From positions 6,380,001 to 6,444,000 of the forward strand of contig CP020563.1 of assembly GCA_002082585.1 (NCBI GenBank): a DNA stretch of 64,000 bases, in the 5' to 3' direction. The notes under the pieces were generated by a model. That model searched no databases. It was not told the origin of the DNA and was given only the letters and a program-made list of their open reading frames with translations. Both the position numbers and the translations under genes were made by a program. Positions 1 through 64,000 of this stretch are shown here, one piece after another. The first letter of the stretch is position 1, and every line of letters starts with the position of its first letter. The stretch is from Kitasatospora albolonga (lineage in GTDB: Bacteria; Actinomycetota; Actinomycetes; Streptomycetales; Streptomycetaceae).

Positions 1-604
1 ACCTGATGTCCAGCAGCTTGCGCACGGTCGACCGGGCACCGTCGCAGCCGACCAGGTAGCTGCCCCGCCACCAGGTCGAACGGGGCTCCTTGGTGTGGAC
101 CGTGACGCCGTCGGGGTCCTGCTCCAGGGTGTCGACGCGGCTGAGCGGGACCAGCTTCACCAGCGGCGCCGCCGCGACCGCCGCGCGCAGGGCCTCCGCC
201 AGCGAGTGCTGCGGGATGTGGAGGGGCGCCGGGAGGAGCGGGGCGTCGTCGTCACCGAAACCGCCGGAGTCACTGAACCCACGGGAGCCACCGAAGCCAC
301 CGGCGTCCCCGGAACCGTCACCGAAGCCCCCGGACCCCGTCCCCAGCGGCACGTCACGGACCAGCTGCTTCCGGCGCATCGAGCGCCAGCCGCTCCACCG
401 CAGCCCGTCCTTCTCCAGGGGGGCGGCGCCGAGGCGCGCCACGAGGTCGGCGGTGTCCTCACGCAGCACGACCGTGCGGGCGAGACGTGCTTCCTCCGTC
501 CCGGGCCCCTCGTCGAGGAGCACGCTCGGGACGCCCTGGGCGGCCAGGGCCAGCGACAGCGTCAGACCGACGGGTCCGGCGCCGACGACGATCACCGGGT
601 CCAC
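1..604 (-). CDS. FAD-dependent monooxygenase, C-terminally cut by window edge
   Basis: Partial gene: about 201 N-terminal residues are present and the frame stays open to base 1. The protein begins MDPVIVVGAGPVGLTLSLAL, a textbook Rossmann GxGxxG FAD-binding motif, and near the window edge has the 'DGARSTVR' motif typical of the phenol hydroxylase/PheA/TetX-type flavin monooxygenases (FAD_binding_3 family). The GTG start at 604 is chosen because a GGAGGAG ribosome binding site lies just upstream (about 612-618) and it places the dinucleotide motif at the very N-terminus. Between about residues 83 and 115 there is a Gly/Ser/Asp-rich stretch with repeated GGFG units that is not expected in this family. 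Such enzymes hydroxylate aromatic or polyketide substrates; the substrate cannot be inferred. Family assignment is firm, function unknown. Confidence 0.85.
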   Translation of the reverse strand, partial: MDPVIVVGAGPVGLTLSLALAAQGVPSVLLDEGPGTEEARLARTVVLREDTADLVARLGAAPLEKDGLRWSGWRSMRRKQLVRDVPLGTGSGGFGDGSGDAGGFGGSRGFSDSGGFGDDDAPLLPAPLHIPQHSLAEALRAAVAAAPLVKLVPLSRVDTLEQDPDGVTVHTKEPRSTWWRGSYLVGCDGARSTVRKLLDIR

Positions 605-676
605 GGCGCGTCTCCTCCGGCCCGTACGGTCAAGCGGAACGTGGCAGTCGAAGCCGGGTGCGTGATCACAGAACGT

Positions 677-705
677 ATGCAACCCATTGGGGGTGCTTGC
701 GTCAA
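677..705 (-). promoter_or_regulatory. Candidate promoter of the FAD monooxygenase
   Basis: On the minus strand TTGACG (700-705) is followed after 17 bp by TTGCAT (677-682), 72 bp before the GTG start. The -35 is good; the -10 lacks the usual A at position 2, so this is tentative. Confidence 0.35.
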
Positions 706-710
706 GTGAC

Positions 711-740
711 CGAGGCAGCGACGCGTGCGCCGCTGCCTCG
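711..740 (-). terminator. Terminator of the gluABCD operon
   Basis: Perfect 10-bp arms CGAGGCAGCG / CGCTGCCTCG around a 10-nt loop, about 30 bp past the gluD stop codon. It also separates the operon from the monooxygenase promoter. Confidence 0.7.
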
Positions 741-770
741 AATGCTTCCGCCGGGAGAGACCGGTGAGGG

Positions 771-1724
771 TCAGTCCTTCGCCACTCCGGCCCCACCGGC
801 ACCGTCGGTCGCGGCGCCTGCGCCCCCTGCGCCCCCCGCACCGTCGGCGTTCGTGCCGAACGTGCCGGCCGTCGCGTCGATGGTCCCGGGGGCCTGGACG
901 GCCGGCGCTACCGCGATGCCGGTCTTGGCGCGGCGGCCGCGCTTCTCGATCCAGGTGGCCAGCGACGAGAGCAGCAGACAGAGCACGATGTAGATCGTGC
1001 CGATGACGGCGATCGTCGAGACGTACGGGTACTGGCCGTTCACCTGCGTGTTGGAGGCGATCAGCCGCGCGGTCTGGAGCAGCTCCGGGTACAGGATGAT
1101 GAAGCCGAGCGAGGTGTCCTTGAGGGTCACCACGAGCTGGCTGATGATCGTCGGCAGCATCGACCGGATGGCCTGCGGCATCAGGACGGTGACCATGACC
1201 TGCGTCTTGCTCATGCCGAGCGCGTACGCGGCCTCGCTCTGGCCCCGGGGAACGGCGTTGACGCCGGCGCGCAGCACCTCGGCCTGGACACAGCCGTTGT
1301 AGACGGAGAGACCCGCGGCCAGCGCCCACATCGAGTGGTCGGTGAGGAAGCCGACCCAGATCGCGTAGATCGTGATGAGCAGCGGGAGCGAGCGGAACAG
1401 CTCGATGAAGGTGGTCGCCGCCCAGCGGACCGGCTTGTGGTCGGAGAGGCGGCCCACCGCGAGCACCACACCGAGGACGAGCGAGCCGATCGCGGCCAGA
1501 CCGAACGCCTTGAGGGTGGCGACGAGGGCGTCGGCGATGTTCTGCCGGATGCCCGCGTAGTTGAAGATGTCCCACATCTCGGGGGCCAGATGGCCCTTGT
1601 CGGCCAGCCGCAGCACGCTGACGCCGATCAGGGCCGCGATGACGAGGGTGCCGACGACGGCGTAGATCCGGTTGCGGACGACGGCCTTGGGACCCGGGGC
1701 GTCGTAGAGAACGCTGGCGCTCAT
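771..1724 (-). CDS. gluD: Glutamate ABC transporter permease GluD
   Basis: 317-residue inner-membrane permease of the polar amino acid (HisM) family, the second permease subunit of the glutamate importer. Hydrophobic segments begin near residue 22 and recur to about residue 265. The cytoplasmic EAA loop that contacts the ATPase is visible as SEAAYALGMSKTQVMVTVLM around residues 183-202. The last 50 residues are a low-complexity Ala/Gly/Asp/Thr tail without predicted structure. It is the last gene of a gluABCD operon and its ATG overlaps the gluC stop codon by 4 bp (ATGA), implying translational coupling. Homology to the gluD of Corynebacterium and Streptomyces is inferred from order and motifs. 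Confidence 0.93.
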   Translation of the reverse strand: MSASVLYDAPGPKAVVRNRIYAVVGTLVIAALIGVSVLRLADKGHLAPEMWDIFNYAGIRQNIADALVATLKAFGLAAIGSLVLGVVLAVGRLSDHKPVRWAATTFIELFRSLPLLITIYAIWVGFLTDHSMWALAAGLSVYNGCVQAEVLRAGVNAVPRGQSEAAYALGMSKTQVMVTVLMPQAIRSMLPTIISQLVVTLKDTSLGFIILYPELLQTARLIASNTQVNGQYPYVSTIAVIGTIYIVLCLLLSSLATWIEKRGRRAKTGIAVAPAVQAPGTIDATAGTFGTNADGAGGAGGAGAATDGAGGAGVAKD

Positions 1725-2368
1725 CGGGCGACCTCCATGCGACGCTCCAGCAGCCGGAAGAGGCCGCTGATGGTAAACGTGACGACCAGGTAGCCGAGGG
1801 CCACCCAGATGAAGACGGGGATGATCGCGTACCCCTGGTCGCTCATCAGCTTCTGCCAGCCGAAGAGTTCGGTGTTGCTGAAGGCGCCGGCGATCGCGGA
1901 GTTCTTGGTGAGCGCGATGAAGATGCTGCTCATCGGCGGGATGACGGTCCGGGTCGCCTGGGGGAACACCACGATGCGCAGGGTCTGGGCGAACGTCATA
2001 CCGATCGAGCGGGCGGCCTCGGCCTGCCCCAGCGGCACGGTGTTGATGCCGGAGCGGACCGCCTCGCAGACGAACGAGGAGGTGTAGAAGCCGAGGGCCA
2101 GCGAGCCGAGGACGAACGGGCTCATCCCCGGGAAGAGGATCTCCGGCACGACGAAGAAGAAGATGAGGAAGAGCAGCGTCAGGGGGGTGTTGCGCATCAG
2201 CGTCACCCAGGCCGTGCCGAAGTACCGCAGCGGCGGCACCGGCGAGACCCGGAAACCGGCGATGACGACACCGAGTACCAGGGCGATAACCGAGCTGACG
2301 GCGGTGATCGACACGGTTCCTATGAAGCCGTCGCGGAACTCTGGGAAATTGTCGAGCAGTACGTTCAT
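1721..2368 (-). CDS. gluC: Glutamate ABC transporter permease GluC
   Basis: 215-residue permease of the polar amino acid ABC family with about five membrane segments and the EAA loop GQAEAARSIGMTFAQTLRIV near residues 110-129. It should pair with GluD to form the membrane pore. The start lies 150 bp beyond the gluB stop, a gap that contains a large stem-loop (2413-2466), whereas gluD follows with a 4-bp overlap; the two permeases are therefore likely translated together and at a lower level than the binding protein. Confidence 0.93.
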   Translation of the reverse strand: MNVLLDNFPEFRDGFIGTVSITAVSSVIALVLGVVIAGFRVSPVPPLRYFGTAWVTLMRNTPLTLLFLIFFFVVPEILFPGMSPFVLGSLALGFYTSSFVCEAVRSGINTVPLGQAEAARSIGMTFAQTLRIVVFPQATRTVIPPMSSIFIALTKNSAIAGAFSNTELFGWQKLMSDQGYAIIPVFIWVALGYLVVTFTISGLFRLLERRMEVAR

Positions 2369-2412
2369 GAGGTCTCCGCGTCGGCGGTCAGCGGCATCAG
2401 GGCAGGGGAAGG

Positions 2413-2466
2413 GGCGCCCCGTACGTCCGCCGTGCCCATGGGGCGGGCGGCGGCGTACGGGACGCC
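2413..2466 (-). promoter_or_regulatory. Intercistronic stem-loop between gluB and gluC
   Basis: Arms GGCGCCCCGTACG (2413-2425) and CGTACGGGACGCC (2454-2466) pair with a single C/A mismatch and enclose a further GC-rich inner hairpin. It sits about 55 nt after the gluB stop and 50 nt before gluC. Such hairpins commonly stabilise the binding-protein mRNA or partly terminate before permease genes. The structure is seen; the role is inferred. Confidence 0.55.
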
Positions 2467-2520
2467 TGAGTCACACGGGGTGCGTCGGTGACGGATATCG
2501 GCCGTGGCGGGCCGACGGTG

Positions 2521-3441
2521 TCAGTAGCGCTCGAGGGCCGGCGGGTCGATGTAGTCCGCGCCGGACAGGCCCAGAGTGGCCTCGTAGATCTTCTTGTACG
2601 TGCCGTCCTTGACGCGGTTCTCCAGCGAGGTGTTGATGGCCTCGCGCAGCACCTTGTCGTCCTTGTCCAGGCCGACACCGTAGGGCTCCTCGGTGAACGG
2701 CTTGCCGACGACCTTGAGCTTGCCGGAGTTGGCGGCGGCGTAACCCTTGAGGATCGAGTCGTCCGTGGTGACGGCGTCGATCTGCTTGGTCAGCAGCTGC
2801 TGCACGCAGTCGGAGTACTTGGCCAGCTCGACGACGCTCGCGCCGTACTCGGGCTTCTTGATCTCCTGGAGCGGCGTGGAACCGACGATCGAGCAGACCT
2901 TCTTGCCCTTCACCGAGTCCTTGCCGGTGATCGAGTCGTCGTCCTTGCGCACCAGGAGGTCCGCGCCGGCCTTGTAGTACGGACCGGCGAAGCCGACCTG
3001 CTTCTTGCGCTCGTCGTTGATCGTGTACGTGCCGACGTAGTAGTCGACCTGGGCCTTGGAGATGGCCGTCTCACGGACGCCGGAGTCGACGGTCTTCCAC
3101 TCGATCTGCTTGTCCGTGAAACCGAGGTCCGCCGCGATCATCTTGGCGATCTCGATGTCGAAGCCGGAGCGCTCCCTGGTCGACTGGTCCTCGAAGCCGA
3201 GGTAGGGCTGGTCGGCCTTGGCGCCGATGATCAGCTTGCCGCGCTGCTTCGCATTCTTGAAGACCGGCGAGTCCAGGGTGACGTCCTTGGCGGCGGTGTA
3301 CGTGGGCAGCGCGGGGGCCTCGGCGCCGTCCTTGCCGCCGCCCGGTTTGTCACCGGCGGACCCCTCCTTGCCACCACACGCGGTCGCGGTCAGGGCGAGG
3401 ACGGCGATGGCCGCGACGGCGGCCGACTTGCGGAGCTTCAT
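2521..3441 (-). CDS. gluB: Glutamate-binding lipoprotein GluB
   Basis: 306-residue extracellular solute-binding protein of the SBP_bac_3 family. It starts MKLRKSAAVAAIAVLALTA and has a lipobox ending at Cys22, so it should be lipid-anchored on the outer face of the membrane. A Gly/Lys-rich linker follows. The binding fold shows family hallmarks such as 'LIIGAKADQPYLGFED' and 'SGFDIEIAKMIAADLGF'. It captures glutamate and hands it to GluC/GluD. It is the second gene of the operon. Confidence 0.93.
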   Translation of the reverse strand: MKLRKSAAVAAIAVLALTATACGGKEGSAGDKPGGGKDGAEAPALPTYTAAKDVTLDSPVFKNAKQRGKLIIGAKADQPYLGFEDQSTRERSGFDIEIAKMIAADLGFTDKQIEWKTVDSGVRETAISKAQVDYYVGTYTINDERKKQVGFAGPYYKAGADLLVRKDDDSITGKDSVKGKKVCSIVGSTPLQEIKKPEYGASVVELAKYSDCVQQLLTKQIDAVTTDDSILKGYAAANSGKLKVVGKPFTEEPYGVGLDKDDKVLREAINTSLENRVKDGTYKKIYEATLGLSGADYIDPPALERY

Positions 3442-3480
3442 GTGAGTTTCCTTATGCCGTGGGTCGTTGTCGTCAGTCGT

Positions 3481-3560
3481 CGGACGTCGGTGGTGCCGCC
3501 GGATGCCGGTGGTGAAGGCATCGACGCCAGGGGTGAAAGGCCGACGTCAGTGGTGAAGGA
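3481..3560 (-). repeat. Degenerate tandem repeat starting at the gluA 3' end
   Basis: Four imperfect copies of a roughly 20-bp unit (plus-strand core CGACGTCAGTGGTGAAGG) start at 3481, 3500, 3522 and 3542. The last copy holds the final codons and stop of gluA; the others fill the gluA-gluB gap. Confidence 0.6.
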
Positions 3561-4332
3561 TCTTCGACAGGAAGTCCTTGGCCCGGTCGCTGCGCGGATT
3601 GCTGAAGAACTGCTCGGGCGTGGCCTCTTCGACGATCTTTCCGTCCGCCATGAACACCACGCGGTTGGCGGCCGAACGGGCGAAGCCCATCTCGTGGGTG
3701 ACGACGATCATCGTCATCCCGTCCCGGGCCAGCTGCTGCATGACCTCGAGAACCTCGTTGATCATCTCCGGGTCGAGAGCCGACGTGGGCTCGTCGAAGA
3801 GCATGACCTTCGGGTCCATCGCCAACGCCCGCGCGATCGCGACGCGTTGCTGCTGGCCCCCGGAGAGCTGTGCCGGGTACTTCTCGGCCTGCGCCCCGAC
3901 GCCCACACGGTCGAGCAGGGCCCGGGCCTTCTCCTCCGCGGCCTTCTTGTCCGTCTTGCGGACCTTGACCTGGCCCAGCATGACGTTCTCCAGCACCGTC
4001 TTGTGTGCGAAGAGATTGAACGACTGGAAGACCATGCCCACGTCGGCGCGCAGCCGGGCCAGCTCCTTGCCCTCCTGGGGCAGGGGCTTGCCGTCGATCG
4101 AGATCGCGCCCGAATCGATCGTCTCCAAGCGGTTGATCGTGCGGCACAGCGTGGACTTCCCGGACCCGGAGGGCCCGATGACAACCACGACCTCGCCACG
4201 GGCGATGGTCAGGTCGATGTCCTGGAGCACATGCAGCGCGCCGAAGTGCTTGTTGACGTTGCTCAGTACGACAAGGTCGTCTCCCGCGGGCGCGGCGTCC
4301 TCGGCGGCCTTGGTCACTGAAACTCCGCTCAT
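3547..4332 (-). CDS. gluA: Glutamate ABC transporter ATP-binding protein GluA
   Basis: 261-residue ABC ATPase that powers the importer from the cytoplasm. Walker [10 protein letters not shown] at residues 53-61, signature LSGGQQQR and Walker [12 protein letters not shown] are all intact, as is the switch region VVTHEMGFA. Compared with the Corynebacterium protein it has about 20 extra N-terminal residues; the ATG at 4332 is supported by a GAGGAGG ribosome binding site about 17 nt upstream, a rather long spacing, so an internal start cannot be excluded. First gene of the operon, divergent from gluR. Confidence 0.94.
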
Positions 4333-4370
4333 CGGCTTCTTGCTCCGTCCTCCTCGGGTTCCAAGGACAC

Positions 4371-4398
4371 TAATGACGCGGTGCGACCAGCGTCATTA
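4371..4398. promoter_or_regulatory. Inverted repeat upstream of gluA, candidate GluR operator
   Basis: Perfect 9-bp arms TAATGACGC (4371-4379) and GCGTCATTA (4390-4398), 10-bp spacer, 39-66 bp before the gluA start. The same TGACGC/GCGTCA half-sites recur at 4650-4670 beside gluR. Confidence 0.65.
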
Positions 4399-4649
4399 CA
4401 TCTGAGCGGAAATTGAGCATAACGATCCGGCGGCAACCGGACACTCCGCGTGAAGGGGACGCCACGAACGGCGCCGGGGCGTACCGGGTGCATAACGGAA
4501 ACCCCGCTGTAACCGGCAGCCCCTTGACTGGCATACCGGTCATCGGCGTGGATGCCCTGTGCGGGAAATGAACATGAAGCACCGCTGAACGGAAAGTCTC
4601 CCCGGGGACCTTCCACAAGAAGCGGCGCGGAACATCGGATACCGCTCCG
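4399..4649. other. Divergent gluA-gluR intergenic region
   Basis: The 407-bp gap 4333-4739 holds no convincing gene. On the minus strand TATGCT near 4413-4418 is a candidate gluA -10. On the plus strand TTGACT at 4524-4529 is the best -35 for gluR, but no clear -10 follows. The region is somewhat richer in A/T than the flanking genes. Confidence 0.4.
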
Positions 4650-4670
4650 TGACGCCGTGCGACGGCGTCA
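4650..4670. promoter_or_regulatory. Inverted repeat upstream of gluR, candidate GluR operator
   Basis: Perfect 8-bp arms TGACGCCG (4650-4657) and CGGCGTCA (4663-4670), 5-bp spacer, 70 bp before the gluR start. A third CGTCAA half-site lies at 4687-4692, 21 bp after CGTCAT at 4666, two helical turns. Confidence 0.6.
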
Positions 4671-4739
4671 TGAACGAGACCGGTTACGTCAATGGGTCCG
4701 GGCGGTACCCCACGGCCCGGGGAGACGGAGAGGAGGGCC

Positions 4740-5432
4740 ATGAGACTGCTGCTCGTCGAGGACGACGACCATGTCGCGGCGGCCCTGTCCGCCGTGCTCG
4801 CCCGGCACGGGTTCAAGGTCGTGCACGCCCGCAACGGCGAGGAGGCCCTGCGCGCCCTCCTGCCCGCCGAGAAGGAGCCCTTCGGGGTGATCCTCCTCGA
4901 CCTCGGCCTGCCCGACCAGGACGGCTACGAGGTCTGCGGCAAGATCCGCAAGCGCACCGCGACCCCGGTCATCATGGTGACCGCCCGCGCCGACGTGCGC
5001 TCGCGCATCCACGGCCTCAACCTCGGCGCCGACGACTACGTCGTGAAGCCCTACGACACCGGCGAACTGCTCGCCCGCATCCACGCCGTCGCCCGGCGCA
5101 CCACCAGCGGCGAGGACACCGCCCCGACCCCCGTCGCCGCCCTGCGCCTGGGGCCCGTACGGATCGAGCTGCCCACCCGGCGCGTCAGCGTCGACGACAC
5201 CGAAGTCCAGCTCACCCGCAAGGAGTTCGACCTCCTGGCGCTCCTCGCGCAACGCCCCGGCGTGGTCTTCCGCCGGGAACAGATCATCAGCGAGGTCTGG
5301 CGCACCAGCTGGGAGGGGACCGGGCGCACGCTGGAGGTGCACGTCGCCTCCCTGCGCTCCAAGCTGCGGCTGCCCGCCCTCATCGAGACCGTGCGGGGCG
5401 TCGGCTACCGGCTCGTCCCGCCGTCCGCGTAA
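4740..5432 (+). CDS. gluR: Response regulator GluR (OmpR family)
   Basis: 230-residue response regulator. The receiver domain has the acidic pair at residues 8-9, the phosphoacceptor Asp54 (LLDLGLPDQDGY), the conserved Thr (VMVTAR) and Lys (VVKPYD). The C-terminal half is an OmpR/PhoB winged helix ending in the usual VRGVGYRL motif. The ATG at 4740 is preferred over an upstream in-frame GTG because a GGAGAGGAGG site lies just before it. Divergent from gluABCD and followed 18 bp later by gluK. In S. coelicolor a GluR-GluK pair at this locus has been described as sensing glutamate and controlling gluABCD; synteny supports the same name here. Confidence 0.92.
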   Translation: MRLLLVEDDDHVAAALSAVLARHGFKVVHARNGEEALRALLPAEKEPFGVILLDLGLPDQDGYEVCGKIRKRTATPVIMVTARADVRSRIHGLNLGADDYVVKPYDTGELLARIHAVARRTTSGEDTAPTPVAALRLGPVRIELPTRRVSVDDTEVQLTRKEFDLLALLAQRPGVVFRREQIISEVWRTSWEGTGRTLEVHVASLRSKLRLPALIETVRGVGYRLVPPSA

Positions 5433-5450
5433 CGGGCGGGTACGTCCCCG

Positions 5451-6848
5451 GTGCGCGCCCGTCTCCTTCCGCTGCTCATCACGCTGATGGCGGCCGTCCT
5501 GCTCACCCTCGGCCTCCCGCTCGCCGTGAGCGTGGCCGCCGCCGAGCAGCAGCGCCTGGTCATCGACCGGATCGACGACACCGCCCGCTTCGCTGCCCTC
5601 GCCCAGTCCATCACCGACACCGTCCCGGCCAACGACGAGCGCCGTCAGACGCTCGCCACCGACCTGGAGGTCTACGCCGCGGTCTACGGCATCCGGGCCG
5701 GTATCTTCCACCGCAACGACCAGGCCCTGGCGAAGGCGCCGCAGACCTGGACGCTGCCCGAGACGGGGGCGGGGCGCACCGCCTTCAACGAGGCGCTGCT
5801 CGGCCGCCGTTCGCACGACCCCCCGCAGGTCTGGCCCTGGCAGCGGGGCCGCGTCGTCGTCGCCTCGCCCGTCGTGCGGGACGGCGACGTCGTCGCCGTG
5901 GTCGTCATCGACTCGCCCACCGACGAGATGCGCTCCCGCATCCTCCGGACCTGGCTGCTGATCGCCCTCGGCGAGGCCCTCGCCATGCTGGTCGCGGTCG
6001 GTGCCGCCGTCCGGCTCACCGGCTGGGTGCTGCTGCCGGTACGGGTCCTGGACGCGGCCACCCACGACATCGCCGTCGGCCGGATGCGCTCCCGGGTCGC
6101 CGCCGCCGGGGGGCCGCCCGAGCTGAGACGTCTGGCCCGGTCCTTCAACGAGATGGCCGACAACGTCGAGGACGTGCTGGAGCAGCAGCGCGCCTTCGTC
6201 GCCGACGCCTCCCACCAGCTGCGCAACCCGCTCGCCGCGCTGCTGCTGCGTATCGAGCTCCTCGCCCTGGAGCTGCCCGAGGGCAACGAGGAGATCGCCG
6301 CCGTACGCACCGAGGGCAAGCGGCTGGCCCGGGTCCTGGACGACCTCCTCGACCTGGCGCTGGCCGAGCACGCCGAGGCGGACCTCCAGCTGATCGACAT
6401 CGTCCCGCTGACCGCCGAGCGCGTCGCCTCCTGGCGCCCGATGGCGGACGGCAAGGGCGTGCGCCTGGTCCAGGACGGGGCCCCGGCCGCCACCGCCTGG
6501 GCCGACCCCGTCGCCCTCTCCAGCGCGCTGGACGCGGTCATCGACAACGCCCTGAAGTTCACGCCGGCCGGAGAGGACGTACGGGTCACGGTCACCCCGG
6601 GAGCCGCCGCGACGACCGTGGTGGTCGCCGACCGGGGGCCCGGCCTCACCGAACAGGAGCTGGAACGCGTCGGGGACCGCTTCTGGCGCTCCACCCGCCA
6701 CCAGAACGTGAGCGGGTCGGGGCTGGGGCTCTCCATCTCCCGCGTGCTGCTCGCGGCGGGCGGCGGCTCGATCACGTACGAACAGCACGAGCCGCACGGC
6801 CTGCGGGTCACCGTCTCGGTGCCGCGCGACCTGCCACCCGTCCCGTGA
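5451..6848 (+). CDS. gluK: Sensor histidine kinase GluK
   Basis: 465-residue membrane kinase. A first membrane segment lies at about residues 8-30, a roughly 135-residue extracellular sensor domain follows, then a second segment near 165-190 and a HAMP linker. The phosphoacceptor is His255 in FVADASHQLRNPLAALLLRI. The ATP-binding domain shows the N box DNALKF, G1 DRGPGL and G2 GSGLGLSISR. GTG start 18 bp after gluR; there is little ribosome-binding signal, so translational coupling is likely. Partner of GluR for glutamate sensing by synteny. Confidence 0.91.
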   Translation: MRARLLPLLITLMAAVLLTLGLPLAVSVAAAEQQRLVIDRIDDTARFAALAQSITDTVPANDERRQTLATDLEVYAAVYGIRAGIFHRNDQALAKAPQTWTLPETGAGRTAFNEALLGRRSHDPPQVWPWQRGRVVVASPVVRDGDVVAVVVIDSPTDEMRSRILRTWLLIALGEALAMLVAVGAAVRLTGWVLLPVRVLDAATHDIAVGRMRSRVAAAGGPPELRRLARSFNEMADNVEDVLEQQRAFVADASHQLRNPLAALLLRIELLALELPEGNEEIAAVRTEGKRLARVLDDLLDLALAEHAEADLQLIDIVPLTAERVASWRPMADGKGVRLVQDGAPAATAWADPVALSSALDAVIDNALKFTPAGEDVRVTVTPGAAATTVVVADRGPGLTEQELERVGDRFWRSTRHQNVSGSGLGLSISRVLLAAGGGSITYEQHEPHGLRVTVSVPRDLPPVP

Positions 6849-6850
6849 GG

Positions 6851-6918
6851 CCCGGGGCGGCGGCCCCGGGGGAGAACAACCGGCTCAGGGCGTGACCGGG
6901 CGGCGGTGGTGCCCGGTC
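6851..6918. terminator. Twin hairpins between gluK and the TAXI gene
   Basis: CCCGGGGC (6851-6858) pairs with GCCCCGGG (6863-6870) over a 4-nt loop, 2 bp after the gluK stop. A second hairpin, GACCGGGC (6894-6901) with GCCCGGTC (6911-6918), overlaps the stop codon of the convergent gene, so both transcripts can be ended here. Confidence 0.6.
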
Positions 6919-7915
6919 AGGGCTTGACCGAGCGGTAGTAGTTCCTCGCGCCCTCGTGCACGTCCAGCGGGTCCGTGTAGATCGCCGTGCGCAGGTCCAC
7001 CAGCTGCGCCGCGTGCACCTCGCGCCCGATCCGGTCCCGGCTGTTGATCACGGTCCGGGTGAAAGCCTCGGTCATGGCCGGATCGGTACGGTCCGTGGTG
7101 ATGAGCAGATTGGCGACGGCCACCGTGGGCACCGCCTGGCCCTGCTGGGCGTGGCGGTAGGCGTCGGCGGGCATCAGGGCCGACCGGTAGTAGCGGGCGG
7201 AGCCGCCCTGGGACTGGAGCTTCCTGATCAGACCGGCCTCCAGCGGGATCAGCCGCACCGGATAGCGCTCCGACAGCATCTGCACCGCCCCGGTCGGCAG
7301 CCCGCCGGACCAGAAGAAGGCGTCGAGCTCCCTGTCGACCAGCCGGTCCGGCATGGTGTCGATCCCCGCCGACACCGCGGTCACATCCCGCGCCGGGTCG
7401 ATGCCCGCGGCCTTCATGAGCCGGTCCGCGACCAGCCGGACCCCGGAGCCCTCCTGGCCGACGCCGACCCGCTTGCCCCGCAGATCGGCGACCCTGTCGA
7501 TGTCGGAGCCGCGCGGGACGACCAGCTGGACGTAGTCGTCGTACAGCCGCACCATGCCCCGCAGCCGGTGGGCTCCGGGCTTGCCGTCCCGCAGATAGGT
7601 GGCCACGGCGTCGGCGGTGGCGATGGTGAAGTCCGCCTCCCCCGCCGCCACCCGCGCGAGGTTCTGCTGGGACCCCTCGCTGTTGCGGAGCCTTATCGAG
7701 ACCTCCGGCATGTCCTTGGCAAGGGCGCCTTCCAGCCGTTCCCCGTACCGCTGGTAGACCCCGCTCGGCACCCCCGTGGAGAAGGTCAGCGTCCCGCTCG
7801 GGGTCTGTTCGCCCAGAGGAAGGAGCCACCACGCGAGCAGCCCGAGCACGACCGTGAGCGCGGCGCCCGTCTGGAGGGCGAGGCGTCGGCCGGATCGGGA
7901 GGGGGCGCGGAGCAT
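6917..7915 (-). CDS. TAXI-family solute-binding protein
   Basis: 332 residues. One N-terminal hydrophobic segment (about residues 12-33) without a lipobox suggests a membrane-anchored extracellular protein. The remainder matches the TAXI (TRAP-associated extracytoplasmic immunogenic) receptor family: the start '[20 protein letters not shown]', '[19 protein letters not shown]' and '[14 protein letters not shown]' are its hallmarks. These proteins usually feed a TRAP permease, but none is visible nearby. It is convergent with gluK, which raises the possibility of a role in glutamate binding. No ribosome binding site; CAGGAT 7 nt before the ATG may be a leaderless -10. Confidence 0.82.
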
Positions 7916-8016
7916 GCGCGCGATCCTGCCAGCTCACCGCCGCCCTGACCAGGCCCGGCCGCGAGGGCGGACCGGGCCGGGGGAGGGTGTGCCCGGCAAC
8001 CGCCTACCCTGGTCAC

Positions 8017-9537
8017 ATGAGCAGCGGCAACCGGAGCGAAGCAGTGGACGTCCAGAAGAGCTACGAGGTGCGCACCTACGGGTGCCAGATGAACGTCCAC
8101 GACTCCGAACGGCTGTCGGGCCTCCTGGAGGACGCCGGTTACGTACGGGCCCCCGAAGGGGCCGACGGCGACGCCGACGTCGTCGTCTTCAACACCTGCG
8201 CGGTGCGGGAGAACGCCGACAACAAGCTCTACGGCAACCTCGGCCGCCTCGCCCCGATGAAGACCAGGCGCCCCGGGATGCAGATCGCCGTCGGCGGCTG
8301 CCTCGCCCAGAAGGACCGCGACACCATCGTCAAACGCGCCCCCTGGGTGGACGTCGTCTTCGGTACGCACAACATCGGCAAGCTGCCCGTGCTGCTGGAG
8401 CGCGCCCGTATCCAGGAGGAGGCGCAGATCGAGATCGCCGAATCCCTGGAGGCGTTCCCCTCCACGCTGCCGACCCGCCGCGAGTCCGCCTACGCCGCGT
8501 GGGTCTCCATCTCCGTCGGCTGCAACAACACCTGCACCTTCTGCATCGTCCCGGCGCTGCGCGGCAAGGAGAAGGACCGCCGCACCGGCGACATCCTGGC
8601 CGAGATCGAGGCCCTGGTCGCCGAGGGCGTGTCCGAGATCACCCTGCTCGGCCAGAACGTCAACGCGTACGGCTCCGACATCGGCGACCGTGAGGCGTTC
8701 TCCAAGCTGCTGCGCGCCTGCGGGAAGATCGAGGGCCTGGAGCGCGTCCGCTTTACCTCGCCGCACCCCCGCGACTTCACCGACGACGTCATCGCCGCCA
8801 TGGCCGAGACGCCCAATGTGATGCCGCAGCTCCACATGCCGATGCAGTCCGGTTCCGACCGCGTACTGAAGGCGATGCGTCGCTCCTACCGCCAGGAGCG
8901 CTTCCTCGGCATCATCGAGAAGGTGCGCGCCGCGATGCCCGACGCCGCCATCTCCACCGACATCATCGTGGGCTTCCCCGGCGAGACCGAGGAGGACTTC
9001 GAGCAGACGATGCACGCGGTCCGCGAGGCCCGTTTCGCCAACGCGTTCACCTTCCAGTACTCCAAGCGCCCCGGGACCCCGGCCGCCGACATGGACGGGC
9101 AGATCCCCAAGGAGGTCGTGCAGGAGCGGTACATGCGGCTGTCCGCCCTCCAGGAGCAGATCTCCTGGGACGAGAACAAGAAGCAGGTCGGCCGCACCCT
9201 GGAGGTCATGGTCGCCGAGGGCGAGGGCCGCAAGGACGGCGCCACCCAGCGCCTCTCCGGCCGGGCCCCCGACAACCGCCTGGTCCACTTCACCCAGCCC
9301 GAGCAGCCCGTGCGCCCCGGTGACGTGGTGACCGTCGAGATCACCTACGCCGCCCCGCACCACCTGCTCGCCGAGGGCACCCCGCTCGCGGTACGGGCCA
9401 CCCGCGCGGGCGACGCCTGGGAGAAGCGCACCACGGCAGCCGCCGCCAAGCCGTCCGGAGTGATGCTCGGCCTCCCCACGATCGGCGCCCCGGCCCCGCT
9501 CCCGGCCGCCGCGGCACCGGCCTGCGGGATCGGCTGA
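8017..9537 (+). CDS. miaB: tRNA-2-methylthio-N6-dimethylallyladenosine synthase MiaB
   Basis: 506-residue radical SAM methylthiotransferase that converts i6A37 to ms2i6A37 in tRNAs reading UNN codons. The N-terminal domain carries the three cysteines for the auxiliary 4Fe-4S cluster (YGCQMN, NTCAVRE, GGCLAQ); the radical SAM CxxxCxxC is [13 protein letters not shown]-like region follows near residues 385-450, and the last 50 residues are a low-complexity tail. ATG 8017 is chosen because a TACCCT -10 element (8005-8010) ends 6 bp before it and there is no ribosome binding site, as in leaderless genes. miaA lies 1.5 kb downstream. Confidence 0.95.
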
Positions 9538-9590
9538 CCGTACGGGGGCGGCGGGCCGCCGGGCGGGCGGGGGTGGCCGGGTGCGAGGAA

Positions 9591-9718
9591 CGCCGGGCCG
9601 GGTGACCGTGAGCGATGGATCGCCAGCCGGGCAGGGTGCCCGAGGGTGACGGACCGCCGGGCCGGGTGACCGGGGGCGATGGATCGCCAGCCGGGTCGGA
9701 GTGATCGTGGGCGGCGGG
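9591..9718 (+). repeat. 64-bp direct repeat, two copies
   Basis: CGCCGGGCCGGGTGACC starts copies at 9591 and 9655. Each copy contains GCGATGGATCGC, a short inverted repeat. Together with a third partial copy near 9711-9730 this fills most of the 266-bp gap after miaB. No gene is seen in that gap. Confidence 0.7.
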
Positions 9719-9803
9719 CCGTCGGCCGGGCCGGGGTGGCGCGAGCTGCCCTCGCCGTACGGGGGCGCGGTGGGCTGTCCCCCTGCCCAGTACGCTGACC
9801 GGC

Positions 9804-10529
9804 ATGCTTGTCGCCGCCGCCGTGTGCCCCTGTCCGCCGCTCCTGGTGCCCGAGGTCGCCGCCGGGGCCGCGCCCGAACTCGACCCGGCACGCGCCGCGT
9901 GCCTGGACGCGGTGGGGGTGCTCGCTGCCTCCCGCCCCGATCTGCTCGTGGTCGTCGGGCCGGGGGACGGCCGGACCGCGGGGAGCTACCCGGCGGGCGC
10001 GCACGGCTCGTTCCGGGGCTTCGGCGTCGGCCTCGACGTCACCCTGGGCCCGGAGGCGGCCCAGGCCGCCACGGAACCACCCCTGCCCGGTTCCCTCGCC
10101 GTCGGCGCGTGGCTGCTGGACCGGGCCCGCTGGGCGGGCACCCCGGGCGCGGCGGTCGAGGGGCTCGCCGTCGACGAACGCAGCCCCGCCGCCGCGTGCG
10201 CGCGGGCCGGACAGGAGCTGGCCGCCCGCGCCGACCGCGTCGCGCTCCTGGTCATGGGCGACGGCAGCGCCTGCCGCACCCTCAAGGCGCCCGGCTACCT
10301 GGACGAGCGGGCCGAGACCTTCGACGCCCGGGCCACCGAGGCGCTGGGTACGGCGGACCTCGCCGCACTCGACGCCCTGGACGAGACCCTCGCGTACGAA
10401 CTGAAGGCGGCCGGCCGGGCCCCCTGGCAGCTGCTCAGCGGCGCCGCACGGGGCGCGGGCCTCGGCGGACGGCTCCTGTACGAGGACGCGCCCTACGGGG
10501 TCGGCTACACCGTCGCCGCCTGGTCCTGA
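9804..10529 (+). CDS. LigB-like (class III extradiol dioxygenase-like) protein
   Basis: 241 residues. The opening MLVAAAVCPCPPLLVPEVAA and the region around 'VALLVMGDGSACRTLKAPGY' match the subunit-B fold of class III extradiol ring-cleavage dioxygenases. The metal-binding histidines are not evident: the usual PHPP reads PCPP and the second histidine motif reads VVGPGDG. It is thus unlikely to be an active Fe(II) dioxygenase. It is conserved between miaB and miaA in streptomycetes as I recall; its role is unknown. TACGCT (9791-9796), 7 bp before the ATG, indicates a leaderless transcript. Confidence 0.75.
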   Translation: MLVAAAVCPCPPLLVPEVAAGAAPELDPARAACLDAVGVLAASRPDLLVVVGPGDGRTAGSYPAGAHGSFRGFGVGLDVTLGPEAAQAATEPPLPGSLAVGAWLLDRARWAGTPGAAVEGLAVDERSPAAACARAGQELAARADRVALLVMGDGSACRTLKAPGYLDERAETFDARATEALGTADLAALDALDETLAYELKAAGRAPWQLLSGAARGAGLGGRLLYEDAPYGVGYTVAAWS

Positions 10530-10537
10530 ACCGAACA

Positions 10538-10579
10538 GGCCGACGGCGGCCCCGGAGAGTTCCGGGGCCGCCGTCGGCC
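10538..10579. terminator. Bidirectional terminator, perfect 19-bp stem
   Basis: GGCCGACGGCGGCCCCGGA (10538-10556) pairs perfectly with 10561-10579 over a GAGT loop. It lies between two convergent genes. Confidence 0.85.
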
Positions 10580-10598
10580 AAGCCCTGCCGCCGCCGGG

Positions 10599-10865
10599 TC
10601 AGGAAGCGGGCGGCGGAGGGGGAGGCGTGGTGCCGGGAGTGCCAGGAGTGCCGTCGTCCTTCTGGCCCAGCTTGTCGACGGCTTCCTTTGCCTTGCGCGT
10701 ACCGGAATCGATCTTGTCGCTGTACTTGCCCTTGGTCTTCTCGTCGACCGTGCGCGCGGCCTTGTCGAGCCCCTGCCCGATCTTGTCCCCGTGCTGCTGC
10801 GCGAGGTCGCCGACCTTTTCCTTGGCCGGTCCCAGCTTGGCCTTCAGGTTGTCCAGGAACCCCAT
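10599..10865 (-). CDS. Small antitoxin-like protein (MT0933/Rv0909 family)
   Basis: 88 residues. It begins MGFLDNLKAKLGPAKEKVGD and continues as a charged, lysine-rich amphipathic helix, ending in a Gly/Thr/Pro tail (TPPPPPPAS). This matches the small actinobacterial proteins annotated as antitoxins after M. tuberculosis Rv0909. No toxin gene of the matching type is adjacent, so the antitoxin label may be wrong; a general stress or DNA- or membrane-associated helix is equally possible. The ATG is preceded by an AAGG-type ribosome binding site. Confidence 0.65.
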   Translation of the reverse strand: MGFLDNLKAKLGPAKEKVGDLAQQHGDKIGQGLDKAARTVDEKTKGKYSDKIDSGTRKAKEAVDKLGQKDDGTPGTPGTTPPPPPPAS

Positions 10866-11003
10866 TGGGTCACCTTCCGTGCAGTGAGGACGGTCTGCGG
10901 GAGCGTTCTCCCGCCTCCCATTGTCCGTCACCTGTCGCGTCCTGCCGACTTCACTCGCCGTACGGCGTACGGTCGCCGTCCTGAGGTTTGGGAGACTGTC
11001 CCG

Positions 11004-11942
11004 GTGACACCTCCCGCTTCCGCCCCCCGCGTCATCACCGTCGTCGGCCCCACCGCGGCCGGCAAATCCGATCTGGGGGTCTTCCTCGCCCGGAAACTCG
11101 GCGGTGAGGTGGTCAACGCCGACTCCATGCAGCTCTACCGGGGCATGGACATCGGTACGGCGAAGATGACACCCGCCGAGCGCGCGGGCGTCCCGCACCA
11201 CCTGCTGGACATCTGGGACGTCACCCAGGCCGCCAGCGTCGCCGAGTACCAGCGCCTCGCCCGGCTGGAGATCGACCGGCTGCTCGCCGAGGGCCGTACG
11301 CCGATCCTCGTCGGCGGCTCCGGGCTGTACGTGAAGGGCGCCATCGACGCCCTGGAGTTCCCCGGTACGGACCCGGGGGTGCGCGCCCGGCTCGAACAGG
11401 AGCTGGCCGAGGAGGGCTCCGGCTTCCTGCACCGGCGCCTGGCCACCGAGGACCCCGAGGCCGCCCGGTCCATCCTCGCGAGCAACGGCCGCCGCATCGT
11501 CCGCGCCCTCGAAGTCATCGAGATCACCGGCAAGCCCTTCACCGCCAACCTCCCCGGCGACGAGCCGGTCTACGAGGCCGTGCAGATCGGCGTCGACGTG
11601 GACCGCCCCGAGCTCGACGAGCGCATCGCCCTGCGCGTCGACCGGATGTGGGAGGCCGGCCTCGTGGACGAGGTGCGCGACCTGGAGGCCGCCGGGCTGC
11701 GCGACGGCCTGACCGCCTCACGGGCCCTCGGCTACCAGCAGGTCCTCGCGGCGCTCGCGGGGGAGTGCACGGAGGAGGAGGCGCGGGCCGAGACCGTACG
11801 CGCCACCAAGCGCTTCGCCCGTCGGCAGGACTCCTGGTTCCGCCGCGACCCGCGCGTCCGGTGGCTGGGTGGCGGACACCGTGACCGGGAGGAACTCCCG
11901 CACCGGGCGCTGACGTTGATCGAACGAGCGGTCACAGCCTGA
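11004..11942 (+). CDS. miaA: tRNA dimethylallyltransferase MiaA
   Basis: 312 residues. Transfers dimethylallyl from DMAPP to A37 of tRNAs reading UNN codons, the step before MiaB. P-loop GPTAAGKS at about residues 14-21, the substrate motif DSMQLYRGMDIGTAK, and the late motifs ALGYQQVLAAL and TKRFARRQDSWFR are present. The frame is open well upstream, but GTG 11004 gives the length and N-terminus usual for the family. Confidence 0.94.
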   Translation: MTPPASAPRVITVVGPTAAGKSDLGVFLARKLGGEVVNADSMQLYRGMDIGTAKMTPAERAGVPHHLLDIWDVTQAASVAEYQRLARLEIDRLLAEGRTPILVGGSGLYVKGAIDALEFPGTDPGVRARLEQELAEEGSGFLHRRLATEDPEAARSILASNGRRIVRALEVIEITGKPFTANLPGDEPVYEAVQIGVDVDRPELDERIALRVDRMWEAGLVDEVRDLEAAGLRDGLTASRALGYQQVLAALAGECTEEEARAETVRATKRFARRQDSWFRRDPRVRWLGGGHRDREELPHRALTLIERAVTA

Positions 11943-12043
11943 TCACGTGATGGCATCGGGACGCTCCGCCCGTCAATTCGGCGCCCGTGACCGTGCCATC
12001 ATCGAGCATCGATCCACCAGTGCAGTCCGAGTTGGGAGGGCGC

Positions 12044-12490
12044 GTGGCGATGGAGGCCGGCCCTCGCGACACGGAGCAGCACGACGTACCGCCGCCGCGG
12101 CAGAGCGCGGGGCGGCTGAGCCCCGACGGGCCCGACGAGCAGGACGTGGCCCCCGAGGTCGAGGTCGAGCTCAGGCCCGCCCGCAGACTGCGGATCTGGC
12201 AGCTCGCGCCCATCGTCATGCTGGCCGCCGTCGGCTCCCTGATGTTCGCCTTCCCGCTCGCCTTCGAGTTCGGTGACGGCGGTGCCGTCGTCGCCATGCT
12301 CGGGCTCCTGATCAGCGGCTGCGCGGCAGGCTGGGGCATGATGGCCGCCCGCCGCGTCGGCCACACCTGGCCCGGCCTGCCTGCCCGGGGCTCGGGCGAC
12401 CGCCCCGACTGGCGTGTGATCGCCCTCTACGTGACCATGGGCGCCGGGCTCGTCGCCCTCGCCGTCTGGCGCGTCGCCCGGCTGCGCTGA
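12044..12490 (+). CDS. Small integral membrane protein
   Basis: 148 residues. The N-terminal 50 are charged and probably disordered; three or four hydrophobic segments follow (IVMLAAVGSLMFAFPLAF, AVVAMLGLLISGCAAGW, VIALYVTMGAGLVALAVW). GTG 12044 is chosen because a GGGAGG site precedes it at 12034-12039; an upstream GTG at 11987 has none. Located between miaA and dapF. Function unknown. Confidence 0.75.
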   Translation: MAMEAGPRDTEQHDVPPPRQSAGRLSPDGPDEQDVAPEVEVELRPARRLRIWQLAPIVMLAAVGSLMFAFPLAFEFGDGGAVVAMLGLLISGCAAGWGMMAARRVGHTWPGLPARGSGDRPDWRVIALYVTMGAGLVALAVWRVARLR

Positions 12491-12558
12491 CCCCCCACCC
12501 TCCTCGCGGTCCGGGTCCGGTTTCGCGGGCTGTCGGTGGCGGCTCGTACAGTTGCCCT

Positions 12559-13431
12559 GTGAGCACTTCGCAGATCGCCTTCCTCAAGGGTCACGGCACC
12601 GAGAACGACTTCGTGATCGTCCCCGACCCGGACAACGCCCTCACGCTGCCCGCCTCCGTCGTCGCGCAGATCTGCGACCGCCGGGCCGGTATCGGCGGGG
12701 ACGGCCTGCTGCACGTCGTCCGCTCCGCCGCCCACCCCGAGGCCCGGGACATGGCCGCCGAGGCCGAGTGGTTCATGGACTACCGCAACGCGGACGGCTC
12801 CATCGCCGAGATGTGCGGCAACGGGGTGCGCGTCTTCGCCCACCACCTCCAGCGTGCGGGCCTGGTCGAGCAGGGCGGGCTCGCCGTCGCCACCCGGGGC
12901 GGCGTCAAGCAGGTCCACATCGCCAAGGACGGCGACATCACCGTCTCCATGGGGCGCGCCCTGCTGCCCGAGGAGAGCGGCACGGTCGCCGTCGGGGAGC
13001 GCAGCTGGCCCTCCCGCAACGTCAACATGGGCAACCCGCACGCCGTCGCCTTCGTCGAGGACCTCGCCCACGCCGGAGACCTCCTCTCGGCCCCTCCGGT
13101 CAGCCCCGCGACGGTCTACCCCGAGGGTGTCAACGTCGAGTTCGTGGTCGACCGGGGCCCGCGCCACGTCGCCATGCGCGTCCACGAGCGCGGCTCCGGC
13201 GAGACCCGCTCCTGCGGTACCGGCGCCTGCGCGGTGGCCGTCGCCGCCGCCCGCCGGGACGGCACGGACCCGGCGGTGACCGGCCTCCCCGTGACGTACC
13301 GGGTGGACCTCCCCGGCGGCACCCTGACCATCACCGAGCACCCGGACGGGGCGGTCGACATGACCGGCGCCGCCGTGATCGTCGCCGAGGGCACCATCGA
13401 CCCGGCGTGGCTCGAAGCGGCGAGGGGCTGA
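12559..13431 (+). CDS. dapF: Diaminopimelate epimerase DapF
   Basis: 290 residues. Interconverts LL- and meso-diaminopimelate in the lysine and peptidoglycan pathway; streptomycetes use the LL form in their wall. Both catalytic cysteines are visible, in EMCGNGVR and RSCGTGAC, along with FLKGHGTENDF at the N-terminus. A TACAGT -10 (12547-12552) ends 6 bp before the GTG, and there is no ribosome binding site, so the mRNA is probably leaderless. Confidence 0.95.
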   Translation: MSTSQIAFLKGHGTENDFVIVPDPDNALTLPASVVAQICDRRAGIGGDGLLHVVRSAAHPEARDMAAEAEWFMDYRNADGSIAEMCGNGVRVFAHHLQRAGLVEQGGLAVATRGGVKQVHIAKDGDITVSMGRALLPEESGTVAVGERSWPSRNVNMGNPHAVAFVEDLAHAGDLLSAPPVSPATVYPEGVNVEFVVDRGPRHVAMRVHERGSGETRSCGTGACAVAVAAARRDGTDPAVTGLPVTYRVDLPGGTLTITEHPDGAVDMTGAAVIVAEGTIDPAWLEAARG

Positions 13432-13445
13432 CCGCCGGGCGACGG

Positions 13446-13514
13446 ACCGGCCGACCACCGAGCGGTCCGTGGCCCTGCGCTTGACCGGACCGTGACCGGC
13501 CGACCGCCGAGCGG
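13446..13514 (+). repeat. Direct repeat after dapF
   Basis: GACCGGCCGACC[A/G]CCGAGCGG occurs at about 13446-13466 and 13494-13514 in the 250-bp dapF to RSH gap. No gene is seen there. Confidence 0.55.
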
Positions 13515-13682
13515 CTCCCCGTTCGAAACCGTGGTCGGTCGGAGCTTCGCTCGAATGGGTGATCCGTTTCACGCTGGGCGAGAGCCGGACTGCGCCACGT
13601 GGTGGGGTCGATAGCATCAAGCACCGGCCCGGAGAAGCGTCCGCCTCTCCCCACCGCCGGTCGACGTCGCCGGAGGTGCCCC

Positions 13683-15836
13683 ATGAGTGCAGAGGCCGCC
13701 GATCCCGCCGCCCCGCCCCGCAGGCGGAGCCGGCCCAGGATCGATCTGCGCAGACTGGGCCGGGTGGCGCTGCTCGGCCCCGTCCCCCGCGACCGGCTGC
13801 CCGATGCCATCGGCCATGTCGCCGATGCGCACCGCGCCCACCACCCCGACGCCGACCTGGGCATCCTCCACCGCGCCTACGTCCTCGCGGAGTCCTCGCA
13901 CCGGGGCCAGATGCGCAAGAGCGGCGAGCCGTACATCACCCACCCGCTGGCCGTCACCCTGATCCTCGCCGAGCTCGGCGCCGAGACCACCACCCTGACC
14001 GCCTCCCTCCTCCACGACACCGTCGAGGACACCGAGGTGACGCTCGATCAGGTGCGGGAGCAGTTCGGCGAGGAGGTCTGCTATCTCGTCGACGGCGTCA
14101 CCAAGCTGGAGAAGGTCGACTACGGCGCCGCCGCCGAGCCGGAGACCTTCCGCAAGATGCTCGTCGCCACCGGCAACGACGTCCGGGTCATGTCGATCAA
14201 ACTGGCCGACCGGCTGCACAACATGCGCACCCTCACCGTGATGCGCCCCGAGAAACAGGCCCGGATCGCCAAGGTCACCCGGGACGTCCTCATCCCGCTG
14301 GCCGAACGGCTCGGCGTACAGGCGCTCAAGACCGAGCTGGAGGACCTGGTCTTCGCCATCCTGGACCCCGAGGGGTACGAGGAGACCCGCGCCCTCATCG
14401 CCGGTGCCACGGGCGGCGAGGACCCCCTGTCCGCCATCGCCGACAACGTACGTACCACCCTGCGGGAAGCGGGCATCGGCGCCGAAGTCCTCATCCGGCC
14501 GCGCCACTTCGTCTCCGTGCACCGGGTCCGCAGGAAACGCGGCGAGCTGCGCCCCACCGACTTCGGCCGGCTGCTCGTCCTGGTCGGCGAGGACGCCGAC
14601 TGCTACGCCGTCCTCGGTGAGCTGCACACCTGCTTCACCCCGGTGGTCTCCGAGTTCAAGGACTTCATCGCCGCCCCCAAGTTCAACCTGTACCAGTCGC
14701 TGCACACCGCCGTCGTCGGCCCCGGGGGCGCCGTCGCCGAAGTCCTCATCCGTACGCACCGGATGCACAAGGTCGCCGAGGCGGGCGTCGTCGCCCTCGG
14801 CAACCCGTACGCCCACGACGCCACCGCCCCCCAGCAGGCCGAGCCCTCCGACGGCGAGCGCGCCGACCCGACCCGGCCCGGCTGGCTCTCCCGGCTGCTG
14901 GACTGGCAGGAGTCCGCCACCGACCCCGACACCTTCTGGACCACCCTGCGCGCCGACCTCGCCCAGGACCGCGAGATCACCGTGTTCCGCACCGACGGCA
15001 GGACGCTCGGCCTGCCCGCCGGGGCCAGCTGCGTCGACGCCGCCTACGCCCAGCACGGGGAGCGGGCGCACGCCTGCATCGGGGCCCGGGTCAACGGCCG
15101 CCTGGCCACCCTGAGCACCGTCCTCAGCGACGGGGACACCGTGCAGCTCCTGCTCGCCCAGGACACCGCGTCCGGCCCGTCCCCCGAGTGGCTGGACCAC
15201 GCCCGCACCCCCGCCGCCCGGATCGCGATCACCGGCTGGCTCTCCGCCCACCCCGACGACCCCGGCCCGGAGGCCGGGGGAGCGAACGGCGGCGACGGCC
15301 GTACGGAACCGGCGGCCGACGGCCCGCAGTCCACCGCACCCGCCCGCACCAGGTCCGGGGGCCGCGCGGCCAACGTCGTCGTCGACGGCCCGGAGAGCCC
15401 GGCCCGGCTGGCGGGCTGCTGTACGCCGGTGCCCCCGGACGAGGTGGTCGGCTTCGTCGTCCGGGGCGGCGCCGTCACCGTGCACCGCCTGGAGTGCCCC
15501 GCCGTCGCCCGGATGCGGGAGATCGGCCGCGCCCCCGTCGCGGCCCGCTGGCGCGACGAGGACGGCGGGAGCGACGCCGCGGGCTGCCGGGTCACCCTCG
15601 TCGCGGAGTCCTTCGGACGGCCCCGGCTGCTGGCCGACCTCACCGAGGCCATCGCCACGGCCGACGCGGCCATCGTCTCCGCCACCGTCGAACCGCCCAG
15701 CGAACAGCGCGTCCGGCACACCTACACCCTCCAGCTCCCCGACGCCGCCGGGCTGCCCGCCCTGATGCGGGCCATGCGCGAGGTCGCCGGGGTCTACGAC
15801 GTCAGCCGCGCCCAGCACCCGGCCGCCACCGGCTGA
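13683..15836 (+). CDS. rshA: RelA/SpoT homologue (RshA-like)
   Basis: 717 residues, with the domain order of long RSH enzymes that make or degrade (p)ppGpp. The HD hydrolase domain is intact: His in ITHPLAV, then SLLHDTVEDT and LADRLHNMRTL. The synthetase-like domain (about residues 250-375) keeps FKDFIAAPKFNLYQSLHT and the glutamate in AEVLIRT, but the usual DLxAxR reads DFGRLLVLV and the AAHWxY element reads VVALGNPY. A TGS domain follows, then a cysteine motif (LAGCCTP) and a C-terminal ACT domain. The ATG at 13683 has a GGAGG site 6 nt upstream. It corresponds by position to S. coelicolor rshA, distinct from the relA gene elsewhere. Confidence 0.9.
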   Translation: MSAEAADPAAPPRRRSRPRIDLRRLGRVALLGPVPRDRLPDAIGHVADAHRAHHPDADLGILHRAYVLAESSHRGQMRKSGEPYITHPLAVTLILAELGAETTTLTASLLHDTVEDTEVTLDQVREQFGEEVCYLVDGVTKLEKVDYGAAAEPETFRKMLVATGNDVRVMSIKLADRLHNMRTLTVMRPEKQARIAKVTRDVLIPLAERLGVQALKTELEDLVFAILDPEGYEETRALIAGATGGEDPLSAIADNVRTTLREAGIGAEVLIRPRHFVSVHRVRRKRGELRPTDFGRLLVLVGEDADCYAVLGELHTCFTPVVSEFKDFIAAPKFNLYQSLHTAVVGPGGAVAEVLIRTHRMHKVAEAGVVALGNPYAHDATAPQQAEPSDGERADPTRPGWLSRLLDWQESATDPDTFWTTLRADLAQDREITVFRTDGRTLGLPAGASCVDAAYAQHGERAHACIGARVNGRLATLSTVLSDGDTVQLLLAQDTASGPSPEWLDHARTPAARIAITGWLSAHPDDPGPEAGGANGGDGRTEPAADGPQSTAPARTRSGGRAANVVVDGPESPARLAGCCTPVPPDEVVGFVVRGGAVTVHRLECPAVARMREIGRAPVAARWRDEDGGSDAAGCRVTLVAESFGRPRLLADLTEAIATADAAIVSATVEPPSEQRVRHTYTLQLPDAAGLPALMRAMREVAGVYDVSRAQHPAATG

Positions 15837-15872
15837 CCGTCACCGGAGCGGCCCGGGGGCCCGCCCCGTTCG

Positions 15873-15896
15873 GGTGGTGCGGCGCGCGGCACCACC
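15873..15896 (+). terminator. Probable terminator after the RSH gene
   Basis: GGTGGTGC (15873-15880) pairs with GCACCACC (15889-15896) over an 8-nt loop, 37 bp after the stop. Confidence 0.45.
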
Positions 15897-15928
15897 GGGA
15901 GGGCGCCCGGCGCTGATAGCGGTAGTCC

Positions 15929-17386
15929 ATGCCGCTCCTCTCCCGCCGCCTGCGGGCCGCCCTCCTGGCCACCGCGTCGCTCTCCCTCGTCGCCGCCGCC
16001 GCCCTGCCCGACCCCGAGCCCCTCGGCATCGGTGACCGGCTCTTCCCCGAGCTGGGCAACCCCGGGTACGACGTCCTCACGTACGACATCGCCTTCACGT
16101 ACCACGGCAGCAACACCAAGCCCCTGGACGCCGTCACCAAGATCACGGCCCGCACCACCGCCCCGCTGGACCGGATCAACCTCGACTTCGCCCGGGGCAC
16201 CGTCCAGGGCGTCGAGGTCGACGGGGTGGCCGCCGACTTCGGCAGCAAGAACGAGGACCTGGTCATCCAGGCCCCCCGCCGCCTCCCCGCGGGCGTACCC
16301 CTGAACATCACCGTCCGGCACACCAGCGACCCGGCCGGAACCGCGGGCAACGGCGGCTGGATCCGCACCGCCGACGGGCTCGCCATGGCCAACCAGGCCG
16401 ACGCCGCCCACCGGGTCTTCCCGGGCAACGACCACCCCTCGGACAAGGCGCACTTCACCTTCCGCATCACCGCCCCCAAGGACCTCACGGCCGTCGCCAA
16501 CGGGCTGCCCGCCGGACACACCCGTAACGGCGCGACCACCACCTGGACGTACCGCACCGAGCACCCCATGGCCACCGAACTGGCCCAGGTCTCCATCGGC
16601 CGCTCCCACGTCCACCACCACACCGGCCCGCACGGACTGCCGCTGCGCGATGTCGTCCCGGCCGCCGACCGGGCCACGATGGAGCCCTGGCTGAAGAAGA
16701 CCCCCGCCCAGCTGGAGTGGATGGAGCGGCGGGTCGGCCGCTACCCCTTCGAGACGTACGGAGTCCTCGTCGCCGACAGCCGCATCGGCTTCGCGCTGGA
16801 GACCCAGACGATCTCGCTGTTCGGCAAGTCCTTCTTCACCGAGCCCGCCTACCCCGAGTGGTACGTCGACTCCGTGATGATCCACGAGCTGGCCCACCAG
16901 TGGTTCGGCAACAGCGTCTCGCCCGCCACCTGGTCCGACCTCTGGCTCAACGAGGGGCACGCCACCTGGTACGAGGCCCTGCACGCCGAGGAGAACGGGG
17001 GCGTGACCCTGGAACGGCGGATGCGTGAGGCGTACAGGCTCTCCGACGGCTGGCGGGCGGACGGCGGCCCGCCGGCCCGCCCGGACAGCCCGGCCGAGGG
17101 CGAGAAACTGAGTCTCTTCCGCCCGGTCGTCTACGACGGCAGCGCCCTGATCCTCTACGCCCTGCGCCAGGAGATCGGCGAGGCCGCCTTCGACCGGCTC
17201 CAGCGCACCTGGGTCCGTGTCCACCGGAACGGTACGGCGACCACCGAGGACTTCACCCGGCTCGCCTCCGGCATCGCCGGACGGGACCTGACGGCCTTCT
17301 TCGAGGGGTGGCTGTACGGGGAGAAGACCCCGCCGATGCCCGGGCACCCCGACTGGCGCGCGGCCGAACCGGCTGCCACCCCGTGA
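15929..17386 (+). CDS. Secreted M1-family metallopeptidase
   Basis: 485 residues with an N-terminal signal peptide (RRLRAALLATASLSLVAAAA). Zinc-binding HExxH is His319-Glu320-His323 in MIHELAHQWFGN, and the third ligand is Glu342 in WLNEGHATW, exactly 18 residues on, as in aminopeptidase N. The exopeptidase GxMEN motif is replaced by GFALETQT. It ends shortly after the catalytic domain, so it lacks the long C-terminal domain of PepN-type enzymes. Probably degrades peptides outside the cell; substrate unknown. Confidence 0.88.
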   Translation: MPLLSRRLRAALLATASLSLVAAAALPDPEPLGIGDRLFPELGNPGYDVLTYDIAFTYHGSNTKPLDAVTKITARTTAPLDRINLDFARGTVQGVEVDGVAADFGSKNEDLVIQAPRRLPAGVPLNITVRHTSDPAGTAGNGGWIRTADGLAMANQADAAHRVFPGNDHPSDKAHFTFRITAPKDLTAVANGLPAGHTRNGATTTWTYRTEHPMATELAQVSIGRSHVHHHTGPHGLPLRDVVPAADRATMEPWLKKTPAQLEWMERRVGRYPFETYGVLVADSRIGFALETQTISLFGKSFFTEPAYPEWYVDSVMIHELAHQWFGNSVSPATWSDLWLNEGHATWYEALHAEENGGVTLERRMREAYRLSDGWRADGGPPARPDSPAEGEKLSLFRPVVYDGSALILYALRQEIGEAAFDRLQRTWVRVHRNGTATTEDFTRLASGIAGRDLTAFFEGWLYGEKTPPMPGHPDWRAAEPAATP

Positions 17387-17491
17387 GCGCGGGGGAAAAC
17401 CCCAGTGACGGGGCCGGTGGGGCCGTGCCACTATCGAACGCGTCGGCACGGCGGACCGCACGGGACCGCCCGGCGGTGGTGACGGTGATCG

Positions 17492-17517
17492 GGAATCATC
17501 CGGAAAGATCACACGTT
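17492..17517 (+). promoter_or_regulatory. Sigma-R type promoter of hflX
   Basis: GGAAT (17492-17496), exactly 18 bp, then GTT (17515-17517): a perfect match to the SigR consensus GGAAT-N18-GTT. An overlapping vegetative candidate is TTGTGA (17516-17521), 16 bp, TATCGA (17538-17543). The hflX start is 38 bp after GTT. Confidence 0.65.
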
Positions 17518-17555
17518 GTGACTGACGTAAAGACTTCTATCGACGTAAGGACCCA

Positions 17556-19076
17556 ATGACCTCCTCTTCTTCCCTTCCCCAGGACGCGCAGGACGCGCGG
17601 AGCGCCACGGAGAACACCCCCGGGAGCCTCACCGAGAGCCTTCGGGCCGACGCCCTGATGGAAGAGGACGTCGCCTGGAGCCAGGAGATCGACGGAGCGC
17701 GCGACGGCGACCAGCTGGACCGCTCCGAGCGTGCCGCTCTGCGGCGCGTCGCCGGTCTCTCCACGGAGCTCGAGGACGTCACCGAGGTCGAGTACCGACA
17801 GCTGCGCCTGGAGCGCGTCGTGCTGGTCGGTGTCTGGACCTCGGGGACGGTACGCGACGCGGAGATCTCCCTCGCGGAGCTCGCCGCACTCGCCGAGACG
17901 GCGGGCGCACAGGTGCTGGACGCGGTGTACCAGCGGCGCGACAAGCCCGACCCGGCGACCTACATCGGTTCCGGCAAGGCGCTGGAGCTGCGCGACATCG
18001 TCCTCGAATCCGGTGCCGACACCGTCGTCTGCGACGGTGAGCTCAGCCCCGGCCAGCTGATCCACCTGGAAGACGTCGTCAAGGTGAAGGTGGTCGACCG
18101 GACCGCCCTCATCCTCGACATCTTCGCCCAGCACGCCAAGTCCCGTGAGGGCAAGGCGCAGGTCTCCCTCGCGCAGATGCAGTACATGCTGCCCCGGCTG
18201 CGCGGCTGGGGTCAGTCGCTCTCCCGCCAGATGGGCGGCGGCGGCTCCAGTGGCGGTGGCGGCATGGCCACGCGTGGTCCCGGTGAGACCAAGATCGAGA
18301 CGGACCGGCGGCGGATTCGCGAGAAGATGGCGAAGATGCGCCGGGAGATCGCGGAGATGAAGACCGGCCGCGAGATCAAGCGGCAGGAGCGCAAGCGCAA
18401 CAAGGTGCCCTCCGTCGCCATCGCCGGATACACCAACGCGGGCAAGTCCTCGCTGCTCAACCGTCTCACCGGAGCCGGTGTCCTGGTGGAGAACGCCCTG
18501 TTCGCCACCCTGGACCCGACCGTGCGCCGGGCCGAGACACCGAGCGGCCGTATCTACACCCTCGCCGACACCGTCGGGTTCGTACGGCATCTGCCGCACC
18601 ACCTCGTCGAGGCGTTCCGCTCCACCATGGAGGAGGTCGGCGAGTCCGATCTCATCCTGCACGTGGTGGACGGCTCCCACCCGGTGCCGGAGGAGCAGCT
18701 CGCCGCGGTGCGCGAGGTGATCCGTGAGGTCGGCGCGGTGAACGTGCGCGAGATCGTCGTGATCAACAAGGCGGACGCGGCGGACCCGCTGGTCCTCCAG
18801 CGGCTGCTGCGCAACGAGAAGTACGCGATCGCGGTCTCGGCCCGGACCGGCGAGGGCATCGACGAGCTGCTCGCGCTCATCGACGCCGAGCTGCCGCGCC
18901 CGTCCGTCGAGATCGAGGTGCTCGTGCCGTACATCCAGGGGGCCCTGGTCTCCCGGGTGCACGCCGAGGGTGAGGTCCTCTCCGAGGAGCACACCGCCGA
19001 GGGCACCCTGCTCAAGGCCCAGGTCCACGAGGAGCTGGCGGCGGAGCTGGGGACGTTCGTCCCCGCCGCGCACTGA
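17556..19076 (+). CDS. hflX: Ribosome-associated GTPase HflX
   Basis: 506 residues. HflX binds the ribosome and splits or rescues stalled 70S particles under stress. The N-terminal HflX domain includes the Gly-rich segment MGGGGSSGGGGMATRGPGET before a coiled coil of charged residues. The GTPase domain has G1 GYTNAGKSS near residue 291, G3 DTVGF and G4 NKAD. About 75 N-terminal residues precede the conserved domain, a Streptomyces-type extension. A SigR-type promoter upstream suggests induction by thiol-oxidative stress. Confidence 0.94.
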   Translation: MTSSSSLPQDAQDARSATENTPGSLTESLRADALMEEDVAWSQEIDGARDGDQLDRSERAALRRVAGLSTELEDVTEVEYRQLRLERVVLVGVWTSGTVRDAEISLAELAALAETAGAQVLDAVYQRRDKPDPATYIGSGKALELRDIVLESGADTVVCDGELSPGQLIHLEDVVKVKVVDRTALILDIFAQHAKSREGKAQVSLAQMQYMLPRLRGWGQSLSRQMGGGGSSGGGGMATRGPGETKIETDRRRIREKMAKMRREIAEMKTGREIKRQERKRNKVPSVAIAGYTNAGKSSLLNRLTGAGVLVENALFATLDPTVRRAETPSGRIYTLADTVGFVRHLPHHLVEAFRSTMEEVGESDLILHVVDGSHPVPEEQLAAVREVIREVGAVNVREIVVINKADAADPLVLQRLLRNEKYAIAVSARTGEGIDELLALIDAELPRPSVEIEVLVPYIQGALVSRVHAEGEVLSEEHTAEGTLLKAQVHEELAAELGTFVPAAH

Positions 19077-19100
19077 TTCACCGTACGGCGCAGGCCGTGA

Positions 19101-19142
19101 CGGAGACGCCCGACCAGGGAGATCCTGGGCCGGGCGTCTCCG
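19101..19142. terminator. Terminator after hflX
   Basis: CGGAGACGCCCG (19101-19112) pairs perfectly with CGGGCGTCTCCG (19131-19142), with inner CCAGG/CCTGG pairing. It lies between the convergent hflX and anti-sigma-type ATPase genes. Confidence 0.85.
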
Positions 19143-19145
19143 CGT

Positions 19146-19685
19146 TCACGGACCCTCCGGCGTACCGGGACCGCCGCCCGGTGTACGGGGGGAACCTTCC
19201 GCGCCCTTGTCCCCGGGGAGTCCCTTGTCCCCCGGGAGCCCTTCGTCTCCCGGGAGTTCCTTGTCCTCCGGGAGTTCCTCGTACCCCGGAGGCACGAAGC
19301 AGGCGGTCACGGTCTTGCCGTCCCGCTGCGGATGGTGGTGCCAGCTGTCGGCCAGCGCGTCCACGATGGCCATGCCCCGGCCGCCGAGCGCGCCGGGTCC
19401 GGCGTCGCGCGGTACGGGCGGTTGCGGACTGGAGTCGTGGACGCTGACGTGCAGGCATGTGCTGTCCCAGGTCAGGACGAGCTGGGCGTCACTGCGGGCG
19501 TGCCGGTGCGCGTTGGTGATGAGCTCGGAGACGGCGATGAGCACCGAGTCCACGGTGTCGGGCGAGCGCTCGGCCCACTCCAGGGACGCGAGGTGCCCGC
19601 GCGCCCAGTGGCGTCCCGCTCGCACACCTTGGGAGACGGGGAAGGACTGTGCCCAGCCCACCGCCCTCATCGTGGAATCGGTCAT
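19146..19685 (-). CDS. RsbW-like ATP-binding protein (HATPase_c_2)
   Basis: 179 residues. A stand-alone GHKL ATPase of the anti-sigma/SpoIIAB-like class common in Streptomyces: N box SELITNAHRHA, G1 VHDSSP, G2 LGGRGMAIVDALAD. There is no histidine phosphoacceptor domain. Likely an anti-sigma factor or partner-switch kinase; the partner is not adjacent. The last 45 residues are a repeat (see 19200-19285). The start at 19685 is chosen for family length; a GAGAGGCAGGG purine run lies about 6 nt before it. Confidence 0.85.
   Translation of the reverse strand: MTDSTMRAVGWAQSFPVSQGVRAGRHWARGHLASLEWAERSPDTVDSVLIAVSELITNAHRHARSDAQLVLTWDSTCLHVSVHDSSPQPPVPRDAGPGALGGRGMAIVDALADSWHHHPQRDGKTVTACFVPPGYEELPEDKELPGDEGLPGDKGLPGDKGAEGSPRTPGGGPGTPEGP
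19200..19285 (-). repeat. 18-bp coding tandem repeat in the ATPase C-terminus
   Basis: Four to five imperfect 18-bp units encode a six-residue repeat of the form [E/G]LP[G/E]D[K/E] in the C-terminal tail of the ATPase gene. Confidence 0.75.
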
Positions 19686-19850
19686 CGCCCTGCCTCTCGG
19701 TCGGTCCGCGCGGGAATCCGGCGCTCGCTCGCCTTCCGTGTACCCGCCGGAACGCCGAACACCGTCCCGCCGGGGCGGGACGGTGTTCGCAACCGCGGGG
19801 CACGGGCGTGCGGGCGGGCGGTGTCCGAGTCCGTCGGGCACCATGGCCGG

Positions 19851-20204
19851 ATGGACGCCGATCAGCCGGAGCGGACCCCCGACGGCCGGTACATCGTGGT
19901 GAACGGGCGGCGATGGCGGGCGACCGACCCGGAGATCCCCGAGGAGGTCGCCGCCGATCTGCGCCGCCACCTGATGGCGGCCCGGCGAGGAGTGGCGGCC
20001 GCGCGCCGGAACCAGGACCCGGCGGCCGAGAAAATGGCCCGGAGCCGGGTGCACACGGCCAAGGTGGCCCTCGGCGAACGCGGCACCCCGTGGTGGGAAC
20101 AGCCCGTCGTCGAACGGCGCCGCCGCTGGGAGGACGGCGCCGCGGAACTCCGGGCCGCCGCCCCGCCGCCGGGCGGGTCCGGTGGCCGCCCGGCCGACGG
20201 GTGA
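19851..20204 (+). CDS. Small conserved protein of unknown function
   Basis: 117 residues, unrecognised. N-terminal motif TPDGRYIVVNGRRWRATDPEI followed by an arginine-rich helix (EVAADLRRHLMAARRGVAAARR) and a proline/glycine-rich tail. The overall charge suggests nucleic-acid or protein binding. ATG 19851 has no ribosome binding site; CACCAT lies 6 bp upstream, a weak leaderless -10. Coding character and frame are convincing; function is not. Confidence 0.65.
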   Translation: MDADQPERTPDGRYIVVNGRRWRATDPEIPEEVAADLRRHLMAARRGVAAARRNQDPAAEKMARSRVHTAKVALGERGTPWWEQPVVERRRRWEDGAAELRAAAPPPGGSGGRPADG

Positions 20205-20300
20205 GCCGACCGGGCGGATGAACCGGCGGCCGATGAGCCGGCCGACGGCTGGGCGGCCGGGACCGAAGAGCCGATGGGCCGGATGAGCCGGCCGAAGGAC
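20202..20300 (+). repeat. TGAGCCGGCCGA-type repeats after the small unknown gene
   Basis: The stop codon sits in TGAGCCGACC; related units beginning TGA[A/G]CCGGC follow at 20219, 20234 and 20284. The stops fall in all three forward frames. The rest of the 180-bp convergent gap is GC-rich palindromic sequence without a gene. Confidence 0.55.
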
Positions 20301-20384
20301 GAGCCGACCCGAGGACGAGTCGGCCGGCCGCCCGGCGGGTCCGCCCACCAGCCCACCCGCCCGGCCGGATGAGTCCGGGGCCTA

Positions 20385-21611
20385 CTACTGGCCCGCGTAC
20401 TTCTCGCTGACCGCGCGGTAGACGCCCTCGGCCTCCTTGCCGAGCCGGGGGCCGGCCAGCCAGCCCGCCGAGATCGGGCCGATCGAGGTGTTCGAGACCA
20501 GGGCGGGCTTGCCGTCCTGGCCCGCCGCGACCCAGCCGCCGCCGGAGGAGCCACCGGTCATGGTGCAGCCGATGCGGTACATCGTCGGCTCGTTCTGGCG
20601 GACCGACAGGCGGCCCGGCCTGTCCTTGCACTGGAGCAGCTTCTGGCCGTCGAACGGCGGCGCGGCCGGGTAGCCGGTGGCCGTCATGTCCGGGATCTGC
20701 GGTACGGCCGGAGCGTTGAAGTCGACCGGCAGCGCCGAACCGACCGTCTCCTCCAGCGACTTGCCCGTCGAACCCTTCTCCGGCGTCACATGCAGCACCG
20801 CGAAGTCGTACGGGGCACCCTGCCCGCCGGTCGCCGCGCCCTGGGCGATCCACTGCTCGGAGGTCTGGGCCCACCGGCCCCACCACACTCCGTACGGAGC
20901 GACCTTCTCCTTGGGCGCGGTCTCCAGCTCCGCCAGGGACAGGCCGTCGTTGTTGTAGGACGGGACGAAGGCGATGTTGCGGTACCAGCCGCCGTTCTTG
21001 CCCGCGTGCACACAGTGCCCGGCGGTCCACACCAGGTTGGACTTGCCGGGGTTGGCCGGGTCCTTCACCACGGTCGCGGAGCAGACCATCGGGCCCTTGG
21101 GGCCGTCGAAGAGCAGCTTCCCGGACTCCGGCGCGCTGCTGTGGTACGGCGTCGCGACACCGGCGGCCTGGACCGGCGCCGGGGTCGGGTCCGTCACACC
21201 GTCGTCACCGGAGATGTCGTTGTCGACCGGGTTCTCCGGGGGCTTGTCGGCCTCCCGCATCCGGTCCGGGTCCCAGAGCCCGTCGATGACCGGGTTGACG
21301 AAGTCCTTGGCCTCCCGCAGCCACTTGTCCTTGTCCCAGTTCTTCCACTCACCGTCCCGCCACTTGTCCAGGTCGATCCCGCGCTCCTTGAGCCGGTTCT
21401 TGAGATCGTCCGGAATCGTGATCGTGCCGTCGGCCGACGGGTCGGCCGAGGCGGTGGGCGTCGTACCGCCCGCGTTGTCCTCCTCCGGACCGCAGGCGGT
21501 GGCGGTGAGCGTCAGGACGGCGACGGCCGCCGTCGCGGCGAGCACGCCGGAGGGCATGCGCCGTACGCGCCTGCCGCGGCGTGCGGTGTCGGTCGGGCGA
21601 ATGGGTCGCAT
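20385..21611 (-). CDS. Secreted trypsin-like serine protease lipoprotein
   Basis: 408 residues. The N-terminus has a twin-Arg-like RRGRRVRR patch, a hydrophobic stretch and a lipobox ending LTATAC, so probably exported and lipid-anchored. A charged linker (about residues 55-155) precedes a chymotrypsin-fold domain with the triad His in VWTAGHCVHAG, Asp in YDFAVLHV and Ser in TGGSSGGGW. The last matches the glutamyl endopeptidase-like class rather than the GDSGGP of true trypsins. The ATG at 21611 has an AGGGGGA site upstream. Physiological target unknown. Confidence 0.85.
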   Translation of the reverse strand: MRPIRPTDTARRGRRVRRMPSGVLAATAAVAVLTLTATACGPEEDNAGGTTPTASADPSADGTITIPDDLKNRLKERGIDLDKWRDGEWKNWDKDKWLREAKDFVNPVIDGLWDPDRMREADKPPENPVDNDISGDDGVTDPTPAPVQAAGVATPYHSSAPESGKLLFDGPKGPMVCSATVVKDPANPGKSNLVWTAGHCVHAGKNGGWYRNIAFVPSYNNDGLSLAELETAPKEKVAPYGVWWGRWAQTSEQWIAQGAATGGQGAPYDFAVLHVTPEKGSTGKSLEETVGSALPVDFNAPAVPQIPDMTATGYPAAPPFDGQKLLQCKDRPGRLSVRQNEPTMYRIGCTMTGGSSGGGWVAAGQDGKPALVSNTSIGPISAGWLAGPRLGKEAEGVYRAVSEKYAGQ

Positions 21612-21914
21612 CTGGTGATCCCCCTGGGACTTCGTCACTCGGTACTCCGTGCTGCTTCTCGGACGCTCCGGGGCCGCGGAGCAGGATCTGCGGCCCCCGG
21701 TGCGGCCCCCCACTATGCCGGTGCCGATGGGGACGGCACGCGGCAGGTCCACGGTTCCGCCGCCGCAAGGATGTTCCGATTTACCCGTGATCCCTTGCGA
21801 CCGGCGTCGTTGGTACGTACGGGGGACACCAGGACAGCGTTCACCCCCGCACTCCGTCCGCGCGAAAACGTACCGACGTGCAACGCAACTGTTACCGCAG
21901 GAGGATCAAGAGCC
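21612..21914. other. Divergent region upstream of the siderophore operon
   Basis: 303 bp between the protease and the aminotransferase. AGGAGG at 21899-21904 is the aminotransferase ribosome binding site. I found no match to the IdeR/DmdR1 iron box (TTAGGTTAGGCTAACCTAA type) and no clear -10/-35 pair. Confidence 0.4.
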
Positions 21915-23318
21915 GTGTCCGTGACCGAACCCGCTCCGGTGGCACCGCCTCCCGCGGCCCCCGCGCACGAGGGCATCCTCCGCCGCCAGTCGCTGCGCGA
22001 GTCGGCCGCCCGCACCTATGCGCGGTCCCTGCCGATCGTCCCGGTCAGGGCGCGCGGGCTCACCATCGAGGGCGCGGACGGACGGCGCTATCTGGACTGT
22101 CTGTCGGGCGCGGGCACCCTGGCGCTCGGCCACAACCACCCGGTCGTGCTCGAGGCCATCAGGAGGGTCATCGACTCCGGTGCGCCCCTGCACGTGCTCG
22201 ACCTCGCCACCCCGGTCAAGGACGCCTTCACCACCGAGCTGTTCGCCACCCTGCCGCGCGAGTTCGCGGAGAACGCCCGTATCCAGTTCTGCGGCCCCGC
22301 CGGTACGGACGCCGTCGAGGCCGCGTTCAAGCTGGTCCGCGCCGCGACCGGGCGCGACGGCCTGCTGACCTTCACCGGCGCCTACCACGGCATGACCGCC
22401 GGAGCCCTGGAGGCATCCGGCGGCGCCCGGGACGTCCGGGTGACCCGGCTGCCCTTCCCGCAGGACTACCGCTGCCCGTTCGGGATCGGCGGCGAGCGCG
22501 GCGCGGCCCTCGCCGCGCGCTGGACGGAACACCTGCTGGACGACGAGAAGGGCGGGGTCCCGGCCCCGGCGGGGATGATCCTGGAGCCGGTCCAGGGCGA
22601 GGGCGGCGTCAACCCCGCCCCGGACGCCTGGCTGCGCAGGATGCGCGAGATCACCCGCGCCAGGGGCATCCCGCTGATCGCCGACGAGGTGCAGACCGGC
22701 GTCGGCAGGACCGGCGCCTTCTGGGCCGTCGAGCACAGCGGCATCGTGCCGGACGTCATGGTCCTCTCCAAGGCGATCGGGGGTTCCCTCCCGCTCGCGG
22801 TGATCGTCTACCGCTCTGAGCTGGACCTCTGGCAGCCGGGCGCCCACGCGGGTACGTTTCGTGGCAACCAGCTCGCCATGGCGGCGGGCGCGGCCACCCT
22901 CGCGTACGTCCGGGAGAACGGGCTGGCGGAGCGGGCGGCGGCCTTGGGCGCCCGAATGCTCGACAGCCTGCGGACGTTGCGGGCGGACCATCCGGGGATC
23001 GGCGACGTACGGGGGCGCGGACTGATGATCGGCCTGGAGCTGGTTGACCCCGAGGCCGCGCCCCTGCCCGCCGAGGCCGACGACCGGGCCCCCGCCCCGC
23101 CGCCCGACCCGGTCCTCGCCCGCGCCGTCCAGCAGGAGTGCCTGGACCGCGGTCTCATCGTCGAACTGGGCGGCCGGCACAGCGCCGTGGTCCGCCTCCT
23201 GCCCCCTCTCACCCTCACCGACGAGCAGGCGAGCGCCGTCATCGACCGGCTGGCCGACGCGCTGGCGGCCGCGGAGCGTTCGCCGCTCCGTCGCAGCGCC
23301 GCCGGGCTGACCACCTGA
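21915..23318 (+). CDS. Diaminobutyrate-2-oxoglutarate aminotransferase-like enzyme
   Basis: 467 residues, class III PLP-dependent aminotransferase. Signature GAYHGMTAGALEASG, cofactor aspartate in PLIADEVQTGVGRTG and the Schiff-base lysine in VLSKAIGGSLPLAV are present. It most resembles the RhbA/EctB group that makes L-2,4-diaminobutyrate from aspartate semialdehyde, a building block of citrate-based siderophores. GTG 21915 is chosen for the AGGAGG site 10 nt upstream. First gene of a compact operon with two NIS synthetases. Confidence 0.88.
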   Translation: MSVTEPAPVAPPPAAPAHEGILRRQSLRESAARTYARSLPIVPVRARGLTIEGADGRRYLDCLSGAGTLALGHNHPVVLEAIRRVIDSGAPLHVLDLATPVKDAFTTELFATLPREFAENARIQFCGPAGTDAVEAAFKLVRAATGRDGLLTFTGAYHGMTAGALEASGGARDVRVTRLPFPQDYRCPFGIGGERGAALAARWTEHLLDDEKGGVPAPAGMILEPVQGEGGVNPAPDAWLRRMREITRARGIPLIADEVQTGVGRTGAFWAVEHSGIVPDVMVLSKAIGGSLPLAVIVYRSELDLWQPGAHAGTFRGNQLAMAAGAATLAYVRENGLAERAAALGARMLDSLRTLRADHPGIGDVRGRGLMIGLELVDPEAAPLPAEADDRAPAPPPDPVLARAVQQECLDRGLIVELGGRHSAVVRLLPPLTLTDEQASAVIDRLADALAAAERSPLRRSAAGLTT

Positions 23319-23346
23319 TCCCCTGAACCACGCAAGGAAGACCGCC

Positions 23347-25332
23347 GTGAACCCCACCCCCGCGTCCGAGGCCGACGGCCCCGGCACCCCCCAGCACCGA
23401 GGGCAGGACGGACCGGCCGCCCCCGGCACGGTCGAGGCGACGACGACCGTGCCCCGTCAGAAAGCCGTGCACGAGGGCGACGTGGACGCCCCGGCGTACG
23501 CCCCCACGGACGAAACGACTCCGTGCGCCCCCGCCTCCACGAACACCTCCACGTCCACGTCCGCAACCACAGCGGACCGTGCGGACGAGCCCCGTGCCGC
23601 GGAAGTCCTCGACGGCCAGGACCCGTTGGACCACCCGGACCCGCTGAGGGCCGCCGACGCCGCCGGTACCGAGAGCCTCCTGCGGTGCTGGACCCGGGAG
23701 AACGACCTGCCCCGCCCCGACGGCGACACCCTGCGCATCGCCTTCCCCGCCACCGGCACCGCCCTGCTCGTCCCCGTGCACTACTGGTCCGCCACCGGAG
23801 CCCACCGCTTCGGCGCCCCCGTCCTGGAGGGCGCCCCCGAGAAGGCCCCGCCCGCCGACGCCGTCACCGTCGCCGTCCTCATCGGCCGCGAAGCCGACCG
23901 CAGCGGCTCCGCCGATCTGGTCGCCCGGGTCGCCGACTCCGTACGCCACACCGCGGGCTTCGTCGAACAGCGCCGCCGCCACCCCGCCGACCCCGCCGAC
24001 ACCGACCTCTTCCTCACCGCCGAGCAGTCCCTCCTGCTCGGCCACCCCCTCCACCCCACCCCCAAGAGCCGCGAAGGGCTCTCCGAAGCGGAGTCCCGGC
24101 GCTACTCCCCGGAGCTCCACGGCTCCTTCCCGCTCCACTGGTTCGCCGTCGACCGTACGCTGACCGCCACCGACTCCGCCTGGGCCGAGGGCGGCGCCGC
24201 GACGGCGGAGGAGCTCCTCGCCCCGCACCGCGAAGGGCTGCGCCTGCCGCCCGGCACCGCCGCCGTCCCGCTGCACCCCTGGCAGGCCGCCGACCTCCTG
24301 AGCCGCCCCCAGATCGCGGCCCTCCAGGCGACCGGCCTGCTGCACGACCTCGGCCCGCACGGCGAGCACTGGCACCCCACCTCGTCCATCCGCACCGTGC
24401 ACCGCCCCGGCGCCCGCGTGATGCTCAAGCTCTCCCTCGGCGTACGCATCACCAACTCCCGCCGCGAGAACCTCCGCAAGGAGCTGCACCGGGGCGTCGA
24501 GGTCCACCGCCTCCTCTCCACCGGCCTTGCCGAGCACTGGCAGCGGGCCCACCCCGGCTTCGACATCGTCCGCGACCCCGCCTGGCTGGCCGTCGACGAC
24601 CCCGAGGGCGCCCCCGTCACCGGCCTCGACGTGATGCTCCGGCAGAACCCTTTCGACCCGGGCGACGACGCCGTGTGCATCGCCGGGCTCACCGCACAGC
24701 GCCCCCGGCCGGGGCAGCCCCTGATGCGCTCCCGGCTCGCCGAGGCCGTCGCCGCCCTGGCCGCACGGACCGGCCGGCCGACGGCGGACATCTCCACCGA
24801 GTGGTTCCGGCGCTATCTGGACCGCGTCGTACGCCCCGTCCTCTGGCTCGACGCCCACGCCGGTGTCGCGCTCGAAGCCCACCAGCAGAACACCCTGGTG
24901 CTGCTCGACCCGGACGGCTGGCCGGTCGGCGGGCGCTACCGGGACAACCAGGGCTACTACTTCCGCGACTCCCGCCGCGACGAACTGGAACGCCGCCTTC
25001 CGGGCATCGGCACGGTCAGCGACACCTTCGTCTCGGACCCGGTCACCGACGAGCGGTTCGCCTACTACCTGGGCATCAACAACGTCCTCGGCCTCATCGG
25101 CGCGTTCGGCGCCCAGCGCCTCGCCGACGAGCACGACCTCCTCGCCGTCCTCCGCCAATTCCTCACGGAGAACGCGGAACTGGGCTCGCCCCTGCCCGCG
25201 TATCTCCTGGAGAACCGTCAACTGCGCTGCAAGGCCAACCTGCTGACCCGGCTGCACGGGCTCGACGAGCTGGTCGGGCCGGTCGACACCCAGTCCGTCT
25301 ACGTCTCCATCGCCAACCCGCTGCACGCCTGA
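23347..25332 (+). CDS. NIS siderophore synthetase (IucA/IucC family), first copy
   Basis: 661 residues. NRPS-independent siderophore synthetases adenylate a carboxylate such as citrate and condense it with an amine or alcohol. Family motifs: LHPWQAADLL, SSIRTVHRPGARVMLKLSLG, EAHQQNTLVLLD, GRYRDNQGYYFRD and the C-terminal FerR-like/IucA segment. The first 105 residues are a Thr/Pro/Asp-rich extension without similarity to the fold. GTG start with GGAAG 8 nt upstream and 28 bp after the aminotransferase, so co-translated. Confidence 0.92.
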   Translation: MNPTPASEADGPGTPQHRGQDGPAAPGTVEATTTVPRQKAVHEGDVDAPAYAPTDETTPCAPASTNTSTSTSATTADRADEPRAAEVLDGQDPLDHPDPLRAADAAGTESLLRCWTRENDLPRPDGDTLRIAFPATGTALLVPVHYWSATGAHRFGAPVLEGAPEKAPPADAVTVAVLIGREADRSGSADLVARVADSVRHTAGFVEQRRRHPADPADTDLFLTAEQSLLLGHPLHPTPKSREGLSEAESRRYSPELHGSFPLHWFAVDRTLTATDSAWAEGGAATAEELLAPHREGLRLPPGTAAVPLHPWQAADLLSRPQIAALQATGLLHDLGPHGEHWHPTSSIRTVHRPGARVMLKLSLGVRITNSRRENLRKELHRGVEVHRLLSTGLAEHWQRAHPGFDIVRDPAWLAVDDPEGAPVTGLDVMLRQNPFDPGDDAVCIAGLTAQRPRPGQPLMRSRLAEAVAALAARTGRPTADISTEWFRRYLDRVVRPVLWLDAHAGVALEAHQQNTLVLLDPDGWPVGGRYRDNQGYYFRDSRRDELERRLPGIGTVSDTFVSDPVTDERFAYYLGINNVLGLIGAFGAQRLADEHDLLAVLRQFLTENAELGSPLPAYLLENRQLRCKANLLTRLHGLDELVGPVDTQSVYVSIANPLHA

Positions 25333-25385
25333 GCGGCCCGGCCGCGACCCGCCCGGCAACCCGCTCCAGAGAGGAGAGTGCCACC

Positions 25386-26210
25386 GTGCCACCCGCCGAC
25401 GCGCCCGCGGAGTCCGACGCGGCGCCTCCGGAACCGGCCGATGTGCCCCCGGACCCGCCCCCCGGACCGCCCTCGGGCAGCGGCACGGAGGGCGCCACCG
25501 CCGTACCGTCCGGCGACTCCACCGCCGTACCGCACGGCAGCTCCACCGAGGACACCCTCGACCTCAAGCTCACCGAGGAGCTCCTCGCGCTGATCGCCGA
25601 GGACCGGGACAGGGCGGTGCCCCGCCGCGATGCCGCCCGCGAACTCCTCGGCGACCCGGCCACCTGGCCCGGTGCCACCACCGAGGCCGGGGTGTTCCAC
25701 CTGGTCCCGGTGGTCCTGGAGCGCGATCTCGCCGTTCTCACCCGCTGGATGAACGACCCCGCTGTCGCCGCCTTCTGGGAGCTCGCCGGTCCCGAATCCG
25801 TCACCGCCGACCATCTGAGGCCGCAGCTCGAAGGGGACGGCCGCTCCCTCCCCTGCCTCGGCGTGCTCGACGGGACCCCCATGAGCTACTGGGAGATCTA
25901 CCGCGCCGACCTGGACCCGCTGGCCCGCCACTACCCGGCCCGCCTCCACGACACCGGGGTCCACCTCCTCATCGGGGGCGTGAACAACCGGGGGAGGGGC
26001 GTGGGCACCACCCTGCTCCGCGCCGTCGCCGACCTCGTCCTGGACAACCTTCCGCAGTGCGGCCGGGTCGTCGCCGAGCCGGATCTGCGCAACACCCCGT
26101 CCGTATCGGCATTCCTGAGCGCAGGCTTCCGCTTCTCCGCCGAAGTGGACCTCCCCGACAAACGTGCCGCCCTCATGATCCGCGACCGAACGTACCGTGA
26201 TCACCTGTGA
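25386..26210 (+). CDS. GNAT acyltransferase of siderophore assembly (IucB/RhbD-like)
   Basis: 274 residues. The first 65 are Pro/Ala/Thr-rich and disordered; residues about 100-270 are a GNAT domain of the MbtK/IucB subfamily (VPVVLERDLAVLTRWMNDP, SYWEIYRADLDPLARHYPA, HLLIGGVNNRGRGVGTTLLR, AEPDLRNTPS). These enzymes acylate a hydroxylamine on lysine, ornithine or a diamine to form a hydroxamate. No N-hydroxylase is visible in the cluster. GTG 25386 with a GAGAGGAGAG site; 53 bp after the first synthetase. Confidence 0.87.
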   Translation: MPPADAPAESDAAPPEPADVPPDPPPGPPSGSGTEGATAVPSGDSTAVPHGSSTEDTLDLKLTEELLALIAEDRDRAVPRRDAARELLGDPATWPGATTEAGVFHLVPVVLERDLAVLTRWMNDPAVAAFWELAGPESVTADHLRPQLEGDGRSLPCLGVLDGTPMSYWEIYRADLDPLARHYPARLHDTGVHLLIGGVNNRGRGVGTTLLRAVADLVLDNLPQCGRVVAEPDLRNTPSVSAFLSAGFRFSAEVDLPDKRAALMIRDRTYRDHL

Positions 26211-26270
26211 ACATCGCTCCGCACCGTCCACACCGCTCGAACCCCATCGGTTCCACCCGGAGGAGTCCCC

Positions 26271-28376
26271 GTGCCGACATATCCCGCGAGCCATGATTCA
26301 GCCGAGCCCCACCCCCTGATCAGCCCCCCGGAGCTGAACCGGCGGGTCTGGGACCGGGCCGCAGCGCGGCTGCTCGCCAAAATGCTCGGCGAGTTCGCGT
26401 ACGAGGAGATCATCGAGCCCGAACGCCGACCCGGGAACGGCCACCTCCACTTCCTGTCGCTCGACGACGGGACGGAGCTCCGCTTCGCGGCCCGGCGGGG
26501 CGTCTACGGCAGCTGGCGCGTCGACCCCGACTCCATCGAGACGGCCCACCCGCCCGCGACGGCCCTCTCCAACGGCGCCACGCCACCGAGCGGCTCCGAG
26601 CCCTCCAGCGGCCTTTCCCCGTCCGGAGACTCTTCCGCACCGAACAGCCCCGCCTCACCCGACGGCCCGATCTCGCCCACCGGCCCGTCCTCCCTCAACG
26701 GCCCGTCGTCGCTGAACGGTTCGCCGCTCTCCAACGGCTCGTCCCCTTCCGGTAACGCGTCTTCTTTCAGCAACGAGTCCTCCTCCTCCGGCACCGCCTC
26801 CACCTCCGCCTCCGCCTCCGGAGGGACCCGGCCCTTCCGCGACCCGCTGCGGTTCCTCGTCCGCGCCCGAGGGCTCCTCGGCCTCGACGGCGCCACCCTC
26901 GGCCACCTCATCCGCGAGCTGACCCTCACGCTCTCCGCCGACGCCCGGCTCGACCACACCGCCCTCTCCGCGAGCGAGCTGGCCGCACTCGACTACGCCG
27001 AGCTCGAAGGGCACCAGACCGGCCACCCCTGGCTGGTGGCGAGCAAGGGACGGCTCGGCTTCTCCGCCGCCGACGCGGCCCGCTTCACCCCCGAGACCCG
27101 CAGCCCCCTCCAGCTGCCGTGGATCGCCGTGAGCACCCGCATCGCGCAGTACCGGGGCGTGGGCCGCCTCACCACCCCCGAGCACCTCTACGCCGAGGAG
27201 CTCGACCCCTCCGTACGCGCCTCGTTCGCCGCCGAACTGCACGCCCGGGGGCTCGACCCCGAGAGCTATCTCTACCTCCCCGTACACCCCTGGCAGTGGG
27301 ACGAATGGATCGTCCCCCTCTTCGCCCCCGCCATCGCCGACGGGGACATCGTGGCGCTGCACACCGACGGCGACACGCGCCTGGCGCAGCAGTCCGTCCG
27401 CACCTTCGCCAATGTGCGGCGCCCCGACCGGCACACGGTGAAGCTGCCGCTCTCCATCCTCAACACCCTGGTCTGGCGCGGCCTGCCCACCGAACGCACC
27501 CTCGCCGCCCCGGCCGTCACCGCCTGGGTCCAGGGGCTGTGCGAGAACGACCCGTTCCTGCGTGACACCTGCCGGGTCGTCCTCCTCGGCGAGGTCGCCT
27601 CCGTCGCCGTGGAACACCCGCTCTACGACCACCTCCCCGAAGCCCCGTACCAGTACAAGGAAATCCTCGGCGCGATCTGGCGGGAGCCCCTGCCGCCCCG
27701 CCTCGCCCCGGGCGAACGCGCCCGTACGCTCGCCTCCCTCCTCCATACGGACCCGGAGGGCCGTGCGTTCACCGCCGAACTCGTCGAGCGCTCCGGGCTC
27801 GCCCCGGCCGCCTGGCTCACCCGCCTCTTCGCCGCGCTGCTGCCGCCCCTGCTGCACTTCCTCTACCGCTACGGGACGGTCTTCTCCCCGCACGGCGAGA
27901 ACGCGATCGTCGTCTTCGACGAGAACGACGTGCCCGTACGGCTCGCGATCAAGGACTTCGTCGACGACGTCAACATCAGCGCCCACCCGCTGCCGGAGCA
28001 CGACAGCATGCCCGAGGAGGTGCGCGAGGTCCTGCTCACCGAGGAGCCGTCCTTCCTCACCCAGTTCATCCACTCCGGCCTCTTCGTCGGCGTCTTCCGC
28101 TATCTCTCGCCGCTCTGCGAGGAGCAGTTGGGCGTGAGCGAGGACGAGTTCTGGTCACTCGTCCGGGCGGAGATCGTCCGCCACCACGCCCGGTTCCCGG
28201 AGCTGAAGGAGCGGTTCGAGCTGTTCGACATGGTCACCCCCGAGATCGAACGGCTCTGTCTCAACCGCAACCGGCTGCATGTGGACGGTTACCGCGACCG
28301 CTCCAGCCGCCCGCACGCGGCGGTCCACGGCACGGTTCCCAACCCGCTGCATCCCGCCGCCCGGATCAGGGAGTGA
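26271..28376 (+). CDS. NIS siderophore synthetase (IucA/IucC family), second copy
   Basis: 701 residues. Core motifs: LPVHPWQWDEWIVPLF, LAQQSVRTFANVRRPDRHTV, KLPLSILNTLVWRGLP, SPHGENAIVVFDEN and LAIKDFVDDVNIS. An insert of about 94 residues (roughly 94-187), almost only Ser, Pro, Gly, Asn and Thr, interrupts the N-terminal part; the fold resumes at FRDPLRFLVRARG. GTG start with a GGAGGAG site 7 nt away; last gene of the operon. It probably performs the second condensation onto the citrate or dicarboxylate core. Confidence 0.92.
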   Translation: MPTYPASHDSAEPHPLISPPELNRRVWDRAAARLLAKMLGEFAYEEIIEPERRPGNGHLHFLSLDDGTELRFAARRGVYGSWRVDPDSIETAHPPATALSNGATPPSGSEPSSGLSPSGDSSAPNSPASPDGPISPTGPSSLNGPSSLNGSPLSNGSSPSGNASSFSNESSSSGTASTSASASGGTRPFRDPLRFLVRARGLLGLDGATLGHLIRELTLTLSADARLDHTALSASELAALDYAELEGHQTGHPWLVASKGRLGFSAADAARFTPETRSPLQLPWIAVSTRIAQYRGVGRLTTPEHLYAEELDPSVRASFAAELHARGLDPESYLYLPVHPWQWDEWIVPLFAPAIADGDIVALHTDGDTRLAQQSVRTFANVRRPDRHTVKLPLSILNTLVWRGLPTERTLAAPAVTAWVQGLCENDPFLRDTCRVVLLGEVASVAVEHPLYDHLPEAPYQYKEILGAIWREPLPPRLAPGERARTLASLLHTDPEGRAFTAELVERSGLAPAAWLTRLFAALLPPLLHFLYRYGTVFSPHGENAIVVFDENDVPVRLAIKDFVDDVNISAHPLPEHDSMPEEVREVLLTEEPSFLTQFIHSGLFVGVFRYLSPLCEEQLGVSEDEFWSLVRAEIVRHHARFPELKERFELFDMVTPEIERLCLNRNRLHVDGYRDRSSRPHAAVHGTVPNPLHPAARIRE

Positions 28377-28414
28377 CCGCCGTTGTCAGTGGTGCGCCGT
28401 AGGGTGGTCGGGCT

Positions 28415-30385
28415 ATGACGAAGCCATCCCTCCCCGAGCTCCTGCACGCCGCCGTCACCGCTGTCGGCGGTACGGAACGGCCCGGCCAGGCCGCCATGGC
28501 CGAGGCCGTCGCCGAGGCGGTCGACGACCAATCCCACCTCCTCGTCCAGGCCGGTACCGGCACGGGCAAGTCCCTCGGCTACCTGGTGCCGGCGCTGGCG
28601 CACGGGGAGCGGGTCGTCGTGGCCACGGCCACCCTCGCCCTCCAGCGCCAGCTGGTGGAGCGGGACCTGCCGCGCACGGTGGAGGCCCTGCACCCCCTGC
28701 TGCGGCGGCGCCCGCAGTACGCGATGCTCAAGGGCCGGTCGAACTACCTCTGCCTCCACCGGCTCCACGAAGGGGTTCCGCAGGACGAGGAGGAGGGGCT
28801 GTTCGACCAGTTCGAGGCGGCGGCACCCTCCAGCAAGCTGGGCCAGGACCTGCTGCGGCTGCGGGACTGGTCGGACGATACGGAGACGGGGGACCGGGAC
28901 GACCTGACGCCAGGCGTCTCGGACCGGGCCTGGGCGCAGGTCTCGGTCTCCTCGCGCGAGTGCCTCGGTGCCACGAAGTGCGCGTACGGCCCCGAGTGCT
29001 TCGCCGAGGCGGCCCGGGAGCGCGCCAAGCTGGCGGACGTCGTGGTCACCAACCACGCCCTGCTCGCGATCGACGCCATCGAGGGCGCCCCGGTGCTGCC
29101 CTCGCACGAGGTGCTGATCGTGGACGAGGCCCATGAGCTGGTCTCCCGGGTCACCGGGGTCGCCACCGGCGAGCTGACCCCGGCCCAGGTCAACCGGGCG
29201 GTCCGGCGGGCGGCGAAGCTCGTCAACGAGAAGGCCGCCGACGCGCTCCAGAGCGCCGCCGAGGGGTTCGAGCGCGTGATGGAGCTGGCGCTCCCGGGAC
29301 GCCTGGAGGAGCTGCCCGAGGATCTCGCGTACGCCCTGATGGCGCTGCGCGACGCGGCCCGTACGGTGATCTCCGCGATCGGGGCCACCCGGGACAAGTC
29401 GGTCGAGGACGAGAACGCGGTCCGCAAGCAGGCCCTGGCCTCGGTCGAGTCGATCCACGGGGTGGCCGAGCGCATCGCCCAGGGCTCGGAGTACGACGTC
29501 GTCTGGTACGAGCAGCACGACCGGTTCGGCGCCTCCGTGCGGGTGGCCCCGCTCTCCGTCTCCGGGCTGCTGCGCGAGAAGCTCTTCGCCGAGCGCTCCG
29601 TGGTCCTGACCTCGGCCACACTGAAGCTCGGCGGGGACTTCAACGGGGTGGGGGCGTCCCTGGGCCTCGCCCCCGAGGGCACCGCGGGCGACGACCTCCC
29701 GCAGTGGAAGGGGCTGGACGTCGGCTCCCCGTTCGACTACCCGAAGCAGGGCATCCTCTATGTCGCCCGGCATCTGAACACCCCGGGGCGCGAAGGCGCG
29801 CGTACGGACATGCTGGACGAGCTGGCGGAGCTGGTGGAGGCGGCGGGCGGCCGCACCCTGGGGCTGTTCTCCTCCATGCGGGGGGCCAAGGCGGCGGCCG
29901 AGGAGCTGCGGGGGCGGCTGGACAAGCCGATCCTGCTCCAGGGCGAGGAGACCCTCGGCGAGCTGATCAAGAACTTCGCGGCCGATCCGGAGACCTGCCT
30001 CTTCGGCACGCTCTCGCTCTGGCAGGGCGTCGATGTGCCGGGGCCGAGCTGTCAGCTGGTGGTGATGGACCGGATTCCGTTCCCCCGGCCCGACGACCCG
30101 CTGATGAGCGCACGCCAGAAGGCGGTCGAGGAGGCGGGCGGCAACGGCTTCATGGCGGTGGCCGCGACACACTCCGCGCTGCTGATGGCGCAGGGCGCGG
30201 GCCGCCTCGTCCGGGCCACGGGCGACAAGGGCGTCGTCGCCGTACTGGACCCGCGGCTCGCCAAGGCGAGGTACGGCAGCTATCTGCGCGCCTCCCTGCC
30301 CGACTTCTGGTACACGACGGACCCCAACCAGGCGCGCCGCTCACTCGCCGCGATCGACGCCCTGGCGAAGGCGGACGGCAAGTAG
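28415..30385 (+). CDS. dinG: DinG/XPD-type ATP-dependent DNA helicase
   Basis: 656-residue superfamily 2 helicase. Walker A QAGTGTGKSLGYL near residue 48, Walker B VDEAHEL, and the cluster-binding cysteines NYLCLHR plus CLGATKCAYGPEC, consistent with a 4Fe-4S XPD-like domain. C-terminal motifs FSSMRGAK, GTLSLWQGVDVPG and AQGAGRLVR are present. Unwinds damaged or structured DNA. TAGGGT (28400-28405) ends 9 bp before the ATG, so the leader is at most a few nucleotides. It is convergent with lexA; no SOS box was found at its own start. Confidence 0.9.
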   Translation: MTKPSLPELLHAAVTAVGGTERPGQAAMAEAVAEAVDDQSHLLVQAGTGTGKSLGYLVPALAHGERVVVATATLALQRQLVERDLPRTVEALHPLLRRRPQYAMLKGRSNYLCLHRLHEGVPQDEEEGLFDQFEAAAPSSKLGQDLLRLRDWSDDTETGDRDDLTPGVSDRAWAQVSVSSRECLGATKCAYGPECFAEAARERAKLADVVVTNHALLAIDAIEGAPVLPSHEVLIVDEAHELVSRVTGVATGELTPAQVNRAVRRAAKLVNEKAADALQSAAEGFERVMELALPGRLEELPEDLAYALMALRDAARTVISAIGATRDKSVEDENAVRKQALASVESIHGVAERIAQGSEYDVVWYEQHDRFGASVRVAPLSVSGLLREKLFAERSVVLTSATLKLGGDFNGVGASLGLAPEGTAGDDLPQWKGLDVGSPFDYPKQGILYVARHLNTPGREGARTDMLDELAELVEAAGGRTLGLFSSMRGAKAAAEELRGRLDKPILLQGEETLGELIKNFAADPETCLFGTLSLWQGVDVPGPSCQLVVMDRIPFPRPDDPLMSARQKAVEEAGGNGFMAVAATHSALLMAQGAGRLVRATGDKGVVAVLDPRLAKARYGSYLRASLPDFWYTTDPNQARRSLAAIDALAKADGK

Positions 30386-30392
30386 CCCACCA

Positions 30393-30437
30393 CGACGGAG
30401 CCCCGGGGTAGCCGTAAGGCGTCCCGGGGCTCCGTCG
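30393..30437. terminator. Bidirectional terminator between the helicase gene and lexA
   Basis: CGACGGAGCCCCGGG (30393-30407) pairs perfectly with CCCGGGGCTCCGTCG (30423-30437) over a 15-nt loop. Confidence 0.8.
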
Positions 30438-30481
30438 CGTACGTGACGTGGGGCTGACCGTGTCCGTGCGGCCGACGCTCC

Positions 30482-31279
30482 TCACACCCGTCGCAGCACC
30501 GCCACCACCTTGCCGAGGATCGTCGCCTCGTCGCCCGGGATCGGCTGGTACGCGGCGTTGTGCGGCAGCAGCCACACATGACCGTCCTCGCGGCGGAAGC
30601 GCTTGACCGTCGCCTCGCCGTCCAGCATCGCGGCCACGATGTCCCCGTTCTCCGCGACGGGCTGGCGGCGCACGGTGACCCAGTCGCCGTCGCAGATCGC
30701 CGCTTCGATCATCGAGTCACCGACGACCTTCAGGACGAACAGCTCACCGTCACCGACGAGCTGGCGCGGCAGCGGGAAGACGTCCTCGACGGACTCCTCG
30801 GCCAGGATCGGCCCACCGGCGGCGATCCGGCCCACCAGGGGAACGTAGGACGCGGCGGGCTTCCCCGTCGTGTCGGTCGGCTGGGTGCTGGGCTGGTCGG
30901 AGCCGCGCACCTCGTAGGCGCGGGGCCGGTGCGGGTCGCGCCGCAGGAAGCCCTTGCGCTCCAGGGCCATCAGCTGGTGGGCGACGGACGAGGTGCTGGA
31001 CAGGCCCACCGCCTGACCGATCTCCCGCATGGAGGGCGGGTACCCCCGGCGCTGCACGGAGTCGCGGATGACCTCGATGACCCGCCGCTGCCGGTCCGTG
31101 AGCCCCGAGCTGTCCGCCCTGATCCCGGGGGGCCTGCCGGGCAAGGAGCGCCCGGGTCGGGTGGGCTCGGGCCCATCGGTGTTCGTGACTGAGTCATTCA
31201 TGGCATGCACCGGCTCAAGTCGGCTCTGGGAGCGGTGGTCCCGGGCGGTGATGGTGGCACTGTCTGCGGTGGTGGTCAC
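30482..31279 (-). CDS. lexA: SOS repressor LexA
   Basis: 265 residues. N-terminal winged helix ([36 protein letters not shown]) binds SOS boxes; the autocleavage site is Ala-Gly in [10 protein letters not shown]; the Ser/Lys dyad is in [10 protein letters not shown] and GEATVKRF. Repressor of DNA-damage genes, inactivated by RecA-stimulated self-cleavage. GTG 31279 with a GAGAGG site is used; it gives a longer N-terminal tail than most LexA proteins, and an internal ATG at 31201 is an alternative. An SOS box at 31342-31355 implies autoregulation. Confidence 0.94.
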
Positions 31280-31341
31280 GTCGGCCCCTCTCGAATGTTC
31301 TCCCTAGCTGGACAACGGTAGTAGCTTTCGAAAGGTTGCGC

Positions 31342-31355
31342 CAAACACACGTTCG
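31342..31355. promoter_or_regulatory. SOS box (LexA site)
   Basis: CAAACACACGTTCG differs by one base from the actinobacterial consensus CGAAC-N4-GTTCG. It lies 63 bp upstream of the lexA start and overlaps a plausible lexA -35 (minus-strand TTTGGC, 31340-31345). Confidence 0.8.
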
Positions 31356-31644
31356 AGTGAAAAACGAATAAAGGGCTGCCGCGATGTATCCCGCAGGTGT
31401 ATGGGCATGGGGTGGCGGGCTGTACGGGCGCGGGGCGGCGGGCGCGTACGGGGTGTGGCGGGTGTGCAAGGGGGTGTGCGGAGCCCTTCGCTGCGGCCGT
31501 ACCCCCAGTCTTCCACCCGGTCCCGCCCCCGGGAGCCCCGGCGACTCGCGGGCCGCGCGTTTCCCGTACCCTCTTTCCTGCGCCCGCGCTCCCCTCCGGT
31601 AGTACCGGAGACGCGACACGCGGTAGGGCCGAAATCGTGAACCA

Positions 31645-31691
31645 ACCCTAGATCTAGTGGTTGGATCGTCCCGGCCACCCAGAAGTTGTGG
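31645..31691 (+). promoter_or_regulatory. Pair of NrdR boxes upstream of nrdRJ
   Basis: ACCCTAGATCTAGTGG (31645-31660) matches the NrdR consensus acaCwAtATaTwGtgt at 12 of 16 positions. CACCCAGAAGTTGTGG (31676-31691) matches at 8. Starts are 31 bp apart, three helical turns, with a 15-bp linker, the arrangement known for NrdR. They sit just upstream of the candidate -35. Confidence 0.7.
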
Positions 31692-31804
31692 TCCCGGGTT
31701 CGTTCGGCCCAGGCCATCGCCTATGCTGGGGACTGCCTCCCAGGGGCCCGCGAGGGCTGGCCGGAGAGGCTATTCAGTCGTGCTGTGAAGGAGGGTTGGG
31801 AGCC

Positions 31805-32317
31805 ATGCACTGCCCCTTCTGCAGGCACCCCGACAGCAGGGTCGTCGACAGTCGCACCACCGACGACGGGACGTCGATCCGCCGCCGCCGTCAGTGCCCC
31901 GACTGCTCCCGCCGCTTCACCACGGTGGAGACCTGCTCGCTGATGGTCGTCAAACGCAGTGGCGTGACCGAACCCTTCAGCCGTACCAAGGTCATCTCCG
32001 GCGTCCGCAAGGCATGCCAGGGACGGCCCGTCACCGAGGACGCCCTCGCCAAACTCGGCCAGCGGGTCGAGGAGGCGGTGCGCGCCACCGGGAGCGCCGA
32101 GCTGACCACCCATGACGTGGGTCTGGCCATACTCGGCCCGTTGCAGGAGCTCGACCTCGTCGCGTACCTGCGCTTCGCGTCCGTCTACCGGGCGTTCAAT
32201 TCTTTGGAAGACTTCGAGGCCGCCATCGTGGAGCTGCGCGAGCAGCGGCCCTCCGCGGAGGACTGCGGGAGCGGAGAGACCCTGGAGGTCCCCGCCCCTG
32301 CCATTGCCGCCGACTGA
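31805..32317 (+). CDS. nrdR: Transcriptional repressor NrdR
   Basis: 170 residues. Zinc ribbon Cys3/Cys6/Cys31/Cys34 (MHCPFC and QCPDC) followed by an ATP-cone domain (about residues 47-137) that senses ATP/dATP and represses ribonucleotide reductase genes. ATG 31805 is chosen because it starts the canonical MHCPFC and follows a GGAGGGTTGGGAG stretch. First gene of the nrdRJ unit. Confidence 0.96.
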
Positions 32318-32481
32318 GCGGTACCGGCCCGTCACCGTCCGGAGCACGTCCGCCGGCCGGTGACCGGGCGAACCATGACCTGTTCCCGTGGCCGAGCGCG
32401 GCCGACGGGACAACGGACACACACTGTGCCTGGGAAGAACTGGGCACTTCAGGGCGTTTTTGCCCACATATGGGAGGCGGC

Positions 32482-35373
32482 ATGACAGAGACGGCGAGCG
32501 GCCCGCGAGGTTCCCGCACCAAGGGCGCCAAGGCGAGCAAGGGTCTGCGTATCGAGCGCATCCACACCACCCCCGGCGTGCATCCGTACGACGAGGTGGC
32601 GTGGGAGCTTCGTGACGTCGTCATGACCAACTGGCGCGACGGCTCGGTCAACTTCGAGCAGCGTGGCGTCGAGTTCCCCGACTTCTGGTCGGTGAACGCG
32701 GTCAACATCGTCACCAGCAAGTACTTCCGCGGGGCCGTCGGCACCCCGCAGCGCGAGACCGGCCTCAAGCAGCTGATCGACCGGATCGTGAAGACGTACC
32801 GGAAGGCCGGCGAGGACCACGGCTACTTCGCCTCTCCCGCGGACGCCGAGATCTTCGAGCACGAGCTGGCGTACGCCCTCCTGCACCAGGTCTTCAGCTT
32901 CAACTCGCCGGTCTGGTTCAACGTCGGCACGCCCCAGCCGCAGCAGGTCTCCGCCTGCTTCATCCTGGCCGTCGACGACTCCATGGAGTCAATCCTCGAC
33001 TGGTACAAGGAAGAGGGCATGATCTTCAAGGGCGGCTCCGGCGCCGGCCTGAACCTCTCCCGTATCCGCTCCTCCAAGGAGCTCCTCTCCTCCGGCGGCA
33101 ACGCCTCCGGCCCGGTCTCCTTCATGCGCGGCGCCGACGCGTCCGCCGGGACCATCAAGTCCGGCGGTGCCACCCGCCGTGCGGCCAAGATGGTCATCCT
33201 CGACGTCGACCACCCCGACATCGAAGCCTTCATCGAGACCAAGGTGAAGGAGGAGGAGAAGATCCGCGCCCTGCGTGACGCGGGCTTCGACATGGACCTG
33301 GGCGGCGACGACATCACGTCCGTCCAGTACCAGAACGCCAACAACTCGGTCCGCGTCAACGACGAGTTCATGAAGGCCGTCGAGACGGGCTCCAGGTTCG
33401 GGCTGCGCTCCCGGATGACCGGCGACGTCATCGAAGAGGTCGAGGCCAAGTCCCTCTTCCGCAAGATGGCCGAGGCCGCCTGGGCCTGCGCCGACCCCGG
33501 CATCCAGTACGACGACACCATCAACGCCTGGCACACCTGCCCGGAGTCCGGCCGGATCAACGGCTCGAACCCGTGCAGCGAGTACATGCACCTGGACAAC
33601 ACCTCGTGCAACCTCGCCTCGCTCAACCTGATGAAGTTCCTCAAGGACGACGGCCTGGGCAACCAGTCCTTCGAGTCCGAGCGCTTCTCCAAGGTCGTCG
33701 AGCTGGTCATCACCGCGATGGACATCTCGATCTGCTTCGCGGACTTCCCGACGCAGAAGATCGGCGAGAACACCCGCGCCTTCCGCCAGCTGGGCATCGG
33801 TTACGCCAACCTCGGCGCCCTCCTGATGGCGACCGGTCACGCGTACGACAGCGACGGCGGCCGGGCCCTGGCCGGTGCCATCACCTCGCTGATGACCGGC
33901 ACCTCGTACAAGCGCTCCGCCGAACTGGCCGCGGTCGTCGGCCCGTACGACGGCTACGCCCGCAACGCCGAGCCGCACCAGCGCGTCATGAAGCAGCACG
34001 CCGACGCCAACGCCAAGGCGATCCACGTCGACGACCTGGACTCGCCGGTCTGGGCCGCCGCGACGGAGGCTTGGCAGGACGTGATCCGGCTCGGCGCGAA
34101 GAACGGTTTCCGCAACGCGCAGGCATCGGTCATCGCCCCCACCGGCACCATCGGTCTCGCGATGTCCTGCGACACCACCGGCCTGGAGCCCGACCTCGCC
34201 CTGGTCAAGTTCAAGAAGCTGGTCGGCGGCGGCTCGATGCAGATCGTCAACGGCACGGTCCCGCAGGCCCTGCGCCGCCTGGGCTACCAGCCGGAGCAGA
34301 TCGAGGCGATCGTCGCCCACATCGCCGAGAACGGCAATGTGATCGACGCCCCGGGCCTGAAGACCGAGCACTACGAGGTCTTCGACTGCGCGATGGGCGA
34401 GCGCTCCATTTCCGCGATGGGCCACGTCCGGATGATGGCGGCCATCCAGCCGTGGATCTCCGGCGCGCTCTCCAAGACGGTCAACCTCCCCGAGAGCGCC
34501 ACCGTCGAGGACGTCGAAGAGGTCTACTTCGAGGCGTGGAAGATGGGCGTCAAGGCGCTCGCGATCTACCGCGACAACTGCAAGGTCGGCCAGCCTCTCT
34601 CCGCCAAGACCAAGGACAAGGAGAAGGAGGAGGTCGCGGCCAAGGCCGAGGAGACCATCCGTACGGCCGTCGAGAAGGTCGTCGAGTACCGCCCGGTCCG
34701 CAAGCGCCTCCCCAAGGGCCGCCCCGGCATCACCACCTCCTTCACGGTGGGCGGCGCCGAGGGGTACATGACCGCCAACTCCTACCCGGACGACGGTCTC
34801 GGCGAGGTCTTCCTGAAGATGTCCAAGCAGGGTTCCACCCTCGCGGGCATGATGGACGCCTTCTCCATCGCCGTCTCGGTCGGCCTCCAGTACGGCGTCC
34901 CGCTGGAGACGTACGTCTCGAAGTTCACGAACATGCGCTTCGAGCCGGCCGGTATGACGGACGACCCGGACGTGCGGATGGCGCAGTCGATCGTCGACTA
35001 CATCTTCCGCCGCCTGGCGCTCGACTTCCTGCCCTTCGAGACCCGCTCCGCCCTCGGCATCCACTCCGCCGAGGAGCGCCAGCGCCACCTCGACACCGGC
35101 TCGTACGAGCAGTCCTTCGAGGCGGACGGCGTGGACACCGAGAGCCTCGCCCAGTCGGCCCCGGTGCAGCCCGGGCCCCTGAAGGCGGTGACGGCTCCCC
35201 GCGCGGCCGAGAAGCCGGCCCCGACGACGGCCCACACCTCGGCCGAACTGGTCGAGATGCAGCTCGGCATCAGCGCGGACGCCCCGCTCTGCTTCTCCTG
35301 CGGCACGAAGATGCAGCGCGCCGGTTCCTGCTACATCTGCGAGGGCTGCGGCTCGACCAGCGGTTGCAGCTGA
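32482..35373 (+). CDS. nrdJ: Class II (adenosylcobalamin-dependent) ribonucleotide reductase NrdJ
   Basis: 963 residues. Reduces ribonucleotides to deoxyribonucleotides using vitamin B12, with or without oxygen. Catalytic-core motifs GINGSNPCSEYMHLDNTSCN, SVIAPTGTIGLAMSCDTTG and the substrate loops are typical. The C-terminus ends in four closely spaced cysteine motifs (CFSCGTKM, CYICEGCG, SGCS), the zinc-ribbon and redox tail. ATG 32482 is chosen over 32470 because GGGAGG at 32472-32477 fits it as ribosome binding site. Regulated through NrdR upstream; I see no cobalamin riboswitch in the 164-bp nrdR-nrdJ gap. Confidence 0.96.
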   Translation: MTETASGPRGSRTKGAKASKGLRIERIHTTPGVHPYDEVAWELRDVVMTNWRDGSVNFEQRGVEFPDFWSVNAVNIVTSKYFRGAVGTPQRETGLKQLIDRIVKTYRKAGEDHGYFASPADAEIFEHELAYALLHQVFSFNSPVWFNVGTPQPQQVSACFILAVDDSMESILDWYKEEGMIFKGGSGAGLNLSRIRSSKELLSSGGNASGPVSFMRGADASAGTIKSGGATRRAAKMVILDVDHPDIEAFIETKVKEEEKIRALRDAGFDMDLGGDDITSVQYQNANNSVRVNDEFMKAVETGSRFGLRSRMTGDVIEEVEAKSLFRKMAEAAWACADPGIQYDDTINAWHTCPESGRINGSNPCSEYMHLDNTSCNLASLNLMKFLKDDGLGNQSFESERFSKVVELVITAMDISICFADFPTQKIGENTRAFRQLGIGYANLGALLMATGHAYDSDGGRALAGAITSLMTGTSYKRSAELAAVVGPYDGYARNAEPHQRVMKQHADANAKAIHVDDLDSPVWAAATEAWQDVIRLGAKNGFRNAQASVIAPTGTIGLAMSCDTTGLEPDLALVKFKKLVGGGSMQIVNGTVPQALRRLGYQPEQIEAIVAHIAENGNVIDAPGLKTEHYEVFDCAMGERSISAMGHVRMMAAIQPWISGALSKTVNLPESATVEDVEEVYFEAWKMGVKALAIYRDNCKVGQPLSAKTKDKEKEEVAAKAEETIRTAVEKVVEYRPVRKRLPKGRPGITTSFTVGGAEGYMTANSYPDDGLGEVFLKMSKQGSTLAGMMDAFSIAVSVGLQYGVPLETYVSKFTNMRFEPAGMTDDPDVRMAQSIVDYIFRRLALDFLPFETRSALGIHSAEERQRHLDTGSYEQSFEADGVDTESLAQSAPVQPGPLKAVTAPRAAEKPAPTTAHTSAELVEMQLGISADAPLCFSCGTKMQRAGSCYICEGCGSTSGCS

Positions 35374-35435
35374 CACCGCCGACACCCGGCTGAGCGGCAC
35401 GATCCGCTGAGCACGGACGGAGCGCACGGACGAAC

Positions 35436-35467
35436 GAGGGGCGTCGGCCACGAGGCCGGCGCCCCTC
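35436..35467 (+). terminator. Terminator after nrdJ
   Basis: GAGGGGCGTCGGCC (35436-35449) pairs with GGCCGGCGCCCCTC (35454-35467) over a 4-nt loop, with one G-T pair. Confidence 0.8.
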
Positions 35468-35512
35468 CGCCGATGGTCCTGCCGGTGGCAGCGTGTGCTT
35501 AGCTACGGGGCT

Positions 35513-36094
35513 ATGAGGATATGGCGGCGCAGGCGCAAGACGGACGGTACCGGGCAGCTTCCGCAGGACGGCCCTTCGTGCGCCTGCTGCAATGGTTCCC
35601 TGGACGCCTCCGACCCCCGGTTCAACCTTTCGCTGCCGCAGCCGGTCTTGGCTCTGGGCGAGGCCGAACTCCAGCGGTACGTCAGGGTGATCAGCGACGC
35701 GTTCGTCATGACCAGAGACTTCGGCGAGTTCGCCCGGGCCTTGCTGCCCATCGGCCTCGACGACGGCCGCACGGCAACCATCGGGGTCTGGGTCTCCGTC
35801 GAGAAAGAAGTCTTCGGCCACCTCAAGAAGGTCGCCACCGGCGAGCTCGACTTCGACCAGATGCAGTTCACCGGGCGGCTGGCCAACGAGCTCGACCCGT
35901 GGGGCGAGGAGATTCTCGGCAGGCCCGTCTCGGCCGGCGTCGACGTCCCGACGCACGGACGCCGCCGCATGCCCCACATCAGGTCGAGCCCCGATGAGCT
36001 CCTGACGCGCGTACTGACGGAGCGCTGGCCGACGGCGGATGTCCTGACCGGCGCGAAGTCCTGGGCGCTGAACTACGACCGCGCCGGGCACTGA
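35513..36094 (+). CDS. DUF2199-domain protein
   Basis: 193 residues. The region from CACCNGSLDASDPRFNLSLPQPVLAL to the end matches my recollection of the DUF2199 family; no enzymatic motif is apparent. The CACC motif close to the N-terminus could bind metal. ATG 35513 has TTAGCT 8 bp upstream and no clear ribosome binding site, so near-leaderless. Function unknown. Confidence 0.75.
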   Translation: MRIWRRRRKTDGTGQLPQDGPSCACCNGSLDASDPRFNLSLPQPVLALGEAELQRYVRVISDAFVMTRDFGEFARALLPIGLDDGRTATIGVWVSVEKEVFGHLKKVATGELDFDQMQFTGRLANELDPWGEEILGRPVSAGVDVPTHGRRRMPHIRSSPDELLTRVLTERWPTADVLTGAKSWALNYDRAGH

Positions 36095-36134
36095 GACCAC
36101 GGCCCCCGGGCTCTTGGCTCCTCGGCCCCCGGCA

Positions 36135-36158
36135 GGGGACCGGCACGAAGCCGGCCCC
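36135..36158. terminator. Terminator between the DUF2199 and TerD genes
   Basis: GGGGACCGGC (36135-36144) pairs with GCCGGCCCC (36150-36158) with one bulged A and a 5-nt loop; the two genes converge here. Confidence 0.55.
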
Positions 36159-36227
36159 TTACGCAGGGTTGGCCGGAACTGATCGCTGCCGTTCAGGCCC
36201 CGCAGCTCCCGTTCGTGGCCCCGGGAC

Positions 36228-36764
36228 TCAGGCCCCGTCGACGCGGTTCCCCATCACCGCGGCGAACGCGTCGGGGGCCGCGTCGAAGCCCCGTACGTCC
36301 GGGCGGAACACCCACTGTCCCGAGCCGGTACGGGAGAACTCCGCGACGACCGCCGCCGTCGACCCGGCGACGCTCGCGAAATCGTCCTCGATCAGGTTCG
36401 TGTAGCCCTCCCTGATCTGCACCCCGGTGCTCTCGACGTCGCCGAAGGTCCTGCGCGCCTCGCGCTGCTGGATGGCGACGCCGACCACCACCCGGCCGTA
36501 CCGGTCGGCCAGCCGGTTCAGCTCGATCGTCATGACCTCGTCGTAGCCGAACCCCTGGCCGGTCCTGCTGTCCCGGTTCAGCGTGATGGTGCCGTCCGGT
36601 GAGCGGCTGTCGAAATGCACCAGGTACGCGGGGCTGCCGTACGGCTCGTCCGCCGGGTAGGTCGCCGCGATGATGTCCAGGTCGATGTCCGGTTCACCGT
36701 GCGGGCTGGGGTCCCATTTGATCCGTACTTCGACCTTCTCGATGTCCTTGTTCGGAGTGCTCAC
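36228..36764 (-). CDS. TerD-family protein
   Basis: 178 residues of the TerD (tellurium resistance) calcium-binding fold: KVEVRIKWDPSP, DIDLDIIAATY, GTITLNRDSRTGQGFGYDEVMTI and a C-terminal FRPDVRGFDAAPDAFAAVMG. The family is expanded in Streptomyces and tied to stress and differentiation rather than tellurite. Single gene here, not in a ter operon. Precise role unknown. Confidence 0.88.
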   Translation of the reverse strand: MSTPNKDIEKVEVRIKWDPSPHGEPDIDLDIIAATYPADEPYGSPAYLVHFDSRSPDGTITLNRDSRTGQGFGYDEVMTIELNRLADRYGRVVVGVAIQQREARRTFGDVESTGVQIREGYTNLIEDDFASVAGSTAAVVAEFSRTGSGQWVFRPDVRGFDAAPDAFAAVMGNRVDGA

Positions 36765-37044
36765 GGACTTCCCCTCCTGGCCTGCGGCCCGTGGACCGCT
36801 GTCATCACCCGATCATGTACGGAACGGGCCGCGCAGCCAACTGCCCCCGGGGCGTACGCCCGTGGCGGGCGTCGGAATCGGGCCATGTGCCGAGAGGGGT
36901 GTCCGGAGCGTGCGCGGTGTCCGGGCGATCGTGCGGCGCGGGGCCGCCGCGCGAGGGCGCGTTCGCGGAACGTCCCGGGGCCGGGTGGTCCACGTACGCG
37001 GACGACCGTGACCGGCGCCACGCTCCGCCCCGTACGATGGCGCG

Positions 37045-37650
37045 GTGCTGGTGAAGTGGATTCGCTGCTCCGTGGTGGACCGTCATGGTTTCGAGCGGGG
37101 ACAGCGGGAGTGGGCGGGGCTGCTCGGCGAGCCGGGGTTCAGGGGGCAGAGCGGCGGGTGGAGCCGAACGCGCCCCGATGTCGCCCATGTCTTCGCGTTC
37201 TGGGACAACCGGGTCTTCTACGACTCCTTCATGGCGCGCGGAAACGACCGGCTCGCGGCCGGACAGGCGGGCACGTTCCGCGACATGCAGGTCATGCTCT
37301 TCGAGCGCCGGTTCGACGTGAAGACGGGTTTCGAGCCCGACTTCACGGAGGCGGACGTGGTCAGGGTGGCGCACAGCACCGTGCACGAGGACCGGGCCGA
37401 GCACTTCGTCCTGATGCAGAAGCAGGTGTGGAACCCGGCGATGGCCGGTTCCCCCGGCATGCTGCGCGGGGTCTTCGGAGAGGCGCCCGGCAACGAGTTC
37501 CTGGTGCTCTCCCTGTGGAAGTCGAGCGCCGAGCGGGGCAAGTACCGCGCCGGCGGGGCGGAGCGCCTGGCGGCCCGCGCGCAGACCGAGACGGATGTGG
37601 CCGCGCTGACGGGCGACGTCGTCGAACTGGAACCCTCCTGGACGGTCTGA
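37045..37650 (+). CDS. YdbC/DUF4937-family protein
   Basis: 201 residues. Begins MLVKWIRCSVVDRHGFERGQ and contains FAFWDNRVFYDSFMARGNDR; the two halves resemble tandem antibiotic-monooxygenase-like (ABM) folds, as in YdbC proteins. No catalytic residues can be assigned. TACGAT (37033-37038) ends 6 bp before the GTG, no ribosome binding site: probably leaderless. Confidence 0.75.
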   Translation: MLVKWIRCSVVDRHGFERGQREWAGLLGEPGFRGQSGGWSRTRPDVAHVFAFWDNRVFYDSFMARGNDRLAAGQAGTFRDMQVMLFERRFDVKTGFEPDFTEADVVRVAHSTVHEDRAEHFVLMQKQVWNPAMAGSPGMLRGVFGEAPGNEFLVLSLWKSSAERGKYRAGGAERLAARAQTETDVAALTGDVVELEPSWTV

Positions 37651-37706
37651 CACCGCTCCCCCCGGAGGAGCACGCGGAATCCCCGGGCACCGCCTAGGGT
37701 CGGTAC

Positions 37707-38366
37707 ATGGCACGACCGCAGCGCATTGTCCTCGTCCGGCACGGCGAGTCCGAGGGCAACGCCGACGACACGGTGTACGAGCGCGAGCCCGACCACGCGC
37801 TCCGGCTCACCGGGACCGGGCTGCGGCAGGCCAGGGAGACCGGGGCGCTCCTGCGCGAGCGGTTCGGCGAGGAGCGGGTGAGCGTCTACATCTCCCCCTA
37901 CCGCCGCACCCACGAGACGTTCCGGGCCTTCGATCTCGACCCCGCCCGGGTCCGGGTCCGCGAAGAGCCCCGGCTGCGCGAGCAGGACTGGGGCAACTGG
38001 CAGGACCGGGACGACGTACGCCTCCAGAAGGCGTACCGGGACGCCTACGGGCACTTCTTCTACCGCTTCGCCCAGGGCGAGTCCGGCGCCGACGTCTACG
38101 ACCGGGTGGGCGCCTTCCTGGAGAGCCTGCACCGCAGCTTCGAGGAGCCGGACCACCCCGAGAACGTCCTGCTCATCACCCACGGGCTGACGATGCGCCT
38201 CTTCTGCATGCGCTGGTTCCACTGGTCGGTGGCCGAGTTCGAATCGCTCTCCAACCCCGGCAACGGCGAGACGCGGACCCTGCTCCTCGGCGCGAACGGC
38301 CGCTACACCCTCGACCGCCCCTTCCAGCGCTGGCGCACCCCTGAGCCGTACGGCCGTACGGGATAG
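37707..38366 (+). CDS. Histidine phosphatase (phosphoglycerate mutase-like)
   Basis: 219 residues. Phosphohistidine motif LVRHGESEGN at residues 8-17, second catalytic histidine in LLITHGLTMR and conserved arginine in SPYRRTHET. A cytosolic phosphatase of unknown substrate rather than glycolytic mutase. TAGGGT (37695-37700) ends 6 bp before ATG: leaderless pattern. Its stop codon TAG forms part of the -10 of the next gene. Confidence 0.88.
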   Translation: MARPQRIVLVRHGESEGNADDTVYEREPDHALRLTGTGLRQARETGALLRERFGEERVSVYISPYRRTHETFRAFDLDPARVRVREEPRLREQDWGNWQDRDDVRLQKAYRDAYGHFFYRFAQGESGADVYDRVGAFLESLHRSFEEPDHPENVLLITHGLTMRLFCMRWFHWSVAEFESLSNPGNGETRTLLLGANGRYTLDRPFQRWRTPEPYGRTG

Positions 38367-38378
38367 AGTGGCAGGGCG

Positions 38379-39287
38379 ATGACCGTTGATTCTGCTTCCG
38401 AGCGGCGCTTCGAACGCGCCCTGGCCAGCCTGCGTGGCCTGTCCGTGGGAGACGCCCTGGGCTCCCAGTTCTTCGTCCCGGTCAACTACCCGCTGCTCAA
38501 GCAGCGCGTCCTGCCGCCCGGCCCCTGGCAGTGGACCGACGACACCGAGATGGCCTCCTCGGTCCTGGCCGTACTCGCCGCCCACGGCCGTATCGACCAG
38601 GACGCGCTCGCGACCTCCTTCGCCGAGCACCACGACTTCGACCGGGGCTACGGACCCGCCGTGAACCGGCTCCTCCGGCTGGTACGGGAGGGCGGCGACT
38701 GGCGCGAGCTGGCCTCGGCGCTCTTCAACGGGCAGGGGTCCTGGGGCAACGGCTCGGCCATGCGGATCGCCCCGCTCGGCGCCTGGTACGCGGACGACCC
38801 GGAGCAGGCCACCCACCAGGCCGAGATCTCCTCGTACCCCACGCATCAGCACCGTGAGGCCGTCGTCGGCGCGATGGCCGTCGCGGCGGCCGCCTCGCTC
38901 GCCGCGGCCCCGGACGGGCCGCCGACGCCCGAGGAACTGCTCGACGGCGTCATCGCGCTCGTGCCGCGCAGCGCGGTCGGCGCGGGGCTGCGCAGGGCCC
39001 GCGACATGCTGGACTACCAGGACGCCGGGACCGTCGCCGCGGTCCTCGGCAACGGCCGCCGGACCAGCGCCCACGACACCGTGCCGTTCGCCCTCTGGTC
39101 GGCGGCCAGGAGCCTCGGGGACTTCGAGGAGGCTTTCTGGCTGACGGCCCAGGCGGGCGGTGACGTCGACACGACCTGCGCCATCGTCGGTGGCGTCGTC
39201 GCCGCCGGTACGGCCGGGGCGCCGCCCGCCGACTGGCTGGCGCAGACGGAGGAACCTCCGGGCTGGCTGGTCCCGGCGCACCACTGA
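38379..39287 (+). CDS. ADP-ribosylglycohydrolase family protein
   Basis: 302 residues. DraG/ARH-type metal-binding motifs GLSVGDALGSQFF, WTDDTEMASS and AGGDVDTTCAIVGGVVAA are intact, so probably an active magnesium-dependent hydrolase removing ADP-ribose from proteins or small molecules. TAGAGT (38364-38369) ends 9 bp before the ATG and overlaps the upstream stop codon, giving this gene its own promoter despite the 12-bp spacing. Confidence 0.88.
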   Translation: MTVDSASERRFERALASLRGLSVGDALGSQFFVPVNYPLLKQRVLPPGPWQWTDDTEMASSVLAVLAAHGRIDQDALATSFAEHHDFDRGYGPAVNRLLRLVREGGDWRELASALFNGQGSWGNGSAMRIAPLGAWYADDPEQATHQAEISSYPTHQHREAVVGAMAVAAAASLAAAPDGPPTPEELLDGVIALVPRSAVGAGLRRARDMLDYQDAGTVAAVLGNGRRTSAHDTVPFALWSAARSLGDFEEAFWLTAQAGGDVDTTCAIVGGVVAAGTAGAPPADWLAQTEEPPGWLVPAHH

Positions 39288-39375
39288 ACGCCGGGCCGGG
39301 ATCTTCGGCTCACGGCCGCGGCGGCCGGGACGACCCTCTGTCACGGTCCTGCCACAACCTCACTCTCAGTGTTCG

Positions 39376-39389
39376 CGAACACCGGTTCG
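39376..39389 (+). promoter_or_regulatory. Perfect SOS box upstream of the DUF4173 gene
   Basis: CGAACACCGGTTCG is an exact match to CGAAC-N4-GTTCG. It overlaps a 14-bp perfect palindrome GTGTTCGCGAACAC (39369-39382). The next start codon is 136 bp downstream. Confidence 0.7.
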
Positions 39390-39525
39390 GGATTACTGTT
39401 TCGGCCACGCCGCCCCTGTTGTTCGATCCTCTGCCGATCGGCCTCCGCGGGCGTGCGCCGAACGCTATGCCGGGACACCGCGCCGCCCGAGGCCGTGCGC
39501 GGATACCGGTGGGGGAGGGGGCCCA

Positions 39526-41559
39526 ATGTCCGAACGACCGCCAGAGGTGTCCGAGCCGTCCGAGCCGTCCGACGCGTCGGAGCCGTCCAGCGTGTCCGGG
39601 CCCTCCGGGGCGTCGGGTGCGCCGGGCGGCGGCTCGTCGGCTGCTGAACCGCCGGTGACGGAGGCATCGGCTCCGGAACCGCTCGCTCCGAAAGCATCCG
39701 CTCCGGAACGACTTGCTCCGAAGGCTCCGGCTCCGGCGCCGACGGCACCGGAGGCAACGGATGCACCTGAGGTACCCGAGGCACCCGAGGCACCCGAGGC
39801 ACCCGAGGCAACGGAAACACCGGCCAAGGCCCCGACCTCATCCACCTCACCAGCCCCATCGGCCACAGACACAGCGCCCAAGGCCGCCCCCCTGCCACCG
39901 GCCCCGCAGCCCGGCCCCCACGCGGCCCAGGGCGTCCAGCCACCGGCCGTACCCGCCTACCTCCACGCCCAGCGGCAGCCGCCCCGGGCAGGAGGGCAGT
40001 CGCCCTGGCAGCCCTGGCAGCCCCCGGCCAAACGCCCCGGTACGACGGCCCGGCTCCGTCCGGCCGCACCGTCCCTGATCCGGCCCGCCGTCCTCTGGGC
40101 GGTCCTGGCCACCGCCGTGCTCAGCGCGCTCCTGCTGGGCGACGGCCTCGGTGTGAACCTCCTGATCGTCGCGGTGCCTGCCGCGCTGGCCGCCGCCTTC
40201 GCGGCGCGGGCCGCAGGCCGCAGGCTGCGCCCCTGGACCGCCGCCTGGGCCGTCGGCGGCCTCGCCCTGCTCGCGGTACCGGCTCTCCTGGACGCGGGCT
40301 GGCCGACCTTCCTGGCCGTCGTGTCGGCCTTCGCGCTCGGTTCGCTCGCGCTGCACGGCAGCCGCAGCTGGCCGGGGGTGCTGGCCGGTTCCGTGGGCAT
40401 CTTCGCCTCGGCCGTACCGGGCATCCGGTGGGGCTGGCGCGGAGTACGTGAACGGGCCGACGGCTCCCGGGGGCGCTGGGGCACCGCCCTGCGCACCACG
40501 GCGGTGGCCGTCGGGCTCCTCGTGGTGTTCGGGGCGCTCTTCGCCAGCGCCGACGCGGCCTTCGCCGACCTGCTGGGCCGGCTGACCCCCGATGTGTCGT
40601 TCGCCGAGGGGCCGTGGCGCCTCTTCCTCTTCCTCCTCGGGCTCACGGGCGCGCTGGCCGCCGCCCACACCGCCGCCGCCCCCGTCCGCTGGGACGGCCT
40701 CACCGTCAAGGCGGGCAAGCCCCGGGGACGTATGGAATGGGCGCTTCCGCTCATCGTCCTCAACCTGCTCTTCGCCGCGTTCATCGCCCTCCAGCTCGTT
40801 GTCCTCCTCGGCGGCTACGAGAGGGTGCGGGAGGCGACGGGGCTCGACCACGCCCAGTACGCCCGCCAGGGCTTCTGGCAGCTCCTCTGGGCCACCCTGC
40901 TCACCCTCCTCGTGATCGCCCTGGCCCTGCGCTGGGCGCCGCGCGGCGGCAGCAGGGACCGGACGCTGGTGCGCGCCGTGCTGGGCACCCTCTGCGTGCT
41001 CACCCTGGTGGTCGTCGCCTCGGCGCTGCGCCGCATGGACCTGTACGTCGAGGAGTACGGGCTGACCCGGCTCCGGATCTCCGTGGCCGCGATGGAACTC
41101 TGGCTCGGCGTCGTGTTCGTCCTGATCCTGGCCGCCGGGGTCTTCGGCGCCAGGTTCCTGCCCCGCGCCATCGCGGTCAGCGCCGGGGCCGCCGTACTGG
41201 CCTTCGGACTGATCTCGCCCGACGCGGTGGTCGCCGAGCAGAACGTCCAGCGCTTCGAGGCCCGCGGCACGATCGACATCGACTACGTCAAGGGCCTCTC
41301 CGCCGACGCCGTACCTGCTCTGGACAGACTGCCGGAACCGCAGCGCTCCTGTGCTCTCCGGGTCCTCCAGTACGAGCTGCGGTCCGCCGACTCGCCCTGG
41401 TACGCGACGAGCTGGGGCGAGGCACGGGCCGGGGAGATCCTCCGGAAGCGTCCCGTGACCGCCGACCGCAGCACCTGCTACGGGCTGGGCACGGACGGCG
41501 TACGGGAGGGCGGGCGCGGCGGCTCCGAGCAGGACCACGACGACTACGACCCGTACTGA
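39526..41559 (+). CDS. DUF4173/DUF4153-type polytopic membrane protein
   Basis: 677 residues. The first 190 are low-complexity Ser/Pro/Glu/Ala (SEPSEPSDASEPSS, APEAPEAPEAPEA runs, partly a 9-bp DNA repeat at 39773-39810); about ten hydrophobic segments follow from residue 187. ALLFASADAAFADLL and the later MDLYVEEYGLTRLRISVAAMELWLG match the family. The last residues are an acidic DHDDYDPY. ATG 39526 with a GGGGGAGGGG site. Function unknown; an SOS box upstream suggests possible damage control. Confidence 0.82.
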   Translation: MSERPPEVSEPSEPSDASEPSSVSGPSGASGAPGGGSSAAEPPVTEASAPEPLAPKASAPERLAPKAPAPAPTAPEATDAPEVPEAPEAPEAPEATETPAKAPTSSTSPAPSATDTAPKAAPLPPAPQPGPHAAQGVQPPAVPAYLHAQRQPPRAGGQSPWQPWQPPAKRPGTTARLRPAAPSLIRPAVLWAVLATAVLSALLLGDGLGVNLLIVAVPAALAAAFAARAAGRRLRPWTAAWAVGGLALLAVPALLDAGWPTFLAVVSAFALGSLALHGSRSWPGVLAGSVGIFASAVPGIRWGWRGVRERADGSRGRWGTALRTTAVAVGLLVVFGALFASADAAFADLLGRLTPDVSFAEGPWRLFLFLLGLTGALAAAHTAAAPVRWDGLTVKAGKPRGRMEWALPLIVLNLLFAAFIALQLVVLLGGYERVREATGLDHAQYARQGFWQLLWATLLTLLVIALALRWAPRGGSRDRTLVRAVLGTLCVLTLVVVASALRRMDLYVEEYGLTRLRISVAAMELWLGVVFVLILAAGVFGARFLPRAIAVSAGAAVLAFGLISPDAVVAEQNVQRFEARGTIDIDYVKGLSADAVPALDRLPEPQRSCALRVLQYELRSADSPWYATSWGEARAGEILRKRPVTADRSTCYGLGTDGVREGGRGGSEQDHDDYDPY

Positions 41560-41603
41560 TCCCGTACGACCCGTACTGATCCCGTACGACCCGTACTGAT
41601 CCC
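41544..41603 (+). repeat. 20-bp tandem repeat carrying the stop codon
   Basis: Unit CCGTACTGATCCCGTACGAC: full copies at 41551-41570 and 41571-41590, partial copies on both sides. Each copy encodes ...DPY-stop, with TGA at 41557, 41577 and 41597, one in each forward frame. The rest of the 205-bp gap to rnhB holds no gene. Confidence 0.85.
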
Positions 41604-41764
41604 GCACCCGCCACGCGTACTGATTCCGGCCCGCCACCCGCCCGCGTTTCGCGCCCGCCGACCCGTACACGCCACTTCCGTTCCGCGTCCGTCGGCCGAA
41701 TCTCGGTGTGCACGGTGCCCCGGGGTGTTGCTGCCGTTGCTCTCGGCGTACGCTGGCTGGCGCC

Positions 41765-42475
41765 ATGCCGTACGAACCACCCACGCACACCGTCGAGCGC
41801 TCGCTCCGGGCCACCACAGGTGCCAGGACCGTTGCCGGTGTCGACGAAGTCGGACGCGGGGCGTGGGCCGGACCCGTCACCGTGTGTGCCGCGGTCACCG
41901 GTCTGCGCCGACCGCCCGAAGGACTCACCGATTCCAAGCTGTTGACGCCCCGGCGGCGTGCCGAGCTCGCCCCTGTGCTGGAGAGCTGGGTCACCGCCCA
42001 CGCCCTGGGTCACGCCTCCCCGGAGGAGATCGACGACCTCGGCATGACCGCGGCACTCCGGCTCGCCGCCGTACGGGCCCTGGAGGGGCTGCCGGTCCGG
42101 CCCGACGCGGTGATACTCGACGGCAAGCACGACTATCTGGGCGCCCCCTGGAAGGTCCGTACGGTGATCAAGGGCGACCAGTCCTGCATCGCCGTGGCGG
42201 CCGCCTCGGTCATCGCCAAGGTGCACCGGGACCGGATGATGGCCGAACTGGGCGGGGCGTCCGGGGAGTACACGGACTTCGCCTTCGGCGCCAACGCCGG
42301 GTATCCCTCGCCCGTGCACCGGGCCGCGCTGGAGGAGCGGGGGCCCACGCCCCATCACCGCCTCTCCTGGTCGTACCTGGACGCGCTGCCCAGGTGGCAG
42401 CACCTGAAGAAGGTCCGGTTCTCCGCCGAGGCGGCCGCACTCGAAAGCGGGGGCCAGCTCGGCTTCGAATTCTGA
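41765..42475 (+). CDS. rnhB: Ribonuclease HII
   Basis: 236 residues. Removes ribonucleotides from DNA:RNA hybrids. Catalytic Asp27-Glu28 in [29 protein letters not shown] and the C-terminal [23 protein letters not shown] are conserved. ATG 41765 is preferred to an upstream in-frame GTG for length; TACGCT (41749-41754) ends 10 bp upstream and no ribosome binding site is seen. Confidence 0.94.
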
Positions 42476-42565
42476 TCGCGCGCAGGCGCGCCTCCAGCGA
42501 CGCCGACCGACCACGTCGGCCCACGACAGACCACCTTTCCTGCCTCTCATCCCGAGGAGCCTCAG

Positions 42566-43177
42566 ATTCACGAGAGTGCCCAGGGTCCCCGCGTCACTCC
42601 GGCCGCCGGCCGTACCGCGCCGACCCCCCGTCCCGTACCAGGTCCGCGTTCCGCGGCCACGCCGCGCCCGGGCCGTCCGGTGCCCGGCCCCGCGCGCCCC
42701 ACGCCTCCGGCGCAGCGCGCACACCCCGCTCCGGCACCCGCGCCCGTAACTCCCAAGGGTGTTCCGGGCCGTCCGGAGAATCGTTCCGAGCCGCAGCTCC
42801 AGCTGATCCCGGCCCCGGCCGGGGGAGCCCTCGACGCGGCCGAGGAGGCGGTCGACCTGCTGCTGGAGTCCGGCCGGGCACCGGGCGACATCCTGGTGCT
42901 CACCACCGGCGAGCAGCACCCGTGGGCCGCGCACGAGCTGTCGTTCGGCGAGGCCGCGTACTGGGCCCAGCAGGACGCGGGGGACGACGTCTTCTTCGCG
43001 GACGCCGCCGCGGTCGACCGGGCGAAGCCCCGGCCCGTGGTGGTCGTGGCGGTCAACGGCGACGCCGACTCCACCGTCGCCCGTGCGCTGCCCGTCGCGC
43101 GCGACCGGGCCGCCGGGCTGCTGATCGTCTGCGGTGATCCGGAGACGATCAACTCCGCACTCGGCGCGGGCGTCTGA
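42566..43177 (+). CDS. Conserved unknown protein, apparent ATT start
   Basis: 203 residues from an ATT codon at 42566 that has a GAGGAG site at 42554-42559, 6 nt away. Between the rnhB stop and 42680 the frame contains no ATG, GTG, TTG or CTG; a GTG at 42680 would give 165 residues but no ribosome binding site. The first 70 residues are Pro/Arg/Ala-rich, the remainder an alpha/beta domain (ALDAAEEAVDLLLESGRAPGDILVLTTGEQ, PVVVVAVNGDADSTVARALP, AGLLIVCGDPETINSAL), resembling helicase or nuclease C-terminal Rossmann-like regions. Function unknown. Confidence 0.7.
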   Translation: MHESAQGPRVTPAAGRTAPTPRPVPGPRSAATPRPGRPVPGPARPTPPAQRAHPAPAPAPVTPKGVPGRPENRSEPQLQLIPAPAGGALDAAEEAVDLLLESGRAPGDILVLTTGEQHPWAAHELSFGEAAYWAQQDAGDDVFFADAAAVDRAKPRPVVVVAVNGDADSTVARALPVARDRAAGLLIVCGDPETINSALGAGV

Positions 43178-43216
43178 ACCGCCGCACCCGCCGAACCGAG
43201 GAGCCCCGGCCCGGAC

Positions 43217-43258
43217 CGCTGAGCCCCGGCCGCCCGTGACGGCGGCCGGGGCTCAGCG
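43217..43258 (+). terminator. Terminator, 18-bp perfect stem
   Basis: 43217-43234 pairs with 43241-43258 over a CGTGAC loop (core GCCCCGGCCGCC / GGCGGCCGGGGC), 40 bp past the stop of the ATT-start gene. Confidence 0.85.
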
Positions 43259-43317
43259 CTCGCAGCGCTCTCCGGCCGCCGGACGACCCGGCTCTCCGGC
43301 CACCGAGGGGCCGAGCG

Positions 43318-43420
43318 GCCGAGGGGCTCACGGGGCGACTGAGCAACGGGCCGGCTCACCGGGGCGGCCCCAGCGGCTCACCGTGCGGCCGCGCGGCTCA
43401 CTGAACGGCCGAGGGGCTCA
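43318..43420 (-). repeat. About 20-bp tandem repeat starting at the stop codon
   Basis: On the minus strand units of the form GGCCGCACGGTGAGCC repeat; the TGA codons lie at plus-strand TCA positions 43418, 43398, 43378, 43356 and 43328, covering all three frames. The first is the true stop of the gene at 43418-44068. Confidence 0.7.
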
Positions 43421-44068
43421 CCGTGCGGCCGAGCGGCGCAGTGCCTCCGCTGCCCCGCCGCCGGTCCGGGTCAGCACGGGCTGGTGTTCGGCGACGGTGT
43501 CGGCCAGCGCGGCCGGCTCCGACAGCGAACTGGGCCGCCGCCCGCCCCGTCCCTCGCCGAGCACCTGCCAGCCCCCACTGGTCAGCGTGATGTACGCACC
43601 GCACCGGAGCCCGTGCAGGGTGCAGGCGTCCCGCAGGCCCCACATCCACGCGCCGTCCTCCTCGGTCCACCGCTCGTCGCCGTCGCGGCAGTAGAGAAGT
43701 ACGGCTGTACGCACCGGAGTACGGCGGCGCAGATCGTGCGGGATCACACGCCGCAGCTGGGCCAGCAGCGCGTTGCGGAAGTCCCAGCCGTCCGCCGCCA
43801 CCGTGTCCCGGCGCGTGAACGAGGCGCTTGCCGTGAGGCGCTCCTCGGGATCGAGGACCGCGACCACGGCGGTGGCGGGCGTCGGCCGGTGCCGTGAGTG
43901 CAGCCCGCTGACGACCTCCCGGGGGCTGCGCAGCAGGGGTATGCCCGCCGAGGCCCACTCGGCGGGTTCGAGTATCCGGGCAAGGCGGTTGACGGAGTCC
44001 GCGGAACCCGGTGGGGTCGAGAACGCCGATATCGAAGTGGCGGGGGACGGGGCGAATCCGAAGGTCAT
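43418..44068 (-). CDS. Conserved unknown protein
   Basis: 216 residues, not recognised. Central region TAVVAVLDPEERLTASASFTRRDT, then RTPVRTAVLLYCRDGDERWTEEDGAWMWGLRDACTLHGLRCGAYITLTSGGW, which looks like a globular alpha/beta domain with a conserved cysteine or two. No membrane segments or signal. GGGAGG lies close before the ATG at 44068. Downstream of recQ on the same strand, 216 bp away; that gap shows no gene. Confidence 0.7.
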   Translation of the reverse strand: MTFGFAPSPATSISAFSTPPGSADSVNRLARILEPAEWASAGIPLLRSPREVVSGLHSRHRPTPATAVVAVLDPEERLTASASFTRRDTVAADGWDFRNALLAQLRRVIPHDLRRRTPVRTAVLLYCRDGDERWTEEDGAWMWGLRDACTLHGLRCGAYITLTSGGWQVLGEGRGGRRPSSLSEPAALADTVAEHQPVLTRTGGGAAEALRRSAAR

Positions 44069-44284
44069 GGTCCTCCCTTCGCTACGCGCCCACGGTGCGG
44101 GCTGGGGCGGGTGAGGGCGCGCCGCGGCACAGCCCTTCCGGGCCCGGCGGGAACTGTGCGGGGAGCAGTCCCAATTCTTCCTGGCGTATCGGCAGGCGGC
44201 AACGAGCAATTGGCGCCGCTGACGGGTATCGGCCGGAATGCTACTGATATCCCTGCCCAGGTACGGTCCGGACGACGCCTCCCG

Positions 44285-46456
44285 TCACCCCTGAACCGCG
44301 AGGACCAGCGGACACACCCCCTGAGCTCCGGCCCGCCGCAGCAGCCGCGCGGCGACGGCCAGCGTCCAGCCGGTGTCGGACAGGTCGTCCACGAGCAGGA
44401 CCGGCCCGTCGGCCGACCTCAGCGCCTCCGCCAGCTCCGGCCCGACGGCCAGGGCCTCGTGCAGGGCCCGCACCCGCTGTGCGCTGTTGGTCTGCGACAT
44501 CGTCAGATTCTCGGTCCCCGGCGCGTAGTTCACCGTCCCGAGCAGGGGCATCCGGCCGATCTCGGCGATGCGGTGGCCGAGCGACTGGACCAGCTGCGGC
44601 CTGCGGCGCGAGGCGACCGTGACCACACCCACCGGCCGGGCAGCGGCGTCCGGCGCGCCGGACGCCCAGCCGCCGGGGCCCCTGGCCCAGTCCGTGAGCA
44701 CGGTGACCACGGCGTCCGTGACATCGTCCGGAACCGGTGCGTCCGGTGCCTGCGCCGCCAGCATGGGGCGCAGCCGGTTCCCCCAGCCGATGTCGGAGAG
44801 GCGGCCCAGCGCCCGGCCGGTGGAGGAGAGTTCACCGGCCGGGATGCGCCCCTTGAGGTCGACGCCCACCGCGGACAGGCCGGTGGGCCACATCTTGCGG
44901 GGTGCCACCTCCACTCCCGGGCGGCCCAGCTCGCTGCGGGCGCCGTCCAGGGCCGCGGTGGAGACCTTGTCGTCGAAGCGGGCGCCCGCGCAGTTGTCGC
45001 AGCGTCCGCAGGCGGTGGCCTCCTCGTCGTCGAGCCGCAGCCGGAGGAACTCCATCCGGCACCCCGTCGTGGTGGCGTAGTCCCGCATGGCCTGCTGCTC
45101 GGCGGACCGCTGCCGGGCGACCCAGGCGTAACGCTCGGAGTCGTAGACCCAGGGCTCCCCGGTGGAGATCCAGCCGCCCTTGACCCGCTTCACCGCGCCG
45201 TCGACGTCCAGCACCTTGAGCATGGTCTCCAGCCGGGTCCGCCGCAGATCGACCAGGGGCTCCAGCGCGGGCAGGGAGAGCGGCCGCTCCGCGCGGGCCA
45301 GGACATCCAGGGTGCGGCGCACCTGCTCCTCGGGCGGGAAGGCGACCGAGGCGAAGTACTGCCAGATCGCCTCGTCCTCCTTGCCGGGGAGCAGCAGCAC
45401 CTCGGCGTGCTCGACCCCGCGCCCCGCACGCCCGACCTGCTGGTAGTACGCGATGGGGGAGGAGGGCGAGCCCAGGTGCACGACGAAGCCGAGGTCGGGC
45501 TTGTCGAAGCCCATGCCCAGCGCGGAGGTGGCGACCAGGGCCTTGACCCGGTTGGCCAGCAGGTCGTCCTCCGCCTGCTGGCGCTCCGCGTTCTCGGTCC
45601 GCCCGGTGTAGGACGCGACGGGATGGCCGTTCTGGCGGAGGTAGGCCGTGACCTCCTCGGCTGCCGCGACCGTCAGCGTGTAGATGATCCCGGAGCCGGG
45701 AAGCTCCCCCAGGTGGTCGCCCAGCCAGGCCAGCCGGTGCGCCGCGTTGGGGAGTTGCAGCACGCCGAGGCTCAGGCTCTCCCGGTCCAGCGGACCGCGC
45801 AGGACCAGGGCGTCCGTGCCCGCGCCCGTGCCGAGCTGTTCCGCGACGTCCGCCGTCACGCGGGCGTTCGCCGTGGCGGTGGTGGCCAGCACCGGCACTC
45901 CGGCGGGGAGATCGGCGAGCATGGTCCGCAGCCGCCGGTAGTCCGGCCGGAAGTCGTGCCCCCAGTCGGAGATGCAGTGCGCCTCGTCGACCACCAGAAG
46001 CCCGGTCGCGGCGGCGAGCCTGGGCAGCACCTGGTCCCGGAAGTCGGGATTGTTCAGCCGCTCGGGGGATACCAGCAGGACGTCGACCTCACCGGCCGCC
46101 ACCTCGTTCTGGACGCTCTCCCACTCCTCCGTGTTGGACGAGTTGATCGTGCGGGCGCTGATCCCCGCCCGCGCCGCCGCCGCGACCTGGTTGCGCATGA
46201 GCGCCAGCAGCGGCGAGACGATCACGGTCGGGCCGCTGCCCCGCGCGCGCAGCAGCGAGGTCGCCACGAAGTAGACGGCGGACTTGCCCCAGCCGGTGCG
46301 CTGCACGACCAGCGCCCGGCGTCTGTCGGCGACGAGCGCCTCGATCGCCACCCACTGGTCCTCGCGCAGCCGGGCCTCACCCGTGGCGTCCCCGACGAGG
46401 CGGGCGAGGACGGAGTCGGCCGAAGCCCTGAGTGCTGCACGATCTGCGTTGGTCAT
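44285..46456 (-). CDS. recQ: RecQ helicase fused to a phosphoribosyltransferase-like domain
   Basis: 723 residues. Superfamily 2 3'-5' DNA helicase: Walker [15 protein letters not shown] (about 50-63), DEAH box [30 protein letters not shown], then the zinc-binding cysteines CRMEF and ACGRCDNC. There is no evident HRDC domain; instead residues about 570-723 end in [21 protein letters not shown], the PRPP-binding loop of type I phosphoribosyltransferases. ATG 46456 is favoured: TTGCAT ends 6 bp upstream, as in leaderless genes; a GTG at 46483 would add 9 residues. Confidence 0.9.
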
Positions 46457-46505
46457 CCCCCCATGCAACCCGATGACGGCCACAAACCGCGAACGGCGGG
46501 GCGAG

Positions 46506-46529
46506 CCTGTGGATAACGTTATCCACAGG
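46506..46529. promoter_or_regulatory. 24-bp perfect palindrome made of two DnaA boxes
   Basis: CCTGTGGATAAC followed by its exact reverse complement. Each half contains the canonical DnaA box TTATCCACA; the boxes face away from a central CG. It sits between the divergent starts of recQ (46456) and the DUF4192 gene (46567). Confidence 0.8.
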
Positions 46530-46566
46530 GGTCGCGGGATCGGGCGGATCGCGGGACCGTCGAGCC

Positions 46567-47967
46567 ATGAACAAGCACCACGAATCCACCGGCCCGGCCG
46601 AAGGTCAGCAGATCACCCTGCGCGGTCCCGCCGAACTCGCCGATGCCCTCCCGTATCTGATGGGTTTCCACCCCGACGACAGCGTCGTCATGGTGGCCCT
46701 GCACGGCGGTCGCGGCCGGTTCGGCGGTCGGCTCCGCCTCGGCATTCCGCAGGCGCCCGGCGAATGGGGCCCGGTCGCCGAGCAGTTGGCGGCGAGCCTG
46801 ATCTCGGGGAGCGAGCGGCGCGAGGGACGGCCCGACGCGATCGTGATCTTCCTCTGCCAGGACTCGCCGGACGGCGCGAGCGCCCGTCTGACCATGGAGC
46901 GGCTGCGGCCGTTCGCCCAGAGCCTGCGTACGGCGTGCGGAGCGCTCGATGTGCCCGTGCTCGAAGCGCTCTGCATCTCGGACGGCCGCTACTGGTCCTA
47001 CTGCTGCCCCGACAGCCGGTGCTGCCCGGCCCAGGGAAATCCCCTGGCCCTGCCCGGTACGACGGTGATGGCGGCGGCCGCCGCCTACGCGGGAATCCAG
47101 GTACGGGGGACGCTGCGCGACATGGAGGCGCGGCTCGCTCCCTGGCAGGCGCCGGACGCGGCCTTCGCACAGCTGCAGGCGCTGGGCCGGGCGGAGCCGT
47201 CGTTGGTGCCCCGCATTCTCGACGAGCGGACGAAGACCGAAGTGGCCGGGGAGACTCTTGAGCTCGCCCGCACCCTCATGGGCCGCCTCGGGCGCGCCCG
47301 GTCCGCTCCGGAGGCCGTCTCCGACTTCGAGGACGACCAGTCGATCGGCGACGACGAGGCCGCCGCCCTGATTCTGGGCCTCCAGGACCGGGAGACCCGT
47401 GACAAGGCAGCGGCCTGGATGGAAGGCCCCGGCGCACAGTCCGCGCTGAGGCTGTGGCGCGCGCTCGCCCGCCGCTGTGTCGGACCGTACGGGGAGCACG
47501 CCGCCGCCCCGCTGACCCTGGCGGGCTGGGTCTCCTGGTCCACCGGCGACGAGCCCGGCGCCCGGGTCGCCCTGACGATGGCGCTCCGCGCCGACCCGGA
47601 GTACACGTTCGCGCAGTTGCTGCACCGGGCGTGCAACGAAGGGCTGGACCCGGAGACGCTGCGCCGTTGCCTGCGCGGTGAAGGGGAGACGGCGGACGCT
47701 CGGGTGGAAGCGGACGCCGACGCGGCGGGCACGGGCGCCGGGACCGCCGGTGCGGCCGGGACCGCCGCGGAGGCCACGGCCGCCAGGGGGCCCGCCCTTC
47801 ACGTCCGCAGGGTCCGGCCGCTGCCCCATCGGGAACGGCGGGGGACCGGCCGCCGGGCGACGGACACCGGACGGAGGCCACCGACACCCGGCACCACCCG
47901 GCCGGGGACGGGAGCCACAGCCAGGCGAACGCGCTACGGCCGACGGGACACTGGCTCCCACAGCTGA
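46567..47967 (+). CDS. DUF4192-domain protein
   Basis: 466 residues. The DUF4192 signature is clear at the start ([36 protein letters not shown]) and continues to about residue 370 ([32 protein letters not shown]). The last 80 residues are Arg/Gly/Ala/Thr-rich low complexity. Cytosolic; actinobacteria-specific; function unknown. Divergent from recQ with a 110-bp gap containing the DnaA-box palindrome. Confidence 0.85.
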
Positions 47968-48088
47968 AGACCGAGCCCCCCAGGCCACAGCTGACACCGG
48001 GACCGCCTGCCCACAGCTGACACCGAGACCGCCCGCCCACAGCTGAGACCGAGACCGCTCGGCCACAGTTGAGACCGGGACCGCTCGC
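47958..48088 (+). repeat. 26-bp tandem repeat starting at the DUF4192 stop codon
   Basis: Five copies of CCACAGCTGACACCGAGACC-type units start at 47958, 47985, 48011, 48037 and 48063. Each contains CACAG[C/T]TGA; the first TGA (47965) is the gene's stop, the rest cover all three frames. The remainder of the 478-bp gap (48089-48445) shows no gene. Confidence 0.8.
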
Positions 48089-48387
48089 CCCAGCAGCGAC
48101 TGGGCCTTTCCGTGGCGGGCCCGCGCCCCTGCGGGCCGACGGCACCCGCGCGGTGCCGGGCCCACCGCCACTCACGTACGCGCCCACGCCGGGGTGGCCT
48201 GTGCAGGGTGGGCCGCCGCCTTCTGCTGCGGGAGGGCGCCGGCACCCGGCGCCCTCCCGCACCCCGCACCCCGCACCCGGCCCCATGGCGCGTGCGGGTC
48301 CGTCGGGTGGTGCCCCGGCGTGGGTCGGCTGTCCGGTCGCTGTGGTCTGTTTCGTGTGGTCTGTTCCGGCCGTGGCGGGGATTTCTC

Positions 48388-48444
48388 TGATCACGGGAGC
48401 ACCGAAGGGAGTGTTTATCGTCAGGAAGACGACTATGATCACGG
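48388..48444 (+). promoter_or_regulatory. Candidate operator and leaderless promoter of the Nudix regulator
   Basis: TGATCACGG occurs at 48388-48396 and 48436-48444, 48 bp apart. Between them TCGTC-AGGAA-GACGA (about 48418-48432) is an inverted repeat. TATGAT (48434-48439) is a good -10 ending 6 bp before the ATG. Confidence 0.5.
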
Positions 48445-48445
48445 C

Positions 48446-49201
48446 ATGCCGCCCTACGACCCGTCGAACTTCCCGCCGTTCGCCGTCACCGTGGACCTGG
48501 TCGTGCTCACGGTGCGCCGTCACGCGCTCTGCGCGCTGGTCGTCCGCCGTGGAGAGACCCCGTTCCAGGGCCGGTGGGCGCTGCCCGGCGGTTTCGTCCG
48601 GGCCGACGAGGACCTCGGGTCCGCGGCAGCGCGTGAGCTTGTCGAGGAGACGGGGCTGTGCGCCCACGATCCGGCCAGACCGGCGGCGAACGGGGCGCAC
48701 CTCGAACAGCTGGCCACGTACGGGGACCCCGCCCGCGATCCCCGGATGCGGGTCGTCAGCGTCGCCCACCTCGCCCTCGCGCCGGATCTTCCGGCACCCC
48801 GTGCGGGCGGGGACGCCAACAGCGCGCGCTGGGCGCCCGTCGACGACCTGCTGCGCCCCGGCACCGGGCGGGAGGACGAGCAGGCGACGCCGCTCGCCTT
48901 CGACCATGCGCGGATTCTCGCCGACGGAGTGGAGCGCGCCCGCTCGAAGATCGAGTACTCCTCGCTGGCCACGGCGTTCTGCCCGCCCGAGTTCACGGTC
49001 GGGGAGCTGCGCCGGGTGTACGAGGCGGTGTGGGGCGTGGTCCTGGACCCCCGCAACTTCCACCGCAAGGTCACCGGCACGCCCGGATTCCTGGTGCCGT
49101 CCGGCGGGACGACCACACGGCAGGGCGGCCGCCCCGCGCAACTGTTCCGGGCCGGGGCCGCCACCGTGCTCAATCCGCCGATGCTGCGGCCCGAGGTCTG
49201 A
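48446..49201 (+). CDS. Nudix hydrolase-like regulator (NrtR type)
   Basis: 251 residues. The Nudix box is complete: GGFVRADEDLGSAAARELVE then ETGL fits GX5EX7REUXEEXGU. The C-terminal third (FTVGELRRVYEAVWGVVLDPRNFHRKV) is the winged helix of the NrtR family, in which the Nudix domain senses ADP-ribose-type ligands. Many NrtR regulators lose catalytic residues; this one keeps them, so it may hydrolyse its ligand. Leaderless -10 TATGAT. Target genes unknown; NAD metabolism genes are not adjacent. Confidence 0.88.
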   Translation: MPPYDPSNFPPFAVTVDLVVLTVRRHALCALVVRRGETPFQGRWALPGGFVRADEDLGSAAARELVEETGLCAHDPARPAANGAHLEQLATYGDPARDPRMRVVSVAHLALAPDLPAPRAGGDANSARWAPVDDLLRPGTGREDEQATPLAFDHARILADGVERARSKIEYSSLATAFCPPEFTVGELRRVYEAVWGVVLDPRNFHRKVTGTPGFLVPSGGTTTRQGGRPAQLFRAGAATVLNPPMLRPEV

Positions 49202-49353
49202 GCCTTCGTACCCCGGGCGACCCGCTGGGAGGGACCGGCGGAACGCCCGTCGGCCCACTGCTGCACCAAAAGTCGGAAATGTCGCGTTATGTTGCTGCGG
49301 TACCCCTCTGCCGCCGAGCGGTCTCACCTTCCGCGAGAGACGCGAGACAAGCG

Positions 49354-51090
49354 ATGCTCCAGGCCATCGGACTCACCAGCACCCCCCGTCGGGACGCCCC
49401 GCCCGCCGTGAACGACCTGACCTTCGAGGCCCCGGCCGGCCGGGTCACGGCCCTGCTGGGCGCCCCCGGTTCGGGCAAGACCGCAGCCCTGCGTCTGATG
49501 CTCGAACTCGACTCCGGCCGGGGCGTCGCCTACTTCCGGGGCAGACCCCTGCACCGCATCCCCCATCCGGCGCGCGAGGTGGGCGTGCTGCTCGGCGACG
49601 TACCCGGGCACCCCTCCCGTACGGCCCGTGGCCAGCTCCGTATGCTCTGCGCCGCCGCCGGAACGCCTGCCGCCCGGGCCGACGAGATGCTCGAAGTCGT
49701 GGGCCTCGCCGGGCTCGGGGACCAGCGCCTCGGCACCCTGTCGGTGGGGATGGACCGCCGGCTCGGCCTCGCCTCCGCGCTGCTCGGGGACCCGCACACC
49801 CTCGTCCTGGACGAACCCGCCGAGGGCCTCTCACCGCGTGAGAACAGCTGGTTGTACGGGCTGCTGCGCGCCCACGCGGCGCAGGGCGGAACGGTCCTGT
49901 ACGCCACCGCCGACCCCAAGGAGGCCGCCCGCACCGCCGATCGCGTCGTCACCGTCGACGGCGGACGCCTCGTCGCCGACCAGGACGTCGCCGACTTCGC
50001 CCGTACCCGGCTCCGCCCCCGGGTCGCCGTCCGCACCCCGCACGCCGCCCGGCTCGCAGCCGTGGTCAGCGGCGAGGCGCGGGCCGCGCGGCGGTCCGTC
50101 GAGGTGGTCCCCGAAGCGGGCGGCCTGCTGACGGTGTACGGCAGCACCTGCGCCGAGGTCGGCGACACCGCGTTCCGGCACGGGGTCCCGGTGCATCAAC
50201 TCGCCGACGAGATCGGCGACACCGGGCCCGCCGCCCCGCCGGAGGGCGGCAGAGGGGCGCGGCAGCCCTCCGCCGTCGCCCTCTCCGAACTGCCCCCGCC
50301 GATCCGGGCCCGCCCCGCACGCGGACCGCTGCGCCCGCTCCGCTACGAGCTGCGGCGCTCCCTCGGCGTCCGGACCACGACCATGATCATGGCCGCCGTG
50401 CTGCTGGTCTCCGCCACGCTCTCCGTCCTGCTGGCCCGCACGGGCGGTACGCCCCTGCCGCGTACGCTCGCCGCCTGGCCCGAGCTGCTGCCGCTGCCTC
50501 CGGCCGCCCTGGGCGCGGGCATCCTGGGCGCCCTCTCCTTCGGGGACGAGTTCCGCTACCCGGCGCTCGCCGCCGGGCGCGGGACCGTGCCCCGGCGGAT
50601 CGGTCTGCTGGCGGCCAAGCTGACGGTGACCGCGGGGTTCGCCCTTCTGCTGGCCCTCCTCGCCGTCGTCGGCGGCGCGCAGGGCCTCCGGCTCTTCTAC
50701 GGGCCGGAGTTGATCACGGTTCCGGCCAATGCCGTCGCCCTGGGGGTGAGTTGGGCGGCGCTCACGGTGGGCTGCGCCTGGGCCGGGCTGCTGGCGGCGG
50801 GGGTCTTCCGGGTGACCGGGGCCGGGATTGCCGCCGTACTGGCCGTTCCGGTGGTGGTGGTTCCGCTGGTGCAGAAGGTGTTCGCCGCACCGTCCGCGCG
50901 TTCGGTCACCGGGCTCCCCGGCCGGCTGCGCGAACTGGCCTGGTGGCAGCTGCCGCAGGAGGCGGACCGCTGGGTCCTCGCCGTCGCGCGGGTGGTGGCA
51001 CAGCCCGTGGGCGCCGCGCTGACCCTGTCGTTGTCGGCACTGATCTGTGCGTATCTGTTCACCAGCCTTCGGGGAAGGGTGCGTTGGTGA
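49354..51090 (+). CDS. ABC transporter with fused ATPase and permease
   Basis: 578 residues. The N-terminal half is an ABC ATPase: Walker A GAPGSGKT (36-43), degenerate signature LSVGM (129-133) instead of LSGGQ, Walker B TLVLDEPAEGLS (149-160). Residues about 340-578 hold six hydrophobic segments of an ABC-2-type exporter permease. ATPase and permease in this order on one chain are unusual for this export class, where they are normally separate genes. Substrate unknown. Confidence 0.82.
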   Translation: MLQAIGLTSTPRRDAPPAVNDLTFEAPAGRVTALLGAPGSGKTAALRLMLELDSGRGVAYFRGRPLHRIPHPAREVGVLLGDVPGHPSRTARGQLRMLCAAAGTPAARADEMLEVVGLAGLGDQRLGTLSVGMDRRLGLASALLGDPHTLVLDEPAEGLSPRENSWLYGLLRAHAAQGGTVLYATADPKEAARTADRVVTVDGGRLVADQDVADFARTRLRPRVAVRTPHAARLAAVVSGEARAARRSVEVVPEAGGLLTVYGSTCAEVGDTAFRHGVPVHQLADEIGDTGPAAPPEGGRGARQPSAVALSELPPPIRARPARGPLRPLRYELRRSLGVRTTTMIMAAVLLVSATLSVLLARTGGTPLPRTLAAWPELLPLPPAALGAGILGALSFGDEFRYPALAAGRGTVPRRIGLLAAKLTVTAGFALLLALLAVVGGAQGLRLFYGPELITVPANAVALGVSWAALTVGCAWAGLLAAGVFRVTGAGIAAVLAVPVVVVPLVQKVFAAPSARSVTGLPGRLRELAWWQLPQEADRWVLAVARVVAQPVGAALTLSLSALICAYLFTSLRGRVRW

Positions 51091-51147
51091 TCACCGTGGC
51101 CCGCCGCCGAGGAGAGGAGCCCGTAACTCCCTTGAAAATGCCTGGTT

Positions 51148-51157
51148 TATACGTATA
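51148..51157. promoter_or_regulatory. TATACGTATA palindrome upstream of the FadR-type gene
   Basis: Ten-bp perfect palindrome inside an A/T-rich island (51133-51172), about 95 bp before the start. Possible operator of the downstream regulator. Confidence 0.4.
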
Positions 51158-51250
51158 TGGCGTCAATTGCGGAGCGGGCGCCGATCACCCTTTCGTGTGC
51201 TTTTCAGCAAAGACCTCAAGGGGCGGGCGAGCCGCGCCGACAAAGGATGC

Positions 51251-52138
51251 GTGAGTACCCTTGCGCACACCATGATGACCGCCGCCCGCTCCGCCGATTC
51301 CGGCCTGGCCGGCCCGGGCGAACTCGATCGCTATCCCTACACCGAGGCGCCGGCCGGAGAGCGCGCCGCGGCCCGGTCCTGGGGCGGCTCCGACGCGGAG
51401 CTGGGGCGGGCGAGCCGACGGGGCGCGGCCAGCCGCGGGCGCGGCCTGCACGGCCAACTCGTCCAACAGCTGGGGCAGATGATCGTCTCCGGCGATCTCG
51501 GCGCGGACCGCCCCCTCGTGCCCGAGGAGATCGGCCAGCGGTTCGAGGTCTCCCGCACCGTCGTCCGCGAGTCCCTGCGCGTCCTCGAAGCCAAGGGGCT
51601 GGTCAGCGCGCGCCCCAACGTGGGCACCCGGGTCCGCCCGGTCAGCGACTGGAACCTGCTGGACCCCGACATCATCGAATGGCGCGCCTTCGGCCCGCAG
51701 CGCGACGACCAGCGCCGCGAGCTGGCCGAGCTCCGCTGGACCATCGAGCCGCTCGCCGCCCGCCTCGCCGCCGGGCACGGCCGGGAGGACCTTCAGCAGC
51801 GCCTCGGCGACATGGTGGAGATCATGGGGCACGCGATGGGCCAGGGCGACGCGATCACCTTCTCCCGCGCCGACGCGGAGTTCCACGCCCTGCTCATCCA
51901 GGCCGCGGGCAACCGGATGCTCGAACACCTCTCCGGCATCGTCTCGGCCGCCCTGCATGTCTCCGGCGGCCCGGTCACCGGCTGCGACCGCCCCGGCGAG
52001 ACCTCGCTCGCCCACCACGCGCGCATCGTCGACGCCCTCGCCTCGGGCGACTCCACGGGGGCCGAGGCGGCCATGCGCCAACTGCTCGTCGTCCACCCCG
52101 ACGTGGAGCGTGTGGTTCCCGCGCCGCGTGAGCACTGA
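51251..52138 (+). CDS. FadR-subfamily GntR regulator
   Basis: 295 residues. GntR winged helix at about 80-140 (LVQQLGQMIVSGDLGADRPL, EEIGQRFEVSRTVVRESLRV) and an all-helical FCD ligand domain (ELAELRWTIEPLAARLAA, FHALLIQAAGNRML, LAHHARIVDALASGD) with the histidines and aspartate that bind a metal and a carboxylate ligand. Probably senses a sugar acid or similar carboxylate. GTG start with AAAGGA upstream. No obvious metabolic operon is adjacent. Confidence 0.88.
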   Translation: MSTLAHTMMTAARSADSGLAGPGELDRYPYTEAPAGERAAARSWGGSDAELGRASRRGAASRGRGLHGQLVQQLGQMIVSGDLGADRPLVPEEIGQRFEVSRTVVRESLRVLEAKGLVSARPNVGTRVRPVSDWNLLDPDIIEWRAFGPQRDDQRRELAELRWTIEPLAARLAAGHGREDLQQRLGDMVEIMGHAMGQGDAITFSRADAEFHALLIQAAGNRMLEHLSGIVSAALHVSGGPVTGCDRPGETSLAHHARIVDALASGDSTGAEAAMRQLLVVHPDVERVVPAPREH

Positions 52139-52191
52139 CCGGACCGCCGCGCGCGGGCACTGACCGGTCCACCGCCGGGGAGCCCAGGCCC

Positions 52192-52224
52192 TGTGCCGCC
52201 GGAGCGATCGGGTCCGGCGGCACA
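52192..52224 (+). terminator. Terminator before hrdB
   Basis: TGTGCCGCCGGA (52192-52203) pairs perfectly with TCCGGCGGCACA (52213-52224) over a 9-nt loop. Confidence 0.8.
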
Positions 52225-52488
52225 ATTGTGGGGAGATGCCCGCCCCGGCACGGTTCGTCGCGAATGAGGTGTGACTCGGGCCACGTGGATTGGGCGTAAC
52301 ACTCCTCGAAGCAGCGCGATGACTTAAGAGGTGACCGCCGCGGAAGGAATACAGCAGCCCCTGGGCGCGCTGTTTCAGTTCTGAGGCCAAACCCGCGCCG
52401 TCGGCGACATCCCCAGTCGACGGTCGTCGGTTCCAGCCCTCTCCAGGGCGGGGCCGGAAGCCGTTTCCATCGTTCCGAGAGGTTGTTC
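52225..52488 (+). promoter_or_regulatory. hrdB leader and promoter region
   Basis: 264 bp. CCACGTGG palindrome at 52281-52288; TTGGGCGTAACAC near 52290-52302 is a possible promoter core. GGAAT (52346-52350) and GTT (52372-52374) resemble a SigR promoter, but the spacer is 21 instead of 18-19 bp. GAGAGG (52477-52482) is the hrdB ribosome binding site. Confidence 0.45.
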
Positions 52489-54039
52489 GTGTCGGCCAGC
52501 ACATCCCGTACGCTCCCGCCGGAGATCGCCGAGTCCGAGTCTGTGATGGCGCTCATCGAGCGGGGAAAGGCTGATGGGCAGATCGCCGGCGATGACGTGC
52601 GTCGGGCCTTCGAGGCTGACCAGATTCCGCCAACCCAGTGGAAGAACGTTCTGCGCAGCCTCAACCAGATCCTCGAGGAAGAGGGTGTGACGCTGATGGT
52701 CAGTGCCGCGGAGTCGCCGAAGCGCGCCCGCAAGAGCGTCGCAGCGAAGAGCCCGGTCAAGCGCACCGCCACCAAGACTGTCGCGGCGAAGACCACCGTG
52801 ACGAGGACCGTCGCGGCCCCCGCCGCCCCGGCGGCCGAGAGCGCGGGCGCGGCGGCCGACGACGCCGTCGCGGCCGCCCCCGCGAAGAAGGCGGCAGCCA
52901 AGAAGACGGCTGCCAAGAAGACCGCCGTGAAGAAGACGGCGGCCAAGAAGACAGCGGCGAAGAAGTCCGGCAAGCAGGACGACGAGCTGCTCGACGGTGA
53001 CGAGGCCGTCGAGGAGGTCAAGGCCGGCAAGGGCGGCGAGGAAGAGGAGGGCGAGGGCGAGAACAAGGGCTTCGTCCTCTCCGACGACGACGAGGACGAC
53101 GCACCCGCGCAGCAGGTCGCCGTCGCCGGTGCCACCGCCGACCCGGTCAAGGACTACCTCAAGCAGATCGGCAAGGTCCCCCTCCTCAACGCCGAGCAGG
53201 AGGTCGAGCTCGCCAAGCGCATCGAGGCGGGTCTCTTCGCCGAGGACAAGCTGGCCAACGCCGACAAGCTCGCGCCGAAGCTCAAGCGCGAGCTGGAGAT
53301 CATCGCCGAGGACGGCCGCCGGGCCAAGAACCACCTTCTGGAGGCCAACCTCCGTCTGGTGGTCTCCCTGGCCAAGCGCTACACCGGTCGCGGCATGCTC
53401 TTCCTGGACCTGATCCAGGAGGGCAACCTCGGTCTGATCCGCGCGGTCGAGAAGTTCGACTACACCAAGGGCTACAAGTTCTCCACGTACGCCACCTGGT
53501 GGATCCGTCAGGCGATCACCCGCGCCATGGCCGACCAGGCCCGCACCATCCGTATCCCGGTGCACATGGTCGAGGTCATCAACAAGCTCGCGCGCGTGCA
53601 GCGCCAGATGCTCCAGGACCTGGGCCGTGAGCCCACCCCGGAGGAGCTGGCCAAGGAGCTCGACATGACCCCCGAGAAGGTCATCGAGGTCCAGAAGTAC
53701 GGTCGCGAGCCGATCTCCCTCCACACCCCGCTCGGTGAGGACGGCGACAGCGAGTTCGGTGACCTGATCGAGGACTCCGAGGCCGTCGTTCCGGCGGACG
53801 CGGTCAGCTTCACGCTCCTCCAGGAGCAGCTGCACTCGGTGCTGGACACGCTCTCCGAGCGTGAGGCGGGCGTGGTCTCGATGCGCTTCGGCCTCACCGA
53901 CGGCCAGCCGAAGACGCTGGACGAGATCGGCAAGGTCTACGGCGTGACGCGTGAGCGCATCCGGCAGATCGAGTCGAAGACCATGTCGAAGCTCCGTCAC
54001 CCGTCGCGTTCGCAGGTCCTGCGCGACTACCTCGACTAG
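52489..54039 (+). CDS. hrdB: Principal RNA polymerase sigma factor HrdB
   Basis: 516 residues, the essential vegetative sigma-70. Regions 1.2 to 4.2 occupy about residues 210-516: [35 protein letters not shown] (region 2), [19 protein letters not shown] (2.4) and [19 protein letters not shown] (4.2). Residues 80-165 are a Lys/Ala-rich segment with repeated AAKKT units resembling histone H1 tails, followed by an acidic block (165-205). GTG 52489 is chosen over an upstream TTG (52483) because GAGAGG lies 6 nt before it and the protein then starts [16 protein letters not shown] as in S. coelicolor HrdB. Confidence 0.97.
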
Positions 54040-54117
54040 GAGCACGGGGTCCGGCCAGGAGCGAGAGGCTCGGCCGGGCGTGCGAGGCGTCACCGGTAGA
54101 ACGGGAGTTCACCGGCC

Positions 54118-54152
54118 GAGGGCCCGGTTCCCCCAAGGGGAACCGGGCCCTC
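54118..54152 (+). terminator. Terminator of hrdB, 16-bp perfect stem
   Basis: GAGGGCCCGGTTCCCC (54118-54133) pairs with GGGGAACCGGGCCCTC (54137-54152) over a CAA loop. Confidence 0.9.
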
Positions 54153-54231
54153 CGGCGTGTCCGCGGGTGCGCAGGCGGACGGGCTGGATCACGCTGGGTG
54201 GATCGTTGCCACCTCAGCGTCAGGAGCCTTC

Positions 54232-55062
54232 ATGCCCCGTTCCGTCGTCCGTGCCCTGACCGGGGTCCTCGCCCTGGCCGCCGCGGCGGCCGTACCGCCG
54301 CTCGCCTCACCGTCTCCGGCGGCCGCCGACAGCATCGTCGTCGGCGGCCGTCCCGCCCCCGTGGCGGACAGCCCCTGGGTGGTGGCCCTGTCGAGCCGCG
54401 ACCGGTTCGGAGGGGCGCGCTCGGGCCAGTTCTGCGGCGGGGTCGTCGTGGCGCCCACGAAGGTCCTGACGGTCGCCCACTGTCTGGGTGAAGAGGCGCT
54501 CGGCGGCCCCGTGAGCCGGGTGCGGGATCTGCGCGTCATCGCCGGGAGGGACCGGCTGAGCGACCGGACCGGTCAGGAGATCCCCGTCCGGGGCGTCTGG
54601 GTCAATCCGGCGTACGACTCCGCCACCAACGCCGGCGACCTCGCGGTGCTCACCCTGGCCCGGGCCCTCCCGCAGGGCAGCGTCATCCCGATGGCCCGGG
54701 CCGGGGACGAGGCGTACCGGGCCGGGACGGCGGCCGCCGTCTACGGGTGGGGGGATACGACCGGAGCCGGTACGTACGCCTCCGTGCTGCGCTCCGCCCG
54801 GGTCCAGGTCCTGCCGGACGGCGAGTGCGCCCGCGCCTACCCGGGCGGCCGGGAGGGCACGTACGACGCCTCGGGGATGCTCTGCGCGGGCGATCCGAGG
54901 GGCGGGCGGGACGCGTGCCAGGGCGACAGCGGCGGGCCGCTGGTGGCCCGTGGGCGGCTCATCGGCCTGGTGTCCTGGGGGAGCGGCTGCGGGCGTGCGG
55001 GCAGCCCCGGGGTGTACACCCGGGTCTCGGCGGCCGTGAAATGGGCCGAGGGCCGCATCTGA
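54232..55062 (+). CDS. Secreted trypsin-like protease (S1 family)
   Basis: 276 residues. Signal peptide (MPRSVVRALTGVLALAAAAA) ending near AAADS, a short pro-segment, then IVVGGRPAPVADSPWVVAL. Triad: His in VLTVAHCLG, Asp in GDLAVLTL, Ser in CQGDSGGPL; cysteines for the usual disulfides are present. DACQGDSGG has Asp six residues before the Ser, predicting trypsin-like cleavage after Lys/Arg. ATG with AGGAG site. Confidence 0.92.
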   Translation: MPRSVVRALTGVLALAAAAAVPPLASPSPAAADSIVVGGRPAPVADSPWVVALSSRDRFGGARSGQFCGGVVVAPTKVLTVAHCLGEEALGGPVSRVRDLRVIAGRDRLSDRTGQEIPVRGVWVNPAYDSATNAGDLAVLTLARALPQGSVIPMARAGDEAYRAGTAAAVYGWGDTTGAGTYASVLRSARVQVLPDGECARAYPGGREGTYDASGMLCAGDPRGGRDACQGDSGGPLVARGRLIGLVSWGSGCGRAGSPGVYTRVSAAVKWAEGRI

Positions 55063-55247
55063 GCGGCTGAGGGCTGAGCGAGCGGGGCCCGCGGCGAGCC
55101 CCCCAAGCCCCCCGGAAGCGCCTGTCGGCCCCCGGAAGGGTCTGAGCCCGTGACGGCCCGGCTCGGCCGCACCAGGGCCTTGCCGGGCCACACGCAAAGG
55201 CCCCCGCGCAGTCCTGGGCCGTCCTCACGACGGTCACGACGGCCCCC

Positions 55248-55328
55248 GGCGTCCCACAAGGCCCACGGGCCCCTGGCGTCCCACAAGGCCCACGGGCCTC
55301 TGGCGCCTCACGAGGCCCACGGCATCCT
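55248..55328 (+). repeat. 27-bp tandem repeat, three copies
   Basis: Units beginning GGCG[T/C]C[C/T]CAC[A/G]AGGCCCACGG start at 55248, 55275 and 55302. They lie in the 357-bp convergent gap between the protease and the DUF7455 gene, which holds no gene. Confidence 0.8.
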
Positions 55329-55419
55329 CACGACGACGAGAACGGGCGGCGCCCCTTCTGGGGGCGCCGCCCGTCGGCCGGTCCTGGACCGGCCCCTGGC
55401 TCGTCGTGGATGCGAGGTG

Positions 55420-55650
55420 TCAGTGTTGGTCCTCGTCGGCGGTCGCCTGCACGGCGGTGAGCCGATCCGTCTCATCCTGTATTTCCGCGGCGATCTTCTT
55501 GAGTTCCGGCTCGAACTTGCGCCCGTGGTGGGCGCAGAAGAGCAGTTCACCGCCGCTGATCAGGACGACGCGCAGATATGCCTGGGCGCCGCAACGGTCA
55601 CAGCGGTCTGCTGCGGTCAGCGGGCTCGCGGGGGTCAGAACAGTAGTCAC
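55420..55650 (-). CDS. Small DUF7455 protein, putative zinc binder
   Basis: 76 residues. CDRCGAQAYLRV and FCAHHGRK supply two Cys pairs or Cys-His ligands for a zinc ribbon; the C-terminal half is an acidic helix (FEPELKKIAAEIQDETDRL). Conserved beside parE/hrdB in streptomycetes as far as I recall. GTG start at 55650 with GAAGAGG upstream. Function unknown. Confidence 0.78.
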   Translation of the reverse strand: MTTVLTPASPLTAADRCDRCGAQAYLRVVLISGGELLFCAHHGRKFEPELKKIAAEIQDETDRLTAVQATADEDQH

Positions 55651-56097
55651 GTCGCCTCTTCTCTAGCTCGACGAGCTGTCGTACCAGGGTCAACATCCAA
55701 CCAGGCCGAAAACGTTCCCGCTCGTGGCTTTTCTTCGAAACTTCTTCTCGGGATGGCTGTCAGTTGCCGGTTGGCGGCGAATGTGCCGTATGCGGAGCGC
55801 TACGGTTTCGCATTGCTTGTCTCGGGGGTCGGTCCCGCCGGCCGGCTTGCCGGTTTGTTCATGAGGACGTGCCCGGAGCCTAAATGGTTCATGCCTCGAA
55901 GGGAACGTGATGTGCACGTCACCCTGACGATTGATCGAACATCCATGCGAGCCCGGATGAAGCTCGACTAGCATGAGGATTCCCCAAGGGTGGCGTTACA
56001 ACCGCTCTACCAGGGCTCTGTAGGCTCTCAGCGGCAACCGACGCCGACCGTGATACCCACCAAGGGCCCAGATGAAATTCAGCGAGGAGCGAACCGC
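55651..56097. other. parE upstream region
   Basis: 447 bp, less GC-rich than the surroundings. TAGCAT (55969-55974) is the best -10 for parE, but its -35 is weak. An inverted repeat AGCTCGACGAGCT lies near 55664-55676. An open frame at 55690-55974 (minus) has no ribosome binding site or recognisable content. Confidence 0.4.
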
Positions 56098-58224
56098 GTG
56101 ACCGCCGAAACGTCCGTGCCGTCCACCGCGATGCTGACCGCAGCAGCCGGCGACCGGGACAGCTCCAACTACACCGCGCGGCACCTTCTCGTCCTCGAAG
56201 GGCTTGAGGCGGTCCGCAAGCGCCCCGGGATGTACATCGGGTCCACCGACAGCCGCGGGCTCATGCACTGCCTCTGGGAGATCATCGACAACTCCGTCGA
56301 CGAGGCCCTGGGCGGTCACTGCGACCAGATCGAGGTCATCCTCCACGACGACTCCTCCGTGGAGGTCCGGGACAACGGCCGCGGCATCCCCGTGGACGTG
56401 GAGCCCAAGACCGGCCTCTCCGGCATCGAGGTCGTCATGACCAAGCTGCACGCCGGCGGCAAGTTCGGCGGCGGCTCCTACGCGGCCTCCGGCGGCCTCC
56501 ACGGCGTCGGCGCCTCCGTGGTCAACGCCCTCTCCGCCCGGCTGGACGTCGAGGTCGACCGCAACAGCGCGACCCACTCCATCAGCTTCCGGCGCGGCGT
56601 CCCCGGCATGTTCACCGAGCAGGGCCCCGACAGCCCCTTCGACCCCGCCAACGGCCTCCGCAAGGGCAAGCGCGTCCCCAAGACCCGTACCGGCACCCGG
56701 GTCAGGTACTGGGCGGACCGGCAGATCTTCCTCAAGGACGCCAAGCTCAACCTGGAGACGCTCCACCAGCGGGCCCGCCAGACCGCCTTCCTCGTCCCCG
56801 GCCTCACGATCATCGTCCGCGACGAGCGGGGGATCGACGGCGAGGGCAAGACCGAGGAGACGTTCCGCTTCGACGGCGGCATCAGCGAGTTCTGCGAGTA
56901 CCTGGCGCAGGACAAGGCCGTCTGCGACGTCCAGCGGCTGACCGGCACCGGTACGTTCAAGGAGACCGTCCCGGTTCTCGACGACCGGGGCCACATGACC
57001 GCGACCGAGGTCACCCGGGAGCTCGGCGTCGACATCGCGCTGCGCTGGGGCACCGGCTACGACACCACCGTCCGGTCCTTCGTGAACATCATCGCCACCC
57101 CCAAGGGCGGCACCCACGTCACCGGGTTCGAGCGCTCGCTGACCAAGACGGTGAACGAGGCGCTCCGCTCCCAGAAGCTGCTCCGGGTCGCCGAGGACGA
57201 CGTCGTCAAGGACGACGCCCTCGAAGGGCTCACCGCCGTCGTCACCGTACGGCTGGCGGAGCCGCAGTTCGAGGGGCAGACCAAGGAGGTGCTCGGCACC
57301 TCGGCGGCCAACCGGATCGTCGCGGCCGTGGTCGCCAAGGAGCTCAAGGCGTTCCTGACCTCCACCAAGCGGGACGCCAAGGCCCAGGCCCGCGCGGTCC
57401 TGGAGAAGGCCGTCGCCGCCGCCCGTACGCGGATCGCGGCCCGCCAGCACAAGGACGCCCAGCGCCGCAAGACCGCGCTGGAGTCCTCATCGCTGCCCGC
57501 CAAGCTCGCCGACTGCCGCAGCGACGACGTCGGGCGCAGCGAGCTCTTCATCGTCGAGGGGGACTCGGCGCTCGGCACCGCCAAGCTGGCCCGGAACAGC
57601 GAGTTCCAGGCGCTCCTGCCGATCCGGGGCAAGATCCTCAACGTCCAGAAGTCGTCCGTCTCCGACATGCTGAAGAACGCCGAGTGCGGCGCCATCATCC
57701 AGGTCATAGGAGCCGGGTCCGGACGGACCTTCGACATCGACGCCGCCCGCTACGGCAAGGTCATCATGATGACCGACGCCGATGTGGACGGCTCCCACAT
57801 CCGCACCCTGCTGCTGACCCTCTTCCAGCGCTACATGCGCCCGATGGTCGAGGCCGGACGGGTCTTCGCGGCGGTGCCCCCGCTCCACCGGATCGAGCTG
57901 GTCCAGCCCAGGAAGGGCCAGGACAAGTACGTGTACACGTACTCGGACAACGAGCTGCGCCAGACCCTGCTGGAGTTCCAGCGCAAGAACGTGCGCATCA
58001 AGGAGTCCATCCAGCGCTACAAGGGCCTCGGCGAGATGGACGCCGACCAGCTGGCCGAGACCACGATGGACCCGCGCCACCGCACGCTGCGCCGGATCAA
58101 CATCGGCGACCTGGAGTCCTCCGAGCAGATCTTCGACCTCCTCATGGGCAACGAGGTCGCGCCCCGCAAGGAGTTCATCACCCGCTCGGCCGCGACCCTG
58201 GACCGCTCGCGCATCGACGCGTAA
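56098..58224 (+). CDS. parE: DNA topoisomerase IV subunit B (ParE)
   Basis: 708 residues of the type IIA topoisomerase B subunit. GHKL ATPase: EIIDNSVDEALGG, DNGRGIPVD, GGLHGVGASVVNALS; TOPRIM: LFIVEGDSALGTAKL and MTDADVDGSHI. The motif GRNSEFQ-like NSEFQALLPIRGKILNV and length fit the second GyrB-type protein of streptomycetes, ParE, which decatenates sister chromosomes with ParC; gyrB proper lies near oriC elsewhere. GTG 56098 with GAGGAG 8 nt upstream; the open frame continues upstream but without a start signal. parC is not in the window. Confidence 0.92.
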   Translation: MTAETSVPSTAMLTAAAGDRDSSNYTARHLLVLEGLEAVRKRPGMYIGSTDSRGLMHCLWEIIDNSVDEALGGHCDQIEVILHDDSSVEVRDNGRGIPVDVEPKTGLSGIEVVMTKLHAGGKFGGGSYAASGGLHGVGASVVNALSARLDVEVDRNSATHSISFRRGVPGMFTEQGPDSPFDPANGLRKGKRVPKTRTGTRVRYWADRQIFLKDAKLNLETLHQRARQTAFLVPGLTIIVRDERGIDGEGKTEETFRFDGGISEFCEYLAQDKAVCDVQRLTGTGTFKETVPVLDDRGHMTATEVTRELGVDIALRWGTGYDTTVRSFVNIIATPKGGTHVTGFERSLTKTVNEALRSQKLLRVAEDDVVKDDALEGLTAVVTVRLAEPQFEGQTKEVLGTSAANRIVAAVVAKELKAFLTSTKRDAKAQARAVLEKAVAAARTRIAARQHKDAQRRKTALESSSLPAKLADCRSDDVGRSELFIVEGDSALGTAKLARNSEFQALLPIRGKILNVQKSSVSDMLKNAECGAIIQVIGAGSGRTFDIDAARYGKVIMMTDADVDGSHIRTLLLTLFQRYMRPMVEAGRVFAAVPPLHRIELVQPRKGQDKYVYTYSDNELRQTLLEFQRKNVRIKESIQRYKGLGEMDADQLAETTMDPRHRTLRRINIGDLESSEQIFDLLMGNEVAPRKEFITRSAATLDRSRIDA

Positions 58225-58253
58225 GGCGTAAAGGCTCACGCGTCGGCTTCTGA

Positions 58254-58289
58254 GGCCCCCGCTCCCCGGACCACCGGGAGGCGGGGGCC
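58254..58289 (+). terminator. Terminator after parE
   Basis: GGCCCCCGC (58254-58262) pairs with GCGGGGGCC (58281-58289), with inner CCCGG/CCGGG pairing. Confidence 0.75.
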
Positions 58290-58437
58290 GCGTACGTTCC
58301 GGGGCCCGCGCCGCAGCCGTCCGGGACTTCTGTCACCTGAAGAGGTGAATTCGGGCGAATGACGCGCCCGGCATCTTCCGGAACCGCTCATGGTTGGCTA
58401 CGCGGCCGAAAAGGTCCGTGGACAAGGGAGTTGCTCG

Positions 58438-58938
58438 GTGGAGAAGGAAGCAGGACCGGCGACCGCGGGAGTGCGGCTCGACGATCCGTGGTACGAGGCG
58501 TCGGCCGCGGGCTGGGACGGGGCGGAGGACGCCGCGGGCGCCGCGCCCGACGGCACATCCGGCCCCGGGGGCCCCCGGCCGGGGCCCGACGCGGCCGAGG
58601 TCTACCTGGCGGTGCACCGCAGCGCCGCCTTCCGCGAGGTGCGCCGCCGCTACCGCCGCTTCGTGGTGCCCGCCGCCCTCGCCTTCCTCCTCTGGTACCT
58701 CGCCTACGTCGTCGCCGCGACCATGGTGCCCGGGCTGATGGCCCGCCCGGTCGCCGGCGCGGTCAACGTGGCGATGGTGGCGTGTCTCGGCCAGTTCCTC
58801 ACCACCTTCCTCCTCACCTGGGCGTACGCACGCCACGCGCGGCTGCGCCGGGACCGGGCGGCGCTCGACCTGCGGTGGGACACCCAGGAGATGACGCGAG
58901 AGGTGACCGGGCGGACGGCGGGAGGGCCCGTACGGTGA
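58438..58938 (+). CDS. DUF485 membrane protein
   Basis: 166 residues. About 75 disordered Gly/Ala/Pro-rich residues precede the DUF485 domain (FREVRRRYRRFVVPAALAFLLWYLAYVV, VNVAMVACLGQFLTTFLLTWAYARHA), two membrane helices. DUF485 proteins are encoded before acetate-type sodium symporters, as here (YjcH-ActP arrangement). GTG 58438 with GGGAG upstream; the stop overlaps the next start by 4 bp. Confidence 0.87.
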   Translation: MEKEAGPATAGVRLDDPWYEASAAGWDGAEDAAGAAPDGTSGPGGPRPGPDAAEVYLAVHRSAAFREVRRRYRRFVVPAALAFLLWYLAYVVAATMVPGLMARPVAGAVNVAMVACLGQFLTTFLLTWAYARHARLRRDRAALDLRWDTQEMTREVTGRTAGGPVR

Positions 58939-60527
58939 GAGGCGACCACCAGACACTCGCCCTGCTGCTGTTCTGCGCGTTCATCGCGGTGACGCTCTTC
59001 ATCACCACCTGGGTCAGCCGCAACCGGCAGGGCTCCGCCGAGGAGTTCTACGCAGGCGGACGCCTGTTCTCGCCCATGGAGAACGGATTCGCCATCGCCG
59101 GTGACTACATGTCGGCCGCCTCCTTCCTCGGCATCTCCGGGCTGATCGCCCTCTTCGGCTACGACGGCATGCTCTACTCCGTGGGCTTCCTGGTCGCCTG
59201 GCTGGTGGTCCTGCTCCTGGTCGCCGAACTCGTCCGCAACTGCGGCCGCTTCACCCTCGCCGACGTGGTCGCCGCCCGGCTGGCCGCGCGCCCGGTGCGT
59301 ACCGCGCTCGGCACCTCGTCCGTCACCGTCTCCGTGCTCTACCTGGTCGCCCAGATGGTCGGCGCGGGCTCCCTGGTGGCCCTGCTGCTCGGCGGTACGA
59401 GCGACGCGGCCCGCTCCTGGACGGTGGTCGGCGTCGGGGCGCTGATGGTCATCTACGTCTCCTTCGGCGGGATGCGCGCCACCACCTGGATCCAGATCGT
59501 CAAGGCCGTGCTGCTGATGGGCGGGGCCGTCACCCTCACCGTGCTCGTCCTGGTCCAGTTCCGCTTCGACGTCAACAGCCTGCTCACGACCGCCGCCGAA
59601 CGCAGCGGCCACGGCAAGGACTTCCTCGCCCCCGGTCTGCGGTACGGCGGCGACTGGATCGCGCGGTTCGACTTCATCAGCCTGGGCGTGGCGCTCGTCC
59701 TCGGCACGGCGGGGCTGCCGCACATCCTGGCGCGCTTCTACACCGTGCCCACCGCCCGCGCCGCCCGCCGGTCCGTCGTCTGGTCCATCGGCCTCATCGG
59801 CAGCTTCTATCTGATGACGATCGTGCTCGGCTTCGGCGCCGCCGCCCTGGTCGGCTCCGCGGAGGTCCGCTCCTCGAACGCCGCGGGCAACACCGCTGTG
59901 CCGCTGCTGGCCCTCGACCTCGGCGGCGGTGAAGGGTCCACCGGCGGAACGGTTCTCTTCGCGGTCGTCGCCGCCATCGCCTTCGCCACCATCCTGGCCG
60001 TCGTCGCGGGCATCACCCTCGCCTCCTCGGCCTCCGTCGCCCACGACCTCTACGCCTCGCTCCGCCGCCCCGGCCGCAAGCAGTACGGCGAAGTGGCCGT
60101 CGCCCGGTTCGCCGCCGCCGGGATCGGGGCGGTGGCCATCGCGCTCGGCCTCCTCGCCCAGAACCTCAACGTGGCCTTCCTGGTCGGCCTCGCCTTCGCC
60201 GTGGCCGCGTCGGCGAACCTCCCGGCCCTGCTCTACGCGCTGTTCTGGCGGAACTTCACCACCCGGGGCGCGGTCTGGGCGGTGTACGGGGGCCTTGTCC
60301 CGGCCGTCGTCCTGGTCCTGGTCTCACCCGTCGTCTCGGGCAGCCCCGCGTCCCTCTTCCCGGGCGTCGACTTCCAGCTCTTCCCGCTGGAGAACCCGGG
60401 GCTCGTCTCGATCCCGCTCGGCTTCCTGGCGGGCTGGCTCGGCACGGTCACCTCGCGCGAGAAGCCGGACGAGGCCAAGCACGCCGAGACGGAGGTCCGG
60501 GCGCTGACGGGGGCGGGGGCCGCCTAG
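58935..60527 (+). CDS. Sodium:solute symporter (ActP-like)
   Basis: 530 residues, about 13 membrane segments, SSS family. Motifs AEEFYAGGRLFSPMENGFAI, AGDYMSAASFLGISGLIALFG and LARFYTVPTARAARRSV are those of acetate/glycolate permease ActP. Likely imports short-chain carboxylates with sodium. GTG start overlaps the DUF485 stop (GTGA), so the two are coupled. Its TAG stop overlaps by 4 bp (CTAG) the stop of the convergent response regulator. Confidence 0.9.
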   Translation: MRGDHQTLALLLFCAFIAVTLFITTWVSRNRQGSAEEFYAGGRLFSPMENGFAIAGDYMSAASFLGISGLIALFGYDGMLYSVGFLVAWLVVLLLVAELVRNCGRFTLADVVAARLAARPVRTALGTSSVTVSVLYLVAQMVGAGSLVALLLGGTSDAARSWTVVGVGALMVIYVSFGGMRATTWIQIVKAVLLMGGAVTLTVLVLVQFRFDVNSLLTTAAERSGHGKDFLAPGLRYGGDWIARFDFISLGVALVLGTAGLPHILARFYTVPTARAARRSVVWSIGLIGSFYLMTIVLGFGAAALVGSAEVRSSNAAGNTAVPLLALDLGGGEGSTGGTVLFAVVAAIAFATILAVVAGITLASSASVAHDLYASLRRPGRKQYGEVAVARFAAAGIGAVAIALGLLAQNLNVAFLVGLAFAVAASANLPALLYALFWRNFTTRGAVWAVYGGLVPAVVLVLVSPVVSGSPASLFPGVDFQLFPLENPGLVSIPLGFLAGWLGTVTSREKPDEAKHAETEVRALTGAGAA

Positions 60528-61225
60528 GAAGCCTCCTGGGGACCGTCGGACGCTCCCCGGGACCACGCGTACCGGTGCTCCGGGCGGCCCGTCTCGCCGT
60601 ACCGCAGCGTCAGCCGGACCTTGCCCGTCCGCTCCAGCAGCTTCAGATAGCGCTGCGCGGTCTGCCGGCTCATCCCCGCGCTCTCCGCGACCTCCTGCGC
60701 GGAGAGCGGCCCGTCCGCCTCGCGCAGCGCCCGCCGGACCAGCTCGGCGGTGGTGGGGGAGTGGCCCTTGGGCAGCTCAGGACCGCCCGCCGCCCACAGG
60801 GCGCCGAACAGCCGGTCCACCTCCGCCTGCTCGGCCTCACCGCCGCCGTCGAGCGTACGGCGCAGGGCGGCGTACGCCTCCAGCTTCGAACGCAGACCGG
60901 CGTACGTGAACGGCTTCACCAGGTACTGGAGCGCGCCGTGCCGCATCGCGTCCTGCACGGTCGCCACATCGCGGGCGGCGGTCACCATGATCACGTCCGC
61001 CCGGTGGCCCAGCCGACGCAGCTCCCGTACGACGGCGAGGCCGTTGCGGTCCGGAAGGTAGTGGTCCAGCAGGATCAGGTCCACCTGCACCTCGTCGGCC
61101 ACGGCCAGCGCCTGCGCCGCCGAGTGGGCCTGCGCGGCCACCCGGAATCCGGCGACCTTGGCCACGTACGCCGCGTTGACCCGCGCCACCCGCACGTCGT
61201 CGTCCACGATCAGGACCTGGATCAC
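60524..61225 (-). CDS. CitB/DcuR-type response regulator
   Basis: 233 residues. Receiver with DDD at 8-10, phosphoacceptor in LILLDHYLPDRNGL (Asp about 54) and Lys in YLVKPFTY; C-terminal helix-turn-helix (LSAQEVAESAGMSRQTAQRYLKLLE) of the CitT/DcuR type. Its GTG start overlaps the kinase stop by 4 bp. Probably controls a carboxylate uptake or catabolic gene; the adjacent symporter operon is the first candidate. Confidence 0.9.
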   Translation of the reverse strand: MIQVLIVDDDVRVARVNAAYVAKVAGFRVAAQAHSAAQALAVADEVQVDLILLDHYLPDRNGLAVVRELRRLGHRADVIMVTAARDVATVQDAMRHGALQYLVKPFTYAGLRSKLEAYAALRRTLDGGGEAEQAEVDRLFGALWAAGGPELPKGHSPTTAELVRRALREADGPLSAQEVAESAGMSRQTAQRYLKLLERTGKVRLTLRYGETGRPEHRYAWSRGASDGPQEAS

Positions 61226-62916
61226 CGGCTCTCTCCCGTCGTGACCGTCGCGATCGTCGTGGCCGTGTCCGATACGGGTTCTGGGTCCGGTACGGGCTCC
61301 GGGGCGGCCAGCGCCTCCGGGAGGACGACCGTGAACACCGCCCCGCCCCCGTCGGCCCCGGCGACGGTCACACCGCCTCCTTGCCGCTCCGCGAGCCTGC
61401 GCACCAGGGGGAGCCCGAGGCCGCGCTTGCCGTGCGCCGGGAGGCCCTTGGTGGACCAGCCCTCGGTGAAGATCGACGCGTACCGCTCCGGGGCGACCCC
61501 GGGGCCGCTGTCCCGCACCCGCAGCACCACCGTACGGCCCTCGGCCCGCAGCCCGACCTCGATCCGGGCGTCCGCCGACCCGGCCGCCGCGTCCGTGGCG
61601 TTGTCGACGAGGTTGCCGACCACCGTGACCAGCCCGCGCGGGTCCACCACCCGGTCCGGCAGCAGCGTGCCGGGCGCCAGCCGCAGCGCGACACCGCGCT
61701 CGGCGGCCACCGTCGCCTTGCCGACGAGCAGCGCGGCCAGCAGCGGGTCCCGTACCTTCTCGGTGACCTGCTCCGCCGTCGCCCGGTGGACGCCCACCAC
61801 CTCCGTGACGAACTCCGTCGCCTCCTCGTGCATCCCCAGCTCCAGCAGGCCCAGCAGGGTGTGCAGCCGGTTGGCGTGCTCGTGGTCCTGGGCGCGCAGC
61901 GCGTCGATCAGCCCGGTGGTGGAGTCGAGCTCGCGGCCGAGGTGCTCCAGCTCGGTCCGGTCGCGCAGGGTCACCACCGCCCCGCCGTCGTCCGTCTCCA
62001 TCCGGTTGGCCAGCAGCACCCGGCCGCCCTGGACGGCCAGCAGGTCCTCGCCCACCACCCGCCCCGCCAGCACGTCCGCCGTCCGGCCGCCGTCCAGCAC
62101 CGCCTCCAGCGGCCTGCCCGCCGCTTCCGGGCCGAGCCCGAGCAGCCGCTGCGCCTCGTCGTTGAGCAGCCGGATACGGCCCGTGCCGTCGAGCGCGACG
62201 ACCCCTTCGCGTATGGAGTGCAGCATCGCCTCGCGCTCGGTCAGCAGCGCGGAGATATCGGAGAACGCCAGGTCATGGGTCTGCCGCTGGAGCCGCCGGG
62301 AGATCAGGTACGCGGCGAGGGCGCCGACGGCCAGGGCGCCGCCCGCGTACGCGAGGAGCCCCGGGATCGCGCCGAGGAGGCGGGCGCGGACGCTGTCGTA
62401 CGCGATCCCGACCGAGACCGCCCCGACCACCTCGCCCGAGGCGTCACGCAGCGGCGCCTTGCCCCGGGCCGAACGGCCGAGGGTGCCGCTGTCGATCTCC
62501 ATCACGTCCTCGCCGCGCAGCACGTCCCCGGGGTCGGTGGAGACCACGTCGCCGATCCGGTCCGCCTCCGGGTGCGACCAGCGCACGCCCCGGCGGTCCA
62601 TGACGACGACGTACTCCGCGCCGGTGGCCCGCCGGACGCGTTCGGCGGCGGACTGTACGGGGCCCGGGGCGGACGGTTCCGTGGTGCGCAGGTCCTCCGC
62701 GATCCCCGGCTGGGCGGCCGTGCTCCGGGCGATGGCCAGCGCGCGGAGCATGGCCTCCTCGTCGAGCCGGTCGCCGAGTGGGGCCAGGAAGAGGCCGGTG
62801 ACCAGCACGGTGACGCCCGTGACGACGGCCAGCTGCATCAGCAGGACCTGGGAGAAGACCCGCTGAGGCCAGCCGAACCGGCGGGGTCCCCGGCCGGAGG
62901 GCGGTGGGGCGTTCAT
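61222..62916 (-). CDS. CitA/DcuS-type sensor histidine kinase
   Basis: 564 residues. Membrane segments at about 24-45 and 180-200 flank an extracellular PAS-like (sCache) carboxylate sensor with the typical RRGVRWSHPEADRIG; a cytoplasmic PAS follows (LNDEAQRLLGLGPEAAG). The H-box is RAQDHEHANRLHTLLGLLEL, and the ATPase has DNATDAAAG, DSGPGVAPE and KRGLGLPLV. These kinases sense citrate or C4-dicarboxylates. ATG 62916 is chosen because TACCGT ends 7 bp upstream (leaderless pattern). Confidence 0.9.
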   Translation of the reverse strand: MNAPPPSGRGPRRFGWPQRVFSQVLLMQLAVVTGVTVLVTGLFLAPLGDRLDEEAMLRALAIARSTAAQPGIAEDLRTTEPSAPGPVQSAAERVRRATGAEYVVVMDRRGVRWSHPEADRIGDVVSTDPGDVLRGEDVMEIDSGTLGRSARGKAPLRDASGEVVGAVSVGIAYDSVRARLLGAIPGLLAYAGGALAVGALAAYLISRRLQRQTHDLAFSDISALLTEREAMLHSIREGVVALDGTGRIRLLNDEAQRLLGLGPEAAGRPLEAVLDGGRTADVLAGRVVGEDLLAVQGGRVLLANRMETDDGGAVVTLRDRTELEHLGRELDSTTGLIDALRAQDHEHANRLHTLLGLLELGMHEEATEFVTEVVGVHRATAEQVTEKVRDPLLAALLVGKATVAAERGVALRLAPGTLLPDRVVDPRGLVTVVGNLVDNATDAAAGSADARIEVGLRAEGRTVVLRVRDSGPGVAPERYASIFTEGWSTKGLPAHGKRGLGLPLVRRLAERQGGGVTVAGADGGGAVFTVVLPEALAAPEPVPDPEPVSDTATTIATVTTGESR

Positions 62917-63130
62917 CGTACGAACGGTAGAGGGCGCGGGGCCGCCCGGAAACCCGCGGGGTTCCCCGGCCGTCCCCCTTGCCTGGCGGCGCGCCTTCTG
63001 TGAGCGTTCTCGTACGGGGAGTTCGTACGCGGAGTTCGTACGGGGTGTCCGTCGGGTGTTCCGGGGGCGTCGCGCGGAGAGTTCGCCGGTGACGCAATTC
63101 GCTTGCACTTCTTGCGCTAATCTTGCGTTC
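62917..63130. other. Divergent kinase-LacI intergenic region
   Basis: 214 bp without a gene. GGAGTTCGTACG-type repeats occur near 63018-63045. Three CTTGC repeats precede the LacI-type gene (see separate entry). Confidence 0.5.
63102..63126 (+). promoter_or_regulatory. CTTGC repeats and -10 of the LacI-type gene
   Basis: CTTGC at 63102, 63111 and 63122, with GCAA-N5-TTGC as an inverted repeat just upstream (63094-63106). TAATCT (63118-63123) ends 7 bp before the ATG. Likely an autoregulatory operator over a leaderless promoter. Confidence 0.5.
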
Positions 63131-64000
63131 ATGACGCGACGACTTGCTCAAGTGGCCCAGAAGGTGGGAGTCAGCGAGGCGACGGTCAGCCGGGTGCTGA
63201 ACGGTAAGCCGGGCGTCTCCGACGCCACCCGGCAGGCCGTGCTCTCCGCGCTGGACGTCCTCGGCTACGAGCGGCCCACCCAGCTGCGGGGCGAACGCGC
63301 CCGGCTGGTCGGGCTCGTCCTGCCCGAGCTCCAGAACCCGATCTTCCCGGCCTTCGCCGAAGTGGTCGGCGGCGCCCTCGCCCAGCAGGGGCTCACCCCG
63401 GTGCTCTGCACCCAGACCAAGGGCGGGGTCTCGGAGGCCGACTACGTCGAGCTCCTCCTCCAGCAGCAGGTCTCCGGCGTGGTCTTCGCGGGCGGCCTCT
63501 ACCACCAGGAGGACGCCCCGCACGACCACTACAAGGTGCTCGCCGACCGCAAGATCCCCGTCGTCCTGATCAACGCGGCCATCGACCGCCTCGGCTTTCC
63601 GGGCGTCTCCTGCGACGACTCCGTCGCCGTCGAGCAGGCATGGCGCCACCTCGTCTCGCTCGGCCACGAGCGCATCGGCCTCGTCCTCGGCCCCTCCGAC
63701 CACGTGCCCTCGCAGCGCAAGCTCGCCGCCGCCCGGGTGCTCGCGGCGGAGACCGGCACCTCCGTCCCCGACGAATGGGTGGCGCGGGCCATGTTCTCGC
63801 TGGAGGGCGGCCAGGCGGCGGCCATGCGGCTGCTGGAGCGGGGCGTCACCGGCATCATCTGCGCCAGCGACCCGCTCGCCCTGGGCGCGGTCCGGGCCGC
63901 CCGCCGCCGGGGGCTCTCGGTGCCCGCCGACGTCTCGGTCGTGGGCTACGACGACTCGGCGTTCATGAACTGCACCGAGCCGCCGCTGACCACCGTCCGC
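63131..64000 (+). CDS. LacI-family transcriptional regulator, cut by window end
   Basis: 290 residues present, frame open to the last base; perhaps 40-50 residues missing. N-terminal LacI helix-turn-helix RLAQVAQKVGVSEATVSRVLNGKPGVS and hinge; periplasmic-binding-type effector domain (LVGLVLPELQNPIFPAFAEVV, GVSCDDSVAVEQAWRHLVSLGH, SVVGYDDSAFMNCTEPPLTTVR). Similar to the MalR/Reg1 group that binds CTTGCAG-type motifs; CTTGC repeats lie at its own promoter. Probably a sugar-responsive repressor; effector unknown. Confidence 0.9.
   Translation, partial: MTRRLAQVAQKVGVSEATVSRVLNGKPGVSDATRQAVLSALDVLGYERPTQLRGERARLVGLVLPELQNPIFPAFAEVVGGALAQQGLTPVLCTQTKGGVSEADYVELLLQQQVSGVVFAGGLYHQEDAPHDHYKVLADRKIPVVLINAAIDRLGFPGVSCDDSVAVEQAWRHLVSLGHERIGLVLGPSDHVPSQRKLAAARVLAAETGTSVPDEWVARAMFSLEGGQAAAMRLLERGVTGIICASDPLALGAVRAARRRGLSVPADVSVVGYDDSAFMNCTEPPLTTVR

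Follow-up and report, generated by a model that had tools for sequence, protein, structure and literature searches.

What might bind a perfect 24-bp palindrome that lies between a RecQ-family helicase gene and a gene of the DUF4192 family, and which of the two genes would it serve? A sequence-only reading had described the site as two consensus DnaA boxes in perfect inverted arrangement and proposed that DnaA controls both genes or is titrated there, with a dimeric repressor as the alternative. Here, we asked how this site is built, how it is conserved, and which protein is likely to read it.

The palindrome and its setting

We found the palindrome, CCTGTGGATAACGTTATCCACAGG, exactly as described, at positions 46506-46529 (no strand assigned) of the 64-kb stretch of DNA analysed here, referred to as the window. 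It is a perfect inverted repeat with 12-bp arms and zero spacer, formed by two abutting 12-bp boxes, GTTATCCACAGG. The left-hand box occupies 46506-46517 on the minus strand (9-mer 46508-46516) and the right-hand box occupies 46518-46529 on the plus strand (9-mer 46519-46527). Both 9-mers match the DnaA box exactly in its TTATCCACA, or E. coli, form, which bears out the reading of two inverted consensus boxes. The surrounding DNA is GC-rich, at 72.1% across the window, in agreement with the earlier estimate of about 72%. No other zero-spacer palindrome in the window is as long (the runner-up has an arm of 11), and an arm of at least 12 arose in 1 of 100 windows of equal length simulated with a first-order Markov model, so that palindromy by itself is unusual, not decisive. 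No other 9-mer in the window comes within one mismatch of TTATCCACA. Since 1.37 are expected, the number of boxes is unremarkable, while their exactness and their abutment stand out. A second perfect palindrome, GGCGTCCGGCGCGCCGGACGCC, of 22 bp, lies at 44645-44666 inside the helicase gene.

The symmetry may be explained by the form that these boxes take in the host genome (8.03 Mb). There, TTATCCACA occurs 21 times compared to 2 for its reversed control, and TTGTCCACA occurs 30 times compared to 12. A G precedes 17 of the 21 TTATCCACA sites and GG follows 16 of them, which makes GTTATCCACAGG the usual form in this genome. When two of these 12-mers meet head to head with nothing between them, the result is precisely the observed 24 bp; the palindrome would thus be perfect owing to the 5' G and 3' GG that each box prefers, which make a touching pair automatically symmetric. 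The arrangement TGTGGA-N8-TCCACA occurs once in the host genome, and a looser pattern with a spacing of N2-22 has six sites, as does its reversed control.

The gene to the right (46567-47967, plus strand) encodes a 466-aa DUF4192 protein (PF13830; Pfam E 8.9e-87) of unknown function, whose nearest named relatives are Streptomyces proteins. In a model, the protein seems to combine an alpha/beta domain that has a RadC-like match with a helical, TPR-like part. The 9-mer of the right-hand box ends 39 nt before its ATG. The divergent gene to the left (44285-46456, minus strand) encodes a helicase with Pfam DEAD and Helicase_C domains. It had been named recQ, a name that holds at the level of the RecQ_fam subfamily (TIGR00614; 227.2 bits, above the cut-off of 219.8) and not at that of the RecQ equivalog (TIGR01389), for which the score falls under the cut-off. 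We assumed its start to be the ATG at 46456-46454, while the longest open reading frame begins with a GTG at 46483. If both genes begin at their ATG, the intergenic region (46457-46566, no strand assigned) has the 110 bp previously given for it. A simple scan of 46400-46650 found no E. coli-type sigma-70 promoter and no intrinsic terminator. Downstream, a tandem array (47957-48094; 26-bp unit, 5.3 copies, consensus including CCCACAGCTGA) overlaps the end of the DUF4192 gene and extends beyond it. It is followed at 48194-49201 by a gene for a Nudix protein with an NrtR-like winged-helix regulator domain, which scores under the NtrR equivalog cut-off.

Conservation of the box upstream of DUF4192

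We searched Streptomyces genomes for the 20-bp core of the palindrome and found it exactly in 22 of 199, and with up to three mismatches in 46 of 199, while the reversed controls gave none in either search. Among 30 core-match loci that were fetched, 24 adjoin a DUF4192 gene and six lie elsewhere; all 14 fetched loci with an exact core (out of 22 genomes with one) adjoin DUF4192. The family is itself nearly universal in the genus (110 of 111 genomes by PF13830 search). We therefore compared 112 Streptomyces upstream regions, comprising 108 from the PF13830 search, two second copies, and two from a class-wide search; genomes G032 and G081, with partial matches, were left out. We recognised a RecQ N-terminus in 85 of these upstream regions, the available stretch being short in many. 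A TCCACA box ending 39-42 nt before an ATG was present in 101 of the 112, so the conservation in other Streptomyces that the sequence-only reading had called for is found for the right-hand box. The box is TTATCCACA in 100 of these 101 and ATATCCACA in one, and GG follows in 100 of the 101. The other 11 regions comprise five with boxes in flipped orientation (L044, L141, L150, L174, L218), two that contain TTATCCACAGG with no ATG at 39-42 nt by the rule used (L172, L212), two second DUF4192 copies without a match to the query N-terminus (L221, L222), and two in which no box was seen in the available upstream DNA (L127, L220).

When 100 of these loci were aligned on the right-hand box (one of the 101 was dropped at a contig or stretch edge), 11 columns carried 1.9-2.0 bits each and the preceding base 1.2 bits, with no other position between -60 and +17 exceeding 0.8 bits. 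A set of 58 named Streptomyces loci gave a similar picture: TT[AG]TCCACA stood within 200 bp upstream of the match start in 51 loci and in the preceding 200-bp interval in 4, and none of 1810 other 200-bp windows contained it. A stricter rule, TTATCCACAGG 34-46 nt before an ATG within a limited stretch, was satisfied by 45 of the 58. The exact 24-mer is present in 7 of them. Our data indicate that the right-hand box is conserved before orthologous genes at a constant place in the promoter (101 of 112 and 51 of 58), which is the pattern expected of a DnaA-regulated promoter.

The left-hand box is a variable partner. A left arm, TGTGGA, lies within 60 bp in 67 of 100 Streptomyces loci at many different spacings, and of these 67 arms 25 are TTGTCCACA and 24 are TTATCCACA. 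The inverted spacers between 9-mers group at 1-3 (25 loci), 12-17 (12), 22-24 (12), 32-33 (10), and 40-47 bp (8). With the form YYNTCCACA and a distance of 110 nt, a second box is absent from 35 of 101 loci, and where boxes are inverted the spacer can be as short as 1 bp or as long as 59 bp. The pattern TGTGGAYAA-N0-30-TTATCCACAGG was found in at least 133 of 392 Streptomyces genomes (control 0), and the 23 distinct sequences among the matches listed, not all of which need lie at DUF4192, have spacers of 1, 2, 3, 6, 9, 13, 14, 16, 17, 23, 24, and 25 bp. We questioned whether these spacers follow the helical repeat. A period of 10.5 bp gave p 0.0009 on 18 distinct values, the other periods of the five tried giving 0.0039 (10), 0.0070 (11), and about 0.1 (9.5 and 11.5). 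Since p rises to 0.12 at 10.5 bp once adjacent values are merged, with related genomes being non-independent, helical phasing is only a hint. The central bases of the palindrome also differ between species, so palindromy itself is not conserved, and the perfect palindrome is most likely one compact arrangement of the DUF4192 promoter boxes.

The association of the box with DUF4192 extends beyond Streptomyces. The PF13830 family is present in 121 of 148 genomes of the class, and upstream DNA was fetched for 70 of the 121, mostly those with better-scoring matches; after two with truncated contigs were dropped, the analysis outside Streptomyces covered 57 loci from 41 genera and 19 families. On the coding strand, 42 of these 57 loci have TCCACA between 15 and 200 bp ahead of the domain start and 8 have TGTGGA, with one orientation or the other in 45; coding-strand TCCACA is thus missing from 15 of 57 and the hexamer is missing from both strands in 12 of 57. 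TCCACA ranked first of all 4096 hexamers, with a genus-weighted frequency of 0.72 compared to a mean of 0.022 (largest 0.188) in 59 composition-matched permutations and 0.043 in control DNA 215-400 bp upstream. Of the 62 boxes outside Streptomyces, the most frequent, TTGTCCACA (14), TCGTCCACA (12), and CCGTCCACA (10), are DnaA-box-like. Where boxes form direct-repeat pairs, 13 of 21 pairs are 29-30 bp apart, six of the 13 coming from one genus. By eye, TCCCCA takes the place of TCCACA in some DUF4192 upstream regions (L031, L036, L103, L117).

We next considered which of the two divergent genes the box would serve. Within about 1.5 kb, a recQ neighbour was found at 8 of 10 Streptomyces loci and at none of 20 others. 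Outside Streptomyces, ten neighbour proteins fall into various families or into none that is clear. Since the recQ neighbour is seen only in Streptomyces and the other neighbours differ, the box travels with DUF4192. The comparison of genomes supports well that DUF4192, rather than recQ, is the conserved regulatory target. Of the proposal that DnaA controls both genes, the DUF4192 half is well supported by conservation; the recQ half is not, because recQ is a neighbour only in Streptomyces and the distance of the box is fixed to the DUF4192 start codon. The box may have a side effect on recQ within Streptomyces.

DnaA and other candidate readers of the box

In the host genome, dnaA (Bac_DnaA domain and Bac_DnaA_C, the DNA-binding domain at the C-terminus) adjoins dnaN. 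Boxes of the form YYNTCCACA number five between the predicted dnaA and dnaN frames, with a sixth at the start of the predicted dnaN frame; neither TTATCCACA nor TTGTCCACA is among these six. Upstream of the dnaA open reading frame, at a distance of 145 bp, stands a TTGTCCACAGG box. This region is near 3.973 Mb and the palindrome is at 6.4265 Mb, approximately 2.45 Mb away, so the palindrome is not part of the box cluster beside dnaA and dnaN that marks a replication origin. It shares one arm with an origin, since E. coli K-12 oriC contains the 12-mer GTTATCCACAGG, identical over 12 bp; unlike oriC, however, it has only two boxes and lies at a promoter far from dnaA. In S. lividans, dnaA is reported to be autoregulated through direct binding of DnaA to its promoter (PMC8203912). 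DnaA-autoregulated dnaA promoters of this kind likewise have one or few boxes upstream of the gene, whereas here the target would be an uncharacterised gene and the spacing from box to start is fixed. The datA and DARS loci of E. coli, described as regulatory loci with DnaA boxes (PMC4585315), also carry boxes away from oriC; compared to that description, the palindrome lacks a larger cluster of boxes and its position is tied to the start codon of one gene. Clusters of DnaA boxes outside oriC are described in Streptomyces as well, with a proposed role in titrating DnaA. The palindrome shares with them a non-origin location and is instead a promoter element of one or two boxes.

Our data suggest that the palindrome is a pair of DnaA boxes, GTTATCCACAGG, and we consider it fairly probable that bound DnaA controls transcription of DUF4192 and couples the gene to the replication state. 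The right-hand box, with its centre approximately 44 bp upstream of the start codon, would be the functional core. The left-hand box may add a second DnaA protomer, probably for cooperative binding. DnaA binding, its cooperativity, and regulation along with its sign are inferences here. Repression seems somewhat likelier than activation, since the box would be near the expected -35 region if the leader is short. DnaA is favoured because a monomer site that occurs singly, inverted at several spacings, in direct repeats, or flipped suits an oligomerising protein, not a rigid dimer. DnaA domain I is reported to form a common dimer in structures from ten Actinomycetes, and in one of these cases the dimer is called head-to-head (PMC13270200). 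Some points speak against DnaA. Coding-strand TCCACA is missing from 15 of the 57 loci outside Streptomyces, two Streptomyces regions show no box in the available DNA, and the simple scan recognised no promoter. In addition, Table 1 of PMC4285127 lists TTGTCCACA as the high-affinity box of S. coelicolor and TTATCCACA as the E. coli form, which differ at position 3, and the right-hand box has the latter; this could reflect a different reader or a tuned affinity.

That different reader, another actinomycete DNA-binding protein of like specificity that recognises TCCACAG-type sites at the promoters of DUF4192, YgjP/SprT-like, and MoxR genes, is the main rival to DnaA. That unrelated genes are also preceded by a conserved box (24 of 25 and 18 of 25 loci) is compatible with such a protein, as are the TCCCCA variants seen by eye in some taxa, which fit a DnaA box poorly. 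We nevertheless regard it as unlikely, given that dnaA itself has this extended site upstream, that similar boxes occur in the dnaA-dnaN interval, and that 16 of the 21 host TTATCCACA sites continue with GG. The dimeric operator of the sequence-only reading would require a dedicated repressor or activator whose 12-bp half-site contains the DnaA 9-mer by chance. While symmetry is perfect over 24 bp, the 11-bp half-site is extremely constant in Streptomyces, and exact palindromes recur at DUF4192 (all 14 fetched exact loci), the second half-site is missing in approximately one third of Streptomyces promoters and otherwise stands at many spacings, the central bases vary, other families use direct repeats, the half-site also occurs before unrelated genes, and the neighbouring Nudix/NrtR-like regulator gene lacks such a box. 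Rather than a conserved dyad with constant half-site spacing, we found boxes whose spacing and orientation differ greatly from one species to another, and an operator of this type is for this reason quite unlikely.

Titration or storage of DnaA without a transcriptional role had also been suggested, and the paired exact boxes approximately 2.45 Mb from the dnaA-dnaN region are what such a site might look like, as are the box clusters to which this role is reportedly assigned in Streptomyces. Many DUF4192 promoters have a single box, however, with 35 of 101 lacking a second one within 110 nt, the distance to the start codon is held at 39-42 nt, and one orientation to the gene prevails (TCCACA in 42 compared to TGTGGA in 8 of 57 loci). 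In its pure form titration is therefore improbable, on account of the fixed position and the many single-box promoters. With one mismatch to TTATCCACA allowed, the window also has just these two boxes, as opposed to the cluster of several expected of a datA- or DARS-type locus. That the palindrome arose by chance and has no function can be all but dismissed: the 1 in 100 simulated windows with an arm of at least 12 leaves room for it, yet the box is conserved in 101 of 112 Streptomyces regions and enriched in 41 other genera.

DUF4192 among other candidate DnaA targets

To our knowledge, work on DnaA as a transcription factor comes mainly from a small number of model bacteria. DnaA-box promoter elements are already known, and the DUF4192 promoter box would be a new, deeply conserved case. 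It provides a concrete candidate DnaA target outside the origin, kept genus-wide and enriched before relatives across many actinomycete genera, and suggests that replication control reaches the DUF4192 gene. The box may be the first clue to the role of this widespread family, and its changing geometry offers a natural experiment on pairwise binding by actinomycete DnaA. Rather speculatively, DUF4192 might be a core actinomycete partner of replication control, with DnaA setting its expression by way of a box retained class-wide and the protein feeding back on replication or repair. If so, a conserved and so far undescribed DnaA regulon would include the DUF4192, YgjP/SprT-like, and MoxR genes.

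Boxes also precede other genes of the host genome, namely those for a MoxR ATPase, a comEA-like protein, an M48 peptidase, a YgjP/SprT-like peptidase, a CpaB/RcpC-like protein, and dnaB. Counting TT[AG]TCCACA in either orientation between 200 bp upstream of the predicted start and 30 bp beyond it, we found the box at 24 of 25 Streptomyces loci of the YgjP/SprT-like gene (bare TCCACA at 25 of 25; three loci had short flanks), at 18 of 25 of the MoxR gene, and at 7 of 23 of the M48 gene. The M48 count shows that boxes of this kind are not retained at every gene, and this lends meaning to the conservation at DUF4192. Upstream of the YgjP/SprT-like gene (L282-L306; own-genome copy L072 at 1506), the box is of the GTT[AG]TCCACAGG type in 24 of 25 loci and, by eye, is followed in many by a stretch resembling TTAGTC.TTCAAAT. 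Upstream of the MoxR gene (L332-L356; own-genome copy L061 at 1510), the box often stands, again by eye, directly before a conserved GGCGAGTGACACGAA. DnaA-type boxes also lie before the comEA-like gene (L062, 1562) and the CpaB/RcpC-like pilus gene (L076, 1491-1517).
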